From positions 1 to 62,067 of the forward strand of contig JADFXV010000011.1 of NCBI GenBank assembly GCA_015233395.1: a DNA stretch of 62,067 nt, in the 5' to 3' direction. Position numbers and translations under genes: made by a program. Positions 1-62,067 of the stretch are shown here, piece by piece. The notes below the pieces were generated by a model, which was given only the letters and a program-made list of their open reading frames with translations, was not told the DNA's origin and searched no databases. The stretch's first letter is position 1; every line of letters starts with the position of its first letter. The DNA comes from Desulfovibrionaceae bacterium. GTDB lineage: Bacteria > Desulfobacterota > Desulfovibrionia > Desulfovibrionales > Desulfovibrionaceae.

Positions 1-34
1 CGGCAACGCCGGGAATCTTCTTGCGCTCGTTCAT
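1..34 (-). CDS. Start of an unidentified gene running off the left edge
   Basis: Only the first eleven codons are inside the window, reading MNERKKIPGVA on the minus strand. The start is supported by a GGAGG ribosome-binding site about five bases upstream of the ATG and by a promoter-like pair further upstream (68-96). Too little protein is visible to name a function. Confidence 0.6.
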   Translation of the reverse strand, partial: MNERKKIPGVA

Positions 35-67
35 GACCGCCTCCATCGTTGAAGATGGAGATAAATT

Positions 68-96
68 AACATAAATTACAGCAAGTTGAAAGACAA
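68..96 (-). promoter_or_regulatory. Possible sigma-70 promoter for the left-edge gene
   Basis: On the minus strand TTGTCT and TATGTT are separated by 17 bases inside an AT-rich patch that stands out from the GC-rich surroundings. It lies about 35 bases upstream of the ATG of the left-edge gene. This is a match to consensus by eye only. Confidence 0.4.
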
Positions 97-390
97 ATTA
101 TGCTGTTTTGCCGTGCAGGGGTCTCAATTTTATTTTCGCTTTGATGACGGGCGGATGCGCCTCGCCGTTCGCCGGCGGATCATCCCGGCGTAGACCCGGG
201 CGCGCCAAACCGGCGCCTGGCGCGGCCTGCCCGCGAGTCCGGGCGGTCTTGGCCGCTCTTGACAGCAAATCCTGGCAACGGCTATGATTCCCTATTCTTG
301 CTTCGCCTTGCCGGAGACCGCCCGGCAAGCCCGGTTTTTTGTCGCCAGGACCCATCCGGCATGCCCCGCTGCGAAGCAGCCGGACAGATT

Positions 391-512
391 GCTTTGAGCA
401 TAAAGCGATTCGCTTTATGCCCAAAGCGGCGGACGCCGCTCGGCTCCGCTCTTAGCTGGGCCGTGCAAATAAACGGGAACGCGGAAAGGAAGAAATTTTT
501 CGCTCCCGTTCC
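391..512 (-). repeat. Family A palindromic repeat, copy A1 (reverse orientation)
   Basis: Read on the minus strand it gives a GGGAGC...GTTCCC hairpin, a GGCCC/GAGC-rich hairpin, the CGGCGTCCGCCG palindrome, and a final hairpin GCATAAAGCG/CGCTTTATGC. This is the same order as copies A3 and A4. The final hairpin differs in arm sequence from the others but is still self-complementary. The gap 35-536 holds nothing else except a CTTGCCGG/CCGGCAAG hairpin followed by T6 near 307-345. Confidence 0.7.
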
Positions 513-536
513 TATCGATCGAATCCGGAGGTTGCG

Positions 537-725
537 ATGGGCTACAAGATTACGATTGACGAAGACAAATGCATCGGCGACGGCGAGTGCGTGGACGTCT
601 GTCCGGTTGAAGTTTACGAGCTCAAGGACGGCAAGGCCGTTGCGGTGCACATGGAAGAATGCCTGGGGTGCGAATCCTGCGTGGAAGTCTGCGACCAGGA
701 CGCCATAACGGTCGAAGAGGAATAG
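537..725 (+). CDS. Ferredoxin with 7 cysteines and an aspartate in the first cluster motif
   Basis: A 62-residue soluble electron carrier with two Fe-S motifs. The second is a normal C42-x2-C45-x2-C48-x3-C52. The first reads C12-x2-D15-x2-C18-x3-C22, so aspartate stands where the second cysteine of a [4Fe-4S] site is expected. This matches what is known of Desulfovibrio africanus ferredoxin III and Pyrococcus ferredoxin, where the Asp site holds a [3Fe-4S] cluster that can convert to [4Fe-4S]. The last cysteine of the second motif is followed by Asp rather than the usual Pro. GGAGG at 527-531 sets the ATG at 537. It is monocistronic or leads into the downstream YkgJ gene after about 260 bases in which I see nothing. 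Confidence 0.93.
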   Translation: MGYKITIDEDKCIGDGECVDVCPVEVYELKDGKAVAVHMEECLGCESCVEVCDQDAITVEEE

Positions 726-983
726 CGCGCCGCGACGACGCGGCGGCTTTTCCCTTCCCGCCGGCCCGCCGGTGTTTTCCAGGCGGACGTCCGCCAGGCG
801 CAAGGCCGCCGCGAGGTCTTCGGCTTGGCGGACGGGCCGCAGTCCTTATTTTCGACCCGAGGACCTTTTCGGGAACGCGGCGCAGTGCTTACGCCGCCTG
901 TTTCCCGGCCGTCTCGCAAGGGACATGGCGAAGCGCGCGCCGCTTGAGCCTGTCCCTGCATAACCCCCCGTGGAGTTGTCCCA

Positions 984-1853
984 ATGGATCTTGATCTGTC
1001 TGCAATCTTTTCGGAATATGAAAAAATGGCGGCCGAGGCCGACGCCCTCTTCGCCACGGTCAAAAAAGCCTGTCCCGAGCAGGTTTCCTGCCGCGAAGGC
1101 TGTAGCGACTGCTGCCACGCCCTGTTCGATTTGTCCCTGGTCGAGGCGATGTACATAAACGCCAAGTTCGCCGAGCTCGTTTCCGGCGAAGACGACCGCG
1201 AGAGCGTCATCGCCTTGGCCGGCGAGTCGGACCGCGCCCATTACCGACTCAAGCGCCAGGCCTTCAAGGCCTCCCAGGAAGGCGTCCCGGCTGCGGAAAT
1301 ACTGGACATCATCGCCAGGGAGCGCATCCGCTGTCCGTTGCTCGACGACACGGACCATTGCCGCCTGTACGAACACCGGCCGATCACTTGCCGCATCTAC
1401 GGCGCGCCCATGGAGATCGGCGGCAAGGCCCATACCTGCGCCAAGACCGGATTTACGCCCGGAGAGAAATATCCCACGGTCAAGGTGGAGCTGATCCAGG
1501 ACCGGCTGATCGCCCTGTCCCAGAAAATCGTCGACGCCATTCCCACCAAGCACGCGGCTTTGGCCTCGGTGCTGGTGCCGGTGTCCATGGCGCTGCTCTC
1601 CACGTACGACGAAGAATACCTGGGCCTGCCCACGGAGCCCTCCGAGGACGACGCAGCCCAAGCCGAGATGCCGGCCTCCTGCGGCTGCGGCGATCCGACG
1701 CGCGGTTGCGGAGCGGACAATCCCGGGGCCTCGCCGGAATGCAAAAATTGCGATTCCCTGTTCATCCGGGAAATCGGCGGGACCGGCGGGACCGGCGGGC
1801 TTGGCGGCGAACAACCCGGCGATGCGTCGAGCGCCGGCGCCGCGAAATCCTAA
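984..1853 (+). CDS. YkgJ-family cysteine-cluster protein
   Basis: 289 residues. The N-terminal third has the CxxxCxxCC signature of the YkgJ family (CREGCSDCC near residues 36-44), followed by the usual C-P-L and RPxTCR segments around 115-140. The family is thought to bind zinc or iron and its role is unclear. Unusually there is a long C-terminal extension with a second cysteine-rich patch (SCGCGDPTRGCG, then ECKNC) and a terminal Gly-Thr-rich stretch made by a short tandem repeat of GGGACCGGC. The next gene starts ten bases after its stop, so the two are probably cotranscribed. Confidence 0.8.
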   Translation: MDLDLSAIFSEYEKMAAEADALFATVKKACPEQVSCREGCSDCCHALFDLSLVEAMYINAKFAELVSGEDDRESVIALAGESDRAHYRLKRQAFKASQEGVPAAEILDIIARERIRCPLLDDTDHCRLYEHRPITCRIYGAPMEIGGKAHTCAKTGFTPGEKYPTVKVELIQDRLIALSQKIVDAIPTKHAALASVLVPVSMALLSTYDEEYLGLPTEPSEDDAAQAEMPASCGCGDPTRGCGADNPGASPECKNCDSLFIREIGGTGGTGGLGGEQPGDASSAGAAKS

Positions 1854-1863
1854 GGATCAGGCG

Positions 1864-2274
1864 ATGACACACGACACCCGCACGCCGGTCCGGGCAGGGG
1901 CGGACAATCCCTGGGACAAGCCGTCCCCCGCCATGTCCCCGGAGCAAGAGGCGCAACTCAAACAGGCCATCTACGACAAGATCCCCGAACGGCGCAAAAA
2001 ATACATCGAAAAGGTCGGCTACGCCAATTGGGATCCGTTCCAGAAACCCCAGGATCCGATCGACATCAGGCTCGACGAGACCAACCGCACGGCCCAGCAG
2101 CTCATGCGCGAATTTCTCCAGGCCAGGCCCGAGGCCGGCTCCAACGAATACAACCGGGGCGCCTGGGAACTGTGCCTGGGCGTGATCGGCGGCAGCCAAC
2201 GGTTCGTCGGCATGTTCGATTTCTGCAACTGGTACCGCGACCTGCTCGCGCGCGAAGACAAACTCCCCAAGTAA
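1864..2274 (+). CDS. Small conserved protein of unknown function
   Basis: 136 residues, soluble, no signal peptide. The sequence is polar with a basic, aromatic central part (RRKKYIEKVGYANWDPFQKP) and a C-terminal segment rich in Trp, Phe and Cys (WELCLGVIGG, FCNWYRDLL). I do not recognise a named family. The ATG at 1864 is chosen because AAGGAT lies just upstream, beyond the stop of the YkgJ gene, and longer in-frame starts would overlap that gene. The TPR gene follows 30 bases later, suggesting one operon. Confidence 0.7.
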   Translation: MTHDTRTPVRAGADNPWDKPSPAMSPEQEAQLKQAIYDKIPERRKKYIEKVGYANWDPFQKPQDPIDIRLDETNRTAQQLMREFLQARPEAGSNEYNRGAWELCLGVIGGSQRFVGMFDFCNWYRDLLAREDKLPK

Positions 2275-2304
2275 CCGCAACCTCAAACGACAATCGAGAA
2301 GAAC

Positions 2305-2931
2305 ATGTCCGAACAATTCGCCAGCGTCGAGGAATACATCGCCGATCTGCAAGCCAAGCTGGAGCAAGCGCCGCAATGCGCCGCGCACCATTACAATCTG
2401 GGTGTGGCCTATCTCGCCAAACGCAAGTTCGACAAGGCGGAAGAGGCCTTCTACAAGGCCCTGGAATGCGCCCCGACCATGGTCGAGGCCTATGTCCAGC
2501 TGGGCGGCGTGGCCATGCAGCGCGGCGATCTTCAGGCCTGCCTGAACCTCAACACCAAAGCCTCGGAACTGAGCCCCTTTTTCGCCGTGGCGCAGGGAAA
2601 CATCGGTTTCGTCCACATGCAGGCCGGCGACCACGCCAAAGCCATCCCGTTCCTGAAAAAAGCCATCAAACTCGACGCCAATTTCGTCCAGGCCTACGCC
2701 ACCCTGGCCTCGGCCCTGTTCATGTCCGGCGACCTGGAAGGCTGCATCGCCGCCGGAACCAAAGCCGTGGAAATCGAACCCATGTTCGGCCCGGCCTACA
2801 ACAACCTCGCCCTGGCCTACCTCGAAAAAGGCGATTTCGCCAAAGCCGTGGAAAACGCCGACAAGGCCGTGTCCACCGGCTTTGAAGTCAATCCCAAACT
2901 CCTCGAAGAACTCGCCCCCCACCGCAGCTAG
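2305..2931 (+). CDS. Tetratricopeptide repeat protein
   Basis: 208 residues made almost entirely of TPR-like helical pairs, with the A/G-Y-x-x-L-A pattern recurring about every 34 residues (HHYNLGVAYL, EAYVQLGGVAM, VAQGNIGFVHM, QAYATLASALF, AYNNLALAYLE). It is cytoplasmic, with no signal peptide. TPR proteins act as protein-protein scaffolds and no specific partner can be named. It is the third gene of the run that starts with the YkgJ protein, and family B repeat B1 begins directly downstream. Confidence 0.88.
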   Translation: MSEQFASVEEYIADLQAKLEQAPQCAAHHYNLGVAYLAKRKFDKAEEAFYKALECAPTMVEAYVQLGGVAMQRGDLQACLNLNTKASELSPFFAVAQGNIGFVHMQAGDHAKAIPFLKKAIKLDANFVQAYATLASALFMSGDLEGCIAAGTKAVEIEPMFGPAYNNLALAYLEKGDFAKAVENADKAVSTGFEVNPKLLEELAPHRS

Positions 2932-2954
2932 AAGGGGTGGCGCGGGGAAGCAAG

Positions 2955-3066
2955 AGAACCGGGGGAAAACCCATTTTTGCAGCGGGAAGACGCTTCGAAG
3001 CGGAGAGTACGAAAAGAAGACTTTTCTACTCTCCGCGCTTGAACAAAAAGGGGTTTTCCCCCGGTC
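2955..3066. repeat. Family B repeat, copy B1 with loop cassette 1
   Basis: Outer arms GGGGGAAAACCCATTTTTG and CAAAAAGGGGTTTTCCCCC enclose about 63 bases (2980-3042). That insert is itself self-complementary: AGCGGAGAGTA pairs with TACTCTCCGCGCT around an A/T-rich core. The same insert occurs in B5. It lies between a stop codon and the next start. Confidence 0.8.
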
Positions 3067-3109
3067 GCCTCTTTATCCCTCTCCCCTTTTCCTCCAACCC
3101 AGGCGAGCT

Positions 3110-3808
3110 ATGGCGCGCGCGCATGATCTGAAACCGCGGGTGAACGCGCTCCTGGCCGGCGCCGACCCGGCCGCGGCCTGCCTTGAATTGGCCGCGCTTG
3201 ATCCTTCAAAGCTCGCCGGGGCGCTTTTTTCCGCCCTGCTGCACCGCGATCCGCTGATCGGCTGGCGGGCGGTGACGGCTTTTGGCGTCGCCGCCGCGCA
3301 TCTGGCCGAAAAGGACATGGACCGGGCCAGGGTGCTTTTGCGGCGCATGATGTGGAGCCTGAACGAAGAATCCGGGGCCGTGGGCTGGGGCGCGCCCCAG
3401 GCCATGGGCGAGATCATGGCCCGGGTCGCCGAGCTGGCCCCGCAGTTCCACCGCATCCTGGCTTCCTACATCCACGAGGGCGAAAAGGAAGGCAATTTCC
3501 TGGAGCACGCGCCCTTGCGTCAAGGCGTCTATTGGGGGCTGGCGAGGCTCGCTCTGACGCAACCCTGTCTTGCGGCCGCGGCCGCCGCCGATCTCACGAA
3601 GGCGCTCGGCGACCCGGACCCCGCCGCGCGCGGCCTGGCCGCCCTGGCCCTGGGGCGCATCGGCGCGCATGAGGCCTTGCCCGCCCTGGCCGAGCTTGCC
3701 GGCGACCGGGCGGAGTTCGATTTTTTCGACGGCTGGGAGATCATCCCCGCGCGGGTGGGCGAACTGGCGGCCCAGGCGGCGCTCCGGCTGGGCGAATTGG
3801 CGCAGTAG
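3110..3808 (+). CDS. HEAT-repeat-like protein
   Basis: 232 residues, alanine- and leucine-rich, built of helical repeats of the HEAT type (PAARGLAALALGRIGAHEALPALAEL near the C-terminus). It includes a conserved-looking segment on a Trp-rich stretch (MMWSLNEESGAVGWGAPQAMGEI). That arrangement resembles a HEAT-like family known from Desulfovibrio, but I cannot confirm the family. The ATG at 3110 is preferred over an in-frame start further upstream because the upstream codons run through repeat B1. No signal peptide. Probably a scaffold; partners unknown. Confidence 0.78.
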   Translation: MARAHDLKPRVNALLAGADPAAACLELAALDPSKLAGALFSALLHRDPLIGWRAVTAFGVAAAHLAEKDMDRARVLLRRMMWSLNEESGAVGWGAPQAMGEIMARVAELAPQFHRILASYIHEGEKEGNFLEHAPLRQGVYWGLARLALTQPCLAAAAAADLTKALGDPDPAARGLAALALGRIGAHEALPALAELAGDRAEFDFFDGWEIIPARVGELAAQAALRLGELAQ

Positions 3809-3844
3809 AACGCCTCCGGCGGCCAAAGGGGCTTAGCCCCTTTG
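3809..3844 (-). repeat. Family C element, inverted copy C8
   Basis: Directly after the HEAT gene stop. The minus strand reads CCAAAGGGGC-taa-GCCCCTTTGG followed by CCGCCGGAGGCG, which is the end signature of family C. Here it points into the 3' end of the HEAT gene and serves no start codon. Confidence 0.65.
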
Positions 3845-3860
3845 GAAACCCAGATACAAA

Positions 3861-3890
3861 AGCCCCCGGGTGAAGACCCGGGGGCTTTTT
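3861..3890. terminator. Intrinsic terminator, probably for the HEAT gene
   Basis: AGCCCCCGGGT pairs with ACCCGGGGGCT across GAAG and is followed by TTTTT. It sits between the convergent HEAT gene and purine nucleoside phosphorylase gene. Confidence 0.85.
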
Positions 3891-3970
3891 ATATGGTTTA
3901 AAGCCGGGGGCGGTAGCTCCATTGGAAATAGAAAAGCGGTTCCGGTTTTGGATTTCCCATTCCACGAATG

Positions 3971-4795
3971 TCACAGTTTCGGAATCACCGCTTCCAGCAG
4001 CTTGGCCAGCGCGCCGGCGCTTTTTTGGGCCTGGGCGATGACCGCTTCCAGGGTCGCCGGTCCTTCCCCGGCCTGGGCCAGGGAATTGGTCAGGCAGGAG
4101 ACGCCAAGCAACTTGACTCCCATGTGCCCGGCCGCCAGGGCCTCGATCACCGTGGACATGCCCAGGGCGTCGGCCCCGAGCGCCTGGAAGGCGCGGACCT
4201 CGGCCGGGGTTTCCAGGCTCGGGCCGGTCAGCCCGAGATAGACGCCTTCGGCCAAGGCCAGCCCCAAGTTCGCGGCCGCCTCGCGCGCTACCCGCCGCAA
4301 AGCCTCCGGATACAATGCGCCGCAATCGGGAAATCTCGGCCCCCAGGGGTCGTGGTTGGGACCGCTGAGCGGACTTTGGCCGGTGAAGTTGATCTGGTCG
4401 GCGATCAGCATCAGCTCGCCCGCGCGGTAGGCGGGATTGAGCGCCCCGGCGGCGTTGGTCAGCACGACGACGCCCGCGCCGAGCTCGGCCAGCACGCGCG
4501 CCTGCATCGCGACCTGCGCGGGCGAACGGCCCTCGTACAAATGCACCCGGCCCAAACAGGCCAGAACGGTCCGGCCGCCGACCTCGCCCCGGACGATTCT
4601 GGCCTCGTGGCTCAACACCCCGGGCGAGGGAAGGCCTGGAACGGCCGCGAAAGGCAAACTCGCGCTCACCCGGATCATCCCGGCGACGGCCGCTAAACCG
4701 GTGCCTACGACCAGACCGGCGACATCGGCCGGAAACGGCCCCAACTCGGAACAAACCACGGCCGCGGCGCGCTTTACTTCTGTAGGATTTTGCAT
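3971..4795 (-). CDS. Purine nucleoside phosphorylase (trimeric class I)
   Basis: 274 residues. Cleaves purine (deoxy)nucleosides with phosphate to the base and (deoxy)ribose-1-phosphate in nucleotide salvage, in the cytoplasm. Family motifs are visible: GRVHLYEG (phosphate and sugar region), LTNAAGALN, DQINFTGQSPL, GPNHDPWGPRFPD, SLETPAEVRAF and GADALGMSTV. The Asn in LTNAAG and the late TNS segment fit the low-molecular-mass trimeric type; MTA phosphorylase is a related alternative. The ATG at 4795 is preferred to a TTG six codons upstream. The gene is alone on the minus strand between a terminator and family C copy C1. Confidence 0.9.
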   Translation of the reverse strand: MQNPTEVKRAAAVVCSELGPFPADVAGLVVGTGLAAVAGMIRVSASLPFAAVPGLPSPGVLSHEARIVRGEVGGRTVLACLGRVHLYEGRSPAQVAMQARVLAELGAGVVVLTNAAGALNPAYRAGELMLIADQINFTGQSPLSGPNHDPWGPRFPDCGALYPEALRRVAREAAANLGLALAEGVYLGLTGPSLETPAEVRAFQALGADALGMSTVIEALAAGHMGVKLLGVSCLTNSLAQAGEGPATLEAVIAQAQKSAGALAKLLEAVIPKL

Positions 4796-4869
4796 AACAT
4801 TCCCGTGGATCAAATGGGCCGGCGCGCCCCGGCGCGCCCGCCCAGCCAGTGTAATACATGCCTGCGGCA

Positions 4870-5045
4870 GTGACCAGAGGGGAACTGGGGCTTTGCCCCA
4901 GACCCCACCGGGGGGGCATGATGCCCCCCGGACCCCCGCGTCAGGGGGCGATCATCGCCCCCGGCGGGGATCCAAGGGGCGGAGCCCCTTGGCCCCCGGA
5001 GGGGCGGGCAGGGGGTCCCAGGGGAAGGGCTGCGCCTTCCCCCGG
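4870..5045. repeat. Family C element, extended copy C1
   Basis: A run of at least four GC-rich palindromes: GGGGGGCATGATGCCCCCC, GGGGGCGATCATCGCCCCC, CCAAGGGGCGGAGCCCCTTGG and GGGGAAGGGCTGCGCCTTCCCCC. It lies between two divergent genes. Unlike C2 and C4 it does not end at a start codon; the PilZ gene downstream has its own GGAGG. Confidence 0.75.
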
Positions 5046-5123
5046 GTTGACACGAGGCGTATTAGCTGGTTTAGACCGCCCTGCGTTTGGGAGCGTTCGG
5101 GCGACCGTCTGGAGGCGAGCGTG

Positions 5124-5516
5124 ATGGACGATTTCGAATTCACCATGGATGCCGCGTCCCCGAACCGCAACGCCTACCGGACCAGGATTCCCGGGCTTGA
5201 GGCGTCGCTCGTGGGCGCTGGCGAGGCCTATCCGATATCGGATCTTTCGGCCACCGGCTTGTCGTATCTCGATCCGGGCAGACGGCACGGCCGGGGCGAG
5301 GTGTTGCAACTGGATCTGACCATCGCCAAGCGCATATTTTTGGAAGACGTCACCGCCAAGGTGATGCGGGTCACCGACGACGGCGTGACCGGGGTCGCTT
5401 TTGAGGGGTTGACGCGCCAGAAGGAGCTCAGGCTCGACAAGCTCATCCTGGAAGCGCAGAAGCGTCTGATCGCCCAGCGCAAGAAGACCGAGAATCAAAA
5501 TGGAAAATCTGAGTGA
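5124..5516 (+). CDS. PilZ-domain protein coupled to biotin carboxylase
   Basis: 130 residues. A single PilZ-like beta-barrel domain is suggested by the early Arg-rich strand (NAYRTRIPGLEASL), the DLSATGLSYL segment that matches the D/NxSxxG part of PilZ, and the closing segment GVAFEGLTRQKELRLDKLI. PilZ domains bind cyclic di-GMP; the N-terminal RxxxR is only loosely matched here (RTR), so ligand binding is uncertain. Start ATG 5124, with GGAGG at 5111-5115; a GTG one codon earlier is also possible. The stop overlaps the GTG of the biotin carboxylase gene by four bases (GTGA), implying translational coupling. Confidence 0.8.
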   Translation: MDDFEFTMDAASPNRNAYRTRIPGLEASLVGAGEAYPISDLSATGLSYLDPGRRHGRGEVLQLDLTIAKRIFLEDVTAKVMRVTDDGVTGVAFEGLTRQKELRLDKLILEAQKRLIAQRKKTENQNGKSE

Positions 5517-6931
5517 TTTCACACAATAAGATACTGATTGCCAACCGAGGCGAGATCGCCATGCGGGTGGCCAGGGCCTGCGAACGGCTCGGTTTGGATT
5601 TCGCCTGCGTGTACACCGCTTCCGACGAGCAGTCCGGGCATGTCGCCTTGGGCAGGCAGTTGCGCGGCGACGCAAGCGTCGTGCGCATCCAGTCCTATCA
5701 CGACGCCAATGAGATTTTGAGCGTGGCCGATCATTGCGGGGCCACGGCCGTGCATCCGGGCTACGGTTTTTTCGCCGAGGATTTCCGTTTCGCCAGAAGG
5801 GTGACCGAGCGCAGGCGCAAGCTCATTTTCATCGGCCCGAGCTGGAAGATCATCCAAAGCCTCGGCGACAAGATCAACACCAAGCGTTTGGCCAGGAGTC
5901 TGGGCGTGCCCACGGTTCCGGGTTCGGACCGGCCGGTTTACGACGAGCTCGAAGCCGAGGAGATCGCCGCGACGCTGTTCGCCTTCCAGTCCGAGCAGGG
6001 CATCGAAAAACCCCTGGTGCTGGTCAAGGCTTCGGCCGGCGGCGGCGGCATGGGCATCGAGGAAGTCTACACCATCGACAAGTTCAAGAACGTCTACCGC
6101 CGCATCCGCAACTACGCCAAGCGCCAGTTCCACGACGAGGGCGTGCTCATCGAGCAGCGCATCCATCATTTCAACCATCTCGAAGTGCAGATCCTCGGCG
6201 CGCGCGGCGGCGCCGACATCGTGCATTTCGGCACGCGCAACTGTTCGATCCAGTCCACCGGCCGGCAAAAGCGCATCGAGGTGGCCCCGGGGTTCGCCCC
6301 GGCCGAGGTGAGCTACAATTTCGACGCCGCCAAGGTGTTGGGCGACATCGTGGACCATTCCCTGGCGATCGCCCGCGAGGTCGGCTACGACAACGCCGGC
6401 ACCTGGGAATGGATGGTCACGCCCGTGGGCCAGCCGTTTTTGATGGAAGTCAACACCCGCATTCAGGTGGAAAACGGGGTGTCGGCCATCGTCTCCAAGA
6501 TCAAGGGCCAAGGCGGCGTGGATTTGATCGCCGAGCAGATCCGTCTGGGGCTCGGCGACGCCATGGGCTACGGCCAGAGCGACGTTGCGCTGTGCGGCGC
6601 CGGCATCGAATACCGGATCATCGCCGAGGACCCGGCGGCCAAGTTCGCGCCCTGGGTCGGCCGCATCGACCGTTTCGCCTGGCAGGGCGCCCCCTGGCTC
6701 CAAATGTTCACGCATATTCCCCTGGACGCGCCGTACGAGATTCCCATCGAGTATGATCCCAACCTGGCCCTGGCCATCATCTGGGGCAAGGATCTGGCCG
6801 AGGCCAAGGCCAGGGGGCTGGAATTTTTGGGCGGCGTCGAGCTGGCCGGCCAGGACCCGGTCGGGTCGCCGCTGCGTTCCAACCTCTCGTTCTTGCGCGA
6901 GAAAACCGCCTCGATCCTGGAATTCCATTAA
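5513..6931 (+). CDS. accC: Biotin carboxylase (acetyl-CoA carboxylase-type)
   Basis: 472 residues. ATP-dependent carboxylation of biotin, the first half-reaction of acyl-CoA carboxylase. The N-terminal domain begins KILIANRGEIAMRVARACE. The ATP-grasp domain has the glycine loop KASAGGGGMG and the metal/ADP segment FLMEVNTRIQVE. It diverges from textbook AccC: the QVEH-x-VTE motif reads QVENGVSA, and the RxCSxQ segment reads RNCSIQSTGRQKRIE with extra residues. Start GTG at 5513 overlaps the PilZ stop. The fused carboxyltransferase follows 42 bases downstream, giving a PilZ-BC-CT operon. A pyruvate or propionyl carboxylase role cannot be excluded. Confidence 0.85.
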   Translation: MISHNKILIANRGEIAMRVARACERLGLDFACVYTASDEQSGHVALGRQLRGDASVVRIQSYHDANEILSVADHCGATAVHPGYGFFAEDFRFARRVTERRRKLIFIGPSWKIIQSLGDKINTKRLARSLGVPTVPGSDRPVYDELEAEEIAATLFAFQSEQGIEKPLVLVKASAGGGGMGIEEVYTIDKFKNVYRRIRNYAKRQFHDEGVLIEQRIHHFNHLEVQILGARGGADIVHFGTRNCSIQSTGRQKRIEVAPGFAPAEVSYNFDAAKVLGDIVDHSLAIAREVGYDNAGTWEWMVTPVGQPFLMEVNTRIQVENGVSAIVSKIKGQGGVDLIAEQIRLGLGDAMGYGQSDVALCGAGIEYRIIAEDPAAKFAPWVGRIDRFAWQGAPWLQMFTHIPLDAPYEIPIEYDPNLALAIIWGKDLAEAKARGLEFLGGVELAGQDPVGSPLRSNLSFLREKTASILEFH

Positions 6932-6973
6932 CCGCGGGCCACCGGGCGTCAAAAAAACGAACACGAAAATTCA

Positions 6974-9232
6974 ATGGATATAGACAAAAACATCAAGGAG
7001 CTGTCCGCCCGGCTGTCCTACATCAAGGACGTCGTGGCCGGCGGCGACAGCGACAACCTGCGCATCCTGGGCGGCAAGTTCCAGGAGTTCCTCGACCGCG
7101 AGCCGGGCCTGAGCCCGCCCGAGCGCCAGCGCCAGTTCACCCAGCTCGAAGACATGTTCATCTTCCTGGAGAAAAAGCTCGACGCCGAGCTGTCGCCCAT
7201 GGACAAGGTGCGCATCGTCCGCCATCCCCAGCGCATCACCCTCAAGGACATCCTGGAAAACGTCTACGACAACTACACCGAAATCGGCGGCCAGGACGAA
7301 TACTCCATCGACCCGGCCATGCTGATCGCCCGGGCCTACATCAGCCGCAAGCGCGGCGGCAAGGTGGTCAACCAGCCGGTCATGGTCATCGGCCAGGAAA
7401 AGGGCCACGGCGAGGAATTCCGCAACGGCGGCTCGGTCAAACCCTGGGGCAACGCCAAGGCCTTGCAATACATGAAGGTCGCCGAGACCGAAAACATCCC
7501 GGTCCATACCTACGTGTTCACGCCCGGGGCCTATCCCATCGAGGACTACCCCGGCGCGGCCCAGCAGATCGCCCGCAACCTCTATGAAATGTCCGGACTG
7601 CGCGTGCCGGTGGTGGCCTGTTTTTCCGAAGGGGGATCGGGCGGGGCCGAGGCCATCGGCTTGGCCGACACGCGGCTGATGCTGTCGCACGGCTACTATT
7701 CGGTCATCTCGCCCGAAGGCGCGGCGGCCATCGAATCCGGCATCCGCCAGGGACAGCGCGCCCCGGCCGAACTCATCGAAAAATGCGCCGCCGACCTCAA
7801 AATCACCGCCAGCGACAATCTGCGGCTGGGTTTCGTCGACCGCGTCATCCAGGAGCCGCCGCTCGGCGCGCGGCCCGAACACTACGAATTCTTCAAAACC
7901 CTGCGCGCGGAAATGATCCGGGCCACCGACGAGATCGTGCTCCAGGTGCGCGGCGTCAAGCTCCTGCGCGCCATGGCCCTGCGCGGCCGCGAAGGGCAAA
8001 CGGCCGACGTGGACAACATGCAGGTCTTCTGGGGGCTGACCCAGACCCAGTCCGATCGCCTGATCTGGCGACGCTACCGCAAGTTCCGGGAGATGTCCAA
8101 AAACGCCATGATCGACAACAGCTCCGTGGCCGGACGGCTCTTCTCCCAGGCCTCGGGGCTGGGCTGGAGCGTGTTTTCCTATTTCCGCCACGATTTCTTG
8201 CTGCCGCTGCGCAAATCCGTCTGGCGAACCGTGGAAGAAGCCCAGGCCGAATTGCACCTGCTCAAACGCAAGGCCATCTCCGAACCGCTGCGCCGGATCA
8301 GGGAGAAACTCGGTCCGCGCTCGATCGATCCGGAAAAGCAACAAAAACTCACCGAACTGTCCTGTCCCGAGGACGGCGTGTGCCTGACCGACACAGGCTG
8401 GAACTACCTTTCGCCCCAGGCGCGCGAAGACAAGGCCGTGACCTGCACCAACGCCGCCACCCACGGCTGCATGGACATGTGGGCTCCGGACCTGTTCGGC
8501 GACTTCGCCGGCGTCTGCGGCCACTGCGGCCACCATTTTTCCATGGAATACCAGTGGTATCTCTATAACGTCTTCGATCCGGACTCGATCATGGAATTCA
8601 ACTCCAAGATCGAATCCGGCGACCCGCTCGCCTTCCCCGGTTTTCAGGAAAAACTGGAGCTGGCCAAGAAAAAGACCGGCAAAAAAAGCGCCTGCATGAC
8701 CTTCGAAGCGCGCATCAACGGCCTGAAACTGGTCGTGGCCATGCTCATGGCCCCGTTTCGAGGCGGCACGGTGGGCGCGGCCGAAGGCGAAAAATTCATC
8801 CGCGCCGCCGCCTGGGCCAGACGCCGCCGCCTGCCGTTTATGGCCTACGTCCACGGCACCGCCGGCATCCGCATCCAGGAAGGCGTCAACGGCGTCATCC
8901 AGATGCCGCGCTGCACCATGGCCGTGCGCCGCTACATCGAGGCCGGCGGCCTGTACCTCGTGCTCTACGACACCAATTCCTACGCCGGACCGGTGGCCAG
9001 CTTCCTGGGCTGCTCGCCGTATCAGTTCTCGGTGCGCTCGGCCAATATCGGCTTCGCCGGACCCGGCGTCATCAAGGAAACCACCGGCATCGACATCCCG
9101 CCTTTTTACCACCGCTCCTACTACGCCCTGGCGCGCGGACATATCCAGGGCATCTGGGACCGGCGCGAAGTGCGCAAAAATATGTACCAAACCCTGCTCA
9201 CCATGGGCGGCGGCAATCTGTACTACCGGTAA
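6974..9232 (+). CDS. Fused acetyl-CoA carboxylase carboxyltransferase, alpha then beta
   Basis: 752 residues. The first half matches the carboxyltransferase alpha subunit (PQRITLKDILENVYDNYTEIGG, GQEKGHG, FTPGAYP, CFSEGGSGGAEAIGLAD, ISPEGAAAI). The second half matches the beta subunit, with a zinc ribbon from about residue 490 (CTNAATHGC, then CGHCGHHF) and the crotonase-fold segment after residue 570. The pair transfers the carboxyl group from biotin to acetyl-CoA to make malonyl-CoA. Alpha and beta are normally separate proteins. Such fusions are known in some deltaproteobacteria and actinobacteria, although the gene order alpha-beta varies. Cytoplasmic. The second gene of the carboxylase set after biotin carboxylase; repeat B2 starts after its stop. 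Confidence 0.9.
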   Translation: MDIDKNIKELSARLSYIKDVVAGGDSDNLRILGGKFQEFLDREPGLSPPERQRQFTQLEDMFIFLEKKLDAELSPMDKVRIVRHPQRITLKDILENVYDNYTEIGGQDEYSIDPAMLIARAYISRKRGGKVVNQPVMVIGQEKGHGEEFRNGGSVKPWGNAKALQYMKVAETENIPVHTYVFTPGAYPIEDYPGAAQQIARNLYEMSGLRVPVVACFSEGGSGGAEAIGLADTRLMLSHGYYSVISPEGAAAIESGIRQGQRAPAELIEKCAADLKITASDNLRLGFVDRVIQEPPLGARPEHYEFFKTLRAEMIRATDEIVLQVRGVKLLRAMALRGREGQTADVDNMQVFWGLTQTQSDRLIWRRYRKFREMSKNAMIDNSSVAGRLFSQASGLGWSVFSYFRHDFLLPLRKSVWRTVEEAQAELHLLKRKAISEPLRRIREKLGPRSIDPEKQQKLTELSCPEDGVCLTDTGWNYLSPQAREDKAVTCTNAATHGCMDMWAPDLFGDFAGVCGHCGHHFSMEYQWYLYNVFDPDSIMEFNSKIESGDPLAFPGFQEKLELAKKKTGKKSACMTFEARINGLKLVVAMLMAPFRGGTVGAAEGEKFIRAAAWARRRRLPFMAYVHGTAGIRIQEGVNGVIQMPRCTMAVRRYIEAGGLYLVLYDTNSYAGPVASFLGCSPYQFSVRSANIGFAGPGVIKETTGIDIPPFYHRSYYALARGHIQGIWDRREVRKNMYQTLLTMGGGNLYYR

Positions 9233-9257
9233 ATGAAGCATTTTGGAGAGAAGAGGG

Positions 9258-9393
9258 GAGAACCGGGGGAAAACCCCTTTTGCAGCGGAAGGCGTCGGCC
9301 AGCGCTTCGCGCTGACGACGCAAGGCGAGAGTTGAAAATGGGGACATTTTCAACTCTCGCCTTGCCCCGGCCCCCCTTTCCCCAAAAAAACTT
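9258..9393. repeat. Family B repeat, copy B2 with loop cassette 2
   Basis: Begins AACCGGGGGAAAACCCCTTTTG as in B1 and B8, but instead of the short GTGAAC loop it carries two hairpins: one on GCCAGCGCTTCGCGCTGAC, and a 44-base palindrome at 9321-9364 with arms CAAGGCGAGAGTTGAAAATG / CATTTTCAACTCTCGCCTTG. It ends CCCCAAAAAAACTTTAT. The same cassette is in B11. Confidence 0.8.
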
Positions 9394-9447
9394 TATCAGG
9401 TGGGGCGGGAAGTGAATAATGTGTTGTAACCGACCGACTCCTGTTGA

Positions 9448-9536
9448 GGGGGTCCGGGGGGGATCATCCCCCCCGGGCGGGGTTGGGGGTCCGGGGGGAA
9501 GGGGCGCAGCCCCTTCCCCCCGGCCGCCGGAGGCAT
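9448..9536 (+). repeat. Family C element C2, carrying the downstream ribosome-binding site
   Basis: GGGGGGGATCATCCCCCCC, then GGGGAAGGGGC-gca-GCCCCTTCCCC, then CCGCCGGAGGC. The GGAGG at 9529-9533 lies seven bases before the GTG of the biotinyl-domain gene, so the repeat end acts as its Shine-Dalgarno sequence. Confidence 0.8.
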
Positions 9537-9540
9537 ATTC

Positions 9541-10191
9541 GTGATCGACGTCAAGCAGTTATTGGAAGAAATCAAGGCGTCTCCTTTCGAGGAGATCGAG
9601 GTGGTCGCGCCGCACACCGGCGTGGTCCGGTTCGCGCTCAAGGAGCCGGGCGGCAAGGTTGCCGGCCCGAGCGGCTCGCATCTGGAAAAGCCCGGCACGG
9701 CCGTGGCCACGCTTGAGCGCGAGCGCAACCTCAAGACCGTGTACGCCGGCATCAAGGGCGACCTGGCCAAGGTGTACGCCGAGCTTGACGGGTCTTTTGT
9801 CGAGGCCGGAACGCCCTTGTGCCTGATCCGCCATTTTCTGACCAAGTCCGAGGCCATCGACTCCATCCTCAAGAAGGTCTTGCATCTGTTTTACGCCCCG
9901 GAACGGGCCAAGTATTTTTTTATCCCTGAGATCGACAAGAAAATAAAGGCCTTAGGGGCGCGCAACGTCAAGGTCCGCGAGGGCATGGAACTGTTCATCG
10001 CCTCGCGCATGAAACGCGAGAGGCCGGTCGCCTATACCGGCCCCGAGGGCCAGATTTACACCGTCTATTTCCAGTACGAGCAGAACGTGGACGCCGGCCA
10101 GCCGCTGATCGGCGTGTGTCCGGAAAGCCAGGTCGGACTGATTCAGGACGTGGTCGGCAAAGTCCAAAGCGATTGGGAAGAACGGGATTAA
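9541..10191 (+). CDS. Biotinyl/lipoyl-domain protein, probable biotin carrier of the carboxylase
   Basis: 216 residues with two segments resembling biotinyl barrels. One is at 20-95, ending GDLAKVYAELDGSFVEAGTPL. The other is at about 143-192, ending GQIYTVYFQYEQNVDAGQPL. Neither has a canonical MKM acceptor: the best candidate is K158 in SRMKRE, with K65 in NLKTVYAG as second choice. The position after the PilZ-BC-CT genes, and the absence of any other carrier in the cluster, argue that it is the biotin carrier, but biotinylation is unproven. GTG start at 9541 is set by GGAGG from repeat C2. Confidence 0.7.
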   Translation: MIDVKQLLEEIKASPFEEIEVVAPHTGVVRFALKEPGGKVAGPSGSHLEKPGTAVATLERERNLKTVYAGIKGDLAKVYAELDGSFVEAGTPLCLIRHFLTKSEAIDSILKKVLHLFYAPERAKYFFIPEIDKKIKALGARNVKVREGMELFIASRMKRERPVAYTGPEGQIYTVYFQYEQNVDAGQPLIGVCPESQVGLIQDVVGKVQSDWEERD

Positions 10192-10211
10192 ACCCGAAGA
10201 GGCAAGAACTG

Positions 10212-10559
10212 ATGGGCCAAGTATTGCAGATTCGGGTGATCGCCCAAACCCACCGCGTCGAGGACGCGCAAGCGCGCTGGCCCGGGCTTTTCGCCCTGGC
10301 TTTCGGTCCGACCACGCCCGTGCCGTACGACGAGCGCGGCGTGTCGCCCCTGGTTGAAAATATCCGCCAGGTGATCGAGTTCGCCACGCTAGGCAAGGCG
10401 TTGTCCGAAACGATGAAGCCCGCCCTGCCGCCGGTCGTGGCCGCAAGCGAGCGCCTGGAAGCCGCCCTGGCCGACTGGAAGCCCGGCGAGGCCAACAAGG
10501 CCGCCATCGCCCTGGAAGACGCCCTGGACGCATTGGAGAAACTCGCGCCCGCGGAGTAG
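10212..10559 (+). CDS. Small unknown protein after the biotinyl-domain gene
   Basis: 115 residues, soluble, helix-rich, beginning MGQVLQIRVIAQTHRVEDA and ending in an alanine/leucine-rich amphipathic stretch. I do not recognise the family. The ATG at 10212 lies 20 bases after the carrier stop, with AAGAGGCAAGAA upstream, so it is very likely the last gene of the carboxylase operon. An accessory role in that enzyme is inference from position only. Confidence 0.65.
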   Translation: MGQVLQIRVIAQTHRVEDAQARWPGLFALAFGPTTPVPYDERGVSPLVENIRQVIEFATLGKALSETMKPALPPVVAASERLEAALADWKPGEANKAAIALEDALDALEKLAPAE

Positions 10560-10643
10560 GGCGGGAGTTTGGAGCGGGCGGGGGCGGCAGCGCCTGTTCG
10601 TTCTAAAGCGAGGCCGGTGGCGGCGGCGCCGGACTATTCTGAA

Positions 10644-10672
10644 GCGGGGTCCAGGGGCGGCAGCCCCTCGGA
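10644..10672. repeat. Partial family C element C3
   Basis: GGGGTCCAGGGGCGGCAGCCCCTCGG matches the AAGGGGCGCAGCCCCTTGG palindrome of family C with changes. The CCGCCGGAGG end is missing. Confidence 0.45.
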
Positions 10673-10729
10673 AAAAGAACCCTGGTTCTGTTTTTTTCTT
10701 TTCGAATTCCGCCGGGCAGTTACGCTTAA

Positions 10730-10745
10730 CGCATATGAATATACG
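10730..10745. promoter_or_regulatory. Imperfect palindrome upstream of ssb
   Basis: CGCATAT-GA-ATATACG, one mismatch between the arms, in an AT-rich patch about 80 bases before the ssb start. It could be an operator for a damage or stress regulator; no known box is recognised. Confidence 0.3.
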
Positions 10746-10821
10746 TTTGTAAATCGCCGCGATCTCGGCTACTCATTGTTTTCAACGGAAATATCGAGAA
10801 TACCAATAGTTGGAGGACAAC

Positions 10822-11343
10822 ATGGCCGGTAGCGTCAATAAAGTCATCTTGATCGGGAGACTCGGGCAGGACCCGAAACTGGCCTATCTGCCGTCGGGTT
10901 CGCCGGCCGCGGAATTCACCCTGGCCACGGACGAATCCTACAAGAACCGCGAAGGCCAGAAGGTCGAACAGACCGAATGGCACCGCATCAAAGTCTACGG
11001 CAAGCCTGCAGAATTCTGTTCGAACTATCTCTCCAAAGGCCGGCTGGTCTACGTCGAAGGCACTTTGCGGACGCGCAAATGGGAAAAGGACGGGGTGACG
11101 CACTATACGACCGAGGTCGTGGTCAGTGGCCCGGGCCACACCGTGCAGTTCATGGACTCGCGCGGCGCCGCCGGCGAGGCGGCCCAGGGCGGCGGTTCGG
11201 AACAATACCAGGGCGGACAGCAAGCCCAGTCCCAAGGCCGCAAACCCCGCCCCGGCGCGCCCGCGCCGTCCGCCCCGTCCGACGAAGACCTCGGCCCGGC
11301 CTTCCCGTCCGAAGCCTCGGGCATGGACGACGTGCCGTTTTAA
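10822..11343 (+). CDS. ssb: Single-stranded DNA-binding protein
   Basis: 173 residues. An N-terminal OB fold (residues 1-110: MAGSVNKVILIGRLGQDP, VEQTEWHRIKVYGKPAE, YLSKGRLVYVEGTLRTRKWE) is followed by a Gly/Gln/Pro-rich flexible linker and the acidic tip MDDVPF, which recruits partner proteins. Coats ssDNA in replication, repair and recombination as a tetramer. GGAGG at 10812-10816 fixes the ATG at 10822. Convergent with isocitrate dehydrogenase across the short repeat B3. Confidence 0.97.
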   Translation: MAGSVNKVILIGRLGQDPKLAYLPSGSPAAEFTLATDESYKNREGQKVEQTEWHRIKVYGKPAEFCSNYLSKGRLVYVEGTLRTRKWEKDGVTHYTTEVVVSGPGHTVQFMDSRGAAGEAAQGGGSEQYQGGQQAQSQGRKPRPGAPAPSAPSDEDLGPAFPSEASGMDDVPF

Positions 11344-11345
11344 AG

Positions 11346-11394
11346 AGAATCGGGGGGAAACCTTTTCAAAAAAGGGTCCCCCCGGGTTTCTTTT
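11346..11394. repeat. Family B repeat, short copy B3 between convergent genes
   Basis: GGGGGGAAACCTTTT pairs imperfectly with AAAAAAGGGTCCCCCC, followed by a T-rich tract (TTTCTTTTT). It fills the gap between the ssb and icd stops and may terminate transcription from both sides. Confidence 0.6.
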
Positions 11395-11395
11395 T

Positions 11396-12547
11396 CTACA
11401 AATAGCTCTCCAATATCTCTCCAAACTGCTTGCATCCGACTGTCGTCGCGCCGTTGATTTGGGCGGCCAGGTCTTTGGGCACGCGTTTGGCGGTGATGGT
11501 TTTTTCCATGGCCGCGTGGATGCGGTTCGCGGCTTCGGTCCAGCCGATGTGTTCGAGCATCATGGCGCCGGACAGGATCAGGCTGCCGGGGTTGGCGGAG
11601 TCTTGTCCGGCCATGCGCGGGGCGGTGCCGTGGGTGGCTTCGTAGAAGGCCAGCTTTTCGCTCATGTTCACGCCGGGCGCCAGGCCCAGGCCGCCGACCT
11701 GCGCGGCCAGGGCGTCGGAGAGGTAGTCGCCGTTTAGGTTCGTGGTGGCGATGACGCTGTACAGTTGGGGCTTGATGAGCACCTGCTGGAACATGGAGTC
11801 GGCGATGCGGTCCTTGATGACGATGGGCTTTGCGCCGCCGGCCGCGGCCTCCTCCTCGGTCATGACCTGGTCGGCGAATTCGTCCCTGGCCAGCTCGTAG
11901 CCCCAGGCCCTGAAGGCGCCCTCGGTGTACTTCATGATATTGCCCTTGTGGACCAGGGTGACGCTTTTCTCGCCTTTGTCCACGGCATGCTGGATGGCTT
12001 TGCGCACCAGGCGTTTGGAGCCGGCCGGGGTGATGGGCTTGATGCCCACGCCGGCGCTTAGGCTCACGTTCGCCCCCAGTTCGCCGCGCAGGAATTCGAT
12101 GAGCTTTTTGGCTTCGGGCGTGCCCGAGGCGTATTCGATCCCGGCGTAGACGTCTTCGGTGTTCTCGCGGTAGATGATCATGTCCACGTTTTCCGGGTGT
12201 TTGACCGGCGACTCGATGCCTTTGAAATACTTGATCGGCCGGATGCAGGCATAGAGGTCGAGGATTTGGCGCAGGGCCACGTTGAGGCTGCGGATGCCGC
12301 CGCCGACCGGGGTGCCGAGCGGGCCTTTGATGGCCAGTTCGGCGGCCGCCAGCGTCGTCAGCGTTTCTTCCGGCAGGTACGAGCCGGTTTGCGCGAACGC
12401 CTTTTCCCCGGCCAAAAGCTCCACCCACTTAAATTTCTTGGCGTCGCCGTAAGACTTGCTGACGGCGGCGTCGAGCACCGGCCGGGCCGCGGCCCAGACT
12501 TCCGGCCCGATGCCGTCGCCCTCGATATAATAAACGGTCTTTTCCAT
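11396..12547 (-). CDS. icd: NADP-type isocitrate dehydrogenase
   Basis: 383 residues. Oxidative decarboxylation of isocitrate to 2-oxoglutarate, supplying glutamate and NADPH. Family motifs: YIEGDGIGPEVW at the N-terminus, GPLGTPVGGGIRSLNVALRQ (substrate serine region), RENTEDVYAGIE, the catalytic Lys/Asp segment KDRIADSMFQQ, and TTNLNGDYLSDALAA. The length is somewhat shorter than the E. coli enzyme (416), as in many anaerobes. ATG at 12547, with AAGGAGCGAAACA upstream. Monocistronic. 3-Isopropylmalate dehydrogenase is excluded by the RENTED and YLSD contexts, though the two families are related. Confidence 0.9.
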   Translation of the reverse strand: MEKTVYYIEGDGIGPEVWAAARPVLDAAVSKSYGDAKKFKWVELLAGEKAFAQTGSYLPEETLTTLAAAELAIKGPLGTPVGGGIRSLNVALRQILDLYACIRPIKYFKGIESPVKHPENVDMIIYRENTEDVYAGIEYASGTPEAKKLIEFLRGELGANVSLSAGVGIKPITPAGSKRLVRKAIQHAVDKGEKSVTLVHKGNIMKYTEGAFRAWGYELARDEFADQVMTEEEAAAGGAKPIVIKDRIADSMFQQVLIKPQLYSVIATTNLNGDYLSDALAAQVGGLGLAPGVNMSEKLAFYEATHGTAPRMAGQDSANPGSLILSGAMMLEHIGWTEAANRIHAAMEKTITAKRVPKDLAAQINGATTVGCKQFGEILESYL

Positions 12548-13118
12548 TGTTTCGCTCCTTGGTGAAATTGCGCCCGCGCTCCGGGCCGCACAGCCTTAAA
12601 AAACCGCGCGCGGCCTGTCAATGCGCCCGGCGCAAATGCCGTTTGCTTCGGGAGGGCTTTGGGGATATTTTCATGATCAGGCGGCGGGCTCGGGGAACCT
12701 GAGGCCCTCCCGCCGCCGCGCGCCGCCCCCGGCGGAAGCGGCCGGTTTGTCCGTCTGTCCGGGGACGCGGGCCGCGCGTTTTCGTCTCCCGGACCGGTGT
12801 TTCTCAGGCCGGAACCTCCCGGGACGCCGCCCGATCGCGGTCGAAACCCGGGCGGTTTTTGTCGGCTGGCTCTTGGCCGGGGAGCTGCGCCTTTGGCATC
12901 CCAAATCTTCCTACTAGTTATTTCTATTTATTTAATAGAAATAATGGTTGATATTAAAATAAATAAAATAAGATGGTTATTTGAATTATGAACTTGTCCA
13001 CAGATAATTATATCAAATTAATAGTCGTCGCTAGTCATGCTTTTTCGCCGCACATGGCCGCGAAAACCGCCGCGCAAGCGACCGCATCCGGCTGCTTACG
13101 GCATGCAGCGAGGGCGGC
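12548..13118. other. 571-base gap with an AT-rich island
   Basis: The first 350 bases are GC-rich and show no credible gene. From about 12912 to 13030 the composition changes to strongly AT-rich. It contains the inverted repeat TTTCTATT-tattt-AATAGAAA (12921-12941) and TTGTCCACAGATAA near 12993, one base from the DnaA-box consensus TTATCCACA. It may be a promoter/operator region for the DUF362 gene, or something that bends or unwinds. Confidence 0.5.
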
Positions 13119-14072
13119 GTGACGGCTCCCGGAGCGGCGATCCGGGTGTATTTCGAGCGCCAGGACGACTACCGCGAACCGGGGCTGGGCCGGGTCGTTG
13201 GCGAACTGCTCGCGGCTTCGGGATTTGCGCCCGCCCCCGGGACCAAGGCGCTGATCAAGCCCAATCTGGTCGCCCCGTACAACGCATCTCTCGCCTGCAC
13301 GGACGCGGCCGTGGTCCGGGCGGCCTGCGTCTATGCGCTTGACCTGGGGGCCAAGGTCAGCGTGGGCGATTCGCCGGCCTTCGCCACGGGCAAGATCGTG
13401 GCCGGCCGCGCCGGAATCGCCGCCGCCCTCAAGGGGCTGCCCGTGGAGTTCGCCGGTTTCCGCCGGGTGACCCGCATCCCCTTGCCGCACGGCGGGCACG
13501 CGGGCGTGGCCGCCGACGCCCTGGAAACCGACCTGATCCTCAACCTGCCCAAATTCAAGGCGCACGGCCAGATGCGCCTGACTCTCGGGGTGAAGAACCA
13601 TTTCGGCTGCCTGGTCGGATTCCGCAAGGCTTTGGCCCACCGCGTCCACGGCGATTGCATGGAGCGCTTCGCCTCCCTCATTCTGGAACTGATGCGCGCC
13701 TTGCCGCCCTCGCATACCTTGCTCGACGGAATCACGGCCATGCACATCACCGGACCGGCCGGCGGCAAGGCCTATCCCGCGCGCCTGCTGGCCGCCTCGG
13801 CCTCGGCCGTCGCCCTGGACACCGCCGTCTACGGCCTGTTTGCGCTCGCGCCCGCCGACGTGCCCCTGTGGCGCGAGGCGCAGCGCCGCAATCTGCCCGG
13901 AGCGGCGCCCGGCGAACTCGTCTTCCCGAGGAAAACGCCCGCCGATTTCGACCTGAGCGGCTTTGTCCTGCCCAGCGAATTGTCCGCCCTGACCTTCAGC
14001 CCCGGCCGCCTGATCAAGGGCCGGCTCAAAAGCCTGTACCTGCGCCTCACCGGCGGCGAGGGGGCGGGCTGA
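13119..14072 (+). CDS. DUF362-family protein
   Basis: 317 residues. Matches the DUF362 architecture, with KALIKPNLVAPYNA near the N-terminus, LILNLPKFKAHGQMRLTLGVKNHFG in the middle, and HTLLDGITAMHITGPAGGKAYPARLL later. The family is frequent in anaerobes, often fused to ferredoxin domains; here no Fe-S motif is present. The biochemical role is not established. GTG at 13119 with GAGGG four bases upstream. The secreted decarboxylase gene follows after 47 bases. Confidence 0.8.
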   Translation: MTAPGAAIRVYFERQDDYREPGLGRVVGELLAASGFAPAPGTKALIKPNLVAPYNASLACTDAAVVRAACVYALDLGAKVSVGDSPAFATGKIVAGRAGIAAALKGLPVEFAGFRRVTRIPLPHGGHAGVAADALETDLILNLPKFKAHGQMRLTLGVKNHFGCLVGFRKALAHRVHGDCMERFASLILELMRALPPSHTLLDGITAMHITGPAGGKAYPARLLAASASAVALDTAVYGLFALAPADVPLWREAQRRNLPGAAPGELVFPRKTPADFDLSGFVLPSELSALTFSPGRLIKGRLKSLYLRLTGGEGAG

Positions 14073-14119
14073 TTGCACCGTGTCGTCACTGCGGACAAAG
14101 CAAGACGAAGGAGAAGAGC

Positions 14120-14905
14120 ATGAAGCGGCGTCTGAGCGCCTGTCTGGTCCTGCTGTGCGTCGCCTTGACCGCAGTCGCGCACGGCGGCGAAGAAAACCGG
14201 CTCTGGCAGTATTCCACGATCGGCGCCTTGTTGCGCGGCGGCTATGCGGGCTGTGCGGCCATCGGCGATGTTTTGCGTCGCGGCGATTGCGGCCTGGGCA
14301 CTTTGGACGGGCTCGACGGTGAGATGATCTGCCTGAAGGCGAAATGCTTCCAGATCAAAAGCGACGGCAAGGCCTATGCGGTCGCGGCGGACGCGACTGC
14401 GCCCTTTGTTCAGATCGCCGCCTTCGCGCCGCAAATCCACAAGGATCTCGAACCGCTGGGGTCGATCGAGGCGGTGGAAAAAGCCCTGAACGCCCTGCTG
14501 CCCAGCCGCAATCTGTTCGCCATGGCCGTGCTCAAAGGCCGTTTCGCCAGACTGACCGCCCGCAGCGTGCCGCGCCAGGCCCGGCCTTTCCCGCCGCTTG
14601 GCGACGTGGTCAAGAGGCAAGCGGTGTTCGAATTCGGCGAGACCGACGGGACCGTTCTGGCCATTTACCAGCCTGCGTACGTGGGCCAGATCGGCGTGCC
14701 CGGCTGGCATATGCATTTTCTGACCAAGGACGAGACGGCGGGCGGACACGTGCTCGACCTCGCCCCGCAAGCGGTTACGCTTGAACTGCAAATATTGAAC
14801 GATTTCAGTTTGATCCTGCCAGACGCCGGAGACTTCCTCACCCTCGATCTCGACCCCAAACAACCGGATACCGCCGTCGACGCGGTCGAACGAATGAAGA
14901 AATAG
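14120..14905 (+). CDS. Exported alpha-acetolactate decarboxylase
   Basis: 261 residues with a clear signal peptide (KRRLSACLVLLCVALTAVAHG). The mature part matches acetolactate decarboxylase: RRGDCGLGTLDGLDGEMICL, VAADATAPFVQIAAF, and GWHMHFLTKDETAGGHVLD, whose histidines form the zinc site in the family. The reaction is acetolactate to acetoin. Export is unusual for gram-negative bacteria. No acetolactate synthase or acetoin genes are nearby. AAGGAG at 14108 sets the ATG at 14120; the stop TAG overlaps the palindrome at 14904-14942. Confidence 0.85.
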   Translation: MKRRLSACLVLLCVALTAVAHGGEENRLWQYSTIGALLRGGYAGCAAIGDVLRRGDCGLGTLDGLDGEMICLKAKCFQIKSDGKAYAVAADATAPFVQIAAFAPQIHKDLEPLGSIEAVEKALNALLPSRNLFAMAVLKGRFARLTARSVPRQARPFPPLGDVVKRQAVFEFGETDGTVLAIYQPAYVGQIGVPGWHMHFLTKDETAGGHVLDLAPQAVTLELQILNDFSLILPDAGDFLTLDLDPKQPDTAVDAVERMKK

Positions 14906-14942
14906 AGCGGGGCAAAGGGGCCTTGCCCCTTTGCCCCGCTCT
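14904..14942. terminator. Perfect 18-bp palindrome after the decarboxylase gene (family C-like)
   Basis: AGAGCGGGGCAAAGGGGC-ctt-GCCCCTTTGCCCCGCTCT. It starts inside the TAG stop codon. No T-tract follows beyond CTTCTC, so factor-independent termination is uncertain. Confidence 0.6.
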
Positions 14943-14981
14943 TCTCGATATCGATTCTTCCTGGACCGTTTTCAAAAGTTT

Positions 14982-15083
14982 CCCGTGGTTTGGCCGTTTT
15001 TCGCGCAGCGAAAAGCGGCCAAACCACGGGTCAAAATTTTTGAAAGGGGTCAGGGGGAAACTTTTTTTAAAAAGTTTCCCCCT
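14982..15083 (-). repeat. Family B repeat, copy B4 (reverse orientation)
   Basis: Palindrome II first: CCCGTGGTTTGGCCG + TTTTTCGC, GCA, GCGAAAAG + CGGCCAAACCACGGG (14982-15030). Then palindrome I: AGGGGGAAACTTTTTTT / AAAAAGTTTCCCCCT (15051-15083). The order is reversed relative to B7-B9, and the element sits at the 3' end of the minus-strand ligase gene. Confidence 0.75.
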
Positions 15084-15093
15084 GGTCTTCTTC

Positions 15094-16758
15094 TTATTCC
15101 ACCTCTTTCAAATTTCTCCTGAGCACCTTGCCGATCGCGGTTCTGGGCAGTTCGTCAACGAATTCGATTTGTTTCGGGCATTTGTAGGGCGCCAGGCGGG
15201 TTTTGCAGAAGGCGAGGATGTCTTCCTTGGCAGGGTTGGCGTTGCCCTCGGCGACGATGACGGCCTTGATGATTTCGCCGCGCACCGCGTGTTTGACGCC
15301 GACCACGCAGGCTTCGCGCACGGACGGGTGTTCGCCGAGAACTTCTTCGACTTCGCGCGGGTAGACGTTGTAGCCGCCGCTGATGATGAGGTCTTTTTTG
15401 CGGTCCACGATATAAAAGTAGCCGTCCGCGTCCATGGTGGCGACGTCGCCGGTCGCGAGCCAGCCGTCGGAGAGCGCCTGGGCGGTTTCGGCTTCGCGGC
15501 CGAGGTAGCCGCGCATGACTTGCGGGCCTTTGATCCACAATTCGCCGGGTTCGCCGACCGGCGCCTCTCGGCCGTCGTCGCCGACGATCCTGGTCAGGGT
15601 GTCGGGCAGGGGCAGGCCGATCGAGCCCGGTTTTTTTTCGCCTTCGAGCGGATTGAAATGCGTCACGGGCGAGGCTTCGGTCAGGCCGTAGCCCTCGATG
15701 ATTTCCGCGCCGGTGATTTCCTTGAATTTTTGCATGTGAGCCGGCGGGATCGGGGCCGAGCCCGAGACCAGAAAGCGCAGGCTGGTCAGGTCGAATTTGG
15801 CCAGGTCTTTTTGCCGCAGCAGGGCTGCGTACAAGGCGGGCGCGCCCGGGAAGATGGTCGGGCGGCGCTTGGCGATGAGAGCGAGCAGCCCTGCCGGCTC
15901 GAATTTGGGCACGGGCAGGATGGTCGCGCCGATGGCCACGGGCAGGTTCAGGCACACGGTCAGGCCGTAGATATGGAAATAGGGCAGCACGGCCAGGAAG
16001 CGTTCCGGCCGCCGGCCGATGGCGTGCAGTATTTCGCGGCATTGGAGCACGTTGGCGGTCAGGTTGGCGTGGGTCAGGACAGCGCCTTTGGGCGTGCCGG
16101 TGGTTCCGCCGGTGTATTGCGCCACGGCCGGGTCGCTTGCCCGCGCGGCGGCCGGCGCGGGGGCGTTTTTTGAGCCAGGGGCCAGGCGCTTCCAGGCGAT
16201 GACGGTTTTGCCGTCGCAGGGCGTGGCCGCCTGTTTCCCGCTTAACCGGCTTTTGAGCGCGGCCAGGACGCGCAGAGCAAACGGCAGGCCGTCGGTCACG
16301 CTGGTGACGATGACGCGCGAGAGCTTTGTTTCGCCGCGCACCGCCTGGATTTTCGGCCAGAACAGGTCCAGGCAGATCAGGGTGGCCGCCTGTGAGTCGC
16401 GCAGTTGGAAGGCGATTTCGCGTTCGGTGTAGAGCGGATTGACCATGACCGCGACCGCCCCGGCGGTCAGCACGGCGTAAAAGGCGGTGATGGCCTGCGG
16501 GATGTTGGGCAGCATGACGGCCACATGCTCGCCCGGCGCGACGCCGAGAGCCGTGAGGCTTGACGCCATGGCCCGGACGCGGCCGAGCAGGCGTCGGTAG
16601 CTCACGCTCGCGCCGAAAAATTCCACGGCCGGGTGGTTGGGATGCTCCCCGGCCGCGCGTTCGAGCAGCATCGGCACGGTCATTTCGGGATATTCCAGGT
16701 TCGGCCGCACGGCCTTGTCGTACTTGGCGAGCCAGGGGCGATGCGGGTCGGCGGTCAT
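15094..16758 (-). CDS. Long-chain acyl-CoA ligase (AMP-binding)
   Basis: 554 residues. Activates fatty acids to acyl-CoA through an acyl-adenylate, at the inner membrane. AMP-binding motifs: YTGGTTGTPKGAVLTH (P-loop-like), GYGLTEASPV, WLATGDVATMDADGYFYIVDRKKD, and the C-terminal catalytic lysine in RTAIGKVLRR. ATG at 16758 is chosen because upstream codons overlap the divergent threonine synthase promoter region. The chain-length preference cannot be read from the sequence. Alone on the minus strand; repeat B4 lies at its 3' end. Confidence 0.88.
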   Translation of the reverse strand: MTADPHRPWLAKYDKAVRPNLEYPEMTVPMLLERAAGEHPNHPAVEFFGASVSYRRLLGRVRAMASSLTALGVAPGEHVAVMLPNIPQAITAFYAVLTAGAVAVMVNPLYTEREIAFQLRDSQAATLICLDLFWPKIQAVRGETKLSRVIVTSVTDGLPFALRVLAALKSRLSGKQAATPCDGKTVIAWKRLAPGSKNAPAPAAARASDPAVAQYTGGTTGTPKGAVLTHANLTANVLQCREILHAIGRRPERFLAVLPYFHIYGLTVCLNLPVAIGATILPVPKFEPAGLLALIAKRRPTIFPGAPALYAALLRQKDLAKFDLTSLRFLVSGSAPIPPAHMQKFKEITGAEIIEGYGLTEASPVTHFNPLEGEKKPGSIGLPLPDTLTRIVGDDGREAPVGEPGELWIKGPQVMRGYLGREAETAQALSDGWLATGDVATMDADGYFYIVDRKKDLIISGGYNVYPREVEEVLGEHPSVREACVVGVKHAVRGEIIKAVIVAEGNANPAKEDILAFCKTRLAPYKCPKQIEFVDELPRTAIGKVLRRNLKEVE

Positions 16759-16915
16759 TGCGCGGCCTTTGGGGTGGGGATGTCGCGGCGTGAGAGCCCG
16801 CGCCGGGCGAATGTAAATGAAACCGGCTTTCCGGTAAAGGCGCGCGGCGGCTTCGGCTTTACGCCCGGGGCCGGGATTGATATGGGACCGGGACACCGAC
16901 CGAGCGGAGAGGATC

Positions 16916-18370
16916 ATGATCGAGAACACCGGTTTCCCGGCCCGTCGCGGCGCCATGGAATATGTCTGCCTGGGTTGCGGGGCGACGTTCGGCATTGAGG
17001 AACTGCTCTACACCTGCCCGAAATGCGGCGACGTCTTTTTGCTGCGCGATACGCGGTTCGACGCCCTGGCCGAAATCCCCGGGGCCGTCTGGCGCGACCA
17101 TTTCGACGCCCGGGCCGCCTCGAAAGTCACCGCCCTGCGCGGCATCTTCCGGTTCTACGAGCTGATGGCCCCGGTCATCGAAGAAGAGGACATCGTCTAT
17201 CTGGGCGAGGGCCAGACCCCCGAAGTCGAGGCCTCGCCGGAGCTAACCGAGCGGATCGGGATGCGCTTCGCCTTCAAGAACGACGGCCAGAACCCCTCGG
17301 CCTCGTTCAAGGACCGGGGCATGGCCTGCGCCTTCAGCTATCTGAAAGCCCTGGTGCGCCGTCACGGCTGGGACCAGGTGCTTACGGTCTGCGCCTCCAC
17401 CGGCGACACCTCGGCCTCGGCGGCGCTCTACGCCGCCTACGTCGGCGGCCCGGTCAAATCCGTGGTCATCCTGCCCCAGGGCAAGGTCACGCCCCAGCAA
17501 CTCGCCCAGCCGCTGGGCAGCGGCGCGACCGTGCTGGAAGTGCCGGGGGTGTTCGACGACTGCATGAAGGTCGTGGAATTTCTGGCCGACAACTACCGCG
17601 TGGCCCTGCTCAATTCCAAAAACGCCTGGCGCATCCTGGGCCAGGAATCCTACGCCTTCGAGCTGGCCCAGTGGCGCGACTGGGATCTCTACCGCACCTG
17701 CCTGTTCGTGCCCATCGGCAACGCCGGCAACATCACCGCCATCATGAGCGGCCTGCTCAAGCTCAACCGGCTGGGCGTCATCGGGGCGCTGCCGCGCATC
17801 TTCGGCGTCCAATCGGCCCACGCCGACCCGGTCTACCGCTATTACCGCGAAAGCGCGCCCGGCAAACGCGTCTTCACCCCGGTCGCGGTCACCCCGAGCG
17901 TGGCCCAGGCGGCCATGATCGGCAACCCGGTCTCGTTTCCGCGCGTGCGGCATTTCGCCGGGGAATACGAAAAAGTCGGCGGCCCGGGCAGCTTTCAGGT
18001 CATCCAGGTGGACGAGCAGAGCATCATCGAAGGCATGCTCCTCGCCAACCGCCACGGCCACATCAGCTGCACCCAGGGAGGAGAATGCCTGGCCGGACTG
18101 ATCGCCGCCAAAAAATGCGGCCTGATCGAAGATTCGGAATACGCCATCCTGGACGCCACCGCCCATAGCCTGAAATTCATCGGCTTCCAGGAAATGTACT
18201 TTGAAAATTCCTTTCCGCCGCAATACGAAATCACCCCCGACCAAACCCTGGTCAACAAACCCGAACTGATCGTCACCCCGGACGAAAAAGCCGCTCTCCC
18301 GCCCGCCGAATACACCGCCCTCGCTGCCGCCAACATCGTCGCCCGGCTCGGCCTCGTGGCCAAGAAATGA
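16916..18370 (+). CDS. thrC: Threonine synthase
   Basis: 484 residues. PLP enzyme converting O-phosphohomoserine to threonine. The N-terminus carries a small zinc-ribbon-like segment (CLGCGATF...CPKCGDVF) seen in many bacterial and archaeal threonine synthases. The PLP lysine is in SASFKDRGMA, and the phosphate-binding loop in CASTGDTSAS and PIGNAGNITA. GGAGAGG lies a few bases upstream of the ATG at 16916. No other threonine genes adjoin it. Repeat B5 begins 25 bases after the stop. Confidence 0.93.
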   Translation: MIENTGFPARRGAMEYVCLGCGATFGIEELLYTCPKCGDVFLLRDTRFDALAEIPGAVWRDHFDARAASKVTALRGIFRFYELMAPVIEEEDIVYLGEGQTPEVEASPELTERIGMRFAFKNDGQNPSASFKDRGMACAFSYLKALVRRHGWDQVLTVCASTGDTSASAALYAAYVGGPVKSVVILPQGKVTPQQLAQPLGSGATVLEVPGVFDDCMKVVEFLADNYRVALLNSKNAWRILGQESYAFELAQWRDWDLYRTCLFVPIGNAGNITAIMSGLLKLNRLGVIGALPRIFGVQSAHADPVYRYYRESAPGKRVFTPVAVTPSVAQAAMIGNPVSFPRVRHFAGEYEKVGGPGSFQVIQVDEQSIIEGMLLANRHGHISCTQGGECLAGLIAAKKCGLIEDSEYAILDATAHSLKFIGFQEMYFENSFPPQYEITPDQTLVNKPELIVTPDEKAALPPAEYTALAAANIVARLGLVAKK

Positions 18371-18394
18371 AGAGGGAATGAAGCATTTGGAGGG

Positions 18395-18517
18395 GAGAAT
18401 CCGGGGAAACCTTTTGCAGCGGGAAGACGCTTCGAAGCGGAGAGTACGAAAGGAAGACTTTTCTACTCTCCGCGCTTGAACAAAAGGTTTCCTCGGACCC
18501 CTTCCAAAAAACTTTAT
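18395..18517. repeat. Family B repeat, copy B5 with loop cassette 1
   Basis: CCGGGGAAACCTTTTG ... CAAAAGGTTTCCTCGG encloses the same cassette as B1 (18416-18479), nearly identical in sequence although the outer arms differ. It ends CCTTCCAAAAAACTTTATT. Confidence 0.8.
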
Positions 18518-18640
18518 TTATTTCACTTTCTTGATCCGCGTTACTTGATGTGTTGCCAGAAGTATGGCATGGGGGTGGCGCGGTTTTTGATGATCAGGCC
18601 CGCATGACGTCCGATTCGCGTGCATCACTCTTAAACCGCT

Positions 18641-18725
18641 AAAGTTTTTTGGGAAAGGGGCTTGGGGAAAACCCTTTTGTGAACAAAAGGGTTTTCCCCA
18701 ATCTCCTTCCTTTCTCAAAAAAATT
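18641..18725. repeat. Family B repeat, copy B6
   Basis: A perfect 19-bp palindrome at 18662-18701 with arms TTGGGGAAAACCCTTTTGT / ACAAAAGGGTTTTCCCCAA and loop GA, flanked by AAAGTTTTTTGGGAAAGGGG on the left and CTTTCTCAAAAAAATT on the right. It ends just upstream of the next start codon. The 120 bases between B5 and B6 show no gene. Confidence 0.8.
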
Positions 18726-18734
18726 GGGGTGGTT

Positions 18735-19319
18735 ATGAGCGAGCAGGAAGCGAACCGTACGGCCAAGTGGCGCGAGCGGCAAGTGGAGAAGGGCGGCAAG
18801 CCGATCGGCATTACGCTCACTCCCGAGGCCAAGTTGGCGTTGGAATCGATCCAGCATCAGTTCAACTGGTCGCAGCGCGAGGCCGTGTCCCGGGCGCTCG
18901 AATTCGCCTCCAAGTTTCGCGAGCAGCTTTTTGCCTTGTCGTTGTCGCGCGAGGTGATTTTCGACACGCTCAATCCCAAGGAGATCAAGGCCCGCATCGA
19001 GGCGTTGGAACGCAGGCTCGAGGAATTCGAGCGCTCCAATTGGGATTTGCGCGAGAAGCTCGACCAGGTGGCGGGTCAGGACTCGCCGGCGGACAAGCGC
19101 AAATTCACCGACGAGCAGAAGCGGCTGCTCGATTTCACGGCCAAGCAGATTTTGCGGTACGGCGAAAACGTGTCGCGTTACAAGCTCTTTGACCTGGCTC
19201 GTCAGCTCGAAGTGCCGGTGCACATGTCGAGTTACGAGTACGAGAATTTCGTGACCTCCAATCTGGACGTGATCCGGGAAATGGTCCGGGGCATCCAGGC
19301 GCAGCAGTCCTCGCTGTAG
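18735..19319 (+). CDS. Possible ribbon-helix-helix protein with coiled coil
   Basis: 194 residues. The N-terminus (PIGITLTPEAKLALESIQHQFNWSQREAVSRALEFA) has a strand followed by two helices, as in ribbon-helix-helix DNA-binding proteins. Residues about 85-115 (EIKARIEALERRLEEFERSNWDLREKLDQV) form a likely coiled coil. The C-terminal half is helical and unrecognised. A DNA-binding role is inference. Start at 18735; the only upstream purine run is GGGGTGG, within the edge of repeat B6. The TlyA gene follows 32 bases after. Confidence 0.6.
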   Translation: MSEQEANRTAKWRERQVEKGGKPIGITLTPEAKLALESIQHQFNWSQREAVSRALEFASKFREQLFALSLSREVIFDTLNPKEIKARIEALERRLEEFERSNWDLREKLDQVAGQDSPADKRKFTDEQKRLLDFTAKQILRYGENVSRYKLFDLARQLEVPVHMSSYEYENFVTSNLDVIREMVRGIQAQQSSL

Positions 19320-19351
19320 GGCGGGGTTGTCTTTCGGTTTTTGAGCACGCG

Positions 19352-20113
19352 ATGGCCAAGCCCAAAGTCCGCGCCGACGAGTTGCTGGCCGAGCGCGGCC
19401 TGGCCGAGTCGCGCGAGCGGGCCAAGCGGCTGATCATGGCCGGCATGGTGTACGCCGAGGGCGCGGGCGGCCGGGTTTTGGTGGACAAGCCGGGCCGGAT
19501 GTTCGGGCCGGACGCCGCCCTCGTCGTCGCGGGCGGGGAGCGTTTCGTGAGCCGGGGCGGGCATAAGCTCTTCACGGCCATCGAAAAATTTAGCCTCGAT
19601 CCGCGCGGCAAGGTCTGTCTGGACGCCGGGGCCGCGACCGGCGGCTTCACGGATTGCCTGTTGCAGCATGGGGCTGTCCGGGTTTACGCGGTGGACGTGG
19701 GCCGCGCCCAATTGCACGAGAAGCTGCGCGCCGATCCCCGCGTGGTGTCGATCGAGGGCGTCAATCTGCGCCTGGCCGGGCCGGAGCTTGTGCCCGAAGC
19801 GGTGGCCCTGGCGGTGATCGACGTGTCCTTTATTTCCCTGACCCTGGTTTTGCCCGTGATCGCGAGGATGCTTGTCCCGGCGGGCGAGGTCGTGGCCCTG
19901 ATCAAGCCGCAGTTCGAGCTCGGGCCGGGCCGGGCGGACAAGGGCGTGGTGCGCGACGAGGCGGCCAGGCGGGAAGCGGTGGACAAAATCATCGGTTTTG
20001 CGGCCGGCGCGCTCGGTTTTGCGCTGCTTGGCGTGGAGCCGGCCGCGCTCAAAGGCCCCAAGGGCAACCAGGAGTTCGTCGCCTATTTCAGGGCTCCCGG
20101 GGTGCGAGATTGA
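19352..20113 (+). CDS. tlyA: TlyA-family rRNA 2'-O-methyltransferase
   Basis: 253 residues. An N-terminal S4 RNA-binding domain (RADELLAERGLAESRERAKRLIMAG) is followed by an FtsJ-type Rossmann fold with the SAM loop CLDAGAATGGFTDCLL and motif segments AVIDVSFISL and ALIKPQFELG (the catalytic KDKE-like set includes this Lys). Family members methylate 16S and/or 23S rRNA and affect capreomycin sensitivity; the name hemolysin A is historical. Cytoplasmic. Probably cotranscribed with the preceding gene. Confidence 0.9.
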   Translation: MAKPKVRADELLAERGLAESRERAKRLIMAGMVYAEGAGGRVLVDKPGRMFGPDAALVVAGGERFVSRGGHKLFTAIEKFSLDPRGKVCLDAGAATGGFTDCLLQHGAVRVYAVDVGRAQLHEKLRADPRVVSIEGVNLRLAGPELVPEAVALAVIDVSFISLTLVLPVIARMLVPAGEVVALIKPQFELGPGRADKGVVRDEAARREAVDKIIGFAAGALGFALLGVEPAALKGPKGNQEFVAYFRAPGVRD

Positions 20114-20269
20114 GGCCGGACGCCGCTTGACATTCATTTTTCAGGCGATATTCGCCCGCTTTGGTCTGAATTTTGCTAGATACATTCCATGAACAACGAA
20201 CCGTTTGCATCCGGCCGCGAGCGGCTGTTTTTCCAGTCGCCCGGGGTCCTGCGTCAAGGATACGACCCT

Positions 20270-20674
20270 ATGTCCGTAATCGACTGGGACAAGCGCCTGA
20301 GCATCGGCATCCAGCCCATCGACGAACACCATAAGAACCTGATCGGCCAGATGAACAACATCGCCCTGGCGGCGGAACTCCTGGCCCGGCCGAACGATCT
20401 GGCGGTGCTGCTCAGGAAGCTGCGCACGGACATGCGCGCGCATTTCGACTATGAAGAGAAGCTGATGGATCCCCTGTCCTATCCCCAATTCAAGCTGCAC
20501 CGCAACGAGCACCGGCGCTGCGAAGAAATGCTCGCCGATTTTCACGACAAGCTCATGGCGGAACGCAATTTTTCGCTGTCCTCGTTTTTGTCGTACGTGG
20601 CCAATCCCTTCAACAACCACGTCGCGTGCAGCGACCAGACGCTTGGCGATTTCATCCGGCGCAAGAGCCAGTAG
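20270..20674 (+). CDS. Bacteriohemerythrin
   Basis: 134 residues, the usual length of a single-domain bacteriohemerythrin. The non-heme di-iron O2-binding ligands are visible: H in DEHHKNL, HFDYEEKLMD, HRNEHRR, and the late NHVACSD. Likely binds or delivers oxygen, or senses it, in an anaerobe. The ATG at 20270 is preferred over one at 20189 because AAGGA precedes it and the shorter protein fits the family length. The last ligand segment normally reads HxxxxD and is matched. Confidence 0.85.
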   Translation: MSVIDWDKRLSIGIQPIDEHHKNLIGQMNNIALAAELLARPNDLAVLLRKLRTDMRAHFDYEEKLMDPLSYPQFKLHRNEHRRCEEMLADFHDKLMAERNFSLSSFLSYVANPFNNHVACSDQTLGDFIRRKSQ

Positions 20675-20725
20675 GGCGGGCCGTTCTCCGCTTTGAGGCG
20701 GATCGATCCGGGAACGCGCGATCGA

Positions 20726-23227
20726 TCAATCGCGCCGGTTTTTCATCTCCAACCCGTTATGAACGGGAGCGGAGAATTTCTTCCTTTTCGCGCTCCCACG
20801 AATAATCCACCCGCGACGCAGCCTTTGCAACCCCACGAGCATCGCCGCCCCGCCGATTCCGGCGAGGGCCGCGCCGGTCCAGGCGGCCGGGGTCAGGGGG
20901 TCGATTTCGTAGAAAAGCCGCACCGCTCGCAGGGCGAGCCCGCCGCCTGGCCAGGCGCAGACCAGGGCGAAGACCGCGACCAGCGCCAGGGCGTAGGCGG
21001 TCTCGACGATGAGGCGCCGGGAGCGGTTTTCCGCGGCGACCAGGACGTAATTGACCGCCGCCAGAGCCACCATGGCCGCGAGCATGGCCATGGCGCCGAA
21101 ACCGTCCGCCGTCTCGCCGCCGAGCGCCCGGGTCAGGAAAAAGGCCGCCTGCGCGCCGCAGGTCATGACCAGGGCGGAGACGGCCGCGAAACTGGCGACG
21201 TCAAGCAGGAAACCGCGGCGCTTTTCGGTATTGGCGTTGCGCAGCGCTGTCAGCATGGCCGGGACGGCGATGGCGAAAATATTGAGCAGCGACACCCGGC
21301 GCGGGGTGAGCGGGAAATCGAGCGCAAAGCCGAGGGTGAGCAGCGTAGCGCAAATCACCATGAAATTCTTGGTCAAAAAAAGCTTGGCCACGGCCGCCAC
21401 GGAGTTCACGATCGTGTTGCCCTCGGCCAAAATCTCCGGCAGCAGCGTGAAGCGGTTGGCGAGCAGGACGATGTCCGCCACCTCCTTGGTCGCCTGACTT
21501 CCTTCCTCCATGGCGAACCCGAGGTCGGCTTCCTTGATGGCCGGCAGGTCGTTGACCCCGTCGCCGAGCATAACCGTGTGCTCGCCGGCCGCCTTGAGCG
21601 CCCGGACGATGCGCAGCTTGTGCCCGGGAGTGAGCCGGGCGAAAATCGTCTTCTCCCGGCAGGCGGCGGCAAACGCCTCGCCGTCCATCGTCTCAAGCTC
21701 GCCGCCGCCGACCGTGTCGCCGGAACCGGCCTCCCAGCCGATGTCGCGGCAAACGGCTGCGACCGCCGGCGCGGCGTCGCCGGAGAGGATCTTAAAGCGT
21801 ACGCCGCGAGACTGAAAGTCGCGGATCACCCGGCCCGCCCCTTCGCGCACCGTGTCGCCGATCGCGGCCAGGCACAGCGCCCGGGCCGAAAACGCGCCGC
21901 CCGCGCGCACCGCCTCAAGGTCCGTGTCGCCGGCGATCTCGACCAGCATGAGTGCGCGATACACGTGCAGCCCGTAGCGCGCGTAGAGTGTTTCGGCCTT
22001 TTCCCGGTCGTCTCCGGACAGGCGTTCAAGCAGCAGATCGTAGCCTCCGAGCGCCCAAATGAAAGGCCTGCCGCCGCGCCTCAGCGCCAGAAAACTCATC
22101 TTGCGCTCTGAGGAAAAGGCGATCTCGTCCACAAGCTCGACCGAACGGTCCACGGGATAGGCCGCAAGCGCCAGGGCGGTGGAATTTTTCTCCGTGGCCA
22201 GCGCGGCGAAGGTGCCGAGCAACTTTTCCGCATCGGCCTGGAAAAGCTCTCCGGCCAGGGGAGCGGCCAGCTTCACCGTGAGCCTGTTTTGCGTCAGCGT
22301 GCCGGTCTTGTCCATGCAGATCACCGTCGCGGCGGCAAAGGACTCGATCGCCCCGAGCCGCTGCACCACCGCCCCGATCCGGCTGATCCGGTACACCCCG
22401 AGCGCGAACGTCGCAGAATTTACGAGCACCAGCCCCTGCGGCACGAGCGCGATCAGGATCGCCCCCAGGCGGCGCACGAAGTCCGCGTCCATGGGGACGT
22501 CCCCGCGCCGCCAGAGAGACAGGAGAATCAAAATCACGGCCGAGGCGAAAAGCGATTGCACCAAAGCGTTGACGCGCCGGGTAAGCGGCGTGGGCGTCAA
22601 CTTGTAGCGCCGGGCGATCCCGGCGACCCCGGCGGCGAATGCGTCCGCGCCCACGGCCGTGACCTCGAAATAGCCGCTGCCGGCGACGCAAAAACTTCCG
22701 GACAAAACGGCGTCGCCCGCAGCCTTGGCGACCGGCTCCGACTCGCCGGTGAGCAGGGATTCGTCCATCTCCAGACGGCGCGAGATCAGCAGGCGCCCGT
22801 CGACCGCCGCCTGCTCGCCCCGCGCCAGACGCACCACGTCGCCAAGCACCAAGTCCTCGGGCGCGACCGTACCGGTCACCATGTCCCTGACCACCGTGAC
22901 CTCGCGGACCAAAAGCAGGCGCACCGCATCGAGCGCGCGCTTGGCCCGGATCTCCTGGACAACGGCGATCGCCGTGTTGAACAAAGCCACCATGGCCACG
23001 CCCAGGCAGTCCAGAAGCAACCGCCCGTCGCCCTGGCGGAAATAAAACACGAGGAAAAAGGCGATCACCGCCGCGATGATGGCGTTGAAAACCGAACAGA
23101 CGTTCTCAAGCCAAATCGAGGCCAGCGTCTTGGTTCGGGGCGCGCCGGCGGCGTTGCTTAGACCCCTGGCGGCGCGCTCGCGCGCCTCCTCGGCGCTCAA
23201 GCCGGATAATTTGGCGCTGGCGTCCAT
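20726..23227 (-). CDS. Cation-translocating P-type ATPase, C-terminus encoded by a repeat
   Basis: 833 residues. ATP-driven cation pump in the inner membrane. Motifs: LLTGESEPVAKAAGD (actuator), CMDKTGTLTQNRLT (phosphorylated Asp), and MLGDGVNDLPAIKEADLGFAMEEGSQATKEVADIV (hinge). About ten hydrophobic segments in the P2/P3-like layout; there is no heavy-metal CxxC domain and no CPx motif. It resembles the CtpE-like group, so the ion is unknown. The last 26 residues, from IIRGSAKRKKFSAPV, are read from repeat A2 and the bases beyond it. ATG at 23227; longer starts run through repeat B7. Confidence 0.87.
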   Translation of the reverse strand: MDASAKLSGLSAEEARERAARGLSNAAGAPRTKTLASIWLENVCSVFNAIIAAVIAFFLVFYFRQGDGRLLLDCLGVAMVALFNTAIAVVQEIRAKRALDAVRLLLVREVTVVRDMVTGTVAPEDLVLGDVVRLARGEQAAVDGRLLISRRLEMDESLLTGESEPVAKAAGDAVLSGSFCVAGSGYFEVTAVGADAFAAGVAGIARRYKLTPTPLTRRVNALVQSLFASAVILILLSLWRRGDVPMDADFVRRLGAILIALVPQGLVLVNSATFALGVYRISRIGAVVQRLGAIESFAAATVICMDKTGTLTQNRLTVKLAAPLAGELFQADAEKLLGTFAALATEKNSTALALAAYPVDRSVELVDEIAFSSERKMSFLALRRGGRPFIWALGGYDLLLERLSGDDREKAETLYARYGLHVYRALMLVEIAGDTDLEAVRAGGAFSARALCLAAIGDTVREGAGRVIRDFQSRGVRFKILSGDAAPAVAAVCRDIGWEAGSGDTVGGGELETMDGEAFAAACREKTIFARLTPGHKLRIVRALKAAGEHTVMLGDGVNDLPAIKEADLGFAMEEGSQATKEVADIVLLANRFTLLPEILAEGNTIVNSVAAVAKLFLTKNFMVICATLLTLGFALDFPLTPRRVSLLNIFAIAVPAMLTALRNANTEKRRGFLLDVASFAAVSALVMTCGAQAAFFLTRALGGETADGFGAMAMLAAMVALAAVNYVLVAAENRSRRLIVETAYALALVAVFALVCAWPGGGLALRAVRLFYEIDPLTPAAWTGAALAGIGGAAMLVGLQRLRRGWIIRGSAKRKKFSAPVHNGLEMKNRRD
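20757..20812. repeat. Family A repeat, single-hairpin copy A2 inside the ATPase gene
   Basis: TTATGAACGGGAGCGGAGAA...TTTTCGCGCTCCCACGAATAAT: the first hairpin of family A only. It lies entirely within the 3' end of the P-type ATPase coding sequence. Confidence 0.8.
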
Positions 23228-23290
23228 GCGCCTGCGATACCGGGAAGGCGACAGCGAAGCAAGCGGGGATGGGAGGGGATGGGAGGAGAA

Positions 23291-23426
23291 GCGGGGGGAA
23301 CTTTTTTGCAAAAAAGTTCCCCCCGCACCCCCCCTCAAAAAACTCTTATTCCCGCCGGAGTTCGATTTTCGCTCGCGAAAATCGAACTCCGGCGGGAAAC
23401 GATTTTTTGAAAGGGGAGTGGGGGAA
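23291..23426. repeat. Family B repeat, copy B7 (two palindromes)
   Basis: Palindrome I GCGGGGGGAACTTTTTT / AAAAAAGTTCCCCCCGC (23291-23325). Palindrome II CCCGCCGGAGTTCG-ATTTTCGC / GCGAAAAT-CGAACTCCGGCGGG (23351-23396), flanked by CAAAAAACTCTTATT and GATTTTTTGAAAGGGG. A purine-rich GGGATGGGAGGGGATGGGAGG tract precedes it. The rest of the gap 23228-23538 shows no gene. Confidence 0.8.
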
Positions 23427-23538
23427 ATTATCGGTGAGGGGGAGCATACAAACGTAGATGGTATTTTGGGGGGCTGTCCTGGCGAAGGGATTCGTTTTCC
23501 GCTTTCAGGGGGGCCGGGGGCGTCATGCCCCTTCGCCC

Positions 23539-24912
23539 TTATATGCGGGCCACGGCCAGGAAGATGGCGTGCAGGGAGGCGGCCAGGACGACGAACAGGG
23601 TGCGCGACCGGGCGGGGGAGAGATTGAGAAAGCGGTAGTGCAAGGCGTCGTGTTTGCAGGCGCTCAGGCAGTCGCCGCACAGGGTGCAGGACAGGGCGGG
23701 CTTCCCGCTCTCCAGGCGTTCGAGGGTGAGCGCGTTGTAGCGGCAGCGGGAGATGCAGGCCGTGCAGCGGGTGCATTCCAAGCTAACCCGCAGCCGCCAG
23801 GGCGTGAGTTTGGCGAGCAGGTTGCCGAGCAGGCCGATGGGGCAGAAGGCCGTGCAATGGGCCATGGTTCCAAGGCGCGCGGAGGCGAGCGCCATGACGC
23901 CAAGGCCGGTCAGGCCGAAGGCCGCCGCCGTCCACAGGGCGGCCTCCAGGGATACGTCCAGAAAGCGCAGAAAAAGCGGCGCGGCCAGGGTCAGCCCCAG
24001 GATGGCGGCGCGTGCGCTCACGGCCCAGCGGGGCAGGGGGGAGGGGAGTTTTTTGGATTTGGCGGCCAGGTCGTCCCAGGCTCCGATATAGCACAGGTGG
24101 CTGCACCAGCCGGGACCGAGCAGGACCACGGAGGCGGAGAACAGCCAGAGCATGAACAGGCCGTGGCCGCGATAGAGAGGGCCGGCGACGATCAGGGCCG
24201 GGACGGGCAGATGCAGCGCGCCGGTCATGAGCATGGCGGGCAGGCCGAGCAGGCCGAGCGCGAGTTGGAGAAAGAAGACCAGCGAGAACAGCCGCCAGAT
24301 CAGGCTCCTGGTTGCGGCCTGGGTTTTTAACCGCAGCAGGCGGGCGGCGGCAAAAGCGGCGTAGCAGGCGATCAGGGTCGCCTCCAGCCAGCCGGAGGTC
24401 GGGGCGAAGCGTTCGGCGAGAAGCAGCGCCGGTCCGTGCGGCGGACGCAAAAAATATTGCAAGGTGTAGAGCGCGCCAAGGGTGATCAGGAATACGGCGG
24501 CCAAGGGCGCGGCGAGTTCCGGGCGCTTGTCGAAACGGCGCTTGCCGGGCGCGGCGATCAGGACAAGCGCGCCGGCCAGGTTCAGGACTGCGAGCGCGGC
24601 CATGATCGCGGCCAGGCGGACGTGCGGTTCGCCCAGGGCCAGGCGCATGCGGACCAGTTCCAGGCCCGAGCCGGCCCAGATCAGGGCGCCGGCGGCGAGG
24701 CCGGGCGCCAGGACAAGGCGCGCGAAGGCTTGGCGGGTGAGGGCGAGTAAACCCAGGACCAGGCAGGAGAGCGCCAGACCGGGATTGCCCGGCCGCAGCG
24801 CGTGGGCGGCGAGCAAAACCGCGCACGCCGGGGGCAGAGCGTACGCGGCGGCGTCCAGGACGCGGGCGCCCGGACGCGGCGGAAAGCAGGGTTGCGGGCC
24901 GCTCGAATGCAT
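23539..24912 (-). CDS. Polytopic membrane protein with 4Fe-4S clusters (NapH/NosR-like)
   Basis: 457 residues. Many hydrophobic segments in the first 330 residues, then cysteine motifs: WCSHLC in the middle, HCTAFCPIG, and two ferredoxin-type motifs CTRCTACISRC and CTLCGDCLSAC near the C-terminus. This is the layout of NapH/MauM/NosR-type membrane electron-transfer proteins. The partner is unknown and no terminal reductase is adjacent. ATG at 24912; no strong ribosome-binding site is visible. The HdeA-like gene lies upstream on the same strand. Confidence 0.8.
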   Translation of the reverse strand: MHSSGPQPCFPPRPGARVLDAAAYALPPACAVLLAAHALRPGNPGLALSCLVLGLLALTRQAFARLVLAPGLAAGALIWAGSGLELVRMRLALGEPHVRLAAIMAALAVLNLAGALVLIAAPGKRRFDKRPELAAPLAAVFLITLGALYTLQYFLRPPHGPALLLAERFAPTSGWLEATLIACYAAFAAARLLRLKTQAATRSLIWRLFSLVFFLQLALGLLGLPAMLMTGALHLPVPALIVAGPLYRGHGLFMLWLFSASVVLLGPGWCSHLCYIGAWDDLAAKSKKLPSPLPRWAVSARAAILGLTLAAPLFLRFLDVSLEAALWTAAAFGLTGLGVMALASARLGTMAHCTAFCPIGLLGNLLAKLTPWRLRVSLECTRCTACISRCRYNALTLERLESGKPALSCTLCGDCLSACKHDALHYRFLNLSPARSRTLFVVLAASLHAIFLAVARI

Positions 24913-25021
24913 GGCCTCGGTATGACGCGGGCGGGCGGAAATTTCCTTGACCTGGCTCAAGAAGGCGCCAGGCGTTTTGCGCGCAAGCGTGAAAAATTCC
25001 GCCTGGCCGGTATGGCCTGCG

Positions 25022-25495
25022 TCAGATCGTGTCCGGGATATCGCGGTTCGGCGGCGCAGTCTTCTTGCCCGGCCCGTCCGGCCCGTCCGGATTGTTCGGA
25101 TTGGCGCGATTGTCCGGTTCGCTCGGCGGGGCGGGCTTCTCCGACACCCCGGCCAACCGGGCGGTGGCCTCGAAAAAGGTGAACGCGGGATGGCGTTTAC
25201 AGACTGCGGCGTACTCGAGAACCAGGGCGGCCAGGGTTTTGTCGTCCAGGGCCGAGGGGTTTTCCATGCTCCGGGCGAATTCCAGCCCGGATAGGAAGCC
25301 AAATCCCCACATGACGGCCACGCCGGCCTCTTCTTCGCCGCTTTTGGCGCTGGAACCGATCATTTTGAGAAAGGAGGCGCAGGAATAGGTGTTGGGATCG
25401 AAGCTGACCGAGTTTTTCGGGGCTTTTTTCGCCGCGCCGGCCGGGGCGGCCAGGAAAAGAGCGAGAAGGATCGTAAAAGCGATGGTTTTATGCAT
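25022..25495 (-). CDS. HdeA/HdeB-like exported protein
   Basis: 157 residues. Signal peptide KTIAFTILLALFLAAPAGAA. The mature core fits the HdeA/HdeB family of small periplasmic acid-stress proteins: YSCASFLKMIG, a central helix, then VCKRHPAFTF with the second cysteine that pairs with the first. The C-terminal tail is low-complexity, rich in Pro, Asn, Asp and Gly (PDNRANPNNPDGPDGPGKK), arising from repeats of CCGGACGGGC-like units. DUF2065 lies directly upstream on the same strand, 22 bases away. Confidence 0.7.
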   Translation of the reverse strand: MHKTIAFTILLALFLAAPAGAAKKAPKNSVSFDPNTYSCASFLKMIGSSAKSGEEEAGVAVMWGFGFLSGLEFARSMENPSALDDKTLAALVLEYAAVCKRHPAFTFFEATARLAGVSEKPAPPSEPDNRANPNNPDGPDGPGKKTAPPNRDIPDTI

Positions 25496-25517
25496 GGGTC
25501 GTCCGATTTCGATATGT

Positions 25518-25727
25518 TCAGCGCTTGGCGGCGGCGATGACCGTAAGCCCAAGGGCGATGGCGGCCAGTCCCATCAAGCGCAGGGTTTGCGGCCGGCGTT
25601 CGGCCAGGGTTCGAAGGACTTCGGGCATGCGCTCGGCCAGCATGAAATAGGGCAGGCCTTCCAGCACGAAGGCCAGCCCCAGGGCGGTCAGGAAAAAGCG
25701 CCAGTCGAATGCGGCCGCGAATTGCAT
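25518..25727 (-). CDS. DUF2065 (YjeT-like) small membrane protein
   Basis: 69 residues with two transmembrane helices (FFLTALGLAFVLEGLPYFML and LRLMGLAAIALGLTVIAA) joined by RMPEVLRTLAERRPQT. This is the DUF2065 pattern, a family often next to hflC or other membrane genes; function unknown. The start at 25727 matches the family length; a longer in-frame start adds 15 non-family residues. Confidence 0.8.
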   Translation of the reverse strand: MQFAAAFDWRFFLTALGLAFVLEGLPYFMLAERMPEVLRTLAERRPQTLRLMGLAAIALGLTVIAAAKR

Positions 25728-25899
25728 CCCGCAACTATGCCGCGTTGTCACGAGAAAGTCCAGGTTCGGCAACGAAAATAGTATGCGTCGGGAGACGATC
25801 CCGGGTTGCGGGCCAGGGCGAGCTGGCGTATGCAGGCGGCATCATCGCCGCGTTTCGCAGCCAAGCGGTATTCTTCCAACTCCATAAGGGGGCAGGATC

Positions 25900-26466
25900 A
25901 TGTCATGTAAGGAACAAGCCTATTACCGGACTTTGATTCAGGTGACCAAAGCCGTCAACCGGAGCCTGGACCCGGCCAAAGCTCTGGCCGCCGTGGCCGA
26001 GGCCGCGGCGACGGCCATGGAAGTCAAGGCCTGCGTCATCAGGATCCTGGACAAGGGGAAGACGAATCTGTTGCCCGGCGCGTCCCACGGACTTTCCGCG
26101 GGCTACCTGCGCAAGGGGCCGGTCGAAGTGGCCAAAAGCGGCCTTGACCGGGACGTCCTGGCCGGCAAGACCGTCTACTTGAAGAACATCACCGAGGGCG
26201 GCGCCTTCCAGTATCCCGAGCGGGCCAAGGAAGAAGGCCTGTGTTCGGCGCTGGTCGTGCCCCTGACGCTGCCCGGCGGACGCATCATCGGCGTGATGCG
26301 CGTCTATACCGCCTCGGAACGGGAATTTTCCGCCGAGGAAATCGACTTTTTGACCTCCATCGCCGAAATTTCGGCCATGTCCATCGAAAACGCCATGCTG
26401 CACCAGGCCCTTAAAAGGGATTTCGATCTTTCCACCGAATTCATCTACCGGACCTTCGAGGACTAG
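25900..26466 (+). CDS. GAF-domain protein upstream of GAPDH
   Basis: 188 residues, essentially one GAF domain (about 15-170): [22 protein letters not shown] at the start, [45 protein letters not shown] and [16 protein letters not shown] at the end. GAF domains bind small molecules or sense redox and gas signals. No output domain is present. It lies 38 bases upstream of gap on the same strand, so a link to central metabolism is possible but inferred from position. Confidence 0.85.
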
Positions 26467-26504
26467 TCCAAAGACGCGGGCCAGCCCACCCAAAGGAGAC
26501 GAAA

Positions 26505-27521
26505 ATGAGCAAGATCCGCATCGGAATCAACGGCTTCGGCCGCATCGGCCGCCAAGTCCTCAAAGCGATCTACGAGCATTACCTGGACAGCATGGAAGTG
26601 GTCGCGGTCAACGACCTGTTCGACACCCCGACCAACGTGCATCTGCTGAAATACGACACCAACTACGGCCGCGCCCAAATGGACGTCGCCTTCACTGACG
26701 GCAAAATGGCCGTGGGCGCCTGGCGCATCGCCAACTTCGCCGAACGCGATCCGAAAAACATCCCCTGGGGCTCGCTGAACGTGGACGTGGTCATCGAATC
26801 CACCGGCATCTTCCGCGACGGCCCCAAAGCCATGGCCCACATCGAAGCCGGGGCCAAGAAAGTCATCATCACCTCCCCGGCCAAGCAAGAAGACATCACC
26901 ATCGTCATGGGCGTCAACGAAAAGGACTACGACCCGGCCAAACACCACATCATCTCCAACGCCTCCTGCACCACCAACTGCCTGGCCCCGCCGGCCCTGG
27001 TCGTGCACAAGGCCTTCGGCATCGTCTCGGGCGTGATGTGCACCATCCATTCCTACACCAACGACCAGCGCATCCTGGACATGGCGCACAAAGACCTGCG
27101 CCGGGCCCGGGCGGCGGCGCAAAACATCATCCCGACCTCCACCGGCGCGGCCAAGGCCGTGGCCCTGGTCATCCCGGAACTCAAAGGCAAATTCGACGGC
27201 TACTCGCTGCGCGTGCCCACCCCCACCGTCTCGGTGGTCGATTTCGCGGCCATCCTCGAAAAACCGACCACCACCGAGGAACTGCGCGCCAAACTCAAGG
27301 ACGCCGCCGAAACCTACCTCAAAGGCATCATGGCCTTCGGCGAAGAACCGCTCGTCTCCTCGGACTACAAACAAGACCCGCACTCGAGCATCATCGAAGC
27401 GGAATTCACCAAGGTCCAAGGCGGCAACCTGGCCAAAATCGTGGCCTGGTACGATAACGAATGGGGCTACTCCTGCCGCGTCGCCGACCTGACCAGCTAC
27501 ATGGCCAAGAAAGGATTTTAG
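26505..27521 (+). CDS. gap: Glyceraldehyde-3-phosphate dehydrogenase
   Basis: 338 residues. NAD(P)-binding start [19 protein letters not shown]; catalytic cysteine in [12 protein letters not shown] at about residue 154; catalytic histidine in [12 protein letters not shown]-terminal [16 protein letters not shown]. Interconverts glyceraldehyde-3-phosphate and 1,3-bisphosphoglycerate. AAAGGAGACG precedes the ATG. The residues after the active site read [15 protein letters not shown] rather than the commoner CLAPVAKVL. Asp in VNDLFD suggests NAD preference. Repeat B8 begins right after the stop. Confidence 0.96.
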
Positions 27522-27536
27522 AGAGAACAGGGGGGA

Positions 27537-27676
27537 GGAATCGGGGGAAAACCCCTTTTGTGAACAAAAGGGGTTTCCCCCTGAACCCCCTTTCCCGAAA
27601 AAACTTTATTGCCGCCGGGATGCGTTTTTCGCAAAGCGAAAAACGCATCCCGGCGAAAAAAAGTTTTGGGAAAGGG
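27537..27676. repeat. Family B repeat, copy B8 (two palindromes)
   Basis: Palindrome I GGGGGAAAACCCCTTTTGT / ACAAAAGGGGTTTCCCCC (27543-27581). Palindrome II perfect 19-bp arms GCCGGGATGCGTTTTTCGC / GCGAAAAACGCATCCCGGC with loop AAA (27614-27654), flanked by CCCTTTCCCGAAAAAACTTT and AAAAGTTTTGGGAAAGGG, which pair with each other as an outer stem. Confidence 0.85.
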
Positions 27677-27694
27677 TGAACGGAAGAACCCCGT

Positions 27695-27812
27695 ATCGAG
27701 GGGGGCCGGGGGGTTCAACTGCGAGTTGCGAAGGTCTTCCGTCGCTTAATCGCAGGTAATCCCCCGGGGGGGATCCAAGGGGCGCAGCCCCTTGGCCGCC
27801 GGAGGCATTTCC
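27695..27812 (+). repeat. Family C element C4, carrying the panB ribosome-binding site
   Basis: Like C2, but about 47 bases replace the GATCAT centre of the first palindrome. Then GATCCAAGGGGC-gca-GCCCCTTGGCCGCCGGAGGCATTTCC. GGAGG at 27801-27805 is seven bases before the panB ATG. Confidence 0.8.
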
Positions 27813-28655
27813 ATGCAACAACGCGTGACAGCGCCGGTGATCGCCGCGTCCAAGGGCGGCCGCAAGTTGTCGATGGTGACGGCCTACGACTATTCCTCGG
27901 CGCTTCTTGCCGACGAGGCCGGGTTGGACATGATTTTGGTCGGCGATTCGCTGGCCATGGTGGTTTTGGGCCACGACGACACCTTGTCGGTGACCATGGA
28001 CGAGATGCTGCACCACGTCCGGGCGGTTTCGCGCGGCGCCAAGCGGGCGCTCGTGGTCGCGGACATGCCGTTTATGTCGTATCATGCGGGCGTGGATGAC
28101 GCGGTCGCCAATGCCGGCCGTTTTTTGAAGGAGGCCGGGGCCAGGGCGGTCAAGGTCGAGGGCGCGGGCGCCATGCTGCCCAAGATCGCCGCCATGACCG
28201 GGGCGCAGATTCCGGTGCTCGGCCATTTGGGGCTCACGCCCCAGAGCATCGCCCGTATGGGCGGGTTCAAGGTCCAGGCCAGGACCGCCGAGGCGGCCGG
28301 GATGCTGACCGCAGACGCTTTGGCGCTGGTCGAGGCCGGTTGTTTCGCGATCGTTTTGGAGGCCGTGCCGGCGGCCGTGGCTGCGGAGGTGACCCGGGCG
28401 GCGCCCGTGCCGACCATCGGCATCGGGGCCGGGCCGGGCTGCGACGGCCAGGTTTTGGTGTATCACGATATTTTGGGTCTCTACGATAAGCTGCGGCCCA
28501 AGTTCGCCAAACGGTACGCCGAACTCGGGCTGGCCTCGCGCGAGGCGCTTGAGCGGTACAAGGCCGAGGTCGAGTCCGGAGCGTTTCCGGGACCGGAGCA
28601 TTCGTTCGCCATGCTGGCCGGTGAAGAGGCCAAGCTCAGGGAAACGGACCGCTAG
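27813..28655 (+). CDS. panB: Ketopantoate hydroxymethyltransferase
   Basis: 280 residues. Transfers the hydroxymethyl group from methylene-THF to 2-oxoisovalerate, the first step to pantothenate and CoA. TIM-barrel motifs: LSMVTAYDYSSALLADEAGLDMILVGDSLAMVVLG (Mg-binding Asp), MPFMSYH, VKVEGAG, LGHLGLTPQS, the catalytic Glu in IVLEAVPA, and IGIGAGPGCDGQVLVYHDILG. ATG at 27813 is set by GGAGG of repeat C4. panC and panD are not nearby. Confidence 0.95.
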   Translation: MQQRVTAPVIAASKGGRKLSMVTAYDYSSALLADEAGLDMILVGDSLAMVVLGHDDTLSVTMDEMLHHVRAVSRGAKRALVVADMPFMSYHAGVDDAVANAGRFLKEAGARAVKVEGAGAMLPKIAAMTGAQIPVLGHLGLTPQSIARMGGFKVQARTAEAAGMLTADALALVEAGCFAIVLEAVPAAVAAEVTRAAPVPTIGIGAGPGCDGQVLVYHDILGLYDKLRPKFAKRYAELGLASREALERYKAEVESGAFPGPEHSFAMLAGEEAKLRETDR

Positions 28656-28786
28656 CGTCCCATCGCTTCGCCGGCCGGCGCGGGACGCGGGCGCGGCGCT
28701 CCGGGGCTGTTTGGAAACGTTTGTTTGGCGTCCACGGGGCCTTTTTCCGTTTACAACATGCACATGGACATTGGGAATATCCCGCG

Positions 28787-29278
28787 ATGAAGGTGACGGT
28801 TCTCGGAGTCGGCGAAATGGGGGTGGACGATACGCCCGGGGCGGTCATCAAGACGTTCGCCCTGGGTTCGTGCGTGGCCGTGATGGTCTACGATCTGAAG
28901 CACAAGGTTGCGGGCATGGTCCACGTGGCCTTGCCCGATTCCTCGATCAAGCCCGACCGCGCGGCGACCCTGCCCGGCTATTTCGCCGACACGGGCGTCA
29001 AAACCCTCTTTCGCCTGTTCTCGGGCTTTCGCGGCGGCATGACCGGGACCAGGGGGTTGACGGTCAGGCTGGCCGGCGGCGCGAACATCATGGCCACGCA
29101 CGCCGGTTTCAACATCGGCAAGCGCAACACCGAGGCCGTCTTGGCCCATCTTGGCGCGTTTGGGCTGACGCCCATGAGCATGCAGGTCGGCGGCTCGATC
29201 GGCCGCACGGTGTCCATCGAGGTGGACACGGGCCGGATCGTCCTGAGTTCTCCGGGACGCACGGACTCGGTCATTTGA
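28787..29278 (+). CDS. cheD: Chemoreceptor glutamine deamidase CheD
   Basis: 163 residues. The CheD catalytic triad is visible: C29 in FALGSCVAV, H46 in MVHVALP, and a following Thr. It deamidates glutamines of chemoreceptors, and in other bacteria works with CheC. No cheA, cheY, cheC or receptor gene is adjacent. The neighbour downstream is an HDOD protein, 16 bases away, so the two are probably cotranscribed. Only weak purines precede the ATG at 28787. Confidence 0.88.
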   Translation: MKVTVLGVGEMGVDDTPGAVIKTFALGSCVAVMVYDLKHKVAGMVHVALPDSSIKPDRAATLPGYFADTGVKTLFRLFSGFRGGMTGTRGLTVRLAGGANIMATHAGFNIGKRNTEAVLAHLGAFGLTPMSMQVGGSIGRTVSIEVDTGRIVLSSPGRTDSVI

Positions 29279-29294
29279 GCCGGGAGCGCAAAAT

Positions 29295-30161
29295 ATGCAA
29301 AGCATGATCTCCATCGACGAAGTGGTCGGCAGGACCAAGCTTTTGCCGCTGTTGTCGCAAAGCTCCATGCGGTTGATGGAAATCATCAAAGACGACCGGC
29401 ATACCTTGGCCGACATCATCCGCATCGTCTCGCTGGACGCGCCGCTGACCGCAAGGTTGCTCATGGTGGTCAACGCCCCGGCCTTTTCCCAGTCGGGACA
29501 GGTGAATTCGCTGTCGCGGGCGGTGGCCGTGCTGGGCGAAAAGGTGGTCACCGGCATCGCCCTGGCCATGTGCGCTCCGTTTATTTACGAGAACGACCTG
29601 AGCGGATACGCCGGAGAGCGCGGCCTGCTGTGGAAGCATTGCATGCGCGCGGCCATCGCAAGCCGCGAAGTGTCGCGGTATGGCGCGAGGGAAATCAATC
29701 CGGACGTGGCCTTCACCTCGGGCATCCTGCACGACATCGGCAAGGCGGTGATTTCCGAGTATTTGAGCGACATGACCGGTCTGCTGCTCGAAGAGGTGCA
29801 GACCCAAAAGGCCGCGGACTTCCTGGACGCCGAACGCCAGGCGCTCGGGTTCGACCACACGGTGCTCGGCGAGGCCGTGGCCAGGCATTGGCAATTGCCC
29901 GCCCCCTATCCTCAGGTCGTGCGCTTCCACCACGAGCCGATGCTCGCCCCCGAGGCGTTCCGGCACGAGGTCTTTTGCGCCCACCTGGGCGACCTGATCG
30001 CCATGATGGGCGGCACGGGCACGGGCGCCGACACTTTGCTGTACCGGCTCGACGAGCATTTCGAGGAGTATTTCGACTTTCCGCCGCTCTGGCTCGAGGC
30101 GACGTTGCTGACCGTGTCCGACGAATACGAGAAGACCAAGGCCGCTTTTTACGGGGAATGA
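29295..30161 (+). CDS. HDOD-domain protein
   Basis: 288 residues. HDOD domain spanning most of the protein (KLLPLLSQSSMRLMEII, DDRHTLADIIRIVSLDAPLTARLLMVVNAPAF, AVLGEKVVTGIAL, TSGILHDIGKAVISEYLSD). HDIGK retains the HD dyad of related phosphohydrolases, yet the set is incomplete, as is usual for HDOD. These proteins take part in signalling; the target is unknown. GGGAG lies eight bases upstream of the ATG. A second in-frame ATG follows three codons later. Confidence 0.85.
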   Translation: MQSMISIDEVVGRTKLLPLLSQSSMRLMEIIKDDRHTLADIIRIVSLDAPLTARLLMVVNAPAFSQSGQVNSLSRAVAVLGEKVVTGIALAMCAPFIYENDLSGYAGERGLLWKHCMRAAIASREVSRYGAREINPDVAFTSGILHDIGKAVISEYLSDMTGLLLEEVQTQKAADFLDAERQALGFDHTVLGEAVARHWQLPAPYPQVVRFHHEPMLAPEAFRHEVFCAHLGDLIAMMGGTGTGADTLLYRLDEHFEEYFDFPPLWLEATLLTVSDEYEKTKAAFYGE

Positions 30162-30182
30162 CGGCGGTCCGAAACCGCGTTG

Positions 30183-31004
30183 TCACCCCTGGCCCAGCCG
30201 TCTGGCGTACGTCTCGGGGATTCCCCGCTCGATGATTTCCCGGGCCGTTTTTTCGATGTCGTATTCCAGCCGCCGCACCGCGACGCTGTCCTCGTTCCGG
30301 TCGTAAATCAGGTACTTGGCGCGGTGGTCGCCGTCGCGGGGCTGGCCCACCGAACCGGCGTTGACGATCTGGCGGACTCCCGGTTCGAGCGCCGCGGCCT
30401 GCCCATCCGCGAAACGGCGCTTTTCCACCGTATCGCCTCGCAGAACGTAGAGTTTCAGGTCGTGGGTATGGCCGGCGAAGCACGTCCGTTCCGGGTAGAG
30501 GCGAAAAAGTCCCGCCAGCTGCTTTTCGCCGAGTTCGTAAAGATAGGCGTTCATGGCCCGGGGCGGCGCGCCGTGCACGAAACGCAGCCCGTTCGCGGCC
30601 AGGTGGTCGGGCAGGCCGGCTAGGTACGCGAGCGTATCCGCGCTGACGAGCGAGCGGGTGATGTCGAGCGCCTTGCGCGCTGTCGGATTGAACCAGGACA
30701 ACCGGGAGGCGAAGCTCAGTCCAGCCTCGTGGTTGCCCATGACCGAAGGGACGGCGCGTTCGCGCAGCAGGGCGACCACTTCTTCCGGACGCGGTCCGTA
30801 GCCCACGTTGTCGCCGAGCGACACGGCGTCCGTGACGCCCAGGGCGTCGATGTCGACGAAAACGGCGCGCAAGGCCTCGATATTTCCGTGGATGTCGGAC
30901 AAGACGGCCAGACGCGAGGGCGTATGCGGATCGGGACGGGGCCTGGGCGGGACAAAAGGGGTTGCCAAAGGAGCTGCCGCGCGGTTTACCAGAGGGTTCG
31001 CCAA
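30183..31004 (-). CDS. Calcineurin-like metallophosphoesterase
   Basis: 273 residues. Motifs of the family in order: AVLSDIHGNIEAL (DxH), SLGDNVGYGPRP (GD), VMGNHEAG (GNHE), FVHGAP and CFAGHTHD (GHTH). The domain matches the YfcE/MJ0936-like phosphodiesterase group. The substrate cannot be deduced. The start is taken as TTG at 31004, seven bases after the stop of the response regulator; no clear ribosome-binding site is visible, so a start further in, near the DIHGN strand, is possible. Confidence 0.83.
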   Translation of the reverse strand: MANPLVNRAAAPLATPFVPPRPRPDPHTPSRLAVLSDIHGNIEALRAVFVDIDALGVTDAVSLGDNVGYGPRPEEVVALLRERAVPSVMGNHEAGLSFASRLSWFNPTARKALDITRSLVSADTLAYLAGLPDHLAANGLRFVHGAPPRAMNAYLYELGEKQLAGLFRLYPERTCFAGHTHDLKLYVLRGDTVEKRRFADGQAAALEPGVRQIVNAGSVGQPRDGDHRAKYLIYDRNEDSVAVRRLEYDIEKTAREIIERGIPETYARRLGQG

Positions 31005-31011
31005 AGATTCG

Positions 31012-31410
31012 TCAGTTGACGGCGTTTGATCCGTTTTCCCGCCCGAGGGCGGTTTTGACGGCGGCCTGCAAGTCTTCCATGGCCACGGGCTTGCTCAGGA
31101 AGGCGAGGGGACGCGTGGCCATGGCGCGGTCGTAGGTGGCGGCGTCGGTAAAAGCGGTGATGTAGATGACCGGGATGCCTTTGTGACGCTCGGAAATCTG
31201 CTGGGTGGTCTCGACCCCGTCGAGCTGGCCTTCGAGCATGATGTCCATCAAGATCAGGTCCGGACGGCTTTGGCTGAGAAAATCCAAGGCTTTTTCGCCG
31301 GAAGGCACGGCCGCCTTGACGCAAAAACCCAGGCGCGAAAGCTTGAACTTGAGGTCCATGGCGATGATGCGCTCGTCCTCAACGATGAGAACGGAAGGCT
31401 TGTAGTCCAT
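31012..31410 (-). CDS. Stand-alone receiver (response regulator) protein
   Basis: 132 residues, a single receiver domain. Acidic pair E11/D12, phosphoacceptor D56 in LILMDIML, T85 in YITAFTD and K107 in LSKPVA, all in the expected places. Cytoplasmic. No output domain or partner kinase is adjacent. AAAGGATCG upstream of the ATG at 31410 and a good promoter at 31453-31481 support this start. The metallophosphoesterase follows directly and is probably cotranscribed. Confidence 0.9.
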   Translation of the reverse strand: MDYKPSVLIVEDERIIAMDLKFKLSRLGFCVKAAVPSGEKALDFLSQSRPDLILMDIMLEGQLDGVETTQQISERHKGIPVIYITAFTDAATYDRAMATRPLAFLSKPVAMEDLQAAVKTALGRENGSNAVN

Positions 31411-31452
31411 TGACGATCCTTTTGCGCGGCCGCCGGTGAATGCGATTGTAAG

Positions 31453-31481
31453 AATATAACCGAGCGCGGCGCGTTTGACAA
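31453..31481 (-). promoter_or_regulatory. Sigma-70-type promoter for the receiver gene
   Basis: On the minus strand TTGTCA and TATATT are separated by 17 bases, about 45 bases upstream of the receiver ATG. A close match to consensus. Confidence 0.6.
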
Positions 31482-31575
31482 CCATAAAAAAGAATGGCCA
31501 TACCGGCGCTCGCGGCGAACGGCCTGCGAAGCGTTGGCAGTCAGGCAAGCCCGCGAGGGCTCGGAAGAGCGTGAT

Positions 31576-32241
31576 ATGATCGTGACCGATCTCGGCCGCA
31601 TGGCCTTTGGCGAGGCCTGGAAAATCCAGGAAAAGGCAGTGGCCGAGCGGATAAGCGGCGGGCCGGACCGCCTTTTTCTCGTCGAACACGACCCCGTGGT
31701 CACGCTCGGCCGCAACGGCGGTGGCGAGAACCTCCTGGTCTCGCCCGAAGTTCTGGCCGCAAGGGGCGTCGGCCTCGTCCAAACCACGCGCGGCGGCAAC
31801 ATCACCTGCCATTTCCCGGGCCAGGTCGTCGCCTATCCGATCTTTCGGATCCGCGCCTCCCGGGGCGGCCTGCGCGGGCTGTTTCACGATCTGGAAGAGG
31901 TTGTCATCGCCGCCCTCGCGCGCTATGGCGTTCAAGGCCGCCGCTGCGACGGCCGGCCCGGGGTGTTCGCGGACCGGCGCAAAATCGCCAGCATCGGCCT
32001 GGCCGTGCGCCGCCGGGTCACGGCCCACGGCCTGGCCCTTAACGTCGGGCGCGATCTGGGCGTGTTTTCCCTGATAACCCCCTGCGGCCTGCACGGCGTC
32101 GAACCGACCTCGATGCTGCTCGAAATGGACCGGCAAGCGACGGCCCCACACCCTTGCGAGACGCAAATCATCGCCGATGTCAAACAAACTCTCGTCGCCT
32201 CCTTTGAAAACGTCTTTGACAAGAAAGCCGTCCTGGCTTAG
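31576..32241 (+). CDS. lipB: Octanoyl-ACP:protein N-octanoyltransferase
   Basis: 221 residues. Transfers octanoate from ACP to lipoyl domains. Motifs: LFLVEHDPVVTLGRNGGGENLL, TTRGGNITCHFPGQVVAYPI, the catalytic Lys in RKIASIGLAVRR, and catalytic Cys in LITPCGLHGVEPTS. ATG at 31576 with GGAAGAG a few bases upstream. Its last 65 bases overlap the start of lipA in another frame, tying the two steps of lipoate synthesis together. Confidence 0.93.
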   Translation: MIVTDLGRMAFGEAWKIQEKAVAERISGGPDRLFLVEHDPVVTLGRNGGGENLLVSPEVLAARGVGLVQTTRGGNITCHFPGQVVAYPIFRIRASRGGLRGLFHDLEEVVIAALARYGVQGRRCDGRPGVFADRRKIASIGLAVRRRVTAHGLALNVGRDLGVFSLITPCGLHGVEPTSMLLEMDRQATAPHPCETQIIADVKQTLVASFENVFDKKAVLA

Positions 32242-33085
32242 GCGGCCGCTGCCCCAAGGACCGGTCTTTTCGCGCACAGCGGCCCTGCTGCGCGACCTGC
32301 GCCTGAACACCGTCTGCGCCGGGGCGGGCTGCCCCAACCGCATGGAATGCTACTCGCGAGGCGTGGCCGCCTTCCTCATCCTCGGCCGCGTCTGCACCCG
32401 GAACTGCGCCTTCTGCGACATCGCCCACGGCCGGCCCGAAGCGGTCGATCCCGAGGAACCCGGGCGCCTGGCCAAGGCCGCCGCCGCACTCGGACTGCGC
32501 CACGTCGTGGTCACCTCGGTCTCCCGTGACGATCTGCCGGGCGGCGGGGCCGGACACTTCGCCGCCACGCTCGCCGCCCTGCGCCGCACACTCCCCCTGG
32601 CGACGCGCGAAACGCTCGTCCCGGACTTCGGCGGCGACCCGGGCAGCCTGGCCACGGTCCTCGCCGCCGCCCCGCACGTCCTGAACCATAACCTGGAAAC
32701 CGTGCCGGAACTCTATGCACGAATCCGACCCCAAGCCGTTTATGACCGCAGTCTCGAACTGCTCGGCCGGGTGAAAAAATCCCCGGACGCGCCGCTCGCC
32801 AAAAGCGGCCTCATGCTCGGGCTCGGCGAAACCCCCGCGCAAATACGCCGCGTCTTAAGCGATCTCGCAAACGTAGGCTGCGATATCGTCACCATGGGGC
32901 AATACCTCGCCCCCTCGTCCAACCACGCCCCGGTCGCGCGCTACGCCCCACCCGAGGAATTCGCCGCCTGGGCCGAACACGGCCAAGCCCTCGGCATCAA
33001 ACACATGCACTGCGCGCCGCTCGTGCGCAGCAGCTACAACGCCGCCCTGTTCGTGGAGGAGAAGAATCGGGGGGAACTTTTTTGA
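32177..33085 (+). CDS. lipA: Lipoyl synthase, C-terminal residues read from a repeat
   Basis: 302 residues. Radical-SAM enzyme inserting two sulfurs into octanoyl groups. The auxiliary cluster cysteines C47, C52 and C58 (CAGAGCPNRMEC) and the SAM cluster C73, C77 and C80 (CTRNCAFC) are all present, and the family's late RSSYNA motif is near the end. The last residues, NRGELF and the TGA stop, come from the left arm of repeat B9 (AATCGGGGGGAACTTTTTTGA). The ATG at 32177 lies inside lipB. Confidence 0.93.
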   Translation: MSNKLSSPPLKTSLTRKPSWLRRPLPQGPVFSRTAALLRDLRLNTVCAGAGCPNRMECYSRGVAAFLILGRVCTRNCAFCDIAHGRPEAVDPEEPGRLAKAAAALGLRHVVVTSVSRDDLPGGGAGHFAATLAALRRTLPLATRETLVPDFGGDPGSLATVLAAAPHVLNHNLETVPELYARIRPQAVYDRSLELLGRVKKSPDAPLAKSGLMLGLGETPAQIRRVLSDLANVGCDIVTMGQYLAPSSNHAPVARYAPPEEFAAWAEHGQALGIKHMHCAPLVRSSYNAALFVEEKNRGELF

Positions 33086-33196
33086 AAAAAAGTTCCCCCC
33101 GAACCCCCTTCCAAAAACTTCAACCGGTGTGGCTGCACGTTTTTCGCGACGCGAAAAACGTGCAGCCACACGGAGCGTTTTGGGAATGGGTTGGGG
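33064..33196. repeat. Family B repeat, copy B9 (two palindromes)
   Basis: Palindrome I TCGGGGGGAACTTTTTT / AAAAAAGTTCCCCCCGA (33067-33102). Palindrome II perfect 21-bp arms GTGTGGCTGCACG-TTTTTCGC / GCGAAAAA-CGTGCAGCCACAC with loop GAC (33127-33171). It begins inside the 3' end of lipA. Confidence 0.85.
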
Positions 33197-33213
33197 GAAT
33201 TTCAGGGATTGCT

Positions 33214-33341
33214 ATTAACGGGAGCAGAAAATTTCTTGCTTTTCGTGCTCCCGTTTATTTGTACGGCCCCGCTTTTGGCGGGGCCAAGCGGCGTCCGCCG
33301 CTGGGAGCGTAAAGTTAAAAACTTTGCGCTCCCAGTAATAA
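33214..33341 (+). repeat. Family A repeat, full copy A3
   Basis: Three parts: hairpin 1 ATTAACGGGAGC...GCTCCCGTTTAT; a GGCCCCGC/GCGGGGCC hairpin plus CGGCGTCCGCCG; and hairpin 3 GGGAGCGTAAAGTT/AACTTTGCGCTCCC. It lies between B9 and C5, so three families are stacked in one 315-base gap with no gene. Confidence 0.85.
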
Positions 33342-33359
33342 TGCAATTGGCGGCGTTGT

Positions 33360-33396
33360 ATCGAGGGGGTCCGGGGGAGATCATCCCCCCCGGAGG
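33360..33396. repeat. Partial family C element C5
   Basis: GAGGGGGTCCGGGGGAGATCATCCCCCCCGGAGG: the first palindrome of family C only, abutting the 3' end of the carboxypeptidase gene. Confidence 0.6.
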
Positions 33397-33400
33397 GCGT

Positions 33401-34486
33401 CTAGTCTTTGTGGTACGCCAGTTGGGTGCGGTGGCTGCCGGTATTGTCGGCGACCATGGCGAAGCCTCGGTCGAGCAGTTTTTCGGTTTCGCGTTCGCGC
33501 ACGCCTTTGGAGGGCGAGCCCAGGACCACGGCCAGCAGGCGGGTGTCGCCGCGTTTGGCGGTGGCGACGATATTGTAGCCGGATTCGCACACGAAGCCGG
33601 TTTTGAGGCCGTCGACGCCCGGGAATTTGCCGAGCAGGGTATTGGAGTTGGTGTGTGTGCGGTTGTTGTGGGTGTAGTTGGGCAGGGAGTGGATGGCCAG
33701 GGCTTCGGGGAAGCGGTGCAGGTAATCGGTCGAGAGCATGAGGATGTCGCGGGCGGTGGTGTATTGACCCGGCGCGGGCAGCCCGTTGGGTGTTTTGAAG
33801 GTGCTGTGGGTCATGCCCAGCAGTTGGGCTTTGTCGTTCATGCGGGCGATGAAGGCCTGGGGGTCGCCCTGGCCGAAGTATTCGGCCACGGCCTCGCAGG
33901 CGTCGTTGGCCGAGACCACGCTGATGCCTTTGATGAGTTCGTCGAGCGGGGCCATTTCGCCGCTGCGCAGGGACATTCTCGAACCGCTGGTATGGCTGGC
34001 CTGCTGGCTCACCGGGATGAGTTCGTTCGGGCCGATTTTGTTTTGCTGGAGGGCTTCGCGGATCAGGTACAGGGTCAGCAGTTTGGTGAGCGAGGCCGGG
34101 GCGATGGATTCGTCGGGATTGAGGGAGTACAGGATTTCGCCGGTGTTCATGTCCATGAGCAAGGCGGCCTTGGCCCGGACGAAGAGTTGCGAGGCGTATT
34201 CGCGGGAGAAGGACCCGGGTTCGGACGGGTTTTTCGCGGCCGGTCGATCGCTCGCGGCATGTTTTGATCGATGTTTTTTCGAGAAGGTCTTGGCTTGGGC
34301 GAAATGCGTTGTGGAAGTCTGTTTCGACGCGCTTGAGCCGTGTGGATTCTTACCTTTTTTCGTGGCGGCTTCGGAAGTTTGCGAGGAGTTTTTATCGACT
34401 TTGGAATGCTTCGCCATGGCGATCCCGGGCATGACAACCGCCAGGGCCATAAAGATCATAATCAATCCGAAAAACCACTTCTTCAT
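33401..34486 (-). CDS. D-alanyl-D-alanine carboxypeptidase (PBP5/6-like, S11)
   Basis: 361 residues. Trims the terminal D-Ala of peptidoglycan pentapeptides in the periplasm. Signal peptide WFFGLIMIFMALAVVMPGIAMA. Then a long Ser/Lys/Ala-rich low-complexity spacer of about 75 residues, unusual for this family. Then the catalytic domain with SLTK (nucleophile Ser), SAN and KTG motifs. No obvious C-terminal amphipathic anchor. It lies alone on the minus strand, opposite to lipB-lipA. Confidence 0.9.
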   Translation of the reverse strand: MKKWFFGLIMIFMALAVVMPGIAMAKHSKVDKNSSQTSEAATKKGKNPHGSSASKQTSTTHFAQAKTFSKKHRSKHAASDRPAAKNPSEPGSFSREYASQLFVRAKAALLMDMNTGEILYSLNPDESIAPASLTKLLTLYLIREALQQNKIGPNELIPVSQQASHTSGSRMSLRSGEMAPLDELIKGISVVSANDACEAVAEYFGQGDPQAFIARMNDKAQLLGMTHSTFKTPNGLPAPGQYTTARDILMLSTDYLHRFPEALAIHSLPNYTHNNRTHTNSNTLLGKFPGVDGLKTGFVCESGYNIVATAKRGDTRLLAVVLGSPSKGVRERETEKLLDRGFAMVADNTGSHRTQLAYHKD

Positions 34487-34965
34487 TCTTGCAAGCCTCC
34501 GTCGCTTTGTCCAGTGGGCCGGAATTTCGACCGGCGAAGGACCGGGTTGGCGTCTATTCGTTCCAGTGCGATTTGTTTCGGTCGTGACGCAATGTCACTT
34601 ATGCGATCGATCCGCTTGCATTGCGGGCGGCGTGAAGTTTATCATTGTATGCCCCCGTGGTTTGCGCCGCTGCATTAATCCACCATTGGGATTGTTCTTT
34701 ACAATAGAACCAAGGTGCAATGCAATGGGAAAAAACGGATTTTTCAGAAAAAATCCACAAGGCGCCATGCGGCCGGCACGGCGTTGCATCGTCCCTGATG
34801 CGCGGCCGGAAAGCATGCTATTTCATGCCATTGCCCGCTGAAATGATGCGGCTGGGAAACGTGCGCCGCCGTCTTCAAGCAGTCCGTCAATCCCCGGACG
34901 AAGCGGCAGCGTCGTGAAAAGCCGTCGGGCCGTTGTCGTCAAGCGGCCCGGCGGCAAAGCGGCGA
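34487..34965. other. 479-base gap with small hairpins, no certain gene
   Basis: Contains GGATTTTT-cag-AAAAAATCC (about 34739-34758) and a short inverted pair GGTTCTATTGTAAAGAACAA on the minus strand (near 34690) that could be an operator for the nearby CI-like repressor. A 65-codon reading frame from 34720 on the plus strand has no recognisable family and is not called. Confidence 0.5.
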
Positions 34966-35640
34966 TTAGATTTCCTGCAAAACCCAGATGACCCGGCCGA
35001 CGACGATCTCGGCTTGGTCCTGGAAGGCGACGTATTGATCCTGGTGTCCGGATTTTTCGCTGCGCAAGACAAGCTGGGATTTCGCGGCGTCGATGAAAAC
35101 GCGTTTGATGGCCAACCCTTCCATGGGGGCGAGCAGGCCGTAAAGCTCTCCGGAGACGATGTTTTTCTGGTCGCGGTCAAGGCCCACGTAAGCGCCTTTG
35201 TGGATGATCGGCTCCATGCTGGCGCCGTCCATCTTGACCACCAGCAGCGAGGGCCGGGCGAAGGTGTCCGGGATGGGCAGGCGGCCGATCACCCGCTCCG
35301 ACCAGTTTTCTCCGGGCTTGGCGGCGCCCATGGCGCTGACCGAAACGGTCTTGGGCTTGGGATATTCGATGCCGTAGGGCGAGGCGGCTTCGGCGACGGT
35401 GAAGGGCGTGGCCGGGCCCTCTTTGAGCACCTGGGGCTGGGCGGCGTCCATGATCCAGTCGGGATTGAGCCCGTGGCTACGGTACAATTTCAAAAGCCAG
35501 TCGGCCGGGATCGACTTGCGTCTCTTGGCGTCGGAGATGCTCGACTGGCGGATCTCCAGAATGGCGGCCAGCTCAACTTGGGTGCGCGCCCCCGTCGCTT
35601 TTTTGATCCGGTCGACGGCGTCTTCAAATATGTCGTTCAC
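34966..35640 (-). CDS. CI-like repressor with S24 peptidase domain
   Basis: 224 residues. N-terminal phage CI-type helix-turn-helix (RTQVELAAILEIRQSSISDAKRR...LNPDWI). C-terminal LexA/CI self-cleavage fold, with the catalytic Ser in DGASMEPIIHKG and Lys near AIKRVF. Such proteins repress phage or stress genes until RecA stimulates cleavage. GTG start at 35640, with AAGGAG seven bases upstream. Divergent from a small Cro-like gene, with a shared operator-sized gap, but no other phage genes are nearby. Confidence 0.88.
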   Translation of the reverse strand: MNDIFEDAVDRIKKATGARTQVELAAILEIRQSSISDAKRRKSIPADWLLKLYRSHGLNPDWIMDAAQPQVLKEGPATPFTVAEAASPYGIEYPKPKTVSVSAMGAAKPGENWSERVIGRLPIPDTFARPSLLVVKMDGASMEPIIHKGAYVGLDRDQKNIVSGELYGLLAPMEGLAIKRVFIDAAKSQLVLRSEKSGHQDQYVAFQDQAEIVVGRVIWVLQEI

Positions 35641-35682
35641 GGCATTACTCCTTATCTCTGGTATTAAATCGCAAATTTTTTA

Positions 35683-35711
35683 TTGACAGCCTCATTGACC
35701 GCATATATACG
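35683..35711 (+). promoter_or_regulatory. Sigma-70-type promoter for the Cro-like gene
   Basis: TTGACA, 17 bases, TATACG, in the AT-rich gap between the divergent repressor genes. This is where a CI/Cro pair would normally place its operators. Confidence 0.6.
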
Positions 35712-35769
35712 AATCAATAGTTATGCAAGCGCGTTCTCAACCTGTAATTGACCAAGAAAAATAAGTCAA

Positions 35770-36015
35770 ATGAGTGACCACCCAGAATCCAATCGCGTCG
35801 ATGAACTCCAGGCCTATCTGGCGAAAAATCGCGTCAGCAAAAAAGAATTGGCCAAGCAACTGGGCGTGCATCCCTCGATGATTTCCCGCATTATCAGCGG
35901 GGAACGCGCTCCGGCCAGCCGGCTCGAAAAGCTCGTTGAACTGGGCATTCCCCGCGAGCTTCTGCCCGAGCCCAACGGACCACCCGGCAGGCCGCGGCGT
36001 CGCAGAACACGATGA
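35770..36015 (+). CDS. Small Cro-like helix-turn-helix protein
   Basis: 81 residues. XRE-type HTH (NRVSKKELAKQLGVHPSMISRIISGERAPASRLEKLVELGI) with a Pro/Arg-rich basic tail ending RPRRRRTR. The size and divergent position against the CI-like gene fit a Cro-type partner. No strong ribosome-binding site is visible. The tail has no close counterpart I recognise and may contact nucleic acid. Confidence 0.75.
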   Translation: MSDHPESNRVDELQAYLAKNRVSKKELAKQLGVHPSMISRIISGERAPASRLEKLVELGIPRELLPEPNGPPGRPRRRRTR

Positions 36016-36039
36016 TTCAAAGCGGATGCGGCGGCCGGA

Positions 36040-36366
36040 TCAACGCAAGCGTTCCAATTCCCTGACCTTGGTTTCCAGGTCCTCGATGCGCTCCAAAAGC
36101 TCCACGATGATGCCGACGCCATGCAGCGGCAAGTCGAAATCGCGCGCCAGCCTCTCCAGCTTGCGCAGCCGGTAGACGTCGCGGGAGCGAAAGAGCAGGG
36201 CGCCCTCGACGGTGGTCGAGGGACTCACGAAACCGAACTCGATCAGTTCGCCCAGGCGCGAGGGATGCACCCCGGTGAATTCGACGATCTGAGTGAACGA
36301 GATCAGTTCCGATTTGACCGGAAACGCGCCTAAGGGCGCTTTTTCTATACCGCTGGCGTCATTCAT
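36040..36366 (-). CDS. cbpM: CbpM-like chaperone modulator
   Basis: 108 residues with the MerR/CbpM-type start (ISFTQIVEFTGVHPSRLGELIEFGFVSP) and a C-terminal leucine-rich helix (IGIIVELLERIEDLETKVRELERL type). In E. coli CbpM inhibits the DnaJ homologue CbpA. Here its ATG overlaps the end of the DnaJ-family gene by eight bases (ATGAATGA), the same pairing, so the call rests on both sequence and context. Confidence 0.85.
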   Translation of the reverse strand: MNDASGIEKAPLGAFPVKSELISFTQIVEFTGVHPSRLGELIEFGFVSPSTTVEGALLFRSRDVYRLRKLERLARDFDLPLHGVGIIVELLERIEDLETKVRELERLR

Positions 36367-37345
36367 GGCTGCCCCCGCCGGAGACGGACCTTGGCGCGAA
36401 CGTGGAGACGTCGCGCAGTTTTTCCCAGAGCGTTTTTTCCTCGCCGCTTACCCCCGCCGGAACCTGGATCATCACCCGGACGAACTGATCGCCCCGGTGC
36501 GCCGCGCCGCCGAGCCCCTTGCCCCGAAGCCTGAACTTCTTGCCCGAGCCGGTCCCCGGAGGAATGCGCAACTCGACCTGGCCGTCCAGGGTCGGCACGC
36601 TGACCGCCACGCCCAAAACCGCTTCCCAGGGCGCAAGCGCCAGCTCCATGGTCACGTTGTTGTCTTCCAGCTTGAAAACGGCGTGGGGCAGGATGCGCAC
36701 ATGAAGATACAAATCGCCCGGCGAGCCGCCGGAATGCCCCGGATTTCCCTGGCCGGACAAACGGATCTTGGAGCCGTCGCGCACCCCGGCCGGGATGTTG
36801 ACCTGCAAGGTCTTGGTGTTCATCGTCGGCCGCCCGTCCGGGCCGATTCCCTGCTCCTGCAAACTCAGCGCCTTGCCGCCGCCCCGATAGGCCTCCTCCA
36901 GAGTCAACTCCAAAATCGCCTGGGCGTCGTCACCCCTGGCCGGCCGGCGCGAAAAACCTCCGCCCCCGCGGCCGAAACCGGGCTGCGCGCCGCCGAACAG
37001 GGTTTCAAAAAAATCGCTGAACGCCGAAGCGTCGAATTGCTGGCCGCCGCCGCCAGGCCCCTGGCCGCCGAAATGAAAACGGACGTTGTCGAAACCGGGC
37101 GGCGGCTGGAAATTCTGGCCGGCCTGCCAGTTCGGACCGAGCGAGTCGTACAGCTTGCGCTTCTCCGGATCCTTCAACACCTCGTTGGCTTCGTTCAAAT
37201 CCTTGAAATTGGCCTCGGCGCAGGAGTCGCCGGGATTTAAGTCCGGATGGCAGGCACGGGCCTTTTTCTTGAACGCCTTGGAGATGTCCTCCTGGCTGGC
37301 CGCCTTGGAAACCCCCAGGATTTTGTAATAATCTTTATATTCCAC
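36359..37345 (-). CDS. cbpA: CbpA-type DnaJ co-chaperone
   Basis: 328 residues. J domain at 1-70 with H33-P34-D35, then a Gly/Phe-rich linker (GGQGPGGGGQQFDASAFSDFFETLFGG), then the two beta-sandwich substrate-binding C-terminal domains, with no zinc-finger cysteines. It is therefore CbpA-like rather than DnaJ itself. Stimulates DnaK ATPase. GTG start at 37345 at the head of the J domain, with AAGGAG ten bases upstream. Cotranscribed with CbpM. Confidence 0.92.
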   Translation of the reverse strand: MEYKDYYKILGVSKAASQEDISKAFKKKARACHPDLNPGDSCAEANFKDLNEANEVLKDPEKRKLYDSLGPNWQAGQNFQPPPGFDNVRFHFGGQGPGGGGQQFDASAFSDFFETLFGGAQPGFGRGGGGFSRRPARGDDAQAILELTLEEAYRGGGKALSLQEQGIGPDGRPTMNTKTLQVNIPAGVRDGSKIRLSGQGNPGHSGGSPGDLYLHVRILPHAVFKLEDNNVTMELALAPWEAVLGVAVSVPTLDGQVELRIPPGTGSGKKFRLRGKGLGGAAHRGDQFVRVMIQVPAGVSGEEKTLWEKLRDVSTFAPRSVSGGGSHE

Positions 37346-37489
37346 GATACAGGCGCTCCTTGGAGTGCAGCGATCAAAACCCCGCCGCAAAGCGGCGCAG
37401 TCCGGGTATCATAATACGTCCCGCTTACGCGTCAAGCGCAATCGCGTAAGAGAGATGAGAAGGGATGGAGAGGATGGGAGCGGGGATGG

Positions 37490-37558
37490 GAGGAATCGGG
37501 GGAGGAACCTTTTGTGAACAAAAGGTTCCTCCCCCGAACCCCCACCTCCCAAAAACTT
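37490..37558. repeat. Family B repeat, copy B10
   Basis: Perfect 19-bp palindrome CGGGGGAGGAACCTTTTGT-ga-ACAAAAGGTTCCTCCCCCG (37497-37536) followed by ACCTCCCAAAAACTTT. A purine tract with four G-runs (GGGATGGAGAGGATGGGAG, then CGGGGATGGGAGG) precedes it at about 37463-37493. The rest of the gap shows no gene. Confidence 0.85.
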
Positions 37559-37633
37559 TCAAAGGGGAAATAAAAGAAGCCGGAAGTGATACTTGAGTCC
37601 AAATAGGTGTTTTGATCCTCCCCCTCTTCTTCC

Positions 37634-40600
37634 CTACACCTCAAAAAGCATTTCCAGGTCGCTTCTCGTGAGTGATTTCCAAGCGTCTTGGCCGGGGATG
37701 ATGGCTTCGGCGACGCCTTTTTTCATCTCCTGGAGTTTGAGTATCTTTTCTTCCACGGTATTCTGGCAGATCAGTTTATAGGCGAAGACCTGTCTGAGCT
37801 GTCCGATGCGGTGGGTGCGGTCGGTGGCCTGGTTTTCGACCGCCGGGTTCCACCACGGGTCGTAGTGGATGACGTAGTCGGCGCTGGTCAGGTTCAGTCC
37901 CGTGCCGCCGGCCTTGAGCGAGATCAGGAAGATCGGGATGCCGTCGTCGTTGTTGAACCGGTCGACCTGTTCGAAGCGGTCTTTGCTTGAACCGTCGAGG
38001 TAGGCGAACGGCACCTGGCTCATGGACAGATACGAGCGGATGATGTGCAGCATCTGCACGAACTGCGAGAAGACCAGCACCTTGTGTCCTTCCTCGACGA
38101 TGTCCGTGACCAGGTCTTTGAAGGCTTCGAACTTGCCGGAGGGCAGGTTGGGATTGAAGCCGGGCATGTCGAGCTTGAGCAGCTTCGGGTGGCAGCAGAT
38201 CTGACGCAGTTTGAGCAGGGCGTCCAGGATCGACATCTGGCTTTTGGCCAGGCCTTTCTCGTCCACGTCCTGGAGCACCTGTTCCTTGAGCTTCTTGGCG
38301 AGCTGGGCGTACAGGGCGAGTTGTTCGTCTTCGAGCGAGCAGTAGAAGACGCTTTCCACCTTGGGCGGCAGGTCCTTGGCCACTTCGGCCTTGGTGCGGC
38401 GCAGGATGAAGGGTTTGACCCGGCCGCGCAGGTAGTCGAGGGTTTCTTCGTCGCCGTCCTTGATGGGCTTGACGATGCCGCGCTGGAAGGCGTTCTGTGA
38501 GCCCAGGAAACCGGGCATGAGGAATTCGAACAGCGACCACAGTTCGAAGAGGTTGTTTTCGATGGGCGTGCCCGACAGGCACAGCCGCAGCTTGGCGCGA
38601 AGCCTGCGCACCGAGCGTGCGGTGATGGTGTTGGGATTTTTGATGTTTTGGGCCTCGTCGAGGATGATCGTGGAGAATTCGTATTCCAGCAGTTCGTCCA
38701 GGTCGCGGCGCAAAAGCGCGTAGGTGGTGACCACCAGGTCGGCGTCGGCGATTTTCTTGAACATGCCCTCGCGTTTGGCCCCGTAGACGATCAGTCTTTT
38801 GAGCCCCGGGGTGAATTTTTCCGCTTCCCGGTCCCAGTTGGGCAGAACCGAGGTCGGCACTACGATCAGGTTCGGACCTCCGCGTCCTTTCTCCACGGTG
38901 TGCTGGATGAAGGCCAGGGTCTGGATGGTCTTGCCCAGGCCCATCTCGTCGGCCAGGATGCCGCCGAAGCCGTATTCGCGCAGGAAGTTCAGGTAGGACA
39001 GGCCCTGGAGCTGGTAGGGGCGCAGGTCCGCGTGAAGCCCTCTGGGCGGACGCAGCTGGGCGATTTCCTTGAAGTTGTGGATTTTTTGCTTGAGCGTGTC
39101 CCAGAAGGTGTCGGTCTTGGCCTGGGGCAGGTCCTCAAGGATCTTGTCCAGGGCCGGGGCCTCGAACTGTTTGAACTTGCGCTGCGGCGGCTTTTCCGGA
39201 TCAAAGCCCAGGGCCTTGAGCTTGTGGGCCATTTTCTTGAGCCAGGCCTCGGGCAGGCTGGTGTAGGAGCCGTCTTTGAGTTGGACGTAGCGTTTGCCCT
39301 GGGTCCAGGCTTTCCAGATTTTGTCGATGGGCACTTTCTGGTCGTCGTATTCCACTGCCAGGTCGAGGTTGAACCACTGTTCTTTTTCGTTGCTTTCGAC
39401 CTCGGCCACGATCACCGGCTGAGTCAGCCGGACCTTGTAGCGGGTCAGGTTCATCTCGCCGTAGACCCGGTATTTTTCCACCAGCTTGGGATAGGCGTCG
39501 AGCAGAAAGACGATGGCTTCTTCGGGTTCGAGGAACCAGTTGGCGTTGTTGCGCGACTGAAAGCGCATCTGGGTGAGCACGGCCAGCAGTTCGGATTCCT
39601 CTTCCTGGCTTCTGGCCAGCAGAAAGGATTTGTTTTCGTGCTGGTAGGAGCCGGTCTGCAGTTCCGGATTGGGGCCGGGCAGGGAGACATCGCCGTGTTC
39701 GGTCTCGTAGATGTTCTGGACCTGCATGGTGAGCAGGCTGCCTTCCTCGTCGAGAAAGAGCTTGGGATTGTAGCGCGCGGGCACGAAGATGGGCTTCATG
39801 CGCTCCAGGAATTCCTGTTGCCCGTGCAGGTCCGAGACCGGCAGCCTGGTCCAGACGCGGTCGAGAAATTCGCTGACTTCGTTTTGGGCGATGACCGGGG
39901 CTTGTTCCACCAGGTCCGAGATCAGTTGCGGCGGCAGCCCGGTCTGGACCGGGTAGAAGGCGCGGCCGAAGCAGACCCACAGGGGGATCTGGCCGTAGAA
40001 ATAGATCTCCTGGCCGACGATGGAAAAGGGATTTTTCGATCCCGTGCCGAGCAGGATGTCGAAGGACAGGCCGTCCTCGTCGAATTTGGGCGCGATCTGG
40101 AGCTTGATGGTCTTGCTTTCCAGGCGCACGGGCTGTTCGGTGTCGCGCCAGTAGAGGTAGTATTCCTTGCTGATGGCCCAGAAAAACCAGTTGAGCATGC
40201 CCGGCGGCAGGTCGATGCGGTGGCCGTGATAATCGAGATAGCTGCCGATCTGCTTGGCCACGGCGGGCAGGGCCGGGCTCATCTCGCACCAATCGGGGTT
40301 GTTGATGATCTGTTCCAGGGTGATCTCGCTGTGCACCTGGGACAGGCCTGATTTGTTCTGCCTGCCCCGGAAAAAGGCCACCTGGAGCCGCCCGGGTTCG
40401 GGATGGAAGCGATAGATCAGATAGTGGCTGCCGGGTTCGGGCTCCGGTTCGACCGCGAAAAAGGAGCGGAAGGTCTGGCGCCATTCGACCCGGGGCTTGG
40501 CCGGGACTTCGCCCGCGTCTTCGTCCGGTTCGATCGATTCCATGAGCTTGAGCGCGGTCGCCCCGATGTGGCGGCAGACGCCCGAGAAGGAATCCGAACA

Positions 40601-40849
40601 GTTGCACACGGAATTGACCGTGGCGTCGCGCAGGTTGATGGAGAGTTCCGAGGAATAGATCTGGAAATCGTCTCCGTCCACCTGGCATTCGACGTCCCAG
40701 AACTGTTCGTGCTGGGTGATGTTCAGCTTCTGCACGCCGCCGTTTTCCAGAATCGCGCGCGCTCCGTCGAGGATGTAGTCGGGTACGGCCTCGCGGGTGA
40801 ATTTTTGCAAAAGCTGATGCACTTTATGCGTTTCGTCTCGTGACGACAT
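37634..40849 (-). CDS. SWIM zinc-finger SNF2-family helicase
   Basis: 1071 residues. SWIM finger at about residues 83-97 (CNCSDSFSGVCRH). A long central region without a named domain follows. Then the SNF2 ATPase from about 600: DEMGLGKTIQTLAF (Walker A), DEAQNIKNP (Walker B, about 730), SGTPIENNLFELWSL. The C-terminal helicase lobe has VFSQFVQMLHIIRSYL and ATDRTHRIGQ. It remodels protein-DNA complexes in an ATP-dependent way; the bacterial role is unknown. ATG at 40849, GAGAAGCT upstream. Confidence 0.92.
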   Translation of the reverse strand: MSSRDETHKVHQLLQKFTREAVPDYILDGARAILENGGVQKLNITQHEQFWDVECQVDGDDFQIYSSELSINLRDATVNSVCNCSDSFSGVCRHIGATALKLMESIEPDEDAGEVPAKPRVEWRQTFRSFFAVEPEPEPGSHYLIYRFHPEPGRLQVAFFRGRQNKSGLSQVHSEITLEQIINNPDWCEMSPALPAVAKQIGSYLDYHGHRIDLPPGMLNWFFWAISKEYYLYWRDTEQPVRLESKTIKLQIAPKFDEDGLSFDILLGTGSKNPFSIVGQEIYFYGQIPLWVCFGRAFYPVQTGLPPQLISDLVEQAPVIAQNEVSEFLDRVWTRLPVSDLHGQQEFLERMKPIFVPARYNPKLFLDEEGSLLTMQVQNIYETEHGDVSLPGPNPELQTGSYQHENKSFLLARSQEEESELLAVLTQMRFQSRNNANWFLEPEEAIVFLLDAYPKLVEKYRVYGEMNLTRYKVRLTQPVIVAEVESNEKEQWFNLDLAVEYDDQKVPIDKIWKAWTQGKRYVQLKDGSYTSLPEAWLKKMAHKLKALGFDPEKPPQRKFKQFEAPALDKILEDLPQAKTDTFWDTLKQKIHNFKEIAQLRPPRGLHADLRPYQLQGLSYLNFLREYGFGGILADEMGLGKTIQTLAFIQHTVEKGRGGPNLIVVPTSVLPNWDREAEKFTPGLKRLIVYGAKREGMFKKIADADLVVTTYALLRRDLDELLEYEFSTIILDEAQNIKNPNTITARSVRRLRAKLRLCLSGTPIENNLFELWSLFEFLMPGFLGSQNAFQRGIVKPIKDGDEETLDYLRGRVKPFILRRTKAEVAKDLPPKVESVFYCSLEDEQLALYAQLAKKLKEQVLQDVDEKGLAKSQMSILDALLKLRQICCHPKLLKLDMPGFNPNLPSGKFEAFKDLVTDIVEEGHKVLVFSQFVQMLHIIRSYLSMSQVPFAYLDGSSKDRFEQVDRFNNDDGIPIFLISLKAGGTGLNLTSADYVIHYDPWWNPAVENQATDRTHRIGQLRQVFAYKLICQNTVEEKILKLQEMKKGVAEAIIPGQDAWKSLTRSDLEMLFEV

Positions 40850-40913
40850 AGCTTCTCAGTACTCCCCGCGCCGGCTGGCGACGTCCCAAAAGGGGCGGCT
40901 CGGTCCGGCGGAT

Positions 40914-41037
40914 ATTAACGGGAGCAGAAAATTTTTCATTTTCGCGCTCCCGTTTATGAGTATGGCCCCGCCAAGAGCGGGGCCAAGCTGCGTCTGCAGC
41001 TGGAAGCGTGAAGTGAAAAACTTTACGCTCCCGGTAA
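40914..41037 (+). repeat. Family A repeat, full copy A4
   Basis: ATTAACGGGAGCAGAAAATT...CGCTCCCGTTTATGAGTA, then GGCCCCGC/GCGGGGCC, then CTGCGTCTGCAG in place of CGGCGTCCGCCG, then GGAAGCGTGAAGT/AACTTTACGCTCCC. The remainder of the gap 40850-41212 holds no gene. Confidence 0.8.
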
Positions 41038-41212
41038 GAGCGGCGTGATCCGGCCGCGCGCGGTAATTGGCGGCTCAAGTCCCTTGAATGCGCGACACAA
41101 GTTTGACATAACAGCTTTTGCCGCTCCTGAATAATCTTTTTTTCGGAGGGGGTATTTACGCTACCCCTGACATTGAAAAATTTTTGAACCGAGCCGGACG
41201 CAAGGGGAAAAA

Positions 41213-42862
41213 ATGTCGCGCCTTCCGCTGAACTTCCTCATGTCGATGCTTGTTTTTTTGTCCGTCGCCGGCTGCGGAGGCCCCGCCGAAGAGAAACCCG
41301 CGCCCAAACCGGCAGCTTCCGGGGAGGCCGGTCCCGGCGAACCGGCGTACGGCGGACGCATCGTCAAGGCCATGCTCGGCGACGCCACCAACCTCATCCC
41401 GCCGCTGGCCACGGACTCCGGCTCCCATGAGATCGCGTCCCTGCTCTACGTCTCGCCGCTGAAATACGACAAGGACATCCGCCTGGTTCCCTTTGCCGCG
41501 CAGTCGTACGAAGTCCTTGAGGACGGAAAGCTTTTGCGCTTTCATCTGCGTCCGGATCTGCGCTGGGCCGACGGCGAGGAACTGACCGCGTCCGACGTGG
41601 AATTCACCTACAAGCTCATGATCGATCCGGGGACCCCCACCGCCTACGGCGAGGATTTCAAAGCCATATCCGCCTTTACGGTCCTCGACAAGCTCACTTT
41701 TGAAGTCCGTTACGACCGGCCTTTCGCCCGGGCGCTCTCCACCTGGACAAGTGAGATTTTGCCCCGCCACGCGCTTGCCGGCCAGGACCTGACCAACACC
41801 GCGCTCAGCCGCGCCCCGCTCGGCGCCGGGCCCTACCGGCTCAAGTCCTGGGAGGCCGGACGCCAGATCGCGCTGGCCGTCTCCCCGGATTATTTCGAAG
41901 GCCGGGCCTATCTCGACGAAGCGCTCTATCGCATCATTCCCGATCTCTCAACGATGTTTTTGGAGCTCAAGGCCGGCAACCTCGACGAGATGGGGCTCAC
42001 CCCGCAGCAATATCTCCGCCAGACGCAGGGGCCGGACTGGGATGCAAATTTCCATAAATTCAAGTATCTGGCCTTCAGCTACGTGTATATGGGCTACAAT
42101 CTGCGCCAGCCGCCTTTTTCCGACCCGAGGGTGCGCGCGGCCCTGGCGCACGCCATCGACAAGCGCGAAATCATCGACGGCGTGCTCCTGGGGCTCGGGC
42201 TGCCGACCGTCGGTCCCTACATCCCCGGGACCTGGATGTACAATACCGCCATCAAGGATTATGAGTACGACCCCGCCTTGGCCGAAAAGCTTTTGGCCGA
42301 GGCCGGCTGGGTAAAGGAGCAGGGCGTCCTGACCAAGGACGGCAAGCCGTTTTCCTTCACCATCCTGACCAACCAGGGCAACGACCAGCGGGTCAAGACG
42401 GCCACGATCATCCAGCAGCGCCTGAAGAACATCGGCATCGAGGTCAAGATCCGCACCGTGGAATGGGCGTCGTTCCTCAAGGAATTCGTGGACAAGGGCC
42501 GCTTCGACGCCGTGATCCTGGGCTGGTCCGTTCCCCAGGATCCGGATATCTACGATGTCTGGCACTCGTCCAAGGCCGTGCCCGGAGGGCTGAACTTCGT
42601 GGACTACAAAAGCCCGGAACTCGACGACCTGCTGGAAAAAGGTCGGCGCACCCTGGACCAGAACGAACGCAAGGCGATCTACGACCGGCTCCAGGAGGTC
42701 CTGCACCGCGACCAGCCGTATTGCTTTTTGTTTACGCCCTACGCCCTGCCGATCGTGTCTTCGCGCATCCACGGCGTCTTTGAAGCGCCGGCGGGCATCG
42801 AACACAATTTCATCCGCTGGTGGGCCGCCGCCGTCCCCAGCCGGCCGGCGCACGTGAATTGA
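41213..42862 (+). CDS. Oligopeptide/dipeptide ABC-transporter substrate-binding lipoprotein
   Basis: 549 residues. Lipobox VAGC after a short hydrophobic leader marks a lipoprotein signal. The mature part matches SBP family 5, with the early segment GGRIVKAMLGDATNLIPPLATDSGSHEI, DVEFTYKLMIDPGTPT, and the late WSVPQDPDIYDVWHSS. It binds peptides or other solutes and hands them to an ABC permease, which is not encoded in the window. AAGGGGAAAAA precedes the ATG. The relA/spoT gene begins two bases past its stop. Confidence 0.9.
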   Translation: MSRLPLNFLMSMLVFLSVAGCGGPAEEKPAPKPAASGEAGPGEPAYGGRIVKAMLGDATNLIPPLATDSGSHEIASLLYVSPLKYDKDIRLVPFAAQSYEVLEDGKLLRFHLRPDLRWADGEELTASDVEFTYKLMIDPGTPTAYGEDFKAISAFTVLDKLTFEVRYDRPFARALSTWTSEILPRHALAGQDLTNTALSRAPLGAGPYRLKSWEAGRQIALAVSPDYFEGRAYLDEALYRIIPDLSTMFLELKAGNLDEMGLTPQQYLRQTQGPDWDANFHKFKYLAFSYVYMGYNLRQPPFSDPRVRAALAHAIDKREIIDGVLLGLGLPTVGPYIPGTWMYNTAIKDYEYDPALAEKLLAEAGWVKEQGVLTKDGKPFSFTILTNQGNDQRVKTATIIQQRLKNIGIEVKIRTVEWASFLKEFVDKGRFDAVILGWSVPQDPDIYDVWHSSKAVPGGLNFVDYKSPELDDLLEKGRRTLDQNERKAIYDRLQEVLHRDQPYCFLFTPYALPIVSSRIHGVFEAPAGIEHNFIRWWAAAVPSRPAHVN

Positions 42863-42864
42863 CC

Positions 42865-45081
42865 ATGATCCGCATCACCGACATCTTGGACAAAGCGTCC
42901 AAATACCTCCCGGCCGACGACCAGACCCTGATCCAGAAGGCCTACATCTATTCGGCGGCGGCCCATGCCGGGCAAACCCGGCTCTCCGGCGAACCCTATC
43001 TCCTGCACCCGCTGGAGACGGCCAACATCCTGGCCGAGCTCAAACTCGACGGCCCGTCGGTCGCGGCCGGGCTCCTGCACGACACAGTCGAGGACACCAA
43101 GGCCTCGATCGAGGACATCGAGGAGCGCTTCGGCGAGGAAGTCGCCGACATCGTCGACGGCGTGACCAAGATCAGCCTGATGACGTTCGATTCCAAGGAA
43201 GAGGCCCAGGCCGAGAATATCCGCAAGATGGTCATCGCCATGAGCGAGGACATCCGGGTCATCCTGATCAAACTCGCCGACAGGCTGCACAACATGCGCA
43301 CGCTGGACTTCCAGCCGCACATGAAGCAGGCGCTCATCTCCCGGGAGACGCTCGACATCTACGCGCCGCTGGCCAACCGCTTGGGCCTGCACCGGGTCAA
43401 AAACGAGCTCGAAGACCTGAGCCTGAAATATCTCAAACCCGACGTCTACGCCCACATCGAAACGGGCATCAGCCGGCACCAGACCATGGGCGAGGAGTAC
43501 ATCGCCAAGGTCATCGGCCTGATGAAGGATCTTTTGGAGGCCAACGGCATCAAGGCCCGCACCGTGGGCCGGCGCAAGCACATCTATTCCATCTACCACA
43601 AGATGCTGGCCCAGGATCTGACCCTGGAGCAGGTCCACGACCTGATCGCCTTCCGCGTCCTGGTGTCGAGCCTCAAGGATTGCTACGCCTCGCTCGGGCT
43701 GGTGCATTCCCTGTGGAAGCCCATCCCCGGGCGCTTCAAGGACTACATCTCGATGCCCAAGGCCAACATGTATCAGAGCCTGCACACCACGGTCATCGGG
43801 CCCGACGGCGAGCGCATCGAAATCCAGATCCGCACCGAGGAGATGAACCAGTTGTGCGAGTTCGGCGTGGCCGCGCACTGGCAATACAAGGAACGCGAGC
43901 GCGGCAAGAAGGCCGCGCGCGACGTGGACCGCTTCACCTGGCTTAGGCAGATCATGGACTGGCAGCACGAACTCAAGGATTCGCGCGAGTTCATGACCAA
44001 CCTGCGCTTCGACCTGTTCCAGGACGAGGTCTACGTTTTCACTCCCAAGGGCCAGGTCAAGGAACTGCCCGAGGGCGCCACCCCGGTCGATTTCGCCTAC
44101 ATGATCCACACCGAGGTCGGCAATCGCTGCGCGGGCGCGAAAATCAACGGCAAACTCGCGCCGCTGGCCACGGTCCTGCAAAACGGCGACACCGTCGAGA
44201 TCATCGCCGACAAGCACCGCTCGCCGTCCCAGGATTGGCTCAAATTCGTCAAGACCGCCAAGGCCAGGGCGCGCATCAAACATTGGGTGCGCACCGAGGA
44301 GCGGGCCAAAGCGATCTCGCTCGGCAAGGAGATGCTCGAAAAGGACGGCCGGCGCATGGGTGTGAACCTGACCAAGGCGGCCAAGGACGGCTCGCTCATG
44401 GTCATCGCCGGAGAGCATTCCTTCGGTTCCCTCGACGACCTGTATTCGGCGCTGGGCTACGGCAAGGTCTCGACCCGGCGCATCCTGCGCGAGCTTTCGC
44501 CCAAGACCGAGGAAAAATTCGAGGCCAAGGAAGCGCACAAGGCCGAAAAAGCCGAAGAGACCCAGGAAAAACTCAAACTCAAGGGTTCCGAGAGCATCAA
44601 GATCCAGGGCGTGGACAACGTGCTCATCCGCTTCGCCGGCTGCTGCAACCCGTTGCCCGGCGACCCCATCGTGGGCTACGTCAGCCGGGGACGCGGCGTG
44701 ACCATCCATACCCACGACTGCCCGAACGTCTCCGGTTTCGAGCCGGAGCGGCTTCTGCGCGTCACCTGGGAAGGAGAGAAGGACCAGCCCTATCCGGCCA
44801 AAATCAAGATCCTGGTCAAGAACGTCAAAGGCGTGCTCGGCCGCGTAGCCACGCTTCTGGCGGAAAATGGGGTCAACATCTCTTCGGGCAGTTTCGAGTC
44901 CACCCTCGACGGCAAGACCGAATGCATCTTCACCGTCGAGGTCAAGGATTCAAGCCACCTCTACCATGTCATCGACCGCCTGGCCAAGATCGACTCGGTC
45001 ATCGAGGTCAAACGCCTGGTGGTCACGGACAGCGATTCCCCTCACGCGCGGGGGTACGATGCGCCCTCGCAACACGGCTAA
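42865..45081 (+). CDS. spoT: Bifunctional (p)ppGpp synthetase/hydrolase
   Basis: 738 residues. HD hydrolase domain (LLHDTVEDT, about residue 70); synthetase domain at about 230-350 with GRFKDYISMPKANMYQSLHTT; TGS at about 385-445 (VFTPKGQVKELPEGATPVDFAY); C-terminal CC/ACT region from about 590 (IRFAGCCNPLPGDPI, then the ACT fold). RxKD in the synthetase (RFKD) is typical of bifunctional Rel/SpoT-type enzymes rather than RelA. Controls the stringent response. Start at 42865, directly after the binding-protein stop. Confidence 0.93.
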   Translation: MIRITDILDKASKYLPADDQTLIQKAYIYSAAAHAGQTRLSGEPYLLHPLETANILAELKLDGPSVAAGLLHDTVEDTKASIEDIEERFGEEVADIVDGVTKISLMTFDSKEEAQAENIRKMVIAMSEDIRVILIKLADRLHNMRTLDFQPHMKQALISRETLDIYAPLANRLGLHRVKNELEDLSLKYLKPDVYAHIETGISRHQTMGEEYIAKVIGLMKDLLEANGIKARTVGRRKHIYSIYHKMLAQDLTLEQVHDLIAFRVLVSSLKDCYASLGLVHSLWKPIPGRFKDYISMPKANMYQSLHTTVIGPDGERIEIQIRTEEMNQLCEFGVAAHWQYKERERGKKAARDVDRFTWLRQIMDWQHELKDSREFMTNLRFDLFQDEVYVFTPKGQVKELPEGATPVDFAYMIHTEVGNRCAGAKINGKLAPLATVLQNGDTVEIIADKHRSPSQDWLKFVKTAKARARIKHWVRTEERAKAISLGKEMLEKDGRRMGVNLTKAAKDGSLMVIAGEHSFGSLDDLYSALGYGKVSTRRILRELSPKTEEKFEAKEAHKAEKAEETQEKLKLKGSESIKIQGVDNVLIRFAGCCNPLPGDPIVGYVSRGRGVTIHTHDCPNVSGFEPERLLRVTWEGEKDQPYPAKIKILVKNVKGVLGRVATLLAENGVNISSGSFESTLDGKTECIFTVEVKDSSHLYHVIDRLAKIDSVIEVKRLVVTDSDSPHARGYDAPSQHG

Positions 45082-45105
45082 GCAACGCAGGAAAATGATG
45101 CGAGA

Positions 45106-45140
45106 TTCCAAGGCGCGCAGCCCTTTGGCCGCCGGAGGCG
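45106..45140 (+). repeat. Family C element C6
   Basis: TTCCAAGGCGCGCAGCCCTTTGGCCGCCGGAGGCG. GGAGG is followed after five bases by an ATG (45144) that opens a nine-codon reading frame, not the tadA frame. Confidence 0.7.
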
Positions 45141-45143
45141 TTC

Positions 45144-45173
45144 ATGGAACCACTGTATTTGCAAGTCCCTTGA
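45144..45173 (+). CDS. Possible leader peptide MEPLYLQVP
   Basis: Nine codons and TGA, five bases after the GGAGG of C6, ten bases upstream of the tadA ATG and out of its frame. The pairing of a good ribosome-binding site with this frame, and of none with tadA, suggests translational coupling. This is an inference and no family comparison is possible. Confidence 0.3.
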   Translation: MEPLYLQVP

Positions 45174-45183
45174 ACGAAACAAA

Positions 45184-45675
45184 ATGATCGCCGCCCCCCC
45201 TTGCCTGCCACCGGGTTTCACCTCCTGGCGGGACATGATGCAACCGGCTCTTGCCCAGGCTTTCGCGGCCTCGGCCCGGGGCGAGGCTCCGGCCGGCGCG
45301 GCCGTGTTCGGCCCGGACGGTTGCGTGCTTGGCCTGGCCGGCAACGAGTCCGTGGCCGTATGCGACCCCACGGCCCACGCCGAGGTGCTGGCCTTGCGCC
45401 GGGCCGGGGCGGCCCTGGGCAATTACCGCCTGACCGGCGCGGTCCTGGTCGCCACCATCGAGCCTTGCCTGATGTGCCTGGGCGCCCTGGTGCACGCCCG
45501 AGTGGCCGGACTGGTGTTCGGCGCGCGCGACCCCAAGGCCGGCGCGGTGGTCAGCCGGCTTGCCGCCGGCGAACTGCCTTTTTTGAACCACCGCTTCTGG
45601 GTCGTCGAAGGCGTCCTGGCCGAAGAGTGCGCCGCGGCCATGTCCCGCTTTTTCGCCGCCCGGCGCAAAGGATAG
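45184..45675 (+). CDS. tadA: tRNA-specific adenosine deaminase
   Basis: 163 residues. Zinc-dependent deamination of A34 to inosine in tRNA-Arg(ACG). Catalytic H65-A-E67 and zinc cysteines C95 and C98 (EPCLMC) in the cytidine/adenosine deaminase fold; ALVHARVAGLVFGA and ECAAAMSRFFAARRK fit TadA. No ribosome-binding site lies before the ATG at 45184; ATG at 45235 or 45238 is a possible alternative that would keep the core. Family C copy C6 and a nine-codon frame precede it. Confidence 0.88.
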   Translation: MIAAPPCLPPGFTSWRDMMQPALAQAFAASARGEAPAGAAVFGPDGCVLGLAGNESVAVCDPTAHAEVLALRRAGAALGNYRLTGAVLVATIEPCLMCLGALVHARVAGLVFGARDPKAGAVVSRLAAGELPFLNHRFWVVEGVLAEECAAAMSRFFAARRKG

Positions 45676-45717
45676 AGGCGGCGGGGCGGGAGAGGGGATG
45701 GAGAGGGGAAGGGGATG

Positions 45718-45853
45718 GAAGAATCGGGGGAGGAACCTTTTTATAGTGGAGGGCGCCGGCCAGCGCTTCGCGCTGACGACACAAGGCGAGAGTGAGAAAA
45801 TGGGGACATTTTCAACTCTCGCCTTGCCCCGCCCCCCCCGCCTCCCAAAAACT
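45718..45853. repeat. Family B repeat, copy B11 with loop cassette 2
   Basis: GAATCGGGGGAGGAACCTTTTT as in B10, then the B2 cassette (GCCAGCGCTTCGCGCTGAC hairpin and the CAAGGCGAGAGT...ACTCTCGCCTTG palindrome, 45782-45826), but the right outer arm is lost. It is preceded by a purine tract with several G-runs and ends CCCAAAAACTT. Confidence 0.75.
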
Positions 45854-45956
45854 TGATCGGGTGCGTCGCGAGTCCGTGGTGATAAGGGAATGGGATCGGG
45901 CTGCCCCTTGCGCGGGGAGGGAAATTTATTTAGAAGCGTTTCCCCGTCGAAAATGC

Positions 45957-46050
45957 GGAGAGGTACCGAAGCGGCCGTAACGGGCCCGACTCGAAATCGG
46001 GTTGCGGGTTAATAGCCCGCACGTGGGTTCGAATCCCACCCTCTCCGCCA
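45957..46050 (+). tRNA. tRNA-Ser (CGA anticodon)
   Basis: 94 bases including an encoded CCA. Acceptor stem GGAGAGG/CCTCTCC; D arm CCG...CGG; anticodon stem CCCGA/TCGGG with loop CTCGAAA giving anticodon CGA; long class-II variable arm TGCGGG...CCCGCA; T arm GTGGG-TTCGAAT-CCCAC; discriminator G. The 3' end is a common integrase target, and a decayed integrase lies just downstream. Confidence 0.97.
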
Positions 46051-46208
46051 AATCTATGTCCAGTCGAGTCCGAATATATCCATAAAGTCAATAAAATCAG
46101 CGGAAGCACAGGGGGAAGGCCCAGGTTTGCCCGCGATAGTCCGTGGATATCCTCATTTCCGCCTCCGCCGGATTCCTGCGACCCGCATGGTTCTCGGGAG
46201 GAAACGTC

Positions 46209-46700
46209 ATGGCCCTGACTGACATCGCTGTAAAAAACGACAAGCCCTGACCCAAACGGATCCGGCTCAAAGACGAACGCGGTTTATACCTGGAAGTTTC
46301 TCCCCAGGGGGGAAGCGGCGGCATTTGCGTTGTTGGATTGACCGCAAGGAAAACCGTCTTTCCCTTGGCGTCTATCCTGACGTGAGCTTGAAAGACGCCC
46401 GGGAACGCCGCGACGAAGCCCGGAAACTTATCGCCCGCGGCGTTGACCCGAGCGAAAAACGGAGAAAGGGGGAAGCTCAAGAATAACTTTACGTTTTCGC
46501 CTTTGAAGCCGTGGCCCGGGAGTGGCATGAAAGGACAAACGCCCCCCATTCCGAGGGTCGCAAGGCCCGCGTCATCCGCGACTTGGAGCGTGACGCCTTC
46601 CCCTTTCCTGGCGATAAGCCCATTCTAGAATCACGCCGAAGATCTTGCCGGGCGCCGGAAGATGATGGACGCTCGGGCGAAGGACTTGGACGGACTCAAG
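46209..46700 (+). pseudogene. Decayed P4-type tyrosine integrase
   Basis: The N-terminus of the DUF4102/P4 integrase family is clear in pieces: MALTDIAVKNDKP, then (after a stop and a frameshift near 46310) the segment LSLGVYPDVSLKDARERRDEARKLIARGVDPSEKR. After a TAA near 46483 comes FEAVAREWHERTNAPHSEGRKARVIRDLERDAFPF, then another shift near 46625. The catalytic R-H-R-H-Y domain is missing. It starts 158 bases after tRNA-Ser, in the usual position for an island integrase. At least two stops and two frameshifts, so it is certainly inactive. Confidence 0.85.
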
Positions 46701-46799
46701 GCCTGGGCGAGACCAAGCCTTACGCTTGGCGATGATACACGCCCTCTTGGACGGTCAGAGCGTCATCGAAGACGTTGGGCAGGTGTATTTGGGGCCCGG

Positions 46800-46990
46800 G
46801 CTGCGGGCGGGTGAGGACGCATGGTGTCCCGTTGGGTAACGTTGCTCGCTCTCGCGCACGGCGACTTCACGCCGCTTTCGCTCAAAAAAAATCGGTGAAC
46901 ATTGCGAGTCCTCCAAGGATCTTCCCATCCTGGTCAAAGCTATGCGGGCTTTCGATTTCATTTCCCGCGAAGATCCATTCGCATTCCAAT
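46800..46990 (-). pseudogene. Remnant of a PAS-domain sensor protein
   Basis: On the minus strand WIFAGNEIESPHSFDQDGKILGG...FTDFF matches the end of a PAS/PAC domain. It continues, one frame over, across a run of eight T, into FERKRREVAVRESEQRYPTG, which matches the linker before a following PAS domain. The rest is missing on both sides. It fills part of the region after the integrase remnant, otherwise empty of genes. Confidence 0.6.
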
Positions 46991-48487
46991 TCAATTCATG
47001 TTGAAAATTTTCAGGAAGCGCTGGAAGAGATTCCCCTCACCTTCATTATTGACTCTGTCGTCATCCTGCCCATCCCCCCCGCGGCGTGAAGCGAACATCT
47101 GCTGAATAGTCTGGAGGGTCTCCGGTTTTTTCTCCAAGATTACCCGAAAACCTTCGCGATCCACTTCTAAACACATGGTTTCGCTCACCGCGGCGACATC
47201 GGCCTGGCGTGGTTCGCCGGTGAGCAGGGCCATCTCTCCAAAAAAATCTCCGGTTTGAAGTCTTGCCACTTCTGCGTTATCCCGCGAAACGCTTACCTCG
47301 CCTTCGAGAATAATAAATAAAGTGGCGCCCTTCTCACCCTGAGAAACTATTTTGCGTCCCGCGGGTAGAGTAGTTGTCAAGGAGGACATCGCCAGAAGTT
47401 CCAAATCGTTATCAGGCAATGCGGAGAACAGCGGCACCCGGCGCAACAAGGTGACGATCTCCAAGGTCCTTTTTTCCGTATTCTTGCGGCGCATCCTGAT
47501 GTCGCGCGCCGGATAAGGCAAACTGATCCCGTCCTTTTTGAACTGGTACCAGACTTGAGCCAGAACCTCATCCTGGCTCCGGCCGGCGTCGTCGTAACGC
47601 GGCGCATAATAAGCCAATTCATAGATCGCTTTCGATTCGGCAAATTCCTTGAGCCGCACCTCGGGAGCAGGCGCCTTGCACACCAGCGGAGACTTGGCCA
47701 ATACTTCAGCCAGGGCGGCCTTGACCTTGACTGGCGGCACGTCAAAGGACACGCCGACGCGCAGGTGCAGCCGGAATTCAGGGATGGGACTGGAAAAATT
47801 GACAATTTTTTCTTTGATGATCAAATTGTTGGGGATGACCAGCAGGTTGGAATCCGGGGATTTGAGGGTGGTGTAGCGCCAAGTCACGCCCTGACACGCC
47901 CCCTCCATGCCGGCCACGCAGATGCGGTCGCCAATGCTAAAGGGCTTTTCCATCTGCAAAATCAGTCCGGAGACAATCGAATTGATCGTGTCCTGCATGG
48001 AAAACACGGCCACTGCGGTAATAATCGCCGAAGAGGTAAACAAAGAACCAAGGTCCACCTGCATGATGAATTTGAAGATAAAAAAGGCATAGACCAGAAG
48101 CAGGAAGAACTTGGTCAAGTCGAGATGGAACTGGTTGACCGGACGCTTGCGTATCATCTTCGTCATCATTTCGCCGTAAACGACATTGACGCCGTGGACG
48201 ATAACAAGGCCGATGCCGAAAACCATAAACAAGCTGACGATATGGCTGGAGACGGTGTTCCTGGTCCTGTCGAGGAAAATATCCAGGGGGAACAAGATGC
48301 ACAATAAAATGCACCACAAACCCAGACGCATGAGACTTTTTGAAATCAGCCCGCGACGTTGAAGCCTGAAGCCCTGCCAATAAAGGACCAGGGAAACAAT
48401 CAGCGCCGCAACAAAGGCCGTTACCCCGGCATTCGAGCCATATTCCAGCAGCCCGATAAAACCCGCCTCCGGATCGCCCATTTGCAT
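46991..48487 (-). CDS. MscS-type channel with cyclic-nucleotide-binding-like domain
   Basis: 498 residues. About five membrane helices in the first 170 residues. The MscS pore/beta domain follows (AVAVFSMQDTINSIVSGLILQMEKPFSIGDRI, with WRYTTLKSPDSNLLVIPNN). A C-terminal cNMP-binding fold occupies about residues 355-475, with GEKGATLFIILEGEVSVSR and the phosphate-cassette-like segment GDFFGEMALLTGEPRQADVAA. Bacterial cyclic nucleotide-gated members of the MscS superfamily have this layout. Whether it conducts or is ligand-gated is unknown. Confidence 0.9.
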   Translation of the reverse strand: MQMGDPEAGFIGLLEYGSNAGVTAFVAALIVSLVLYWQGFRLQRRGLISKSLMRLGLWCILLCILFPLDIFLDRTRNTVSSHIVSLFMVFGIGLVIVHGVNVVYGEMMTKMIRKRPVNQFHLDLTKFFLLLVYAFFIFKFIMQVDLGSLFTSSAIITAVAVFSMQDTINSIVSGLILQMEKPFSIGDRICVAGMEGACQGVTWRYTTLKSPDSNLLVIPNNLIIKEKIVNFSSPIPEFRLHLRVGVSFDVPPVKVKAALAEVLAKSPLVCKAPAPEVRLKEFAESKAIYELAYYAPRYDDAGRSQDEVLAQVWYQFKKDGISLPYPARDIRMRRKNTEKRTLEIVTLLRRVPLFSALPDNDLELLAMSSLTTTLPAGRKIVSQGEKGATLFIILEGEVSVSRDNAEVARLQTGDFFGEMALLTGEPRQADVAAVSETMCLEVDREGFRVILEKKPETLQTIQQMFASRRGGDGQDDDRVNNEGEGNLFQRFLKIFNMN

Positions 48488-48870
48488 CCCCCAATATCAA
48501 TCAATCGATTCCTTGGAACAATTCCGTGCAAAACTTGTGCGCCTGAATCGCAAAGCCAACGTACGGCAACGGAAAAATACATGACAACAGCGGCTGCCGG
48601 CTGACGCCACGCATTGCCAGGCCGCCTGACAAGCCGATACTTCATCCAGGCCCGTGGCAATTAGGAATTGCTTTGCCGCGTATCCGAGTCGTCTAAAGCC
48701 GTCAAATCCCTCGTATAAAAATCCAGATGCAGGTCGACACATGTTTGTCATAATATTTCTCGCATTTTTTCGGGCAGTTGAGTAGAATTCATGGTACTAT
48801 TATGATGGGAGAGTGACAAGTCGTCGTTTGCCCTGGAACCGAGTTCTTCAACCACAAAGAGGTGCGGTCT
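48488..48870. other. 383-base gap between divergent channel genes
   Basis: No recognisable gene. The right part is AT-rich (about 48745-48810), with TTGTCATAATATTTCTCG and GGTACTATTATGATGG, which may hold promoter elements for one or both channel genes. A minus-strand open frame here (48497-48751) has no family I can recognise and is not called. Confidence 0.4.
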
Positions 48871-49980
48871 ATGTTCTTATCTGCTTTTTCAGGGCTCTCT
48901 TCGGGAGACCGGCGTACGATCTTGGGCTATGCAGCCCTCATTTTTGGCATTTACGCGCTGGTCATCTTGTGGGCCGCGACGGATGAGTTCCGGGTGCGAA
49001 CCGACTCCGACGCGCACCACTCGCTGCGGATGAGCCCGACAGACGTCGAACCGGGCCTGACTCCCGCCGACCCTCTGCCGGAGGGCGGCGACTACACCAG
49101 TGTCCGGATCGGCACATATATCGAGGATATCGACAACTTATCGATCAAGGACAGCTATTGGAGCACCACGTTTTACATTTGGTACCATTGGAAAGGCGAC
49201 TCCAAGCTCGATCCTGGAAGCAAGATGATTCTGGTTGACGGCGCAATCAACAAAAAAGAACTTCTTGAGGATTATCATGGTCCTGATGGAGAAAACTATC
49301 AACGCTTTCGGATTTCCGCAAAAGTCATTAAATATTTCGACACCGCGCGCGTGCCCATTGAAGACCACATGCTCAATATCTACATTGAGGACGGCGCCAG
49401 GGACGGGACTAAGTTGCGCTTTGCCGCCGATGACACTTCCAACATCAGTTCGAGGCTTCGCATCCCCGGATTCAAGATCACGGCGAAAAGCAATGTCGTG
49501 AAAAACCACACCTATCGTTCAAGTTACGGCGACCCCAGGACTTCCTCCAATCAGTGGAGGACGTTTTCGCAATATGTGGCGGCGGTGCAAATCAAGCGAA
49601 CGGATTTCGGCTTTTACCTGAAAATCTTTTTGTCTTTGTTCATGGCGTCTTTGGTGACGTTGGCCAGCTTTTTCATCAAGGCCTCGGACGTCGGCCCCCG
49701 TTTCTCTCTGCCAACGGCTGCTTTCTTCGGCGCAGTGGCGAACACCTATCTGGCCAATTCGCTCCTGCCCAGTTCAGGATCGTTCGGCTTGATCGATCAG
49801 ATCGCCGGTCTTGGACTGTTTACAATCTTCACCTCCATCGCCATGGCCATCGTATCGAACTATTATACGCGAAAAAAGCAAGAAGATGTCTCGGTTGCCC
49901 TGGACAGGGTGATGTTTCTCGTGACTGGCGTCATGTATCTGGCTGGCAACATCATTGTGCCATGGTGCGCACGCAGTTGA
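48871..49980 (+). CDS. Membrane protein resembling pentameric ligand-gated ion channels
   Basis: 369 residues. One N-terminal hydrophobic segment, an extracellular beta-rich region of about 200 residues, then four helices (FYLKIFLSLFMASLVTLASFF, the PTAAFFGAVANTYLANSLLP segment, AGLGLFTIFTSIAMAIVSNYY, and FLVTGVMYLAGNIIVPW). VRIGTYIEDID, TFYIWYHWKGD, the RVPIEDHMLNIYIED segment, and DVGPRFSLPTAAFF with the conserved Arg-Pro-type turn before the second helix recall prokaryotic pLGICs. There is no Cys-loop cysteine pair. The ligand is unknown. GAGG lies eight bases upstream of ATG 48871. Confidence 0.65.
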   Translation: MFLSAFSGLSSGDRRTILGYAALIFGIYALVILWAATDEFRVRTDSDAHHSLRMSPTDVEPGLTPADPLPEGGDYTSVRIGTYIEDIDNLSIKDSYWSTTFYIWYHWKGDSKLDPGSKMILVDGAINKKELLEDYHGPDGENYQRFRISAKVIKYFDTARVPIEDHMLNIYIEDGARDGTKLRFAADDTSNISSRLRIPGFKITAKSNVVKNHTYRSSYGDPRTSSNQWRTFSQYVAAVQIKRTDFGFYLKIFLSLFMASLVTLASFFIKASDVGPRFSLPTAAFFGAVANTYLANSLLPSSGSFGLIDQIAGLGLFTIFTSIAMAIVSNYYTRKKQEDVSVALDRVMFLVTGVMYLAGNIIVPWCARS

Positions 49981-50213
49981 AACGACGGCAATAAAAGACA
50001 TGAGTTTGGCCATGCAATAGCCAACTGGCCTTATCGACCTGGGTGCTCATGATTTCAAACCGTCATGTCTTGGAGGACGACGAATCAACGCGCTTGACGA
50101 TACATGTTGTCGTCTGGCTCCCAGAGCCCTCCCTAGGTCAGCGCAAGCGTGAGAGCGCCGGGATGTTTCGCCAGACCTTCGATAGAGACTCCTGGACAGT
50201 TCGCAAACATATA

Positions 50214-50245
50214 TGGCCCCGGCAGAGAGTTCCCTGCCGGGGCCA
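50214..50245 (-). terminator. Hairpin downstream of the PEP-CTERM remnant
   Basis: TGGCCCCGGCAG / CTGCCGGGGCCA with an eight-base loop. On the minus strand it is followed by ATATATGTTTGC. It lies 48 bases past the stop of the PEP-CTERM remnant. Confidence 0.6.
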
Positions 50246-50292
50246 TTGTCTTGGCCTTGTGAACTCAAATGCATGCGAATGATGTTGTCGTC

Positions 50293-50478
50293 TTAGGCGG
50301 CGGCCTTCATCTTCCTTTTGCGAAGGAAGGCGGCGCCGGCGGCGCCGATGCCCATGAGCAGCATCGAGGCGGGTTCGGGAGTAGCGGAAGGATCGCCGTC
50401 CGCAGCGCCTCCCGATCTTTGTCCCCGGCCATGGCCGACTGGGGGCGATATGAACGGGAGCAGAAAATTTCTTGCTTT
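50293..50478 (-). pseudogene. Truncated gene tail carrying a PEP-CTERM sorting signal
   Basis: The frame ending at the TAA complement at 50293 reads ...DGDPSATPEPASMLLMGIGAAGAAFLRKRKMKAAA: the PEP motif, a hydrophobic helix and a basic tail, the form of an exosortase sorting signal. Upstream the frame is broken by a TGA inside family A copy A5, and no start codon or ribosome-binding site is seen. The protein it belonged to is lost or cut off by the repeat. The exosortase is not in the window. The rest of the gap 49981-50582 shows no gene. Confidence 0.7.
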
Positions 50479-50500
50479 TCATGTTCCCGTTTATGAGTAT
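50448..50500 (+). repeat. Family A repeat, copy A5 (first hairpin)
   Basis: GATATGAACGGGAGCAGAAA...TTTTCATGTTCCCGTTTATGAGTA, then TGCTTCCGCTATTCG, a broken second hairpin compared with A4. It interrupts the upstream side of the PEP-CTERM gene tail. Confidence 0.75.
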
Positions 50501-50582
50501 GCTTCCGCTATTCGAGAGGGCCGGTAATATCATGAGGACATCGCCGGATTCCGGGGAAAAGTGAATTTATTGCGAGGCTGAT

Positions 50583-51011
50583 ATGAATATTTGCGCGATC
50601 GTCTTCAATTTCTTTTTGGTTATGGTTCTTCTCCTGAGCGCGTCCGTCGCCTGGGCGGGCGACGTCCTGGAGGCGCAATGTTCCTGCGGATATTTCAAGA
50701 CCGGGCTCTTCGCGTTCGCCGGCCGGTCCAATTATCGGGACGTGTGCATGGCGCCGGCCCTGTGTAAGGCGACCGGCGAGGTCGTTCTGTGCAACATCCT
50801 CGATGATTCCAAAGCGTCTCCGGATTGTCCCCTGGAACATCCGGCGATTTACGGCGGCCCCGACTTGCCTCCACTCAATCCCACTCGCGATATCGCCAGT
50901 TGGTTCTTACAGAGCCGGGGCATCGCCGTGCATATCACCGACGGCGCTTACACCTGTCCCAGGTGCGGCGAAGTTTCACTCCGGTTCCGCAAGATCGGGT
51001 CCTGGGACTGA
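50583..51011 (+). CDS. Small exported cysteine-rich protein, unknown
   Basis: 142 residues with a signal peptide (NICAIVFNFFLVMVLLLSASVAWA). Mature region with cysteines in pairs (CSCGYF near residue 34, CPRCGEVSLRFRKIG near the end) and further Cys at about 55 to 82, suggesting metal binding or disulfides. No family recognised. Between the PEP-CTERM remnant and the A6 repeat, in an accessory-looking stretch. Confidence 0.7.
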   Translation: MNICAIVFNFFLVMVLLLSASVAWAGDVLEAQCSCGYFKTGLFAFAGRSNYRDVCMAPALCKATGEVVLCNILDDSKASPDCPLEHPAIYGGPDLPPLNPTRDIASWFLQSRGIAVHITDGAYTCPRCGEVSLRFRKIGSWD

Positions 51012-51062
51012 CGCGCCGGCGAATCGTACCGGGCGGCTCAACGTGTCCGTGCTGGATTTGCA

Positions 51063-51110
51063 AATGCAAAGGGACCGGTGGTGAAACAGCGCCCCCGGTC
51101 CCTTTGCATT
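51063..51110 (+). terminator. Hairpin after the small cysteine-rich gene
   Basis: AATGCAAAGGGACCGG (16 bases) pairs with CCGGTCCCTTTGCATT across 16 unpaired bases, about 50 bases past the stop. No long T-run follows, so termination is plausible, not certain. Confidence 0.5.
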
Positions 51111-51127
51111 GTAATGTTGGGTTTCGT

Positions 51128-51254
51128 TTATTACCGGGAGCAAAAAGTATTTTCTTTTTTGCTCCCGGCGGCGGACGCCGCTTGACCCCGCCTAGAGCGG
51201 GGCCGTGCTTATCAATGGGAGCGCGAAAATGAAGACATTTTCTGCTCCCGTTAA
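51128..51254 (-). repeat. Family A repeat, full copy A6 (reverse)
   Basis: Read on the minus strand: AATTAACGGGAGCAGAAAATG...CATTTTCGCGCTCCCATTGATAAG, then GGCCCCGC/GCGGGGTC and CGGCGTCCGCCG, then CCGGGAGC...GCTCCCGG. Its first bases supply the TAA stop of the metalloprotease gene. Confidence 0.8.
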
Positions 51255-52192
51255 TTCCCCTGCGCCAGGAGGGGGTATGAGCCGTTATATCCGGAGCAGG
51301 CCTGGGAATTGACGAAGGCGCCTGGCGTCGTCGCGCCGGCCAATCCGGCGGAATCGGTCAAAGTCGTGGGGTTCAGAGAACCCGCGGAGCCGAGGGCGGC
51401 GACCTGATAGGAGGAATCGCTGCTGGATTCCGAGCTGATGACAGGGCCGTTGACGCCAGGGAATCCGACCAGGGTGTCGTTCACATTCGGCGCCAGGCTG
51501 GATACCGGCGCGCCCGAGGTGTTGACGGTCAGTCCGTATTGGCCGAGCAAACCGTCGCCGCCGTAAAGATAGCGCAGGGCAGCGATGTCGATCGGGCCGT
51601 AGCTGGTCGGGTATGGGGTCGAGTTATTGTAGCTCATGACCGTGTAGTTCGTGTTGTCGATGTTATTGGGCAAAACAACCGCCCCTTGGAAAGGATGCTT
51701 AAGCCCCAGGGCGTGGCCAACTTCGTGCAAGACCGTAAGGTAGCCGTCGGTTCCGGGCACGGGATTGGTTTGCTGCGGGTCGTTGGGGTTGAGCGTGATG
51801 GTGTCGTTAAGCGTCAGGCCGGTGATGACGCCATTGCTCTCGGCGCCGGTGTAACTGCTATAGTCCACGCCGGCATTGGTTGCGGGGCTTTTGGGATCGT
51901 AACCGAAGACCAAGTCGTCCGCTGTCTGTCCGGACTGCTGCTTGAAAGTAATCCCGCTGACGCTGCCGATGTAGTTCAGGGCATTGGTCACGGCTTGTTG
52001 CTGGGCGGAGGTCATGGTTTGCAGAGTCACGTTCGGGGCGGCCACGTTGGAGGCCGTGTTGAAGGTGTAATCCAGGTAGCCTTTCTGCGGCAGTTCGTAA
52101 TTATAGGTGATGCGACTGGGATCGACGAGGGAGTCGATGAACGTATTGCCCGAGAGAGGGGACACTACCGATTCAATTGAAGACCATGCCAT
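51251..52192 (-). CDS. Serralysin-like zinc metalloprotease
   Basis: 313 residues. Zinc motif LHEVGHALGLKHP (HExxHxxGxxH) and a Met-turn candidate YTVMSYN some 35 residues later, as in serralysin/matrixin proteases. No N-terminal signal peptide, consistent with type I secretion, although the glycine-rich calcium repeats of typical serralysins are not visible and no transporter is nearby. AAGGAGG precedes the ATG at 52192. The TAA is formed at the edge of repeat A6. The late Ser/Gly/Thr-rich region may act in export. Confidence 0.75.
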   Translation of the reverse strand: MAWSSIESVVSPLSGNTFIDSLVDPSRITYNYELPQKGYLDYTFNTASNVAAPNVTLQTMTSAQQQAVTNALNYIGSVSGITFKQQSGQTADDLVFGYDPKSPATNAGVDYSSYTGAESNGVITGLTLNDTITLNPNDPQQTNPVPGTDGYLTVLHEVGHALGLKHPFQGAVVLPNNIDNTNYTVMSYNNSTPYPTSYGPIDIAALRYLYGGDGLLGQYGLTVNTSGAPVSSLAPNVNDTLVGFPGVNGPVISSESSSDSSYQVAALGSAGSLNPTTLTDSAGLAGATTPGAFVNSQACSGYNGSYPLLAQGN

Positions 52193-52288
52193 GATGCAAA
52201 CCTCCTTGTCTTTTATTACGACAGTATTTCCCTCAAACGGGTGCGCGGATGCCCGTTCGTTGAAAAACAACTCCTTGGGTTCCCCCGG

Positions 52289-53278
52289 CTATTTGCCCGG
52301 GGCCAGTTTGGCCATGCGCTCCGCCCCACCCGAGATGGTCACGATGTCGATGCCTGACTGCTTCAGCCAGGCGATGAGCTTGTCCAGGTTCTCCGAACTC
52401 CATGGTTCCCAGCCGGTATTGTCGCCGATGCTGTGAAGGCAGAAAATGACCCAGCTGTTCTTGTCCACGGTGTTTTCCTTGACGATGCGGATCAGCGAGG
52501 CGGCCGTGTCGTTGGTGTGCACCATGTAGCGCTTGATGGCGTAGCGATCGAAGTTGCCCGGCCGGTTGGCCAGGCCCTCGCCGGTCGCGGCGAATTGACA
52601 ATAGCGCTTGCTGGCTTCCTTGGCCTCGTCGGTCCAGTAGTTGTACGGGGTGATGTAGGTCTTCACCTCGATTCCGTGGTCGGCCAGCTCTTTTTTCGAT
52701 TGCTCCATTTCGCGTTCGTAGGAGAAAGCCCTGATGTCCAGTTGGGTCGGATATTCGGGCGTTTTGAAGGGCCTGATGAGCACGCTCTCGTAAATGCGGT
52801 CGAAAAAGTAGGTTCCCGGGGCGAGCTTGAGTTCCTTGGCGTCCGCGACCGCCGTGAGCGGGCGGCCGCTGTCGAACAGCCCGGTAAGCAGCATGTAGTC
52901 GTAGTGGCCGCGGTAGATGGGTGGGTCGGAACTGACCAGCGTCCACTCCTTGATGGGTTCCTTGGCGTAAGAGACCGGGACGTCGATGGGGCGGACGTGG
53001 TGGACGCTGTGCGAGGCGATTTCCCAGCCCGCGCCGGCCAGCTTGTCGATCTCCTCCCAGTTCATGAAGTCGACATGATCCGGCTCGATGCGGCTTGTGA
53101 TGATGCCCGAGACGCCCGGGACCCCGTATTTGCTCAGGACCGGATAGGCGAAATCATAGGTCCCGTTCAAGCCGTCGTCGAAGGTCAGGCTGACCATCGC
53201 GGCCCGGGCCAAAGAAGCGCTCCCAAACACCATGACGCACAATGCCAAAGCCAAGAAGAAAATCGACCTTGCCTTCAA
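52289..53278 (-). CDS. Exported polysaccharide deacetylase
   Basis: 329 residues. NodB-type deacetylase: VSLTFDDG (metal-binding Asp), ASHSVHH (metal-binding His pair) and the later SWVIFCLHSIG. Signal peptide ARSIFFLALALCVMVFGSASLARA. The start is taken as TTG at 53278 because GGAGG lies six bases upstream and this places the signal peptide at the N-terminus; a longer start adds about 42 residues before it. It removes acetyl groups from cell-surface or extracellular polysaccharide; the substrate is not known. Confidence 0.85.
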   Translation of the reverse strand: MKARSIFFLALALCVMVFGSASLARAAMVSLTFDDGLNGTYDFAYPVLSKYGVPGVSGIITSRIEPDHVDFMNWEEIDKLAGAGWEIASHSVHHVRPIDVPVSYAKEPIKEWTLVSSDPPIYRGHYDYMLLTGLFDSGRPLTAVADAKELKLAPGTYFFDRIYESVLIRPFKTPEYPTQLDIRAFSYEREMEQSKKELADHGIEVKTYITPYNYWTDEAKEASKRYCQFAATGEGLANRPGNFDRYAIKRYMVHTNDTAASLIRIVKENTVDKNSWVIFCLHSIGDNTGWEPWSSENLDKLIAWLKQSGIDIVTISGGAERMAKLAPGK

Positions 53279-53623
53279 AATATCCCTCCGGCTCCACTGG
53301 GTTTTCCGTTCTTGCCGCCGGGCGATTCGCCTTGCCGGATCAATGATGACGCAATGCGGACGCCAGGAGCTCCCGGCGCCGTTGATCTCGCGGCTGCACG
53401 CCATTTGAAATCACGCTCTCCAAAGGTCTACCGGCAACAGGAACGCAAGTCAGCAACAATCTTCCGGGCAGATGTTTTTTCGGCCCCGGGAATTCACGAA
53501 AGAGGGAGCGCAAATATTGCGGGACACGCCCGTGGGGCGCACCCGTGGATTGCCACCCTGAACGCCATGTGAGATGTTCCCGTCGCCTGTCGTTGGCGCG
53601 ATGTTTTTGAAAAAGGATGTCCC
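53279..53623. other. 345-base gap between divergent genes
   Basis: No gene or repeat of families A, B or C is seen. GGGAATTCACGAAAGAGGGAG and GGGGCGCACCCGTGG are the only local features. It holds the promoters of the deacetylase and of the next exported protein, which I cannot place. Confidence 0.4.
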
Positions 53624-54280
53624 ATGAAGAATGCTCAAATCGTCTGGTATTTCTTGATCCTGCTTTGTATCTTCGGTTTGGCGGGACAGGCTCAAGCGCA
53701 GGACGCTTCTTTGGGCGATCGCGCGCGCGAGGGAACGTCGCCGGAGGATTTTGTCCCCAATGGATGGAAAGTGGATTTCCAGGTGAGCGGTGATTTGAAC
53801 GGAGACGGAGTTCCGGATGTCGCAGCGATACTCATTGAAGACAAACGGGAAGACGATCGGACTGATGCTGACGAGGGGCCAAAACATGCATTTATTGTTC
53901 TTCTTGGCGCGGACAACGGTAAATTCTTGCTGGCAGGGACAAATTTTAAACTTCTCCAATGCAAAGGATGCGGCGGGGTCAAAGAGTTTGTCGATATACA
54001 AATCAAAAAAGGGGTTGTTGTTGTCTCCCAGATGAGTGGCTCCAGGGAGTATACCTACAGCACATGGCGCTTTCGCTATGACCAAAAATTACAGCGCTTT
54101 ATTTTGATCGGTATGGACATCGAGGAAGGAGACAATGTCCTCGGGAAAAAAAAGATAGTCAGTTCCAATTATTTGACCGGGTTGAAAACAATTCAAGAAG
54201 GCAAAAAAACGTCATCATCAACGATGAATGGAATAAATACTTCGCGGCAAGCTCTTTTTCTTGAAGATGTCGTCGAGTAA
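53624..54280 (+). CDS. Exported protein with a DxNxDG-type motif, unknown
   Basis: 218 residues. Signal peptide KNAQIVWYFLILLCIFGLAGQAQA. The motif SGDLNGDGVPDVAAIL (about residue 55) has the D-x-N-x-D-G spacing of calcium-binding FG-GAP/dockerin-like loops. The rest is beta-rich with no known family. It is less GC-rich than its neighbours. A second exported protein follows 54 bases later. Confidence 0.65.
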   Translation: MKNAQIVWYFLILLCIFGLAGQAQAQDASLGDRAREGTSPEDFVPNGWKVDFQVSGDLNGDGVPDVAAILIEDKREDDRTDADEGPKHAFIVLLGADNGKFLLAGTNFKLLQCKGCGGVKEFVDIQIKKGVVVVSQMSGSREYTYSTWRFRYDQKLQRFILIGMDIEEGDNVLGKKKIVSSNYLTGLKTIQEGKKTSSSTMNGINTSRQALFLEDVVE

Positions 54281-54334
54281 CCCCCGGAAGGCGAACCGCA
54301 TGAGTCAGCCCAACCAAGAAGGACGGAGGTCGTA

Positions 54335-55060
54335 ATGTCGCGTTGTACATCCCGTTGGCTGCCCGTGGCGGCGTTATCAGTGGGAGCGGAAAATGTCTTC
54401 ATTTTTGCGCTCCCAGTACTATTGTGCCTGCTGGCGGCTTCTTCAGCCCAAGGGGCGGACGGCGCGGCAGCGCGGGACGTGTCCATCCCGGGCACGGGTC
54501 TCTCCCTTCGCGTGCCTCCGGGCGTCGCGGTCTCGCCGGGTATATCGGCTTCTCCAGGCGTTGCGACTCTCTTCTTGGAGGTAGAGCCCATCCGGTCCTT
54601 CTCCCGGAACGGCGTAATCTCCAAGGCCGATGTCCTCGCGCAGCGAGCCGCCCTGGCCAAGGGCCGCGCCAAAGTGGCCGACGGATGGTCGGAGGACGGG
54701 CTCGACGAGATCGTGTCCCTGCCAACCGGCGGATTCGCCGTCATTTATCCTCAGTACAGCGAGTTTGAGATCTGCGACCTTCGTTTCACCATGAATGCCG
54801 CGTTTTTTGTTGGCGATCAGCGAGTCATTCTACGATACAGCCTTCCCCCAGCGGCGATCATCGCGCAAGACCCCGTCTTTTTCAGTCATGACGTGGCCGG
54901 TTGCGAGGCGGATACGATCTGGAAGGATCCCGGGCCGGACTTGTTTAAGCGCTTTCATGAGGCGGTCAAGGCCGGTCGCCTCGGGACCGCCGCCAATGCG
55001 TGGTACGCGGATTTCACGACCATCCTGGCCTCCCTGCACCGGAAGATTCCGAGTCGATGA
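54335..55060 (+). CDS. Exported protein with a repeat-derived signal peptide
   Basis: 241 residues. A probable signal peptide of about 40 residues, MSRCTSRWLPVAALSVGAEN followed by VFIFALPVLLCLLAASSAQG, is unusually long. Residues 14-29 (SVGAENVFIFALPV and flanks) are read from family A copy A7, in frame. Removing them leaves WLPVAA joined to LLCLLAASSAQG, a normal signal peptide. The mature protein (VPPGVAVSPGISASPGVATLF onward) has no family I recognise. It lies near a second small exported protein. Confidence 0.7.
   Translation: MSRCTSRWLPVAALSVGAENVFIFALPVLLCLLAASSAQGADGAAARDVSIPGTGLSLRVPPGVAVSPGISASPGVATLFLEVEPIRSFSRNGVISKADVLAQRAALAKGRAKVADGWSEDGLDEIVSLPTGGFAVIYPQYSEFEICDLRFTMNAAFFVGDQRVILRYSLPPAAIIAQDPVFFSHDVAGCEADTIWKDPGPDLFKRFHEAVKAGRLGTAANAWYADFTTILASLHRKIPSR
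54374..54421. repeat. Family A repeat, single-hairpin copy A7 inside a signal peptide
   Basis: TTATCAGTGGGAGCGGAAAA...TTTTTGCGCTCCCAGTACTA; compare A6 TTATCAATGGGAGCGCGAAAAT. It is 48 bases, 16 codons, without a stop in the reading frame used by the host gene. Confidence 0.8.
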
Positions 55061-55081
55061 AAAATTCCTTTCGATTCTTTC

Positions 55082-55119
55082 CGGCCCGCTCTTCGCGGGG
55101 CCGCGCTCATCAACGGGAG
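55082..55119 (-). repeat. Partial family A repeat, copy A8
   Basis: GGCCCGCTCTTCGCGGGGCCGCGCTCATCAACGGGAG: the second hairpin and the edge of hairpin 1, as in A6. On the minus strand it supplies TCC CGT TGA, the last two codons and the stop of the EamA transporter gene. Confidence 0.7.
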
Positions 55120-56036
55120 GCGATGAATGCGCGTCGGGCGCCCCAAAACCCTGACATTAAAATAATCATAATTCCAAATACTTGTAATGAATAGAGCCCG
55201 ACATTCCAGAGGACGAGTCCGAAAATGGACCCGAGGATGATTTGGAAATATTGGGTCGGGGAAACCACGGCCGCCGGCGCGCGCGACAAGGCCAGGGAGA
55301 CCAGAAAAAATCCTCCCCCGGTCGCCACGCCCTTTGCGATCATTCCCGCCCATTCGCCGATCCCGATGACCTGCCAGTTCGACAGCGCATAGGGAAGAAT
55401 GATTATGGTCTGCACGAGCAGGGGAAAACAAACGATGCTTTCGCTGCTTTCGGTCTCGCGCACAAAGCGCGTCAAAATCATATTGATGGCGAAGAAAACC
55501 GGATAGGCGATCAATGTCCCCAGATCGAAAGCGCAAGCCTGAAGAGCGAACAGTCCAACCGGATTGATCGCCAGCAATGCTCCGGCAAAGCCAAGCAATA
55601 TCAGCCCCGCCTGCGGCAAATTCAGCCGTTCTTTCAGAAAAAACAGTCCGATCAGCGCGACCAGGGACGGGCTCAAATAAATGGCGGCGTAGACCGTGGT
55701 CATGGGAAAGCGCGTGAAGGTCACGATGCTCAGAAATGACAAGCCCAGAAAGGAAATGGCGCGCGGGATCTCGACGCTCCAACGCCTGGGCAGCAAATAC
55801 CGCGCCCGGCCGCGAAGCACGGCGTAGAAAACGATGGCCACGACGGAAAAAACCCCGGAAAGGGCCATGATCTGAATCGGAGGCACACCGGCGTGGCCCA
55901 GATATTTCGTGACCGCGTCGCCGCAAGAGAAAACGCTCATCCCTGTCAGACCCAAGAGAACGCCCGCTAAAATCCGGCTTTTGGGCTGCGCGCCGCCGTC
56001 CGCGCCCGAAATATTTTCTGGATGCAAAGAACTCAT
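55110..56036 (-). CDS. EamA-family (DMT) transporter
   Basis: 308 residues with about ten helices in two repeated halves (LAGVLLGLTGMSVFSCGDAVTKY, and AYPVFFAINMILTRF in the second), typical of EamA permeases for metabolites. Substrate unknown. The last two residues and the stop are from repeat A8. GAGGAG precedes the ATG at 56036. Only 26 bases separate it from the acyltransferase gene, so it is probably the last gene of the minus-strand operon that begins at 61837. Confidence 0.88.
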   Translation of the reverse strand: MSSLHPENISGADGGAQPKSRILAGVLLGLTGMSVFSCGDAVTKYLGHAGVPPIQIMALSGVFSVVAIVFYAVLRGRARYLLPRRWSVEIPRAISFLGLSFLSIVTFTRFPMTTVYAAIYLSPSLVALIGLFFLKERLNLPQAGLILLGFAGALLAINPVGLFALQACAFDLGTLIAYPVFFAINMILTRFVRETESSESIVCFPLLVQTIIILPYALSNWQVIGIGEWAGMIAKGVATGGGFFLVSLALSRAPAAVVSPTQYFQIILGSIFGLVLWNVGLYSLQVFGIMIILMSGFWGARRAFIASR

Positions 56037-56062
56037 GGACAGATTCTCCTCGTTGAACCAGG

Positions 56063-57226
56063 TTACTTTTTGGGCGTCAGGCCGCTGAGAAATCTCAATA
56101 CATTCACGCGGCGCACAATATATTCATAGAGGAGCATCGTGACGGCAAAGCTTACGACCAGGAGAAAGATAAACTTGGCGTAGAGATTTATGGGGAAAGA
56201 CGCCATGTTGAAGGCGACAATCAGGATGACCGTCTTATGGATTATGTAAAATGGCAAAAGCGCCTCATTGGAGTAGCTAAGAAACTTGTTCGAGTAATGT
56301 AAATATTTTTTGGCCGTGCTAATGAAAAAAATCAGCCAGGACCACGCATTCAGGCTCCAGAATATCTCAAAAAGAACACTGTCAAGCCGATGAGTTGGAT
56401 GCTCGAAAAGTGCGACAAAATGTCCATTGAGGCCGACAAGCAAAAATCCTGTATAACACAATATGCCGATAATGAAGGCGCTCCAGCGTTCTTTGATCAT
56501 AGCTTCTTCAAAGCGTTCGTCGGAATACAAGATAAAACCGTATATGACGATCAGCGTCCAATAAATAAAATCGGCATAGTTCTGATATTGGGGAAAGGCA
56601 GGCGCCAAGACAATCCTTATCATTGCCATCGGCGCAAAAAAGATGAAAATAGTTTTCGAGTTTTCAGTCATTTTGGCCAATCGGGCAATAAGCGTTTTTC
56701 CCTTTTCTCCGCTCAGCCACCGTAAGACCGGCAGGGTTATCACGGACATGAAGAATAAGTACCACAAGAACCATAGATGCTTTTGAGGGAAAGTGATTAG
56801 GTGAGGATTGGTCAGGTCAATTCCAATATTATTAAAAGCGGAAGGAAAAAAGCTGAAGAATGAACCATGAAACGTGTTGGATTGAATGCTTTCCATATAA
56901 AGTTGGGGAGGTATGAGGATAACCAGATAAAAAATGAAAGGGACCAACAATCTTTTTGTGCGCTCGTAAATAAATTGGAAGGAGGATTTTCTGGAAAGAG
57001 AAAAGGAGCTTCCGGCGCCGGCAATCAGAAAAAAGACCGGCATAAGCCAGAATGTTACGCCAAAATCAAAAACGGTAAACAGAAAATCCGTTTGTGCGTT
57101 GCGTACTTCAAATGTGCCATACCAGAACAGGGGATCGAAAATCCGGGCGGCGTGATAGAGAAAAACGACGATAATCCCCGACACCCTCAACCAGTCCAGA
57201 TGATAATAGCGCTGCGCAGTCCCCAT
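56063..57226 (-). CDS. Integral-membrane acyltransferase (family 3)
   Basis: 387 residues with about ten hydrophobic helices and the start YYHLDWLRVSGIIVVFLYHAARIF, typical of acyltransferase-3/OafA-like proteins that O-acetylate or acylate sugars; the early His in YHLDW is the usual conserved position. GC content is much lower than the flanking genes, which suggests foreign origin. GGGGATGAAAACGA precedes the ATG at 57226. Only 18 bases separate it from the glucosidase. Confidence 0.88.
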   Translation of the reverse strand: MGTAQRYYHLDWLRVSGIIVVFLYHAARIFDPLFWYGTFEVRNAQTDFLFTVFDFGVTFWLMPVFFLIAGAGSSFSLSRKSSFQFIYERTKRLLVPFIFYLVILIPPQLYMESIQSNTFHGSFFSFFPSAFNNIGIDLTNPHLITFPQKHLWFLWYLFFMSVITLPVLRWLSGEKGKTLIARLAKMTENSKTIFIFFAPMAMIRIVLAPAFPQYQNYADFIYWTLIVIYGFILYSDERFEEAMIKERWSAFIIGILCYTGFLLVGLNGHFVALFEHPTHRLDSVLFEIFWSLNAWSWLIFFISTAKKYLHYSNKFLSYSNEALLPFYIIHKTVILIVAFNMASFPINLYAKFIFLLVVSFAVTMLLYEYIVRRVNVLRFLSGLTPKK

Positions 57227-57244
57227 TCGTTTTCATCCCCGCCT

Positions 57245-59968
57245 TCACACCATTTTCACATACATGGCGCCGGTGTCGGCCTTGAGGTACCATTCTGGGT
57301 CCATGTTGCCAAAGAGCTGCATCAGCATCGCGATCGCTCCGGTCCAGCCGGTCTGGTGGCTGGCGCCCAGGCCGGACCCGTTGTCGCCGTTGAAGTATTC
57401 GAAAAAAAGGATGTTGTCCCGCCAGTGGGGGTCGCTCTGGAACTTGTCCATATCTCCGAAAACCGGGCGGTTGCCGGACTCGTCGCGCAGGAAGATCAGG
57501 GCCAGGCGCCGTGAGATTTCCCGGCCCACTTCAAACAGGTTCATCATGACCCCGGAGCCGGTGGGGCATTCGATTTTGAAGGAGTCGCCGTAGTAGCGAA
57601 AGTACTGCAAGAGCGCCCGGATAAGCAGGATGTTGACGGGCATCCAGACCGGGCCGCGCCAGTTGGAGTTGCCGCCGAACATGCCGCTGTCGGATTCTCC
57701 CGGGACGTACCCCACCCGGAATTCCTCTCCATGGACGTTGAGGACGTAGGGGTGTTCCAGGTGGTGGCGGGAGAGGGCGCGGATGCCGTAGGGGCTCAAA
57801 AATTCGTTCTCGTCGAGCATCCGGGCGAGTATCCTGCGCAGCCTGTGCTCATTGACCACGGCCATGATGTCCCGGTTGGCCACGCCCCTGTGCTTTTGTC
57901 CGATCGGGTGCATGCTTTCGAGAAGCTCGGGCATGCGGCTGAGGCGCTTGTTCACGATATCGCGCAAATGCGGCATGAAATTTCGTTGGCGCTGTTCGAT
58001 GATGGTGATGGCGCACAAGGGGAGAAGGCCGACCATGGAACGCACCTTCAGCCTCTTCGCCTTTCCGTCCGGCATTCTCAGCACGTCGTAATAAAAACCG
58101 TCCTCCTCGTCCCACATGCTGTCCGGGCCGGGATGGTTCATTCCCGAGGAGATCCACAGAAAATGCTCCAGGAACTTCTGAATCAGATCGTCGTAACAAT
58201 GATCGTGCGTGGTCAATTCGAGGCTCATGACGATCATGTTCTGGCAATACAGGGCCATCCAGGCCGTGCCGTCGGCCTGCTCCAGGACGCCGCCGCTGGG
58301 AATGCTTTTGCTGCTGCGGTCGAAGACGCCGATGTTGTCGAGTCCCAGAAATCCGCCCTCGAAGACGTTTTTGCCGAAACGATCCTTGCGGTTGACCCAC
58401 CAGGTGAAGTTCAGCATGAGCTTGGCGAAGGAGCGCTTGAGGAATTCCAGGTCGCCTTTGCCCCGGATGCACTGCTCGATGCGGTAGAGAAACAGCGTCG
58501 CCCAGGCGTGCACCGGCGGGTTGACCTCGCTGAAATTCCATTCGTAGGCCGGGATTTGGCCGCTTGGGTGCATGTAATCCGAGTGCAGCATGAGAGACAG
58601 TTGGTCCTTGGCGAAATCGCAGTCCACCACGGACAGGGCGATGGCGTGGAAAGCCAGGTCCCACGAGGCGTACCAGGGATACTCCCACTTGTCCGGCATG
58701 GAGATGACGTGGTCGTTGATCATGTGGAACCATCTGCGGTTGCGGTGATGGTGCTCGTGATCCGGACCGTTGAGCGGCTTGGCGCCGCGCTCCCTGAGCC
58801 ACTTGTCGACGTCATAGTGGTAGTATTGCTTGTTCCACAGCATGCCGGCCAAAGCCTGGCGCATGACCAGGGCCTCGTCGGCGGTCGCGCCCGCCGGGGT
58901 CAGGGAGCCGTAGAATGCGTCGGCTTCCCGAAGCCTTTGGGCGAAAATCAGGTCGAAGTCATTTCCGAAAAAGCCGTTATCCGCCTCGATCGCGGCGGCG
59001 GACAACCTAAGCCGTACGACCGCCTGCTCCCCCGCTTCGAGGCTGAGCCGGTAATGCGCGCAGGCTTTGGTCCCGACCTGTTCCGGGTTGACCGCCTGGA
59101 TATTTCCGTTGATCAGGTATTCGTTGAAGGCGTCCTTCACGTAAGGCGTCGCATTCGGCGTCCCGAAGATGCGCTCGTCGTTGGTCTCGTTTTCCGTGAA
59201 CAGCAGTTCGTTCGTCCCGTCGCAGCGCAGAATGTAATCCGTTAGTTGCATTTGGGCGTTGTGGGCCGCGTGGCGAACCAGGACAACCCCCTGCCGTCCG
59301 CCCGGAGCCGACAGTTGCGATTTCGGGCCGCCGTCCGGTCCGGACCAGGTGTTGCGGAACCAGATCGTTGGCAGCAGATGCAGGCCGGCGGGGTCCGGGC
59401 CGCGGTTGCAGATGGTGAACCTGATGAGCACGTCGCCCGGCTCGGCCTTGGCGTATTCCACGAAGACGTCGAAATAGCGGTCGTCCTGAAATATCCCGGT
59501 GTCGAGAAGCTCGTACTCTTTCTCGGCCCGGGAGCGGGCCTGGTTGGTCCCGACCAGATCCGAGTACGGGTAGGCTTGCTGCGGGTACTTGTAGAGAAAT
59601 TTCATGTAGGAATGGGTTGGCGTGCTGTCGAGGTGGAAATAGTACTCCTTGACGTCCTCTCCGTGATTGCCCTCCTCGTTGGCGAGCCCGAAGAGCCTTT
59701 CCTTGACGATGCGGTCGTTCCCGTTCCAGAGGGCCAGGGCGAAGCACAGCCGCTGTTTCTCGTCGCAAATTCCAGCCAGGCCGTCCTCGCCGTTTCGGTA
59801 AGCGCGGGAGCGGGCCTGATCGTGGGGGAAAAAATTCCAGACATCCCCGGAGTCGCCGAAATACTCCCGCACGGTTCCCCATTGCCGGTCGCTCAGGTAA
59901 GGGCCCCAAAACTTCCAGGCCGACTTGTGTTCCCGCGCCTCGACAAGTCGTTTTTTTTCTGCATCCAC
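57245..59968 (-). CDS. Glucosidase of the GH63/MGH1-like type
   Basis: 907 residues from a GTG start at 59968 preceded by GGAG; a TTG 36 bases upstream is possible. An N-terminal region of about 330 residues (beta-rich, including WGTVREYFGDSGDVWNFFPHD) precedes an (alpha/alpha)6 catalytic domain: YPWYASWDLAFHAIALS (catalytic Asp region), PAYEWNFSEVNPPVHAWA, SNWRGPVWMPVN and ASHQTGWTGAIAML. It likely hydrolyses alpha-glucosyl linkages, possibly of oligosaccharides or compatible solutes such as glucosylglycerate. No signal peptide, so the substrate is cytoplasmic. Confidence 0.87.
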   Translation of the reverse strand: MDAEKKRLVEAREHKSAWKFWGPYLSDRQWGTVREYFGDSGDVWNFFPHDQARSRAYRNGEDGLAGICDEKQRLCFALALWNGNDRIVKERLFGLANEEGNHGEDVKEYYFHLDSTPTHSYMKFLYKYPQQAYPYSDLVGTNQARSRAEKEYELLDTGIFQDDRYFDVFVEYAKAEPGDVLIRFTICNRGPDPAGLHLLPTIWFRNTWSGPDGGPKSQLSAPGGRQGVVLVRHAAHNAQMQLTDYILRCDGTNELLFTENETNDERIFGTPNATPYVKDAFNEYLINGNIQAVNPEQVGTKACAHYRLSLEAGEQAVVRLRLSAAAIEADNGFFGNDFDLIFAQRLREADAFYGSLTPAGATADEALVMRQALAGMLWNKQYYHYDVDKWLRERGAKPLNGPDHEHHHRNRRWFHMINDHVISMPDKWEYPWYASWDLAFHAIALSVVDCDFAKDQLSLMLHSDYMHPSGQIPAYEWNFSEVNPPVHAWATLFLYRIEQCIRGKGDLEFLKRSFAKLMLNFTWWVNRKDRFGKNVFEGGFLGLDNIGVFDRSSKSIPSGGVLEQADGTAWMALYCQNMIVMSLELTTHDHCYDDLIQKFLEHFLWISSGMNHPGPDSMWDEEDGFYYDVLRMPDGKAKRLKVRSMVGLLPLCAITIIEQRQRNFMPHLRDIVNKRLSRMPELLESMHPIGQKHRGVANRDIMAVVNEHRLRRILARMLDENEFLSPYGIRALSRHHLEHPYVLNVHGEEFRVGYVPGESDSGMFGGNSNWRGPVWMPVNILLIRALLQYFRYYGDSFKIECPTGSGVMMNLFEVGREISRRLALIFLRDESGNRPVFGDMDKFQSDPHWRDNILFFEYFNGDNGSGLGASHQTGWTGAIAMLMQLFGNMDPEWYLKADTGAMYVKMV

Positions 59969-60069
59969 GGGGGACTCCAGGGGAAAATGTGACGCAAGAG
60001 CCAAGGCCGTTCACTCGCGCGGGGGCCGCGCGGCCGTCCCGGGCGGCGTTGTCCGCCAAGTCTTGATGG

Positions 60070-60741
60070 TCATGGTTTCATATGACGGCGAGTCAGGGGG
60101 CGGACTATCGCCCGGGCCGGCGAGCCTTCGGCGCCGGCCAGCTTCAGAGGCAGGCAGACGAGTTGCACGCGGCCCGGCTCGACCTGCGAGAGATCAAGCC
60201 CTTCGATGATCCAGATTCCCGCTCCGAGCAGTTCGCGATGCGTGGCGGCGCCGTCGGTGAAAAAACCGCCGACCGACAGATAATCCACGCCCACCAGGCC
60301 GACTTTGAGCTTGGCGAGATAGGCGGCCGCTTCTACGGAAATATGGACGAAATCCTCGACAAAGCCGCCGCCGTCCCAACAGCGCGCCGAATTGAGGGTC
60401 TTAAACAGGATCCGCTCGCCCCGCCTGAGGCGGTGTTCGGCCAATTCCCGGGGTTTGATTGATTCAGGGTCTTCGATGGCGATCACCCGCGCCCGTCCGA
60501 TGGCCGTATCAAGCGGCATCGAGTCGATCGCGCCGCCGCCGGGAATGAAGTGCGCCGGGGAGTCCATGTGGGTGCCCGCGTGGGCGCACATCTCAAGCCG
60601 GGACACCGTGCAGGGATCGCCTCGTTCCAGTTCCTTGACGCGAAGTATGCATGTGGCCGGATCGCCCGGCCAATGGGCCAAGCCGGTCCGAAGCGGCACG
60701 GAAACGTCTATCCAAGGGGAGCGCATCGGAGTTTTCGCCAT
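60070..60741 (-). CDS. Cyclase-family metal-dependent hydrolase
   Basis: 223 residues. HAGTHMDSPAHF (HxGTHxDxPxH) metal-binding motif of the kynurenine formamidase/cyclase family, with LVGVDYLSVGG near the middle. Family members open amides, lactones or cyclic esters. Its ATG lies four bases past the stop of the dehydrogenase. With a sugar dehydrogenase and glucosidase in the same operon, a lactonase role on the dehydrogenase product is conceivable; this is inference. Confidence 0.85.
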   Translation of the reverse strand: MAKTPMRSPWIDVSVPLRTGLAHWPGDPATCILRVKELERGDPCTVSRLEMCAHAGTHMDSPAHFIPGGGAIDSMPLDTAIGRARVIAIEDPESIKPRELAEHRLRRGERILFKTLNSARCWDGGGFVEDFVHISVEAAAYLAKLKVGLVGVDYLSVGGFFTDGAATHRELLGAGIWIIEGLDLSQVEPGRVQLVCLPLKLAGAEGSPARAIVRPLTRRHMKP

Positions 60742-60745
60742 GAGG

Positions 60746-61837
60746 TCAGACCATGTCCACGACGGTCTTGACTCCGCCGCGCCGCAGGAGGTCTTCGCGG
60801 GCGCCTTCCAGGGGAACGCGGGCGGTGATCATCGCGTTCACGGCGGAGGGAAAGCGCCGCAGGAACGAGGCGAGGTCGGTCAGGGCTTGCTTGTACGAGG
60901 CGTGGCCGGCGTTGACCGTGCCCGCGATCGCCTGGTTTTTCAGCACCATGTTGCGCATGATGCGTTCGGAATCGACTTCGAGCGGGGCCTTGAGGGCGGG
61001 GATGCCTGAAAAGATGAACACGCCGTTCACGCCGAGCTCGCCAAGGACTTCAAAGGAGACCTTGGCCACGCCCGCGGCTTCGTAAACCAAGCCGATATCC
61101 CCGGCCATTTCCGCCAATTCCCCGGGGGAATGTCGCTGCGCATCGACGAAGCGCGCCCCCATGGCGGACACGATCTTGAAGTTTGCGCTGTCAGGTTCGT
61201 CCCTGGAGTACACCCAGGTTTCATAGCCGCAGTCCCGAAGTTTCATCGCGCCCAAAAGACCGATCGGACCGGCGCCGAGCACCACGGCCGGCCGCCGGCG
61301 CGATCCGTCGTCGCCTCCGGGCATCCGGCTCATGAGAACATGCGCCTGCTCCATCGCCTTTTCGGCCACGGTCAAGGGTTCGGTCAGCACGGCCACATTG
61401 CGAAGCTCCGGGGGAACCCGGACAAGAAAGCGCTCGTCCTCGACCGCGTATTCGGCCATGTATCCGTGAGCTTCTTTGATCCCGCGTTCGGTAAAATCTC
61501 CGGTGAGACAAAAATCCTGACGTTCGTGGATGCAGGGAACACAGTGTTCGTGCGGGCAGGGACGACGCACGGTCAGAACCGCCAGATCGCCGGGAGCAAG
61601 GCTTGTCGCCTCGCCCCCCACTTCAACGACCTCGCCGAGCGCTTCATGCCCGAGAATCAGATACGCACAATCGCCGGGCGCCATGCCGTAGGCGAAAGAG
61701 GCGATTTCGCGGTCGGTTCCGCATATTCCGGTTTCCAGTATGCGCAGTTTGACTTGGCGCGCACCGGAAAGCTCCGGTTCGGGATGCTCGACGAGCCGCA
61801 ATTCCCGGCTGGAAGGAAACACTGCCATGGCTTTCAT
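60746..61837 (-). CDS. Zinc-dependent dehydrogenase (glucose dehydrogenase-like)
   Basis: 363 residues, MDR fold. ICGTDREIASFAYG and YLILGHEALGEVVEVG hold the catalytic zinc ligands, and CPHEHCVPCIHERQDFC the structural-zinc cysteines. The NAD(P) loop is AVVLGAGPIGLLGAM. Like glucose 1-dehydrogenases of the MDR type it has an early TDREI rather than the ADH pattern. ATG at 61837 with CAGGGGGAA upstream. First gene of the minus-strand operon; with the glucosidase it could oxidise released glucose. Confidence 0.85.
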   Translation of the reverse strand: MKAMAVFPSSRELRLVEHPEPELSGARQVKLRILETGICGTDREIASFAYGMAPGDCAYLILGHEALGEVVEVGGEATSLAPGDLAVLTVRRPCPHEHCVPCIHERQDFCLTGDFTERGIKEAHGYMAEYAVEDERFLVRVPPELRNVAVLTEPLTVAEKAMEQAHVLMSRMPGGDDGSRRRPAVVLGAGPIGLLGAMKLRDCGYETWVYSRDEPDSANFKIVSAMGARFVDAQRHSPGELAEMAGDIGLVYEAAGVAKVSFEVLGELGVNGVFIFSGIPALKAPLEVDSERIMRNMVLKNQAIAGTVNAGHASYKQALTDLASFLRRFPSAVNAMITARVPLEGAREDLLRRGGVKTVVDMV

Positions 61838-62067
61838 TTTTCCCCCTGGCGCGGCGTCCGCTTGGAGCGCAATGTTAGAGCCTGGAGCCGCTTCTCGCAC
61901 AACTCCCCGGAGAACTGCAAGCCGAAGGCCGTAAAGGCCTTGACCTGCCCCCAGTTTATGTACCAACCCCAATGTTAGTCACTGAAGCATAACGGGCTGG
62001 GGCTGGACTGAGGGCCATCCTCCCCCCGGGGGGAGGATGGCCGCCGGTGCCGGTGGTCGGTACCCCA
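61838..62067. other. Right-edge gap with a perfect palindrome and a possible IS end
   Basis: GGCCATCCTCCCCCC / GGGGGGAGGATGGCC is a perfect 30-base palindrome (62013-62042), followed by GCCGGTGCCGGTGG, like family C ends. TGACCTGCCCCCAGTTTATG at about 61942 recalls the terminal sequence of some IS elements; nothing else of an IS is in view. No gene is seen. Confidence 0.4.

Follow-up and report, generated by a model that had tools for sequence, protein, structure and literature searches.

An in-frame insertion of a short TA-ended palindromic element in the predicted signal peptide of an exported protein from a Desulfovibrionaceae bacterium

How does a palindromic repeat come to be read as part of a signal peptide, and can the protein concerned still be exported afterwards? 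This question is raised by a locus in a stretch of DNA of 62,067 nucleotides from a Desulfovibrionaceae bacterium (contig JADFXV010000011.1; the whole stretch is called the window below), where a gene for a predicted exported protein carries near its 5′ end one copy, A7, of a dispersed hairpin family. The original prediction saw in A7 a hairpin captured as coding sequence, and our analyses bear this out at the DNA level, both by a gap in the orthologues and by the membership of A7 in the family. As read from the DNA, there is good support for a genuine in-frame insertion, by which a small palindrome with TA ends came to lie within a predicted signal peptide.

The open reading frame of the host gene (table 1) runs through 241 codons without a stop or a frameshift, and its product did not match any Pfam family. 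A simple gene caller that ignores ribosome-binding sites placed the start at 54380 in one run and at 54365 in another. We favour the start at 54335, because the N-terminal residues are conserved (the pattern M-x6-W-x5 is common to the orthologues) and because the ATG is preceded by GGAGG, similar to the aggaggtcgt that two of the orthologues (L194 and L195) have in common before their ATG. The end of the upstream gene (53624–54280) also resembles, by eye, the DNA before the gene in another orthologue, L193.

Nine of the 288 genomes of the bacterial family yielded a match to the protein, namely the genome studied here, five with close orthologues (L193–L197, 58–67% identity) and three with distant matches that start only beyond the signal peptide. 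The distant homologues L009–L011 (25–29% identity) were not used, since their matches begin only at query residues 45–118, after the signal peptide. The sixth orthologue, L012, is a copy 56% identical to the host gene (L012:3001–3681) in a metagenome-assembled genome labelled betaproteobacterial, its presence there reflecting either horizontal transfer or mis-binning; a 5′-truncated relative, L013, was left out of the count. The gene has a patchy distribution: of the 288 genomes from the bacterial family, five besides its own hold a close copy. Among 395 genomes drawn from the phylum it was found in its own genome only, plasmids gave no match and viral contigs no relative.

All six orthologues with a readable N-terminus lack 15 codons that the host gene has. 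The N-terminal part that ends in ADG or a similar motif (AGG or ANG) counts 28 residues in each of the six as opposed to 43 in the window, and opening a 45-nt gap raises the number of matching positions over the first 120 nt from 50–54 to 80–97. The empty site is seen in L193, the neighbour of the window in the unrooted protein tree (support 0.89), which reads GCGT-TA-TTCTGT where the window has GCGT-TA-[43 nt]-TA-TTGTGC; the gap can be placed against L193 at four equally good positions (54375–54378), which fits a duplication of TA or of TAT alike. The element was originally described as lying in frame inside the gene at 54335 with a length of 48 nt or 16 codons, and the missing segment was expected to be equally long in orthologues. 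The in-frame position and the gap stand, the latter in all six readable N-termini, whereas the length has to be corrected to a net insertion of 45 nt or 15 codons, the earlier stretch having taken in one codon of the host (TTA, 54374–54376). None of the six orthologues keeps the A7 residues in a hairpin-free form, and no match to the family model was found in the orthologue loci at E ≤ 1. Pairwise comparisons of the window with its orthologues give a dN/dS of 0.22–0.42 for the mature part, values that mostly cover the time before the insertion.

Is A7 truly a member of the family? A repeat search delimited seven copies in the window, A7 included, and, as a safeguard against circularity, we trained a covariance model on the other six with A7 left out. 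This model still recovers A7 (48.1 bits, E 2.5e-12), which ranks seventh in the window behind the six training members; the claim that A7 is one of the copies of a dispersed palindromic repeat thus holds, and the outcome that would have spoken against it, a lack of kinship with the other copies, did not occur. Rfam at gathering thresholds reports one tRNA in the window and nothing at A7. The element folds at −20.9 kcal/mol (z −4.85), with none of 200 shuffles equally good, and the window has two occurrences of the pattern TGGGAGCGN{10,30}CGCTCCCA against an expectation of 0.01; the arm GTGGGAGCG by itself is unremarkable (two found versus 0.89 expected). The proposed kinship with copy A6 is also real, but A6 is not the closest relative, as nearer copies exist elsewhere in the genome: C83:26196, C76:30768, C114:78762 and C108:1154 each agree with A7 at 32 of 33 positions of the core. 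Judged by the core, A7 may have been inserted recently; when all 43 nt are compared, the best copies match at 38 positions, which lends no support to extreme youth.

Searching the 3.37-Mb genome with a model of all seven copies, with 150 of 1371 first-look candidates scored, gave 142 matches at E ≤ 1. From these we dropped seven opposite-strand duplicates, five matches that were weak or irregular (C1:6634, C69:22315, a span of 65 nt and two fragments of 19 nt) and C99:18164, whose contig was not included, which leaves at least 129 distinct family sites. A rough sorting of the 129 by regular expressions distinguishes 58 left hairpins of composites, 60 solo-like copies (these include some inner hairpins or composites), 10 members of another hairpin family with GGGAGAGC arms and one inner hairpin. 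The ends of the element read TATTAACGGGAGC. At 89 of the 129 sites TA stands seven bases 5′ of GGGAGC, compared with a TA background of 2.0% in the genome DNA examined; TA is present at both ends in 13 of the 60 solo-like rows, and adjoining copies have a single TA in common at C78:5623 and at C71:27361 and 27406. Within the bacterial family, eight of 59 genomes, its own included, contain a match to the model at E ≤ 1e-3. The two genomes with L012 and L013 gave no match, a result that shows nothing by itself.

Table 1. Positions of the host gene, of A7 and of the other family copies in the window.
Feature	Position	Strand	Basis
Host gene, 241-aa predicted exported protein, function unassigned	54335..55060	+	no Pfam family; orthologues L193–L197 and L012
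Shine-Dalgarno-like GGAGG, five bases 5′ of ATG	54325..54329	+	read from sequence
TA target duplication, left copy	54375..54376	+	empty site in L193; TA at 89/129 family sites
43-nt palindromic element, copy A7	54377..54419	+	leave-one-out model (E 2.5e-12); fold; 45-nt gap in 6/6 orthologues
TA target duplication, right copy	54420..54421	+	read from sequence; empty site in L193
A0, left hairpin of a composite	472..510	-	covariance model
A1, solo, TA at both ends, inside C-terminal end of ORF 20726–23227 (-)	20762..20800	+	covariance model
A2, composite with hairpin at 33300–33336	33217..33255	+	covariance model
A3, composite with hairpin at 40999–41035	40917..40954	+	covariance model
A4	50453..50491	+	covariance model
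A5, second hairpin of the composite holding A6	51133..51169	+	covariance model
A6	51214..51252	-	repeat search and covariance model

The window holds four composites (366–510, 33217–33336, 40917–41035 and 51133–51252), with the order family hairpin, GGCCCCGC-type hairpin, AGCGGCGTCCGCCGCT and second hairpin, and a similar hairpin-plus-GC-rich layout was seen by eye in L074–L077. Another hairpin family, with GGGAGAGC or GGGGAGAGC arms, is represented at L100, L101, L105, L113, L114, L115, L116 and L122 and has the loop region GCAGAAAATGTC..CATTTTCGTGC in common with the A family, i.e. there are two families with one core. More dispersed hairpin families occur at several places between positions 2954 and 45851 of the window, for example CGGGGGGAACTTTTTT..AAGTTCCCCCCG and GGGGAAAACCCTTTTGTGAACAAAAGGG.

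To judge from the empty site and from the TA that marks the ends of family copies, A7 represents a short, MITE-like palindrome that would insert at TA and duplicate it. It entered the TTA codon for Leu14 of a gene for a predicted secreted protein and, since 43 nt and one TA make 45 nt, added 15 codons with the frame kept; codons 15–29 contributed in this way read SVGAENVFIFALPVL. That such an insertion into a signal-peptide gene did take place seems to us virtually certain.

What the inserted element reads as depends on its frame. Entering an NTA codon in the orientation of A7, it reads as a hydrophobic peptide, here SVGAENVFIFALPVL, and for the family as a whole the same orientation and an NTA start give a peptide like (L)TGAENFFIFALPV(I), the NTA(+) translation of the by-eye consensus being LTGAENFFIFALPVI. 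For this comparison, 85 copies of the family were each taken as 43 nt between TAs; since many of them are composite left hairpins cut to that length, the survey describes the sequence and does not stand for as many solo insertions. In 68 of the 85 the NTA(+) frame is open (mean GRAVY of these 68, 1.41), while the two NNT/A frames are open in 84 each and the remaining three in 14, 23 and 28. As the element's own frame is hydrophobic, the hydrophobicity of A7 is no evidence of adaptation.

In the sequence, the A7 residues fall within the core of the predicted signal peptide; neither its n-region nor its cleavage region is affected, and the ribosome-binding site stays in place. By eye and by hydropathy, a basic n-region, a hydrophobic core and a cleavage end with small residues (SSAQG-ADG, close to the PAQGADG of the orthologues) can all be made out. 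Nine of the 12 residues of the most hydrophobic stretch, VFIFALPVLLCL, are supplied by A7. With the insert, the highest hydropathy over 12 residues reaches 3.03, and with it left out 2.61 (2.28–2.92 in the orthologues); AEN (residues 18–20) interrupts the hydrophobic stretch. The signal peptide would thus count about 40 instead of 25 residues and would likely still work with Sec and be cleaved at the old site. We regard it as reasonably probable, taking both parts as one statement, that A7 was inserted and that the rebuilt signal peptide still exports the protein.

Several other readings accept the insertion and differ as to its consequences. It may be recent and impair export, with a host gene that is tolerated for the moment and heading for loss, a course which we deem rather unlikely. 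The near identity of the core to other copies, with its hint at youth, and the patchy distribution of the gene would agree with decay; the intact reading frame of 241 codons, the preserved frame and hydrophobic character of the insert, and the limited similarity to the nearest copy over the full 43 nt speak against it. The branch of the window in the protein tree is, moreover, not long: it measures 0.18 versus 0.31 for the sister L193, and is not the longest in the tree.

It is likewise unlikely, in our estimate, that VFIFALPVLLCLLAA acts as an uncleaved anchor, by which a periplasmic protein would now be tethered to the membrane. Such an anchor could draw on the best 19-residue hydropathy, which rises from 1.50 with the insert left out to 2.14 with it, but the orthologues span 1.49–2.17, and L197 reaches 2.17 without any insert; the cleavage region, in addition, is unaltered and near that of the orthologues. 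We attach very little probability to the hairpin being kept for an effect of its RNA, the stem at codons 14–28 slowing translation or altering mRNA decay. Stable folding and an intact palindrome would agree with this reading, but the palindrome is the family's own structure, most copies of which (101 of 129) are situated between called genes, and in no orthologue does the model match at this place. Finally, there is hardly any chance that the 15 codons go back to an ancestor and have disappeared from six orthologues, or that the palindrome is fortuitous or unrelated sequence. We found nothing in favour of either: the former is ruled out by their absence from all six, including the sister of the window in the unrooted tree, the latter by the leave-one-out model and the fold, and family membership and the TA ends weigh against both.

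The preferred reading, an insertion with a signal peptide rebuilt and probably functional, can be set beside the copies in or at other genes. According to the simple gene caller, 101 of the 129 sites lie between genes, 16 inside coding sequences and 12 partly overlap a gene; several of the 16 look by eye like too-early starts or spurious open reading frames (on C67, C73, C87, C108 and C85). At seven of the 12 overlapping sites (L017, L033, L041, L057, L062, L089 and L102) the called gene closes with Tyr-stop where the copy lies, a pattern to be expected of an element that took the TA of a stop codon as its target and added one residue. Of the 1103 TA dinucleotides in the window, 840 fall inside the hand-edited list of coding sequences, 126 of them as NTA; since most family sites are nevertheless intergenic, it seems that insertions in genes are for the most part either avoided or eliminated. 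For the few intragenic copies, one would expect to find survivors in hydrophobic stretches.

Coding status is backed by orthologues for A7 only, and three further copies are candidates. A1 lies in frame near the C-terminus of ORF 20726–23227 (−), which from reading its sequence we take to be a P-type ATPase, and would add residues like IRGSAKRKKFSAPVH; the best relative of this ORF is 28% identical, too distant to judge A1. A second candidate for an in-frame copy, C132:9602, lies at the N-terminus of a sensor-like protein. The third, C84:2921 (L132:1501–2604), is a degenerate copy without TA at its ends, located between the start and the signal-peptide core of a protease-like protein with the N-terminus MQMHGKR-NGSEKFHLFSAPGK-KNTPRRHVAAVFCLL; relatives of this gene mostly align only downstream of the signal peptide.

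A more general idea, which we put forward as doubtful, is that the element acts as a hydrophobic module that can be carried from place to place. In one orientation its in-frame targets would be NTA codons (Leu, Val, Ile), and precisely in that frame it would encode a peptide like TGAENFFIFALPV; signal peptides or membrane segments that receive it would tolerate the insertion or even be strengthened by it, and a TA-target palindrome could repeatedly supply the cores of export signals in the bacterial family. A7 itself is of value because the case is clean: both an empty site and a target duplication are seen where a short mobile palindrome has rewritten a predicted export signal in one step. 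It makes directly testable how far an insertion can rebuild a Sec signal peptide, and it suggests how the places in which an element is tolerated can depend on the frame that it carries with it.

Among known systems, the element looks like a TA-target MITE. It has terminal inverted repeats and many dispersed copies, and a duplicated TA is seen at one empty site (L193, where TAT is equally possible) together with the left TA at 89 of the 129 sites; TA duplication is presumably the mark of MITEs of the IS630/Tc1-mariner type. With such MITEs it has in common inverted repeat ends, TA duplication, many copies and no gene of its own, but it differs from them in being very short and in having composite multi-hairpin forms. 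PF13358 (DDE_3) has no match in this genome, which is our basis for proposing no IS630-type partner, and by eye no transposase was seen in the open reading frames between neighbouring copies.

REPs with GTAG or CGTC tags are, according to PMC3733652, likewise short high-copy palindromes, mostly intergenic, that sometimes provide stop codons or in-frame residues, all of which recalls the element studied here. Unlike them, it has TA at its ends instead of a constant tag (GTAG occurs at two and CGTC at 13 of the 129 sites), and membership among REPs of these types was rejected by the tag. A Y1_Tnp/RAYT partner was rejected as well: the genome has two matches to Y1_Tnp (PF01797), and no hairpin matching the family model at E ≤ 1 adjoins them in L191 or L192, L191 beginning near a contig end so that one side of its gene is hardly covered. 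A warning in PMC3733652 is that many N-terminal cases may not be translated.

The RPEs of Rickettsia are described in PMC10969869 and PMC3733652 as palindromic, mobile-looking repeats in frame within protein-coding genes, with a size of about 150 bp according to the former. A7 resembles them in being palindromic and in lying in frame inside a coding gene as an insertion missing from orthologues (six of six readable N-termini). The element differs in its 43 nt with TA ends, its location mostly between called genes and what is probably a sequence family of its own. The term ‘signal peptide’ does not occur in the main text of PMC3733652, and a literature search, with subscription literature largely outside its reach, found no palindromic element inside a signal peptide. 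In-frame palindromes as such are already known from RPEs and intragenic REPs.
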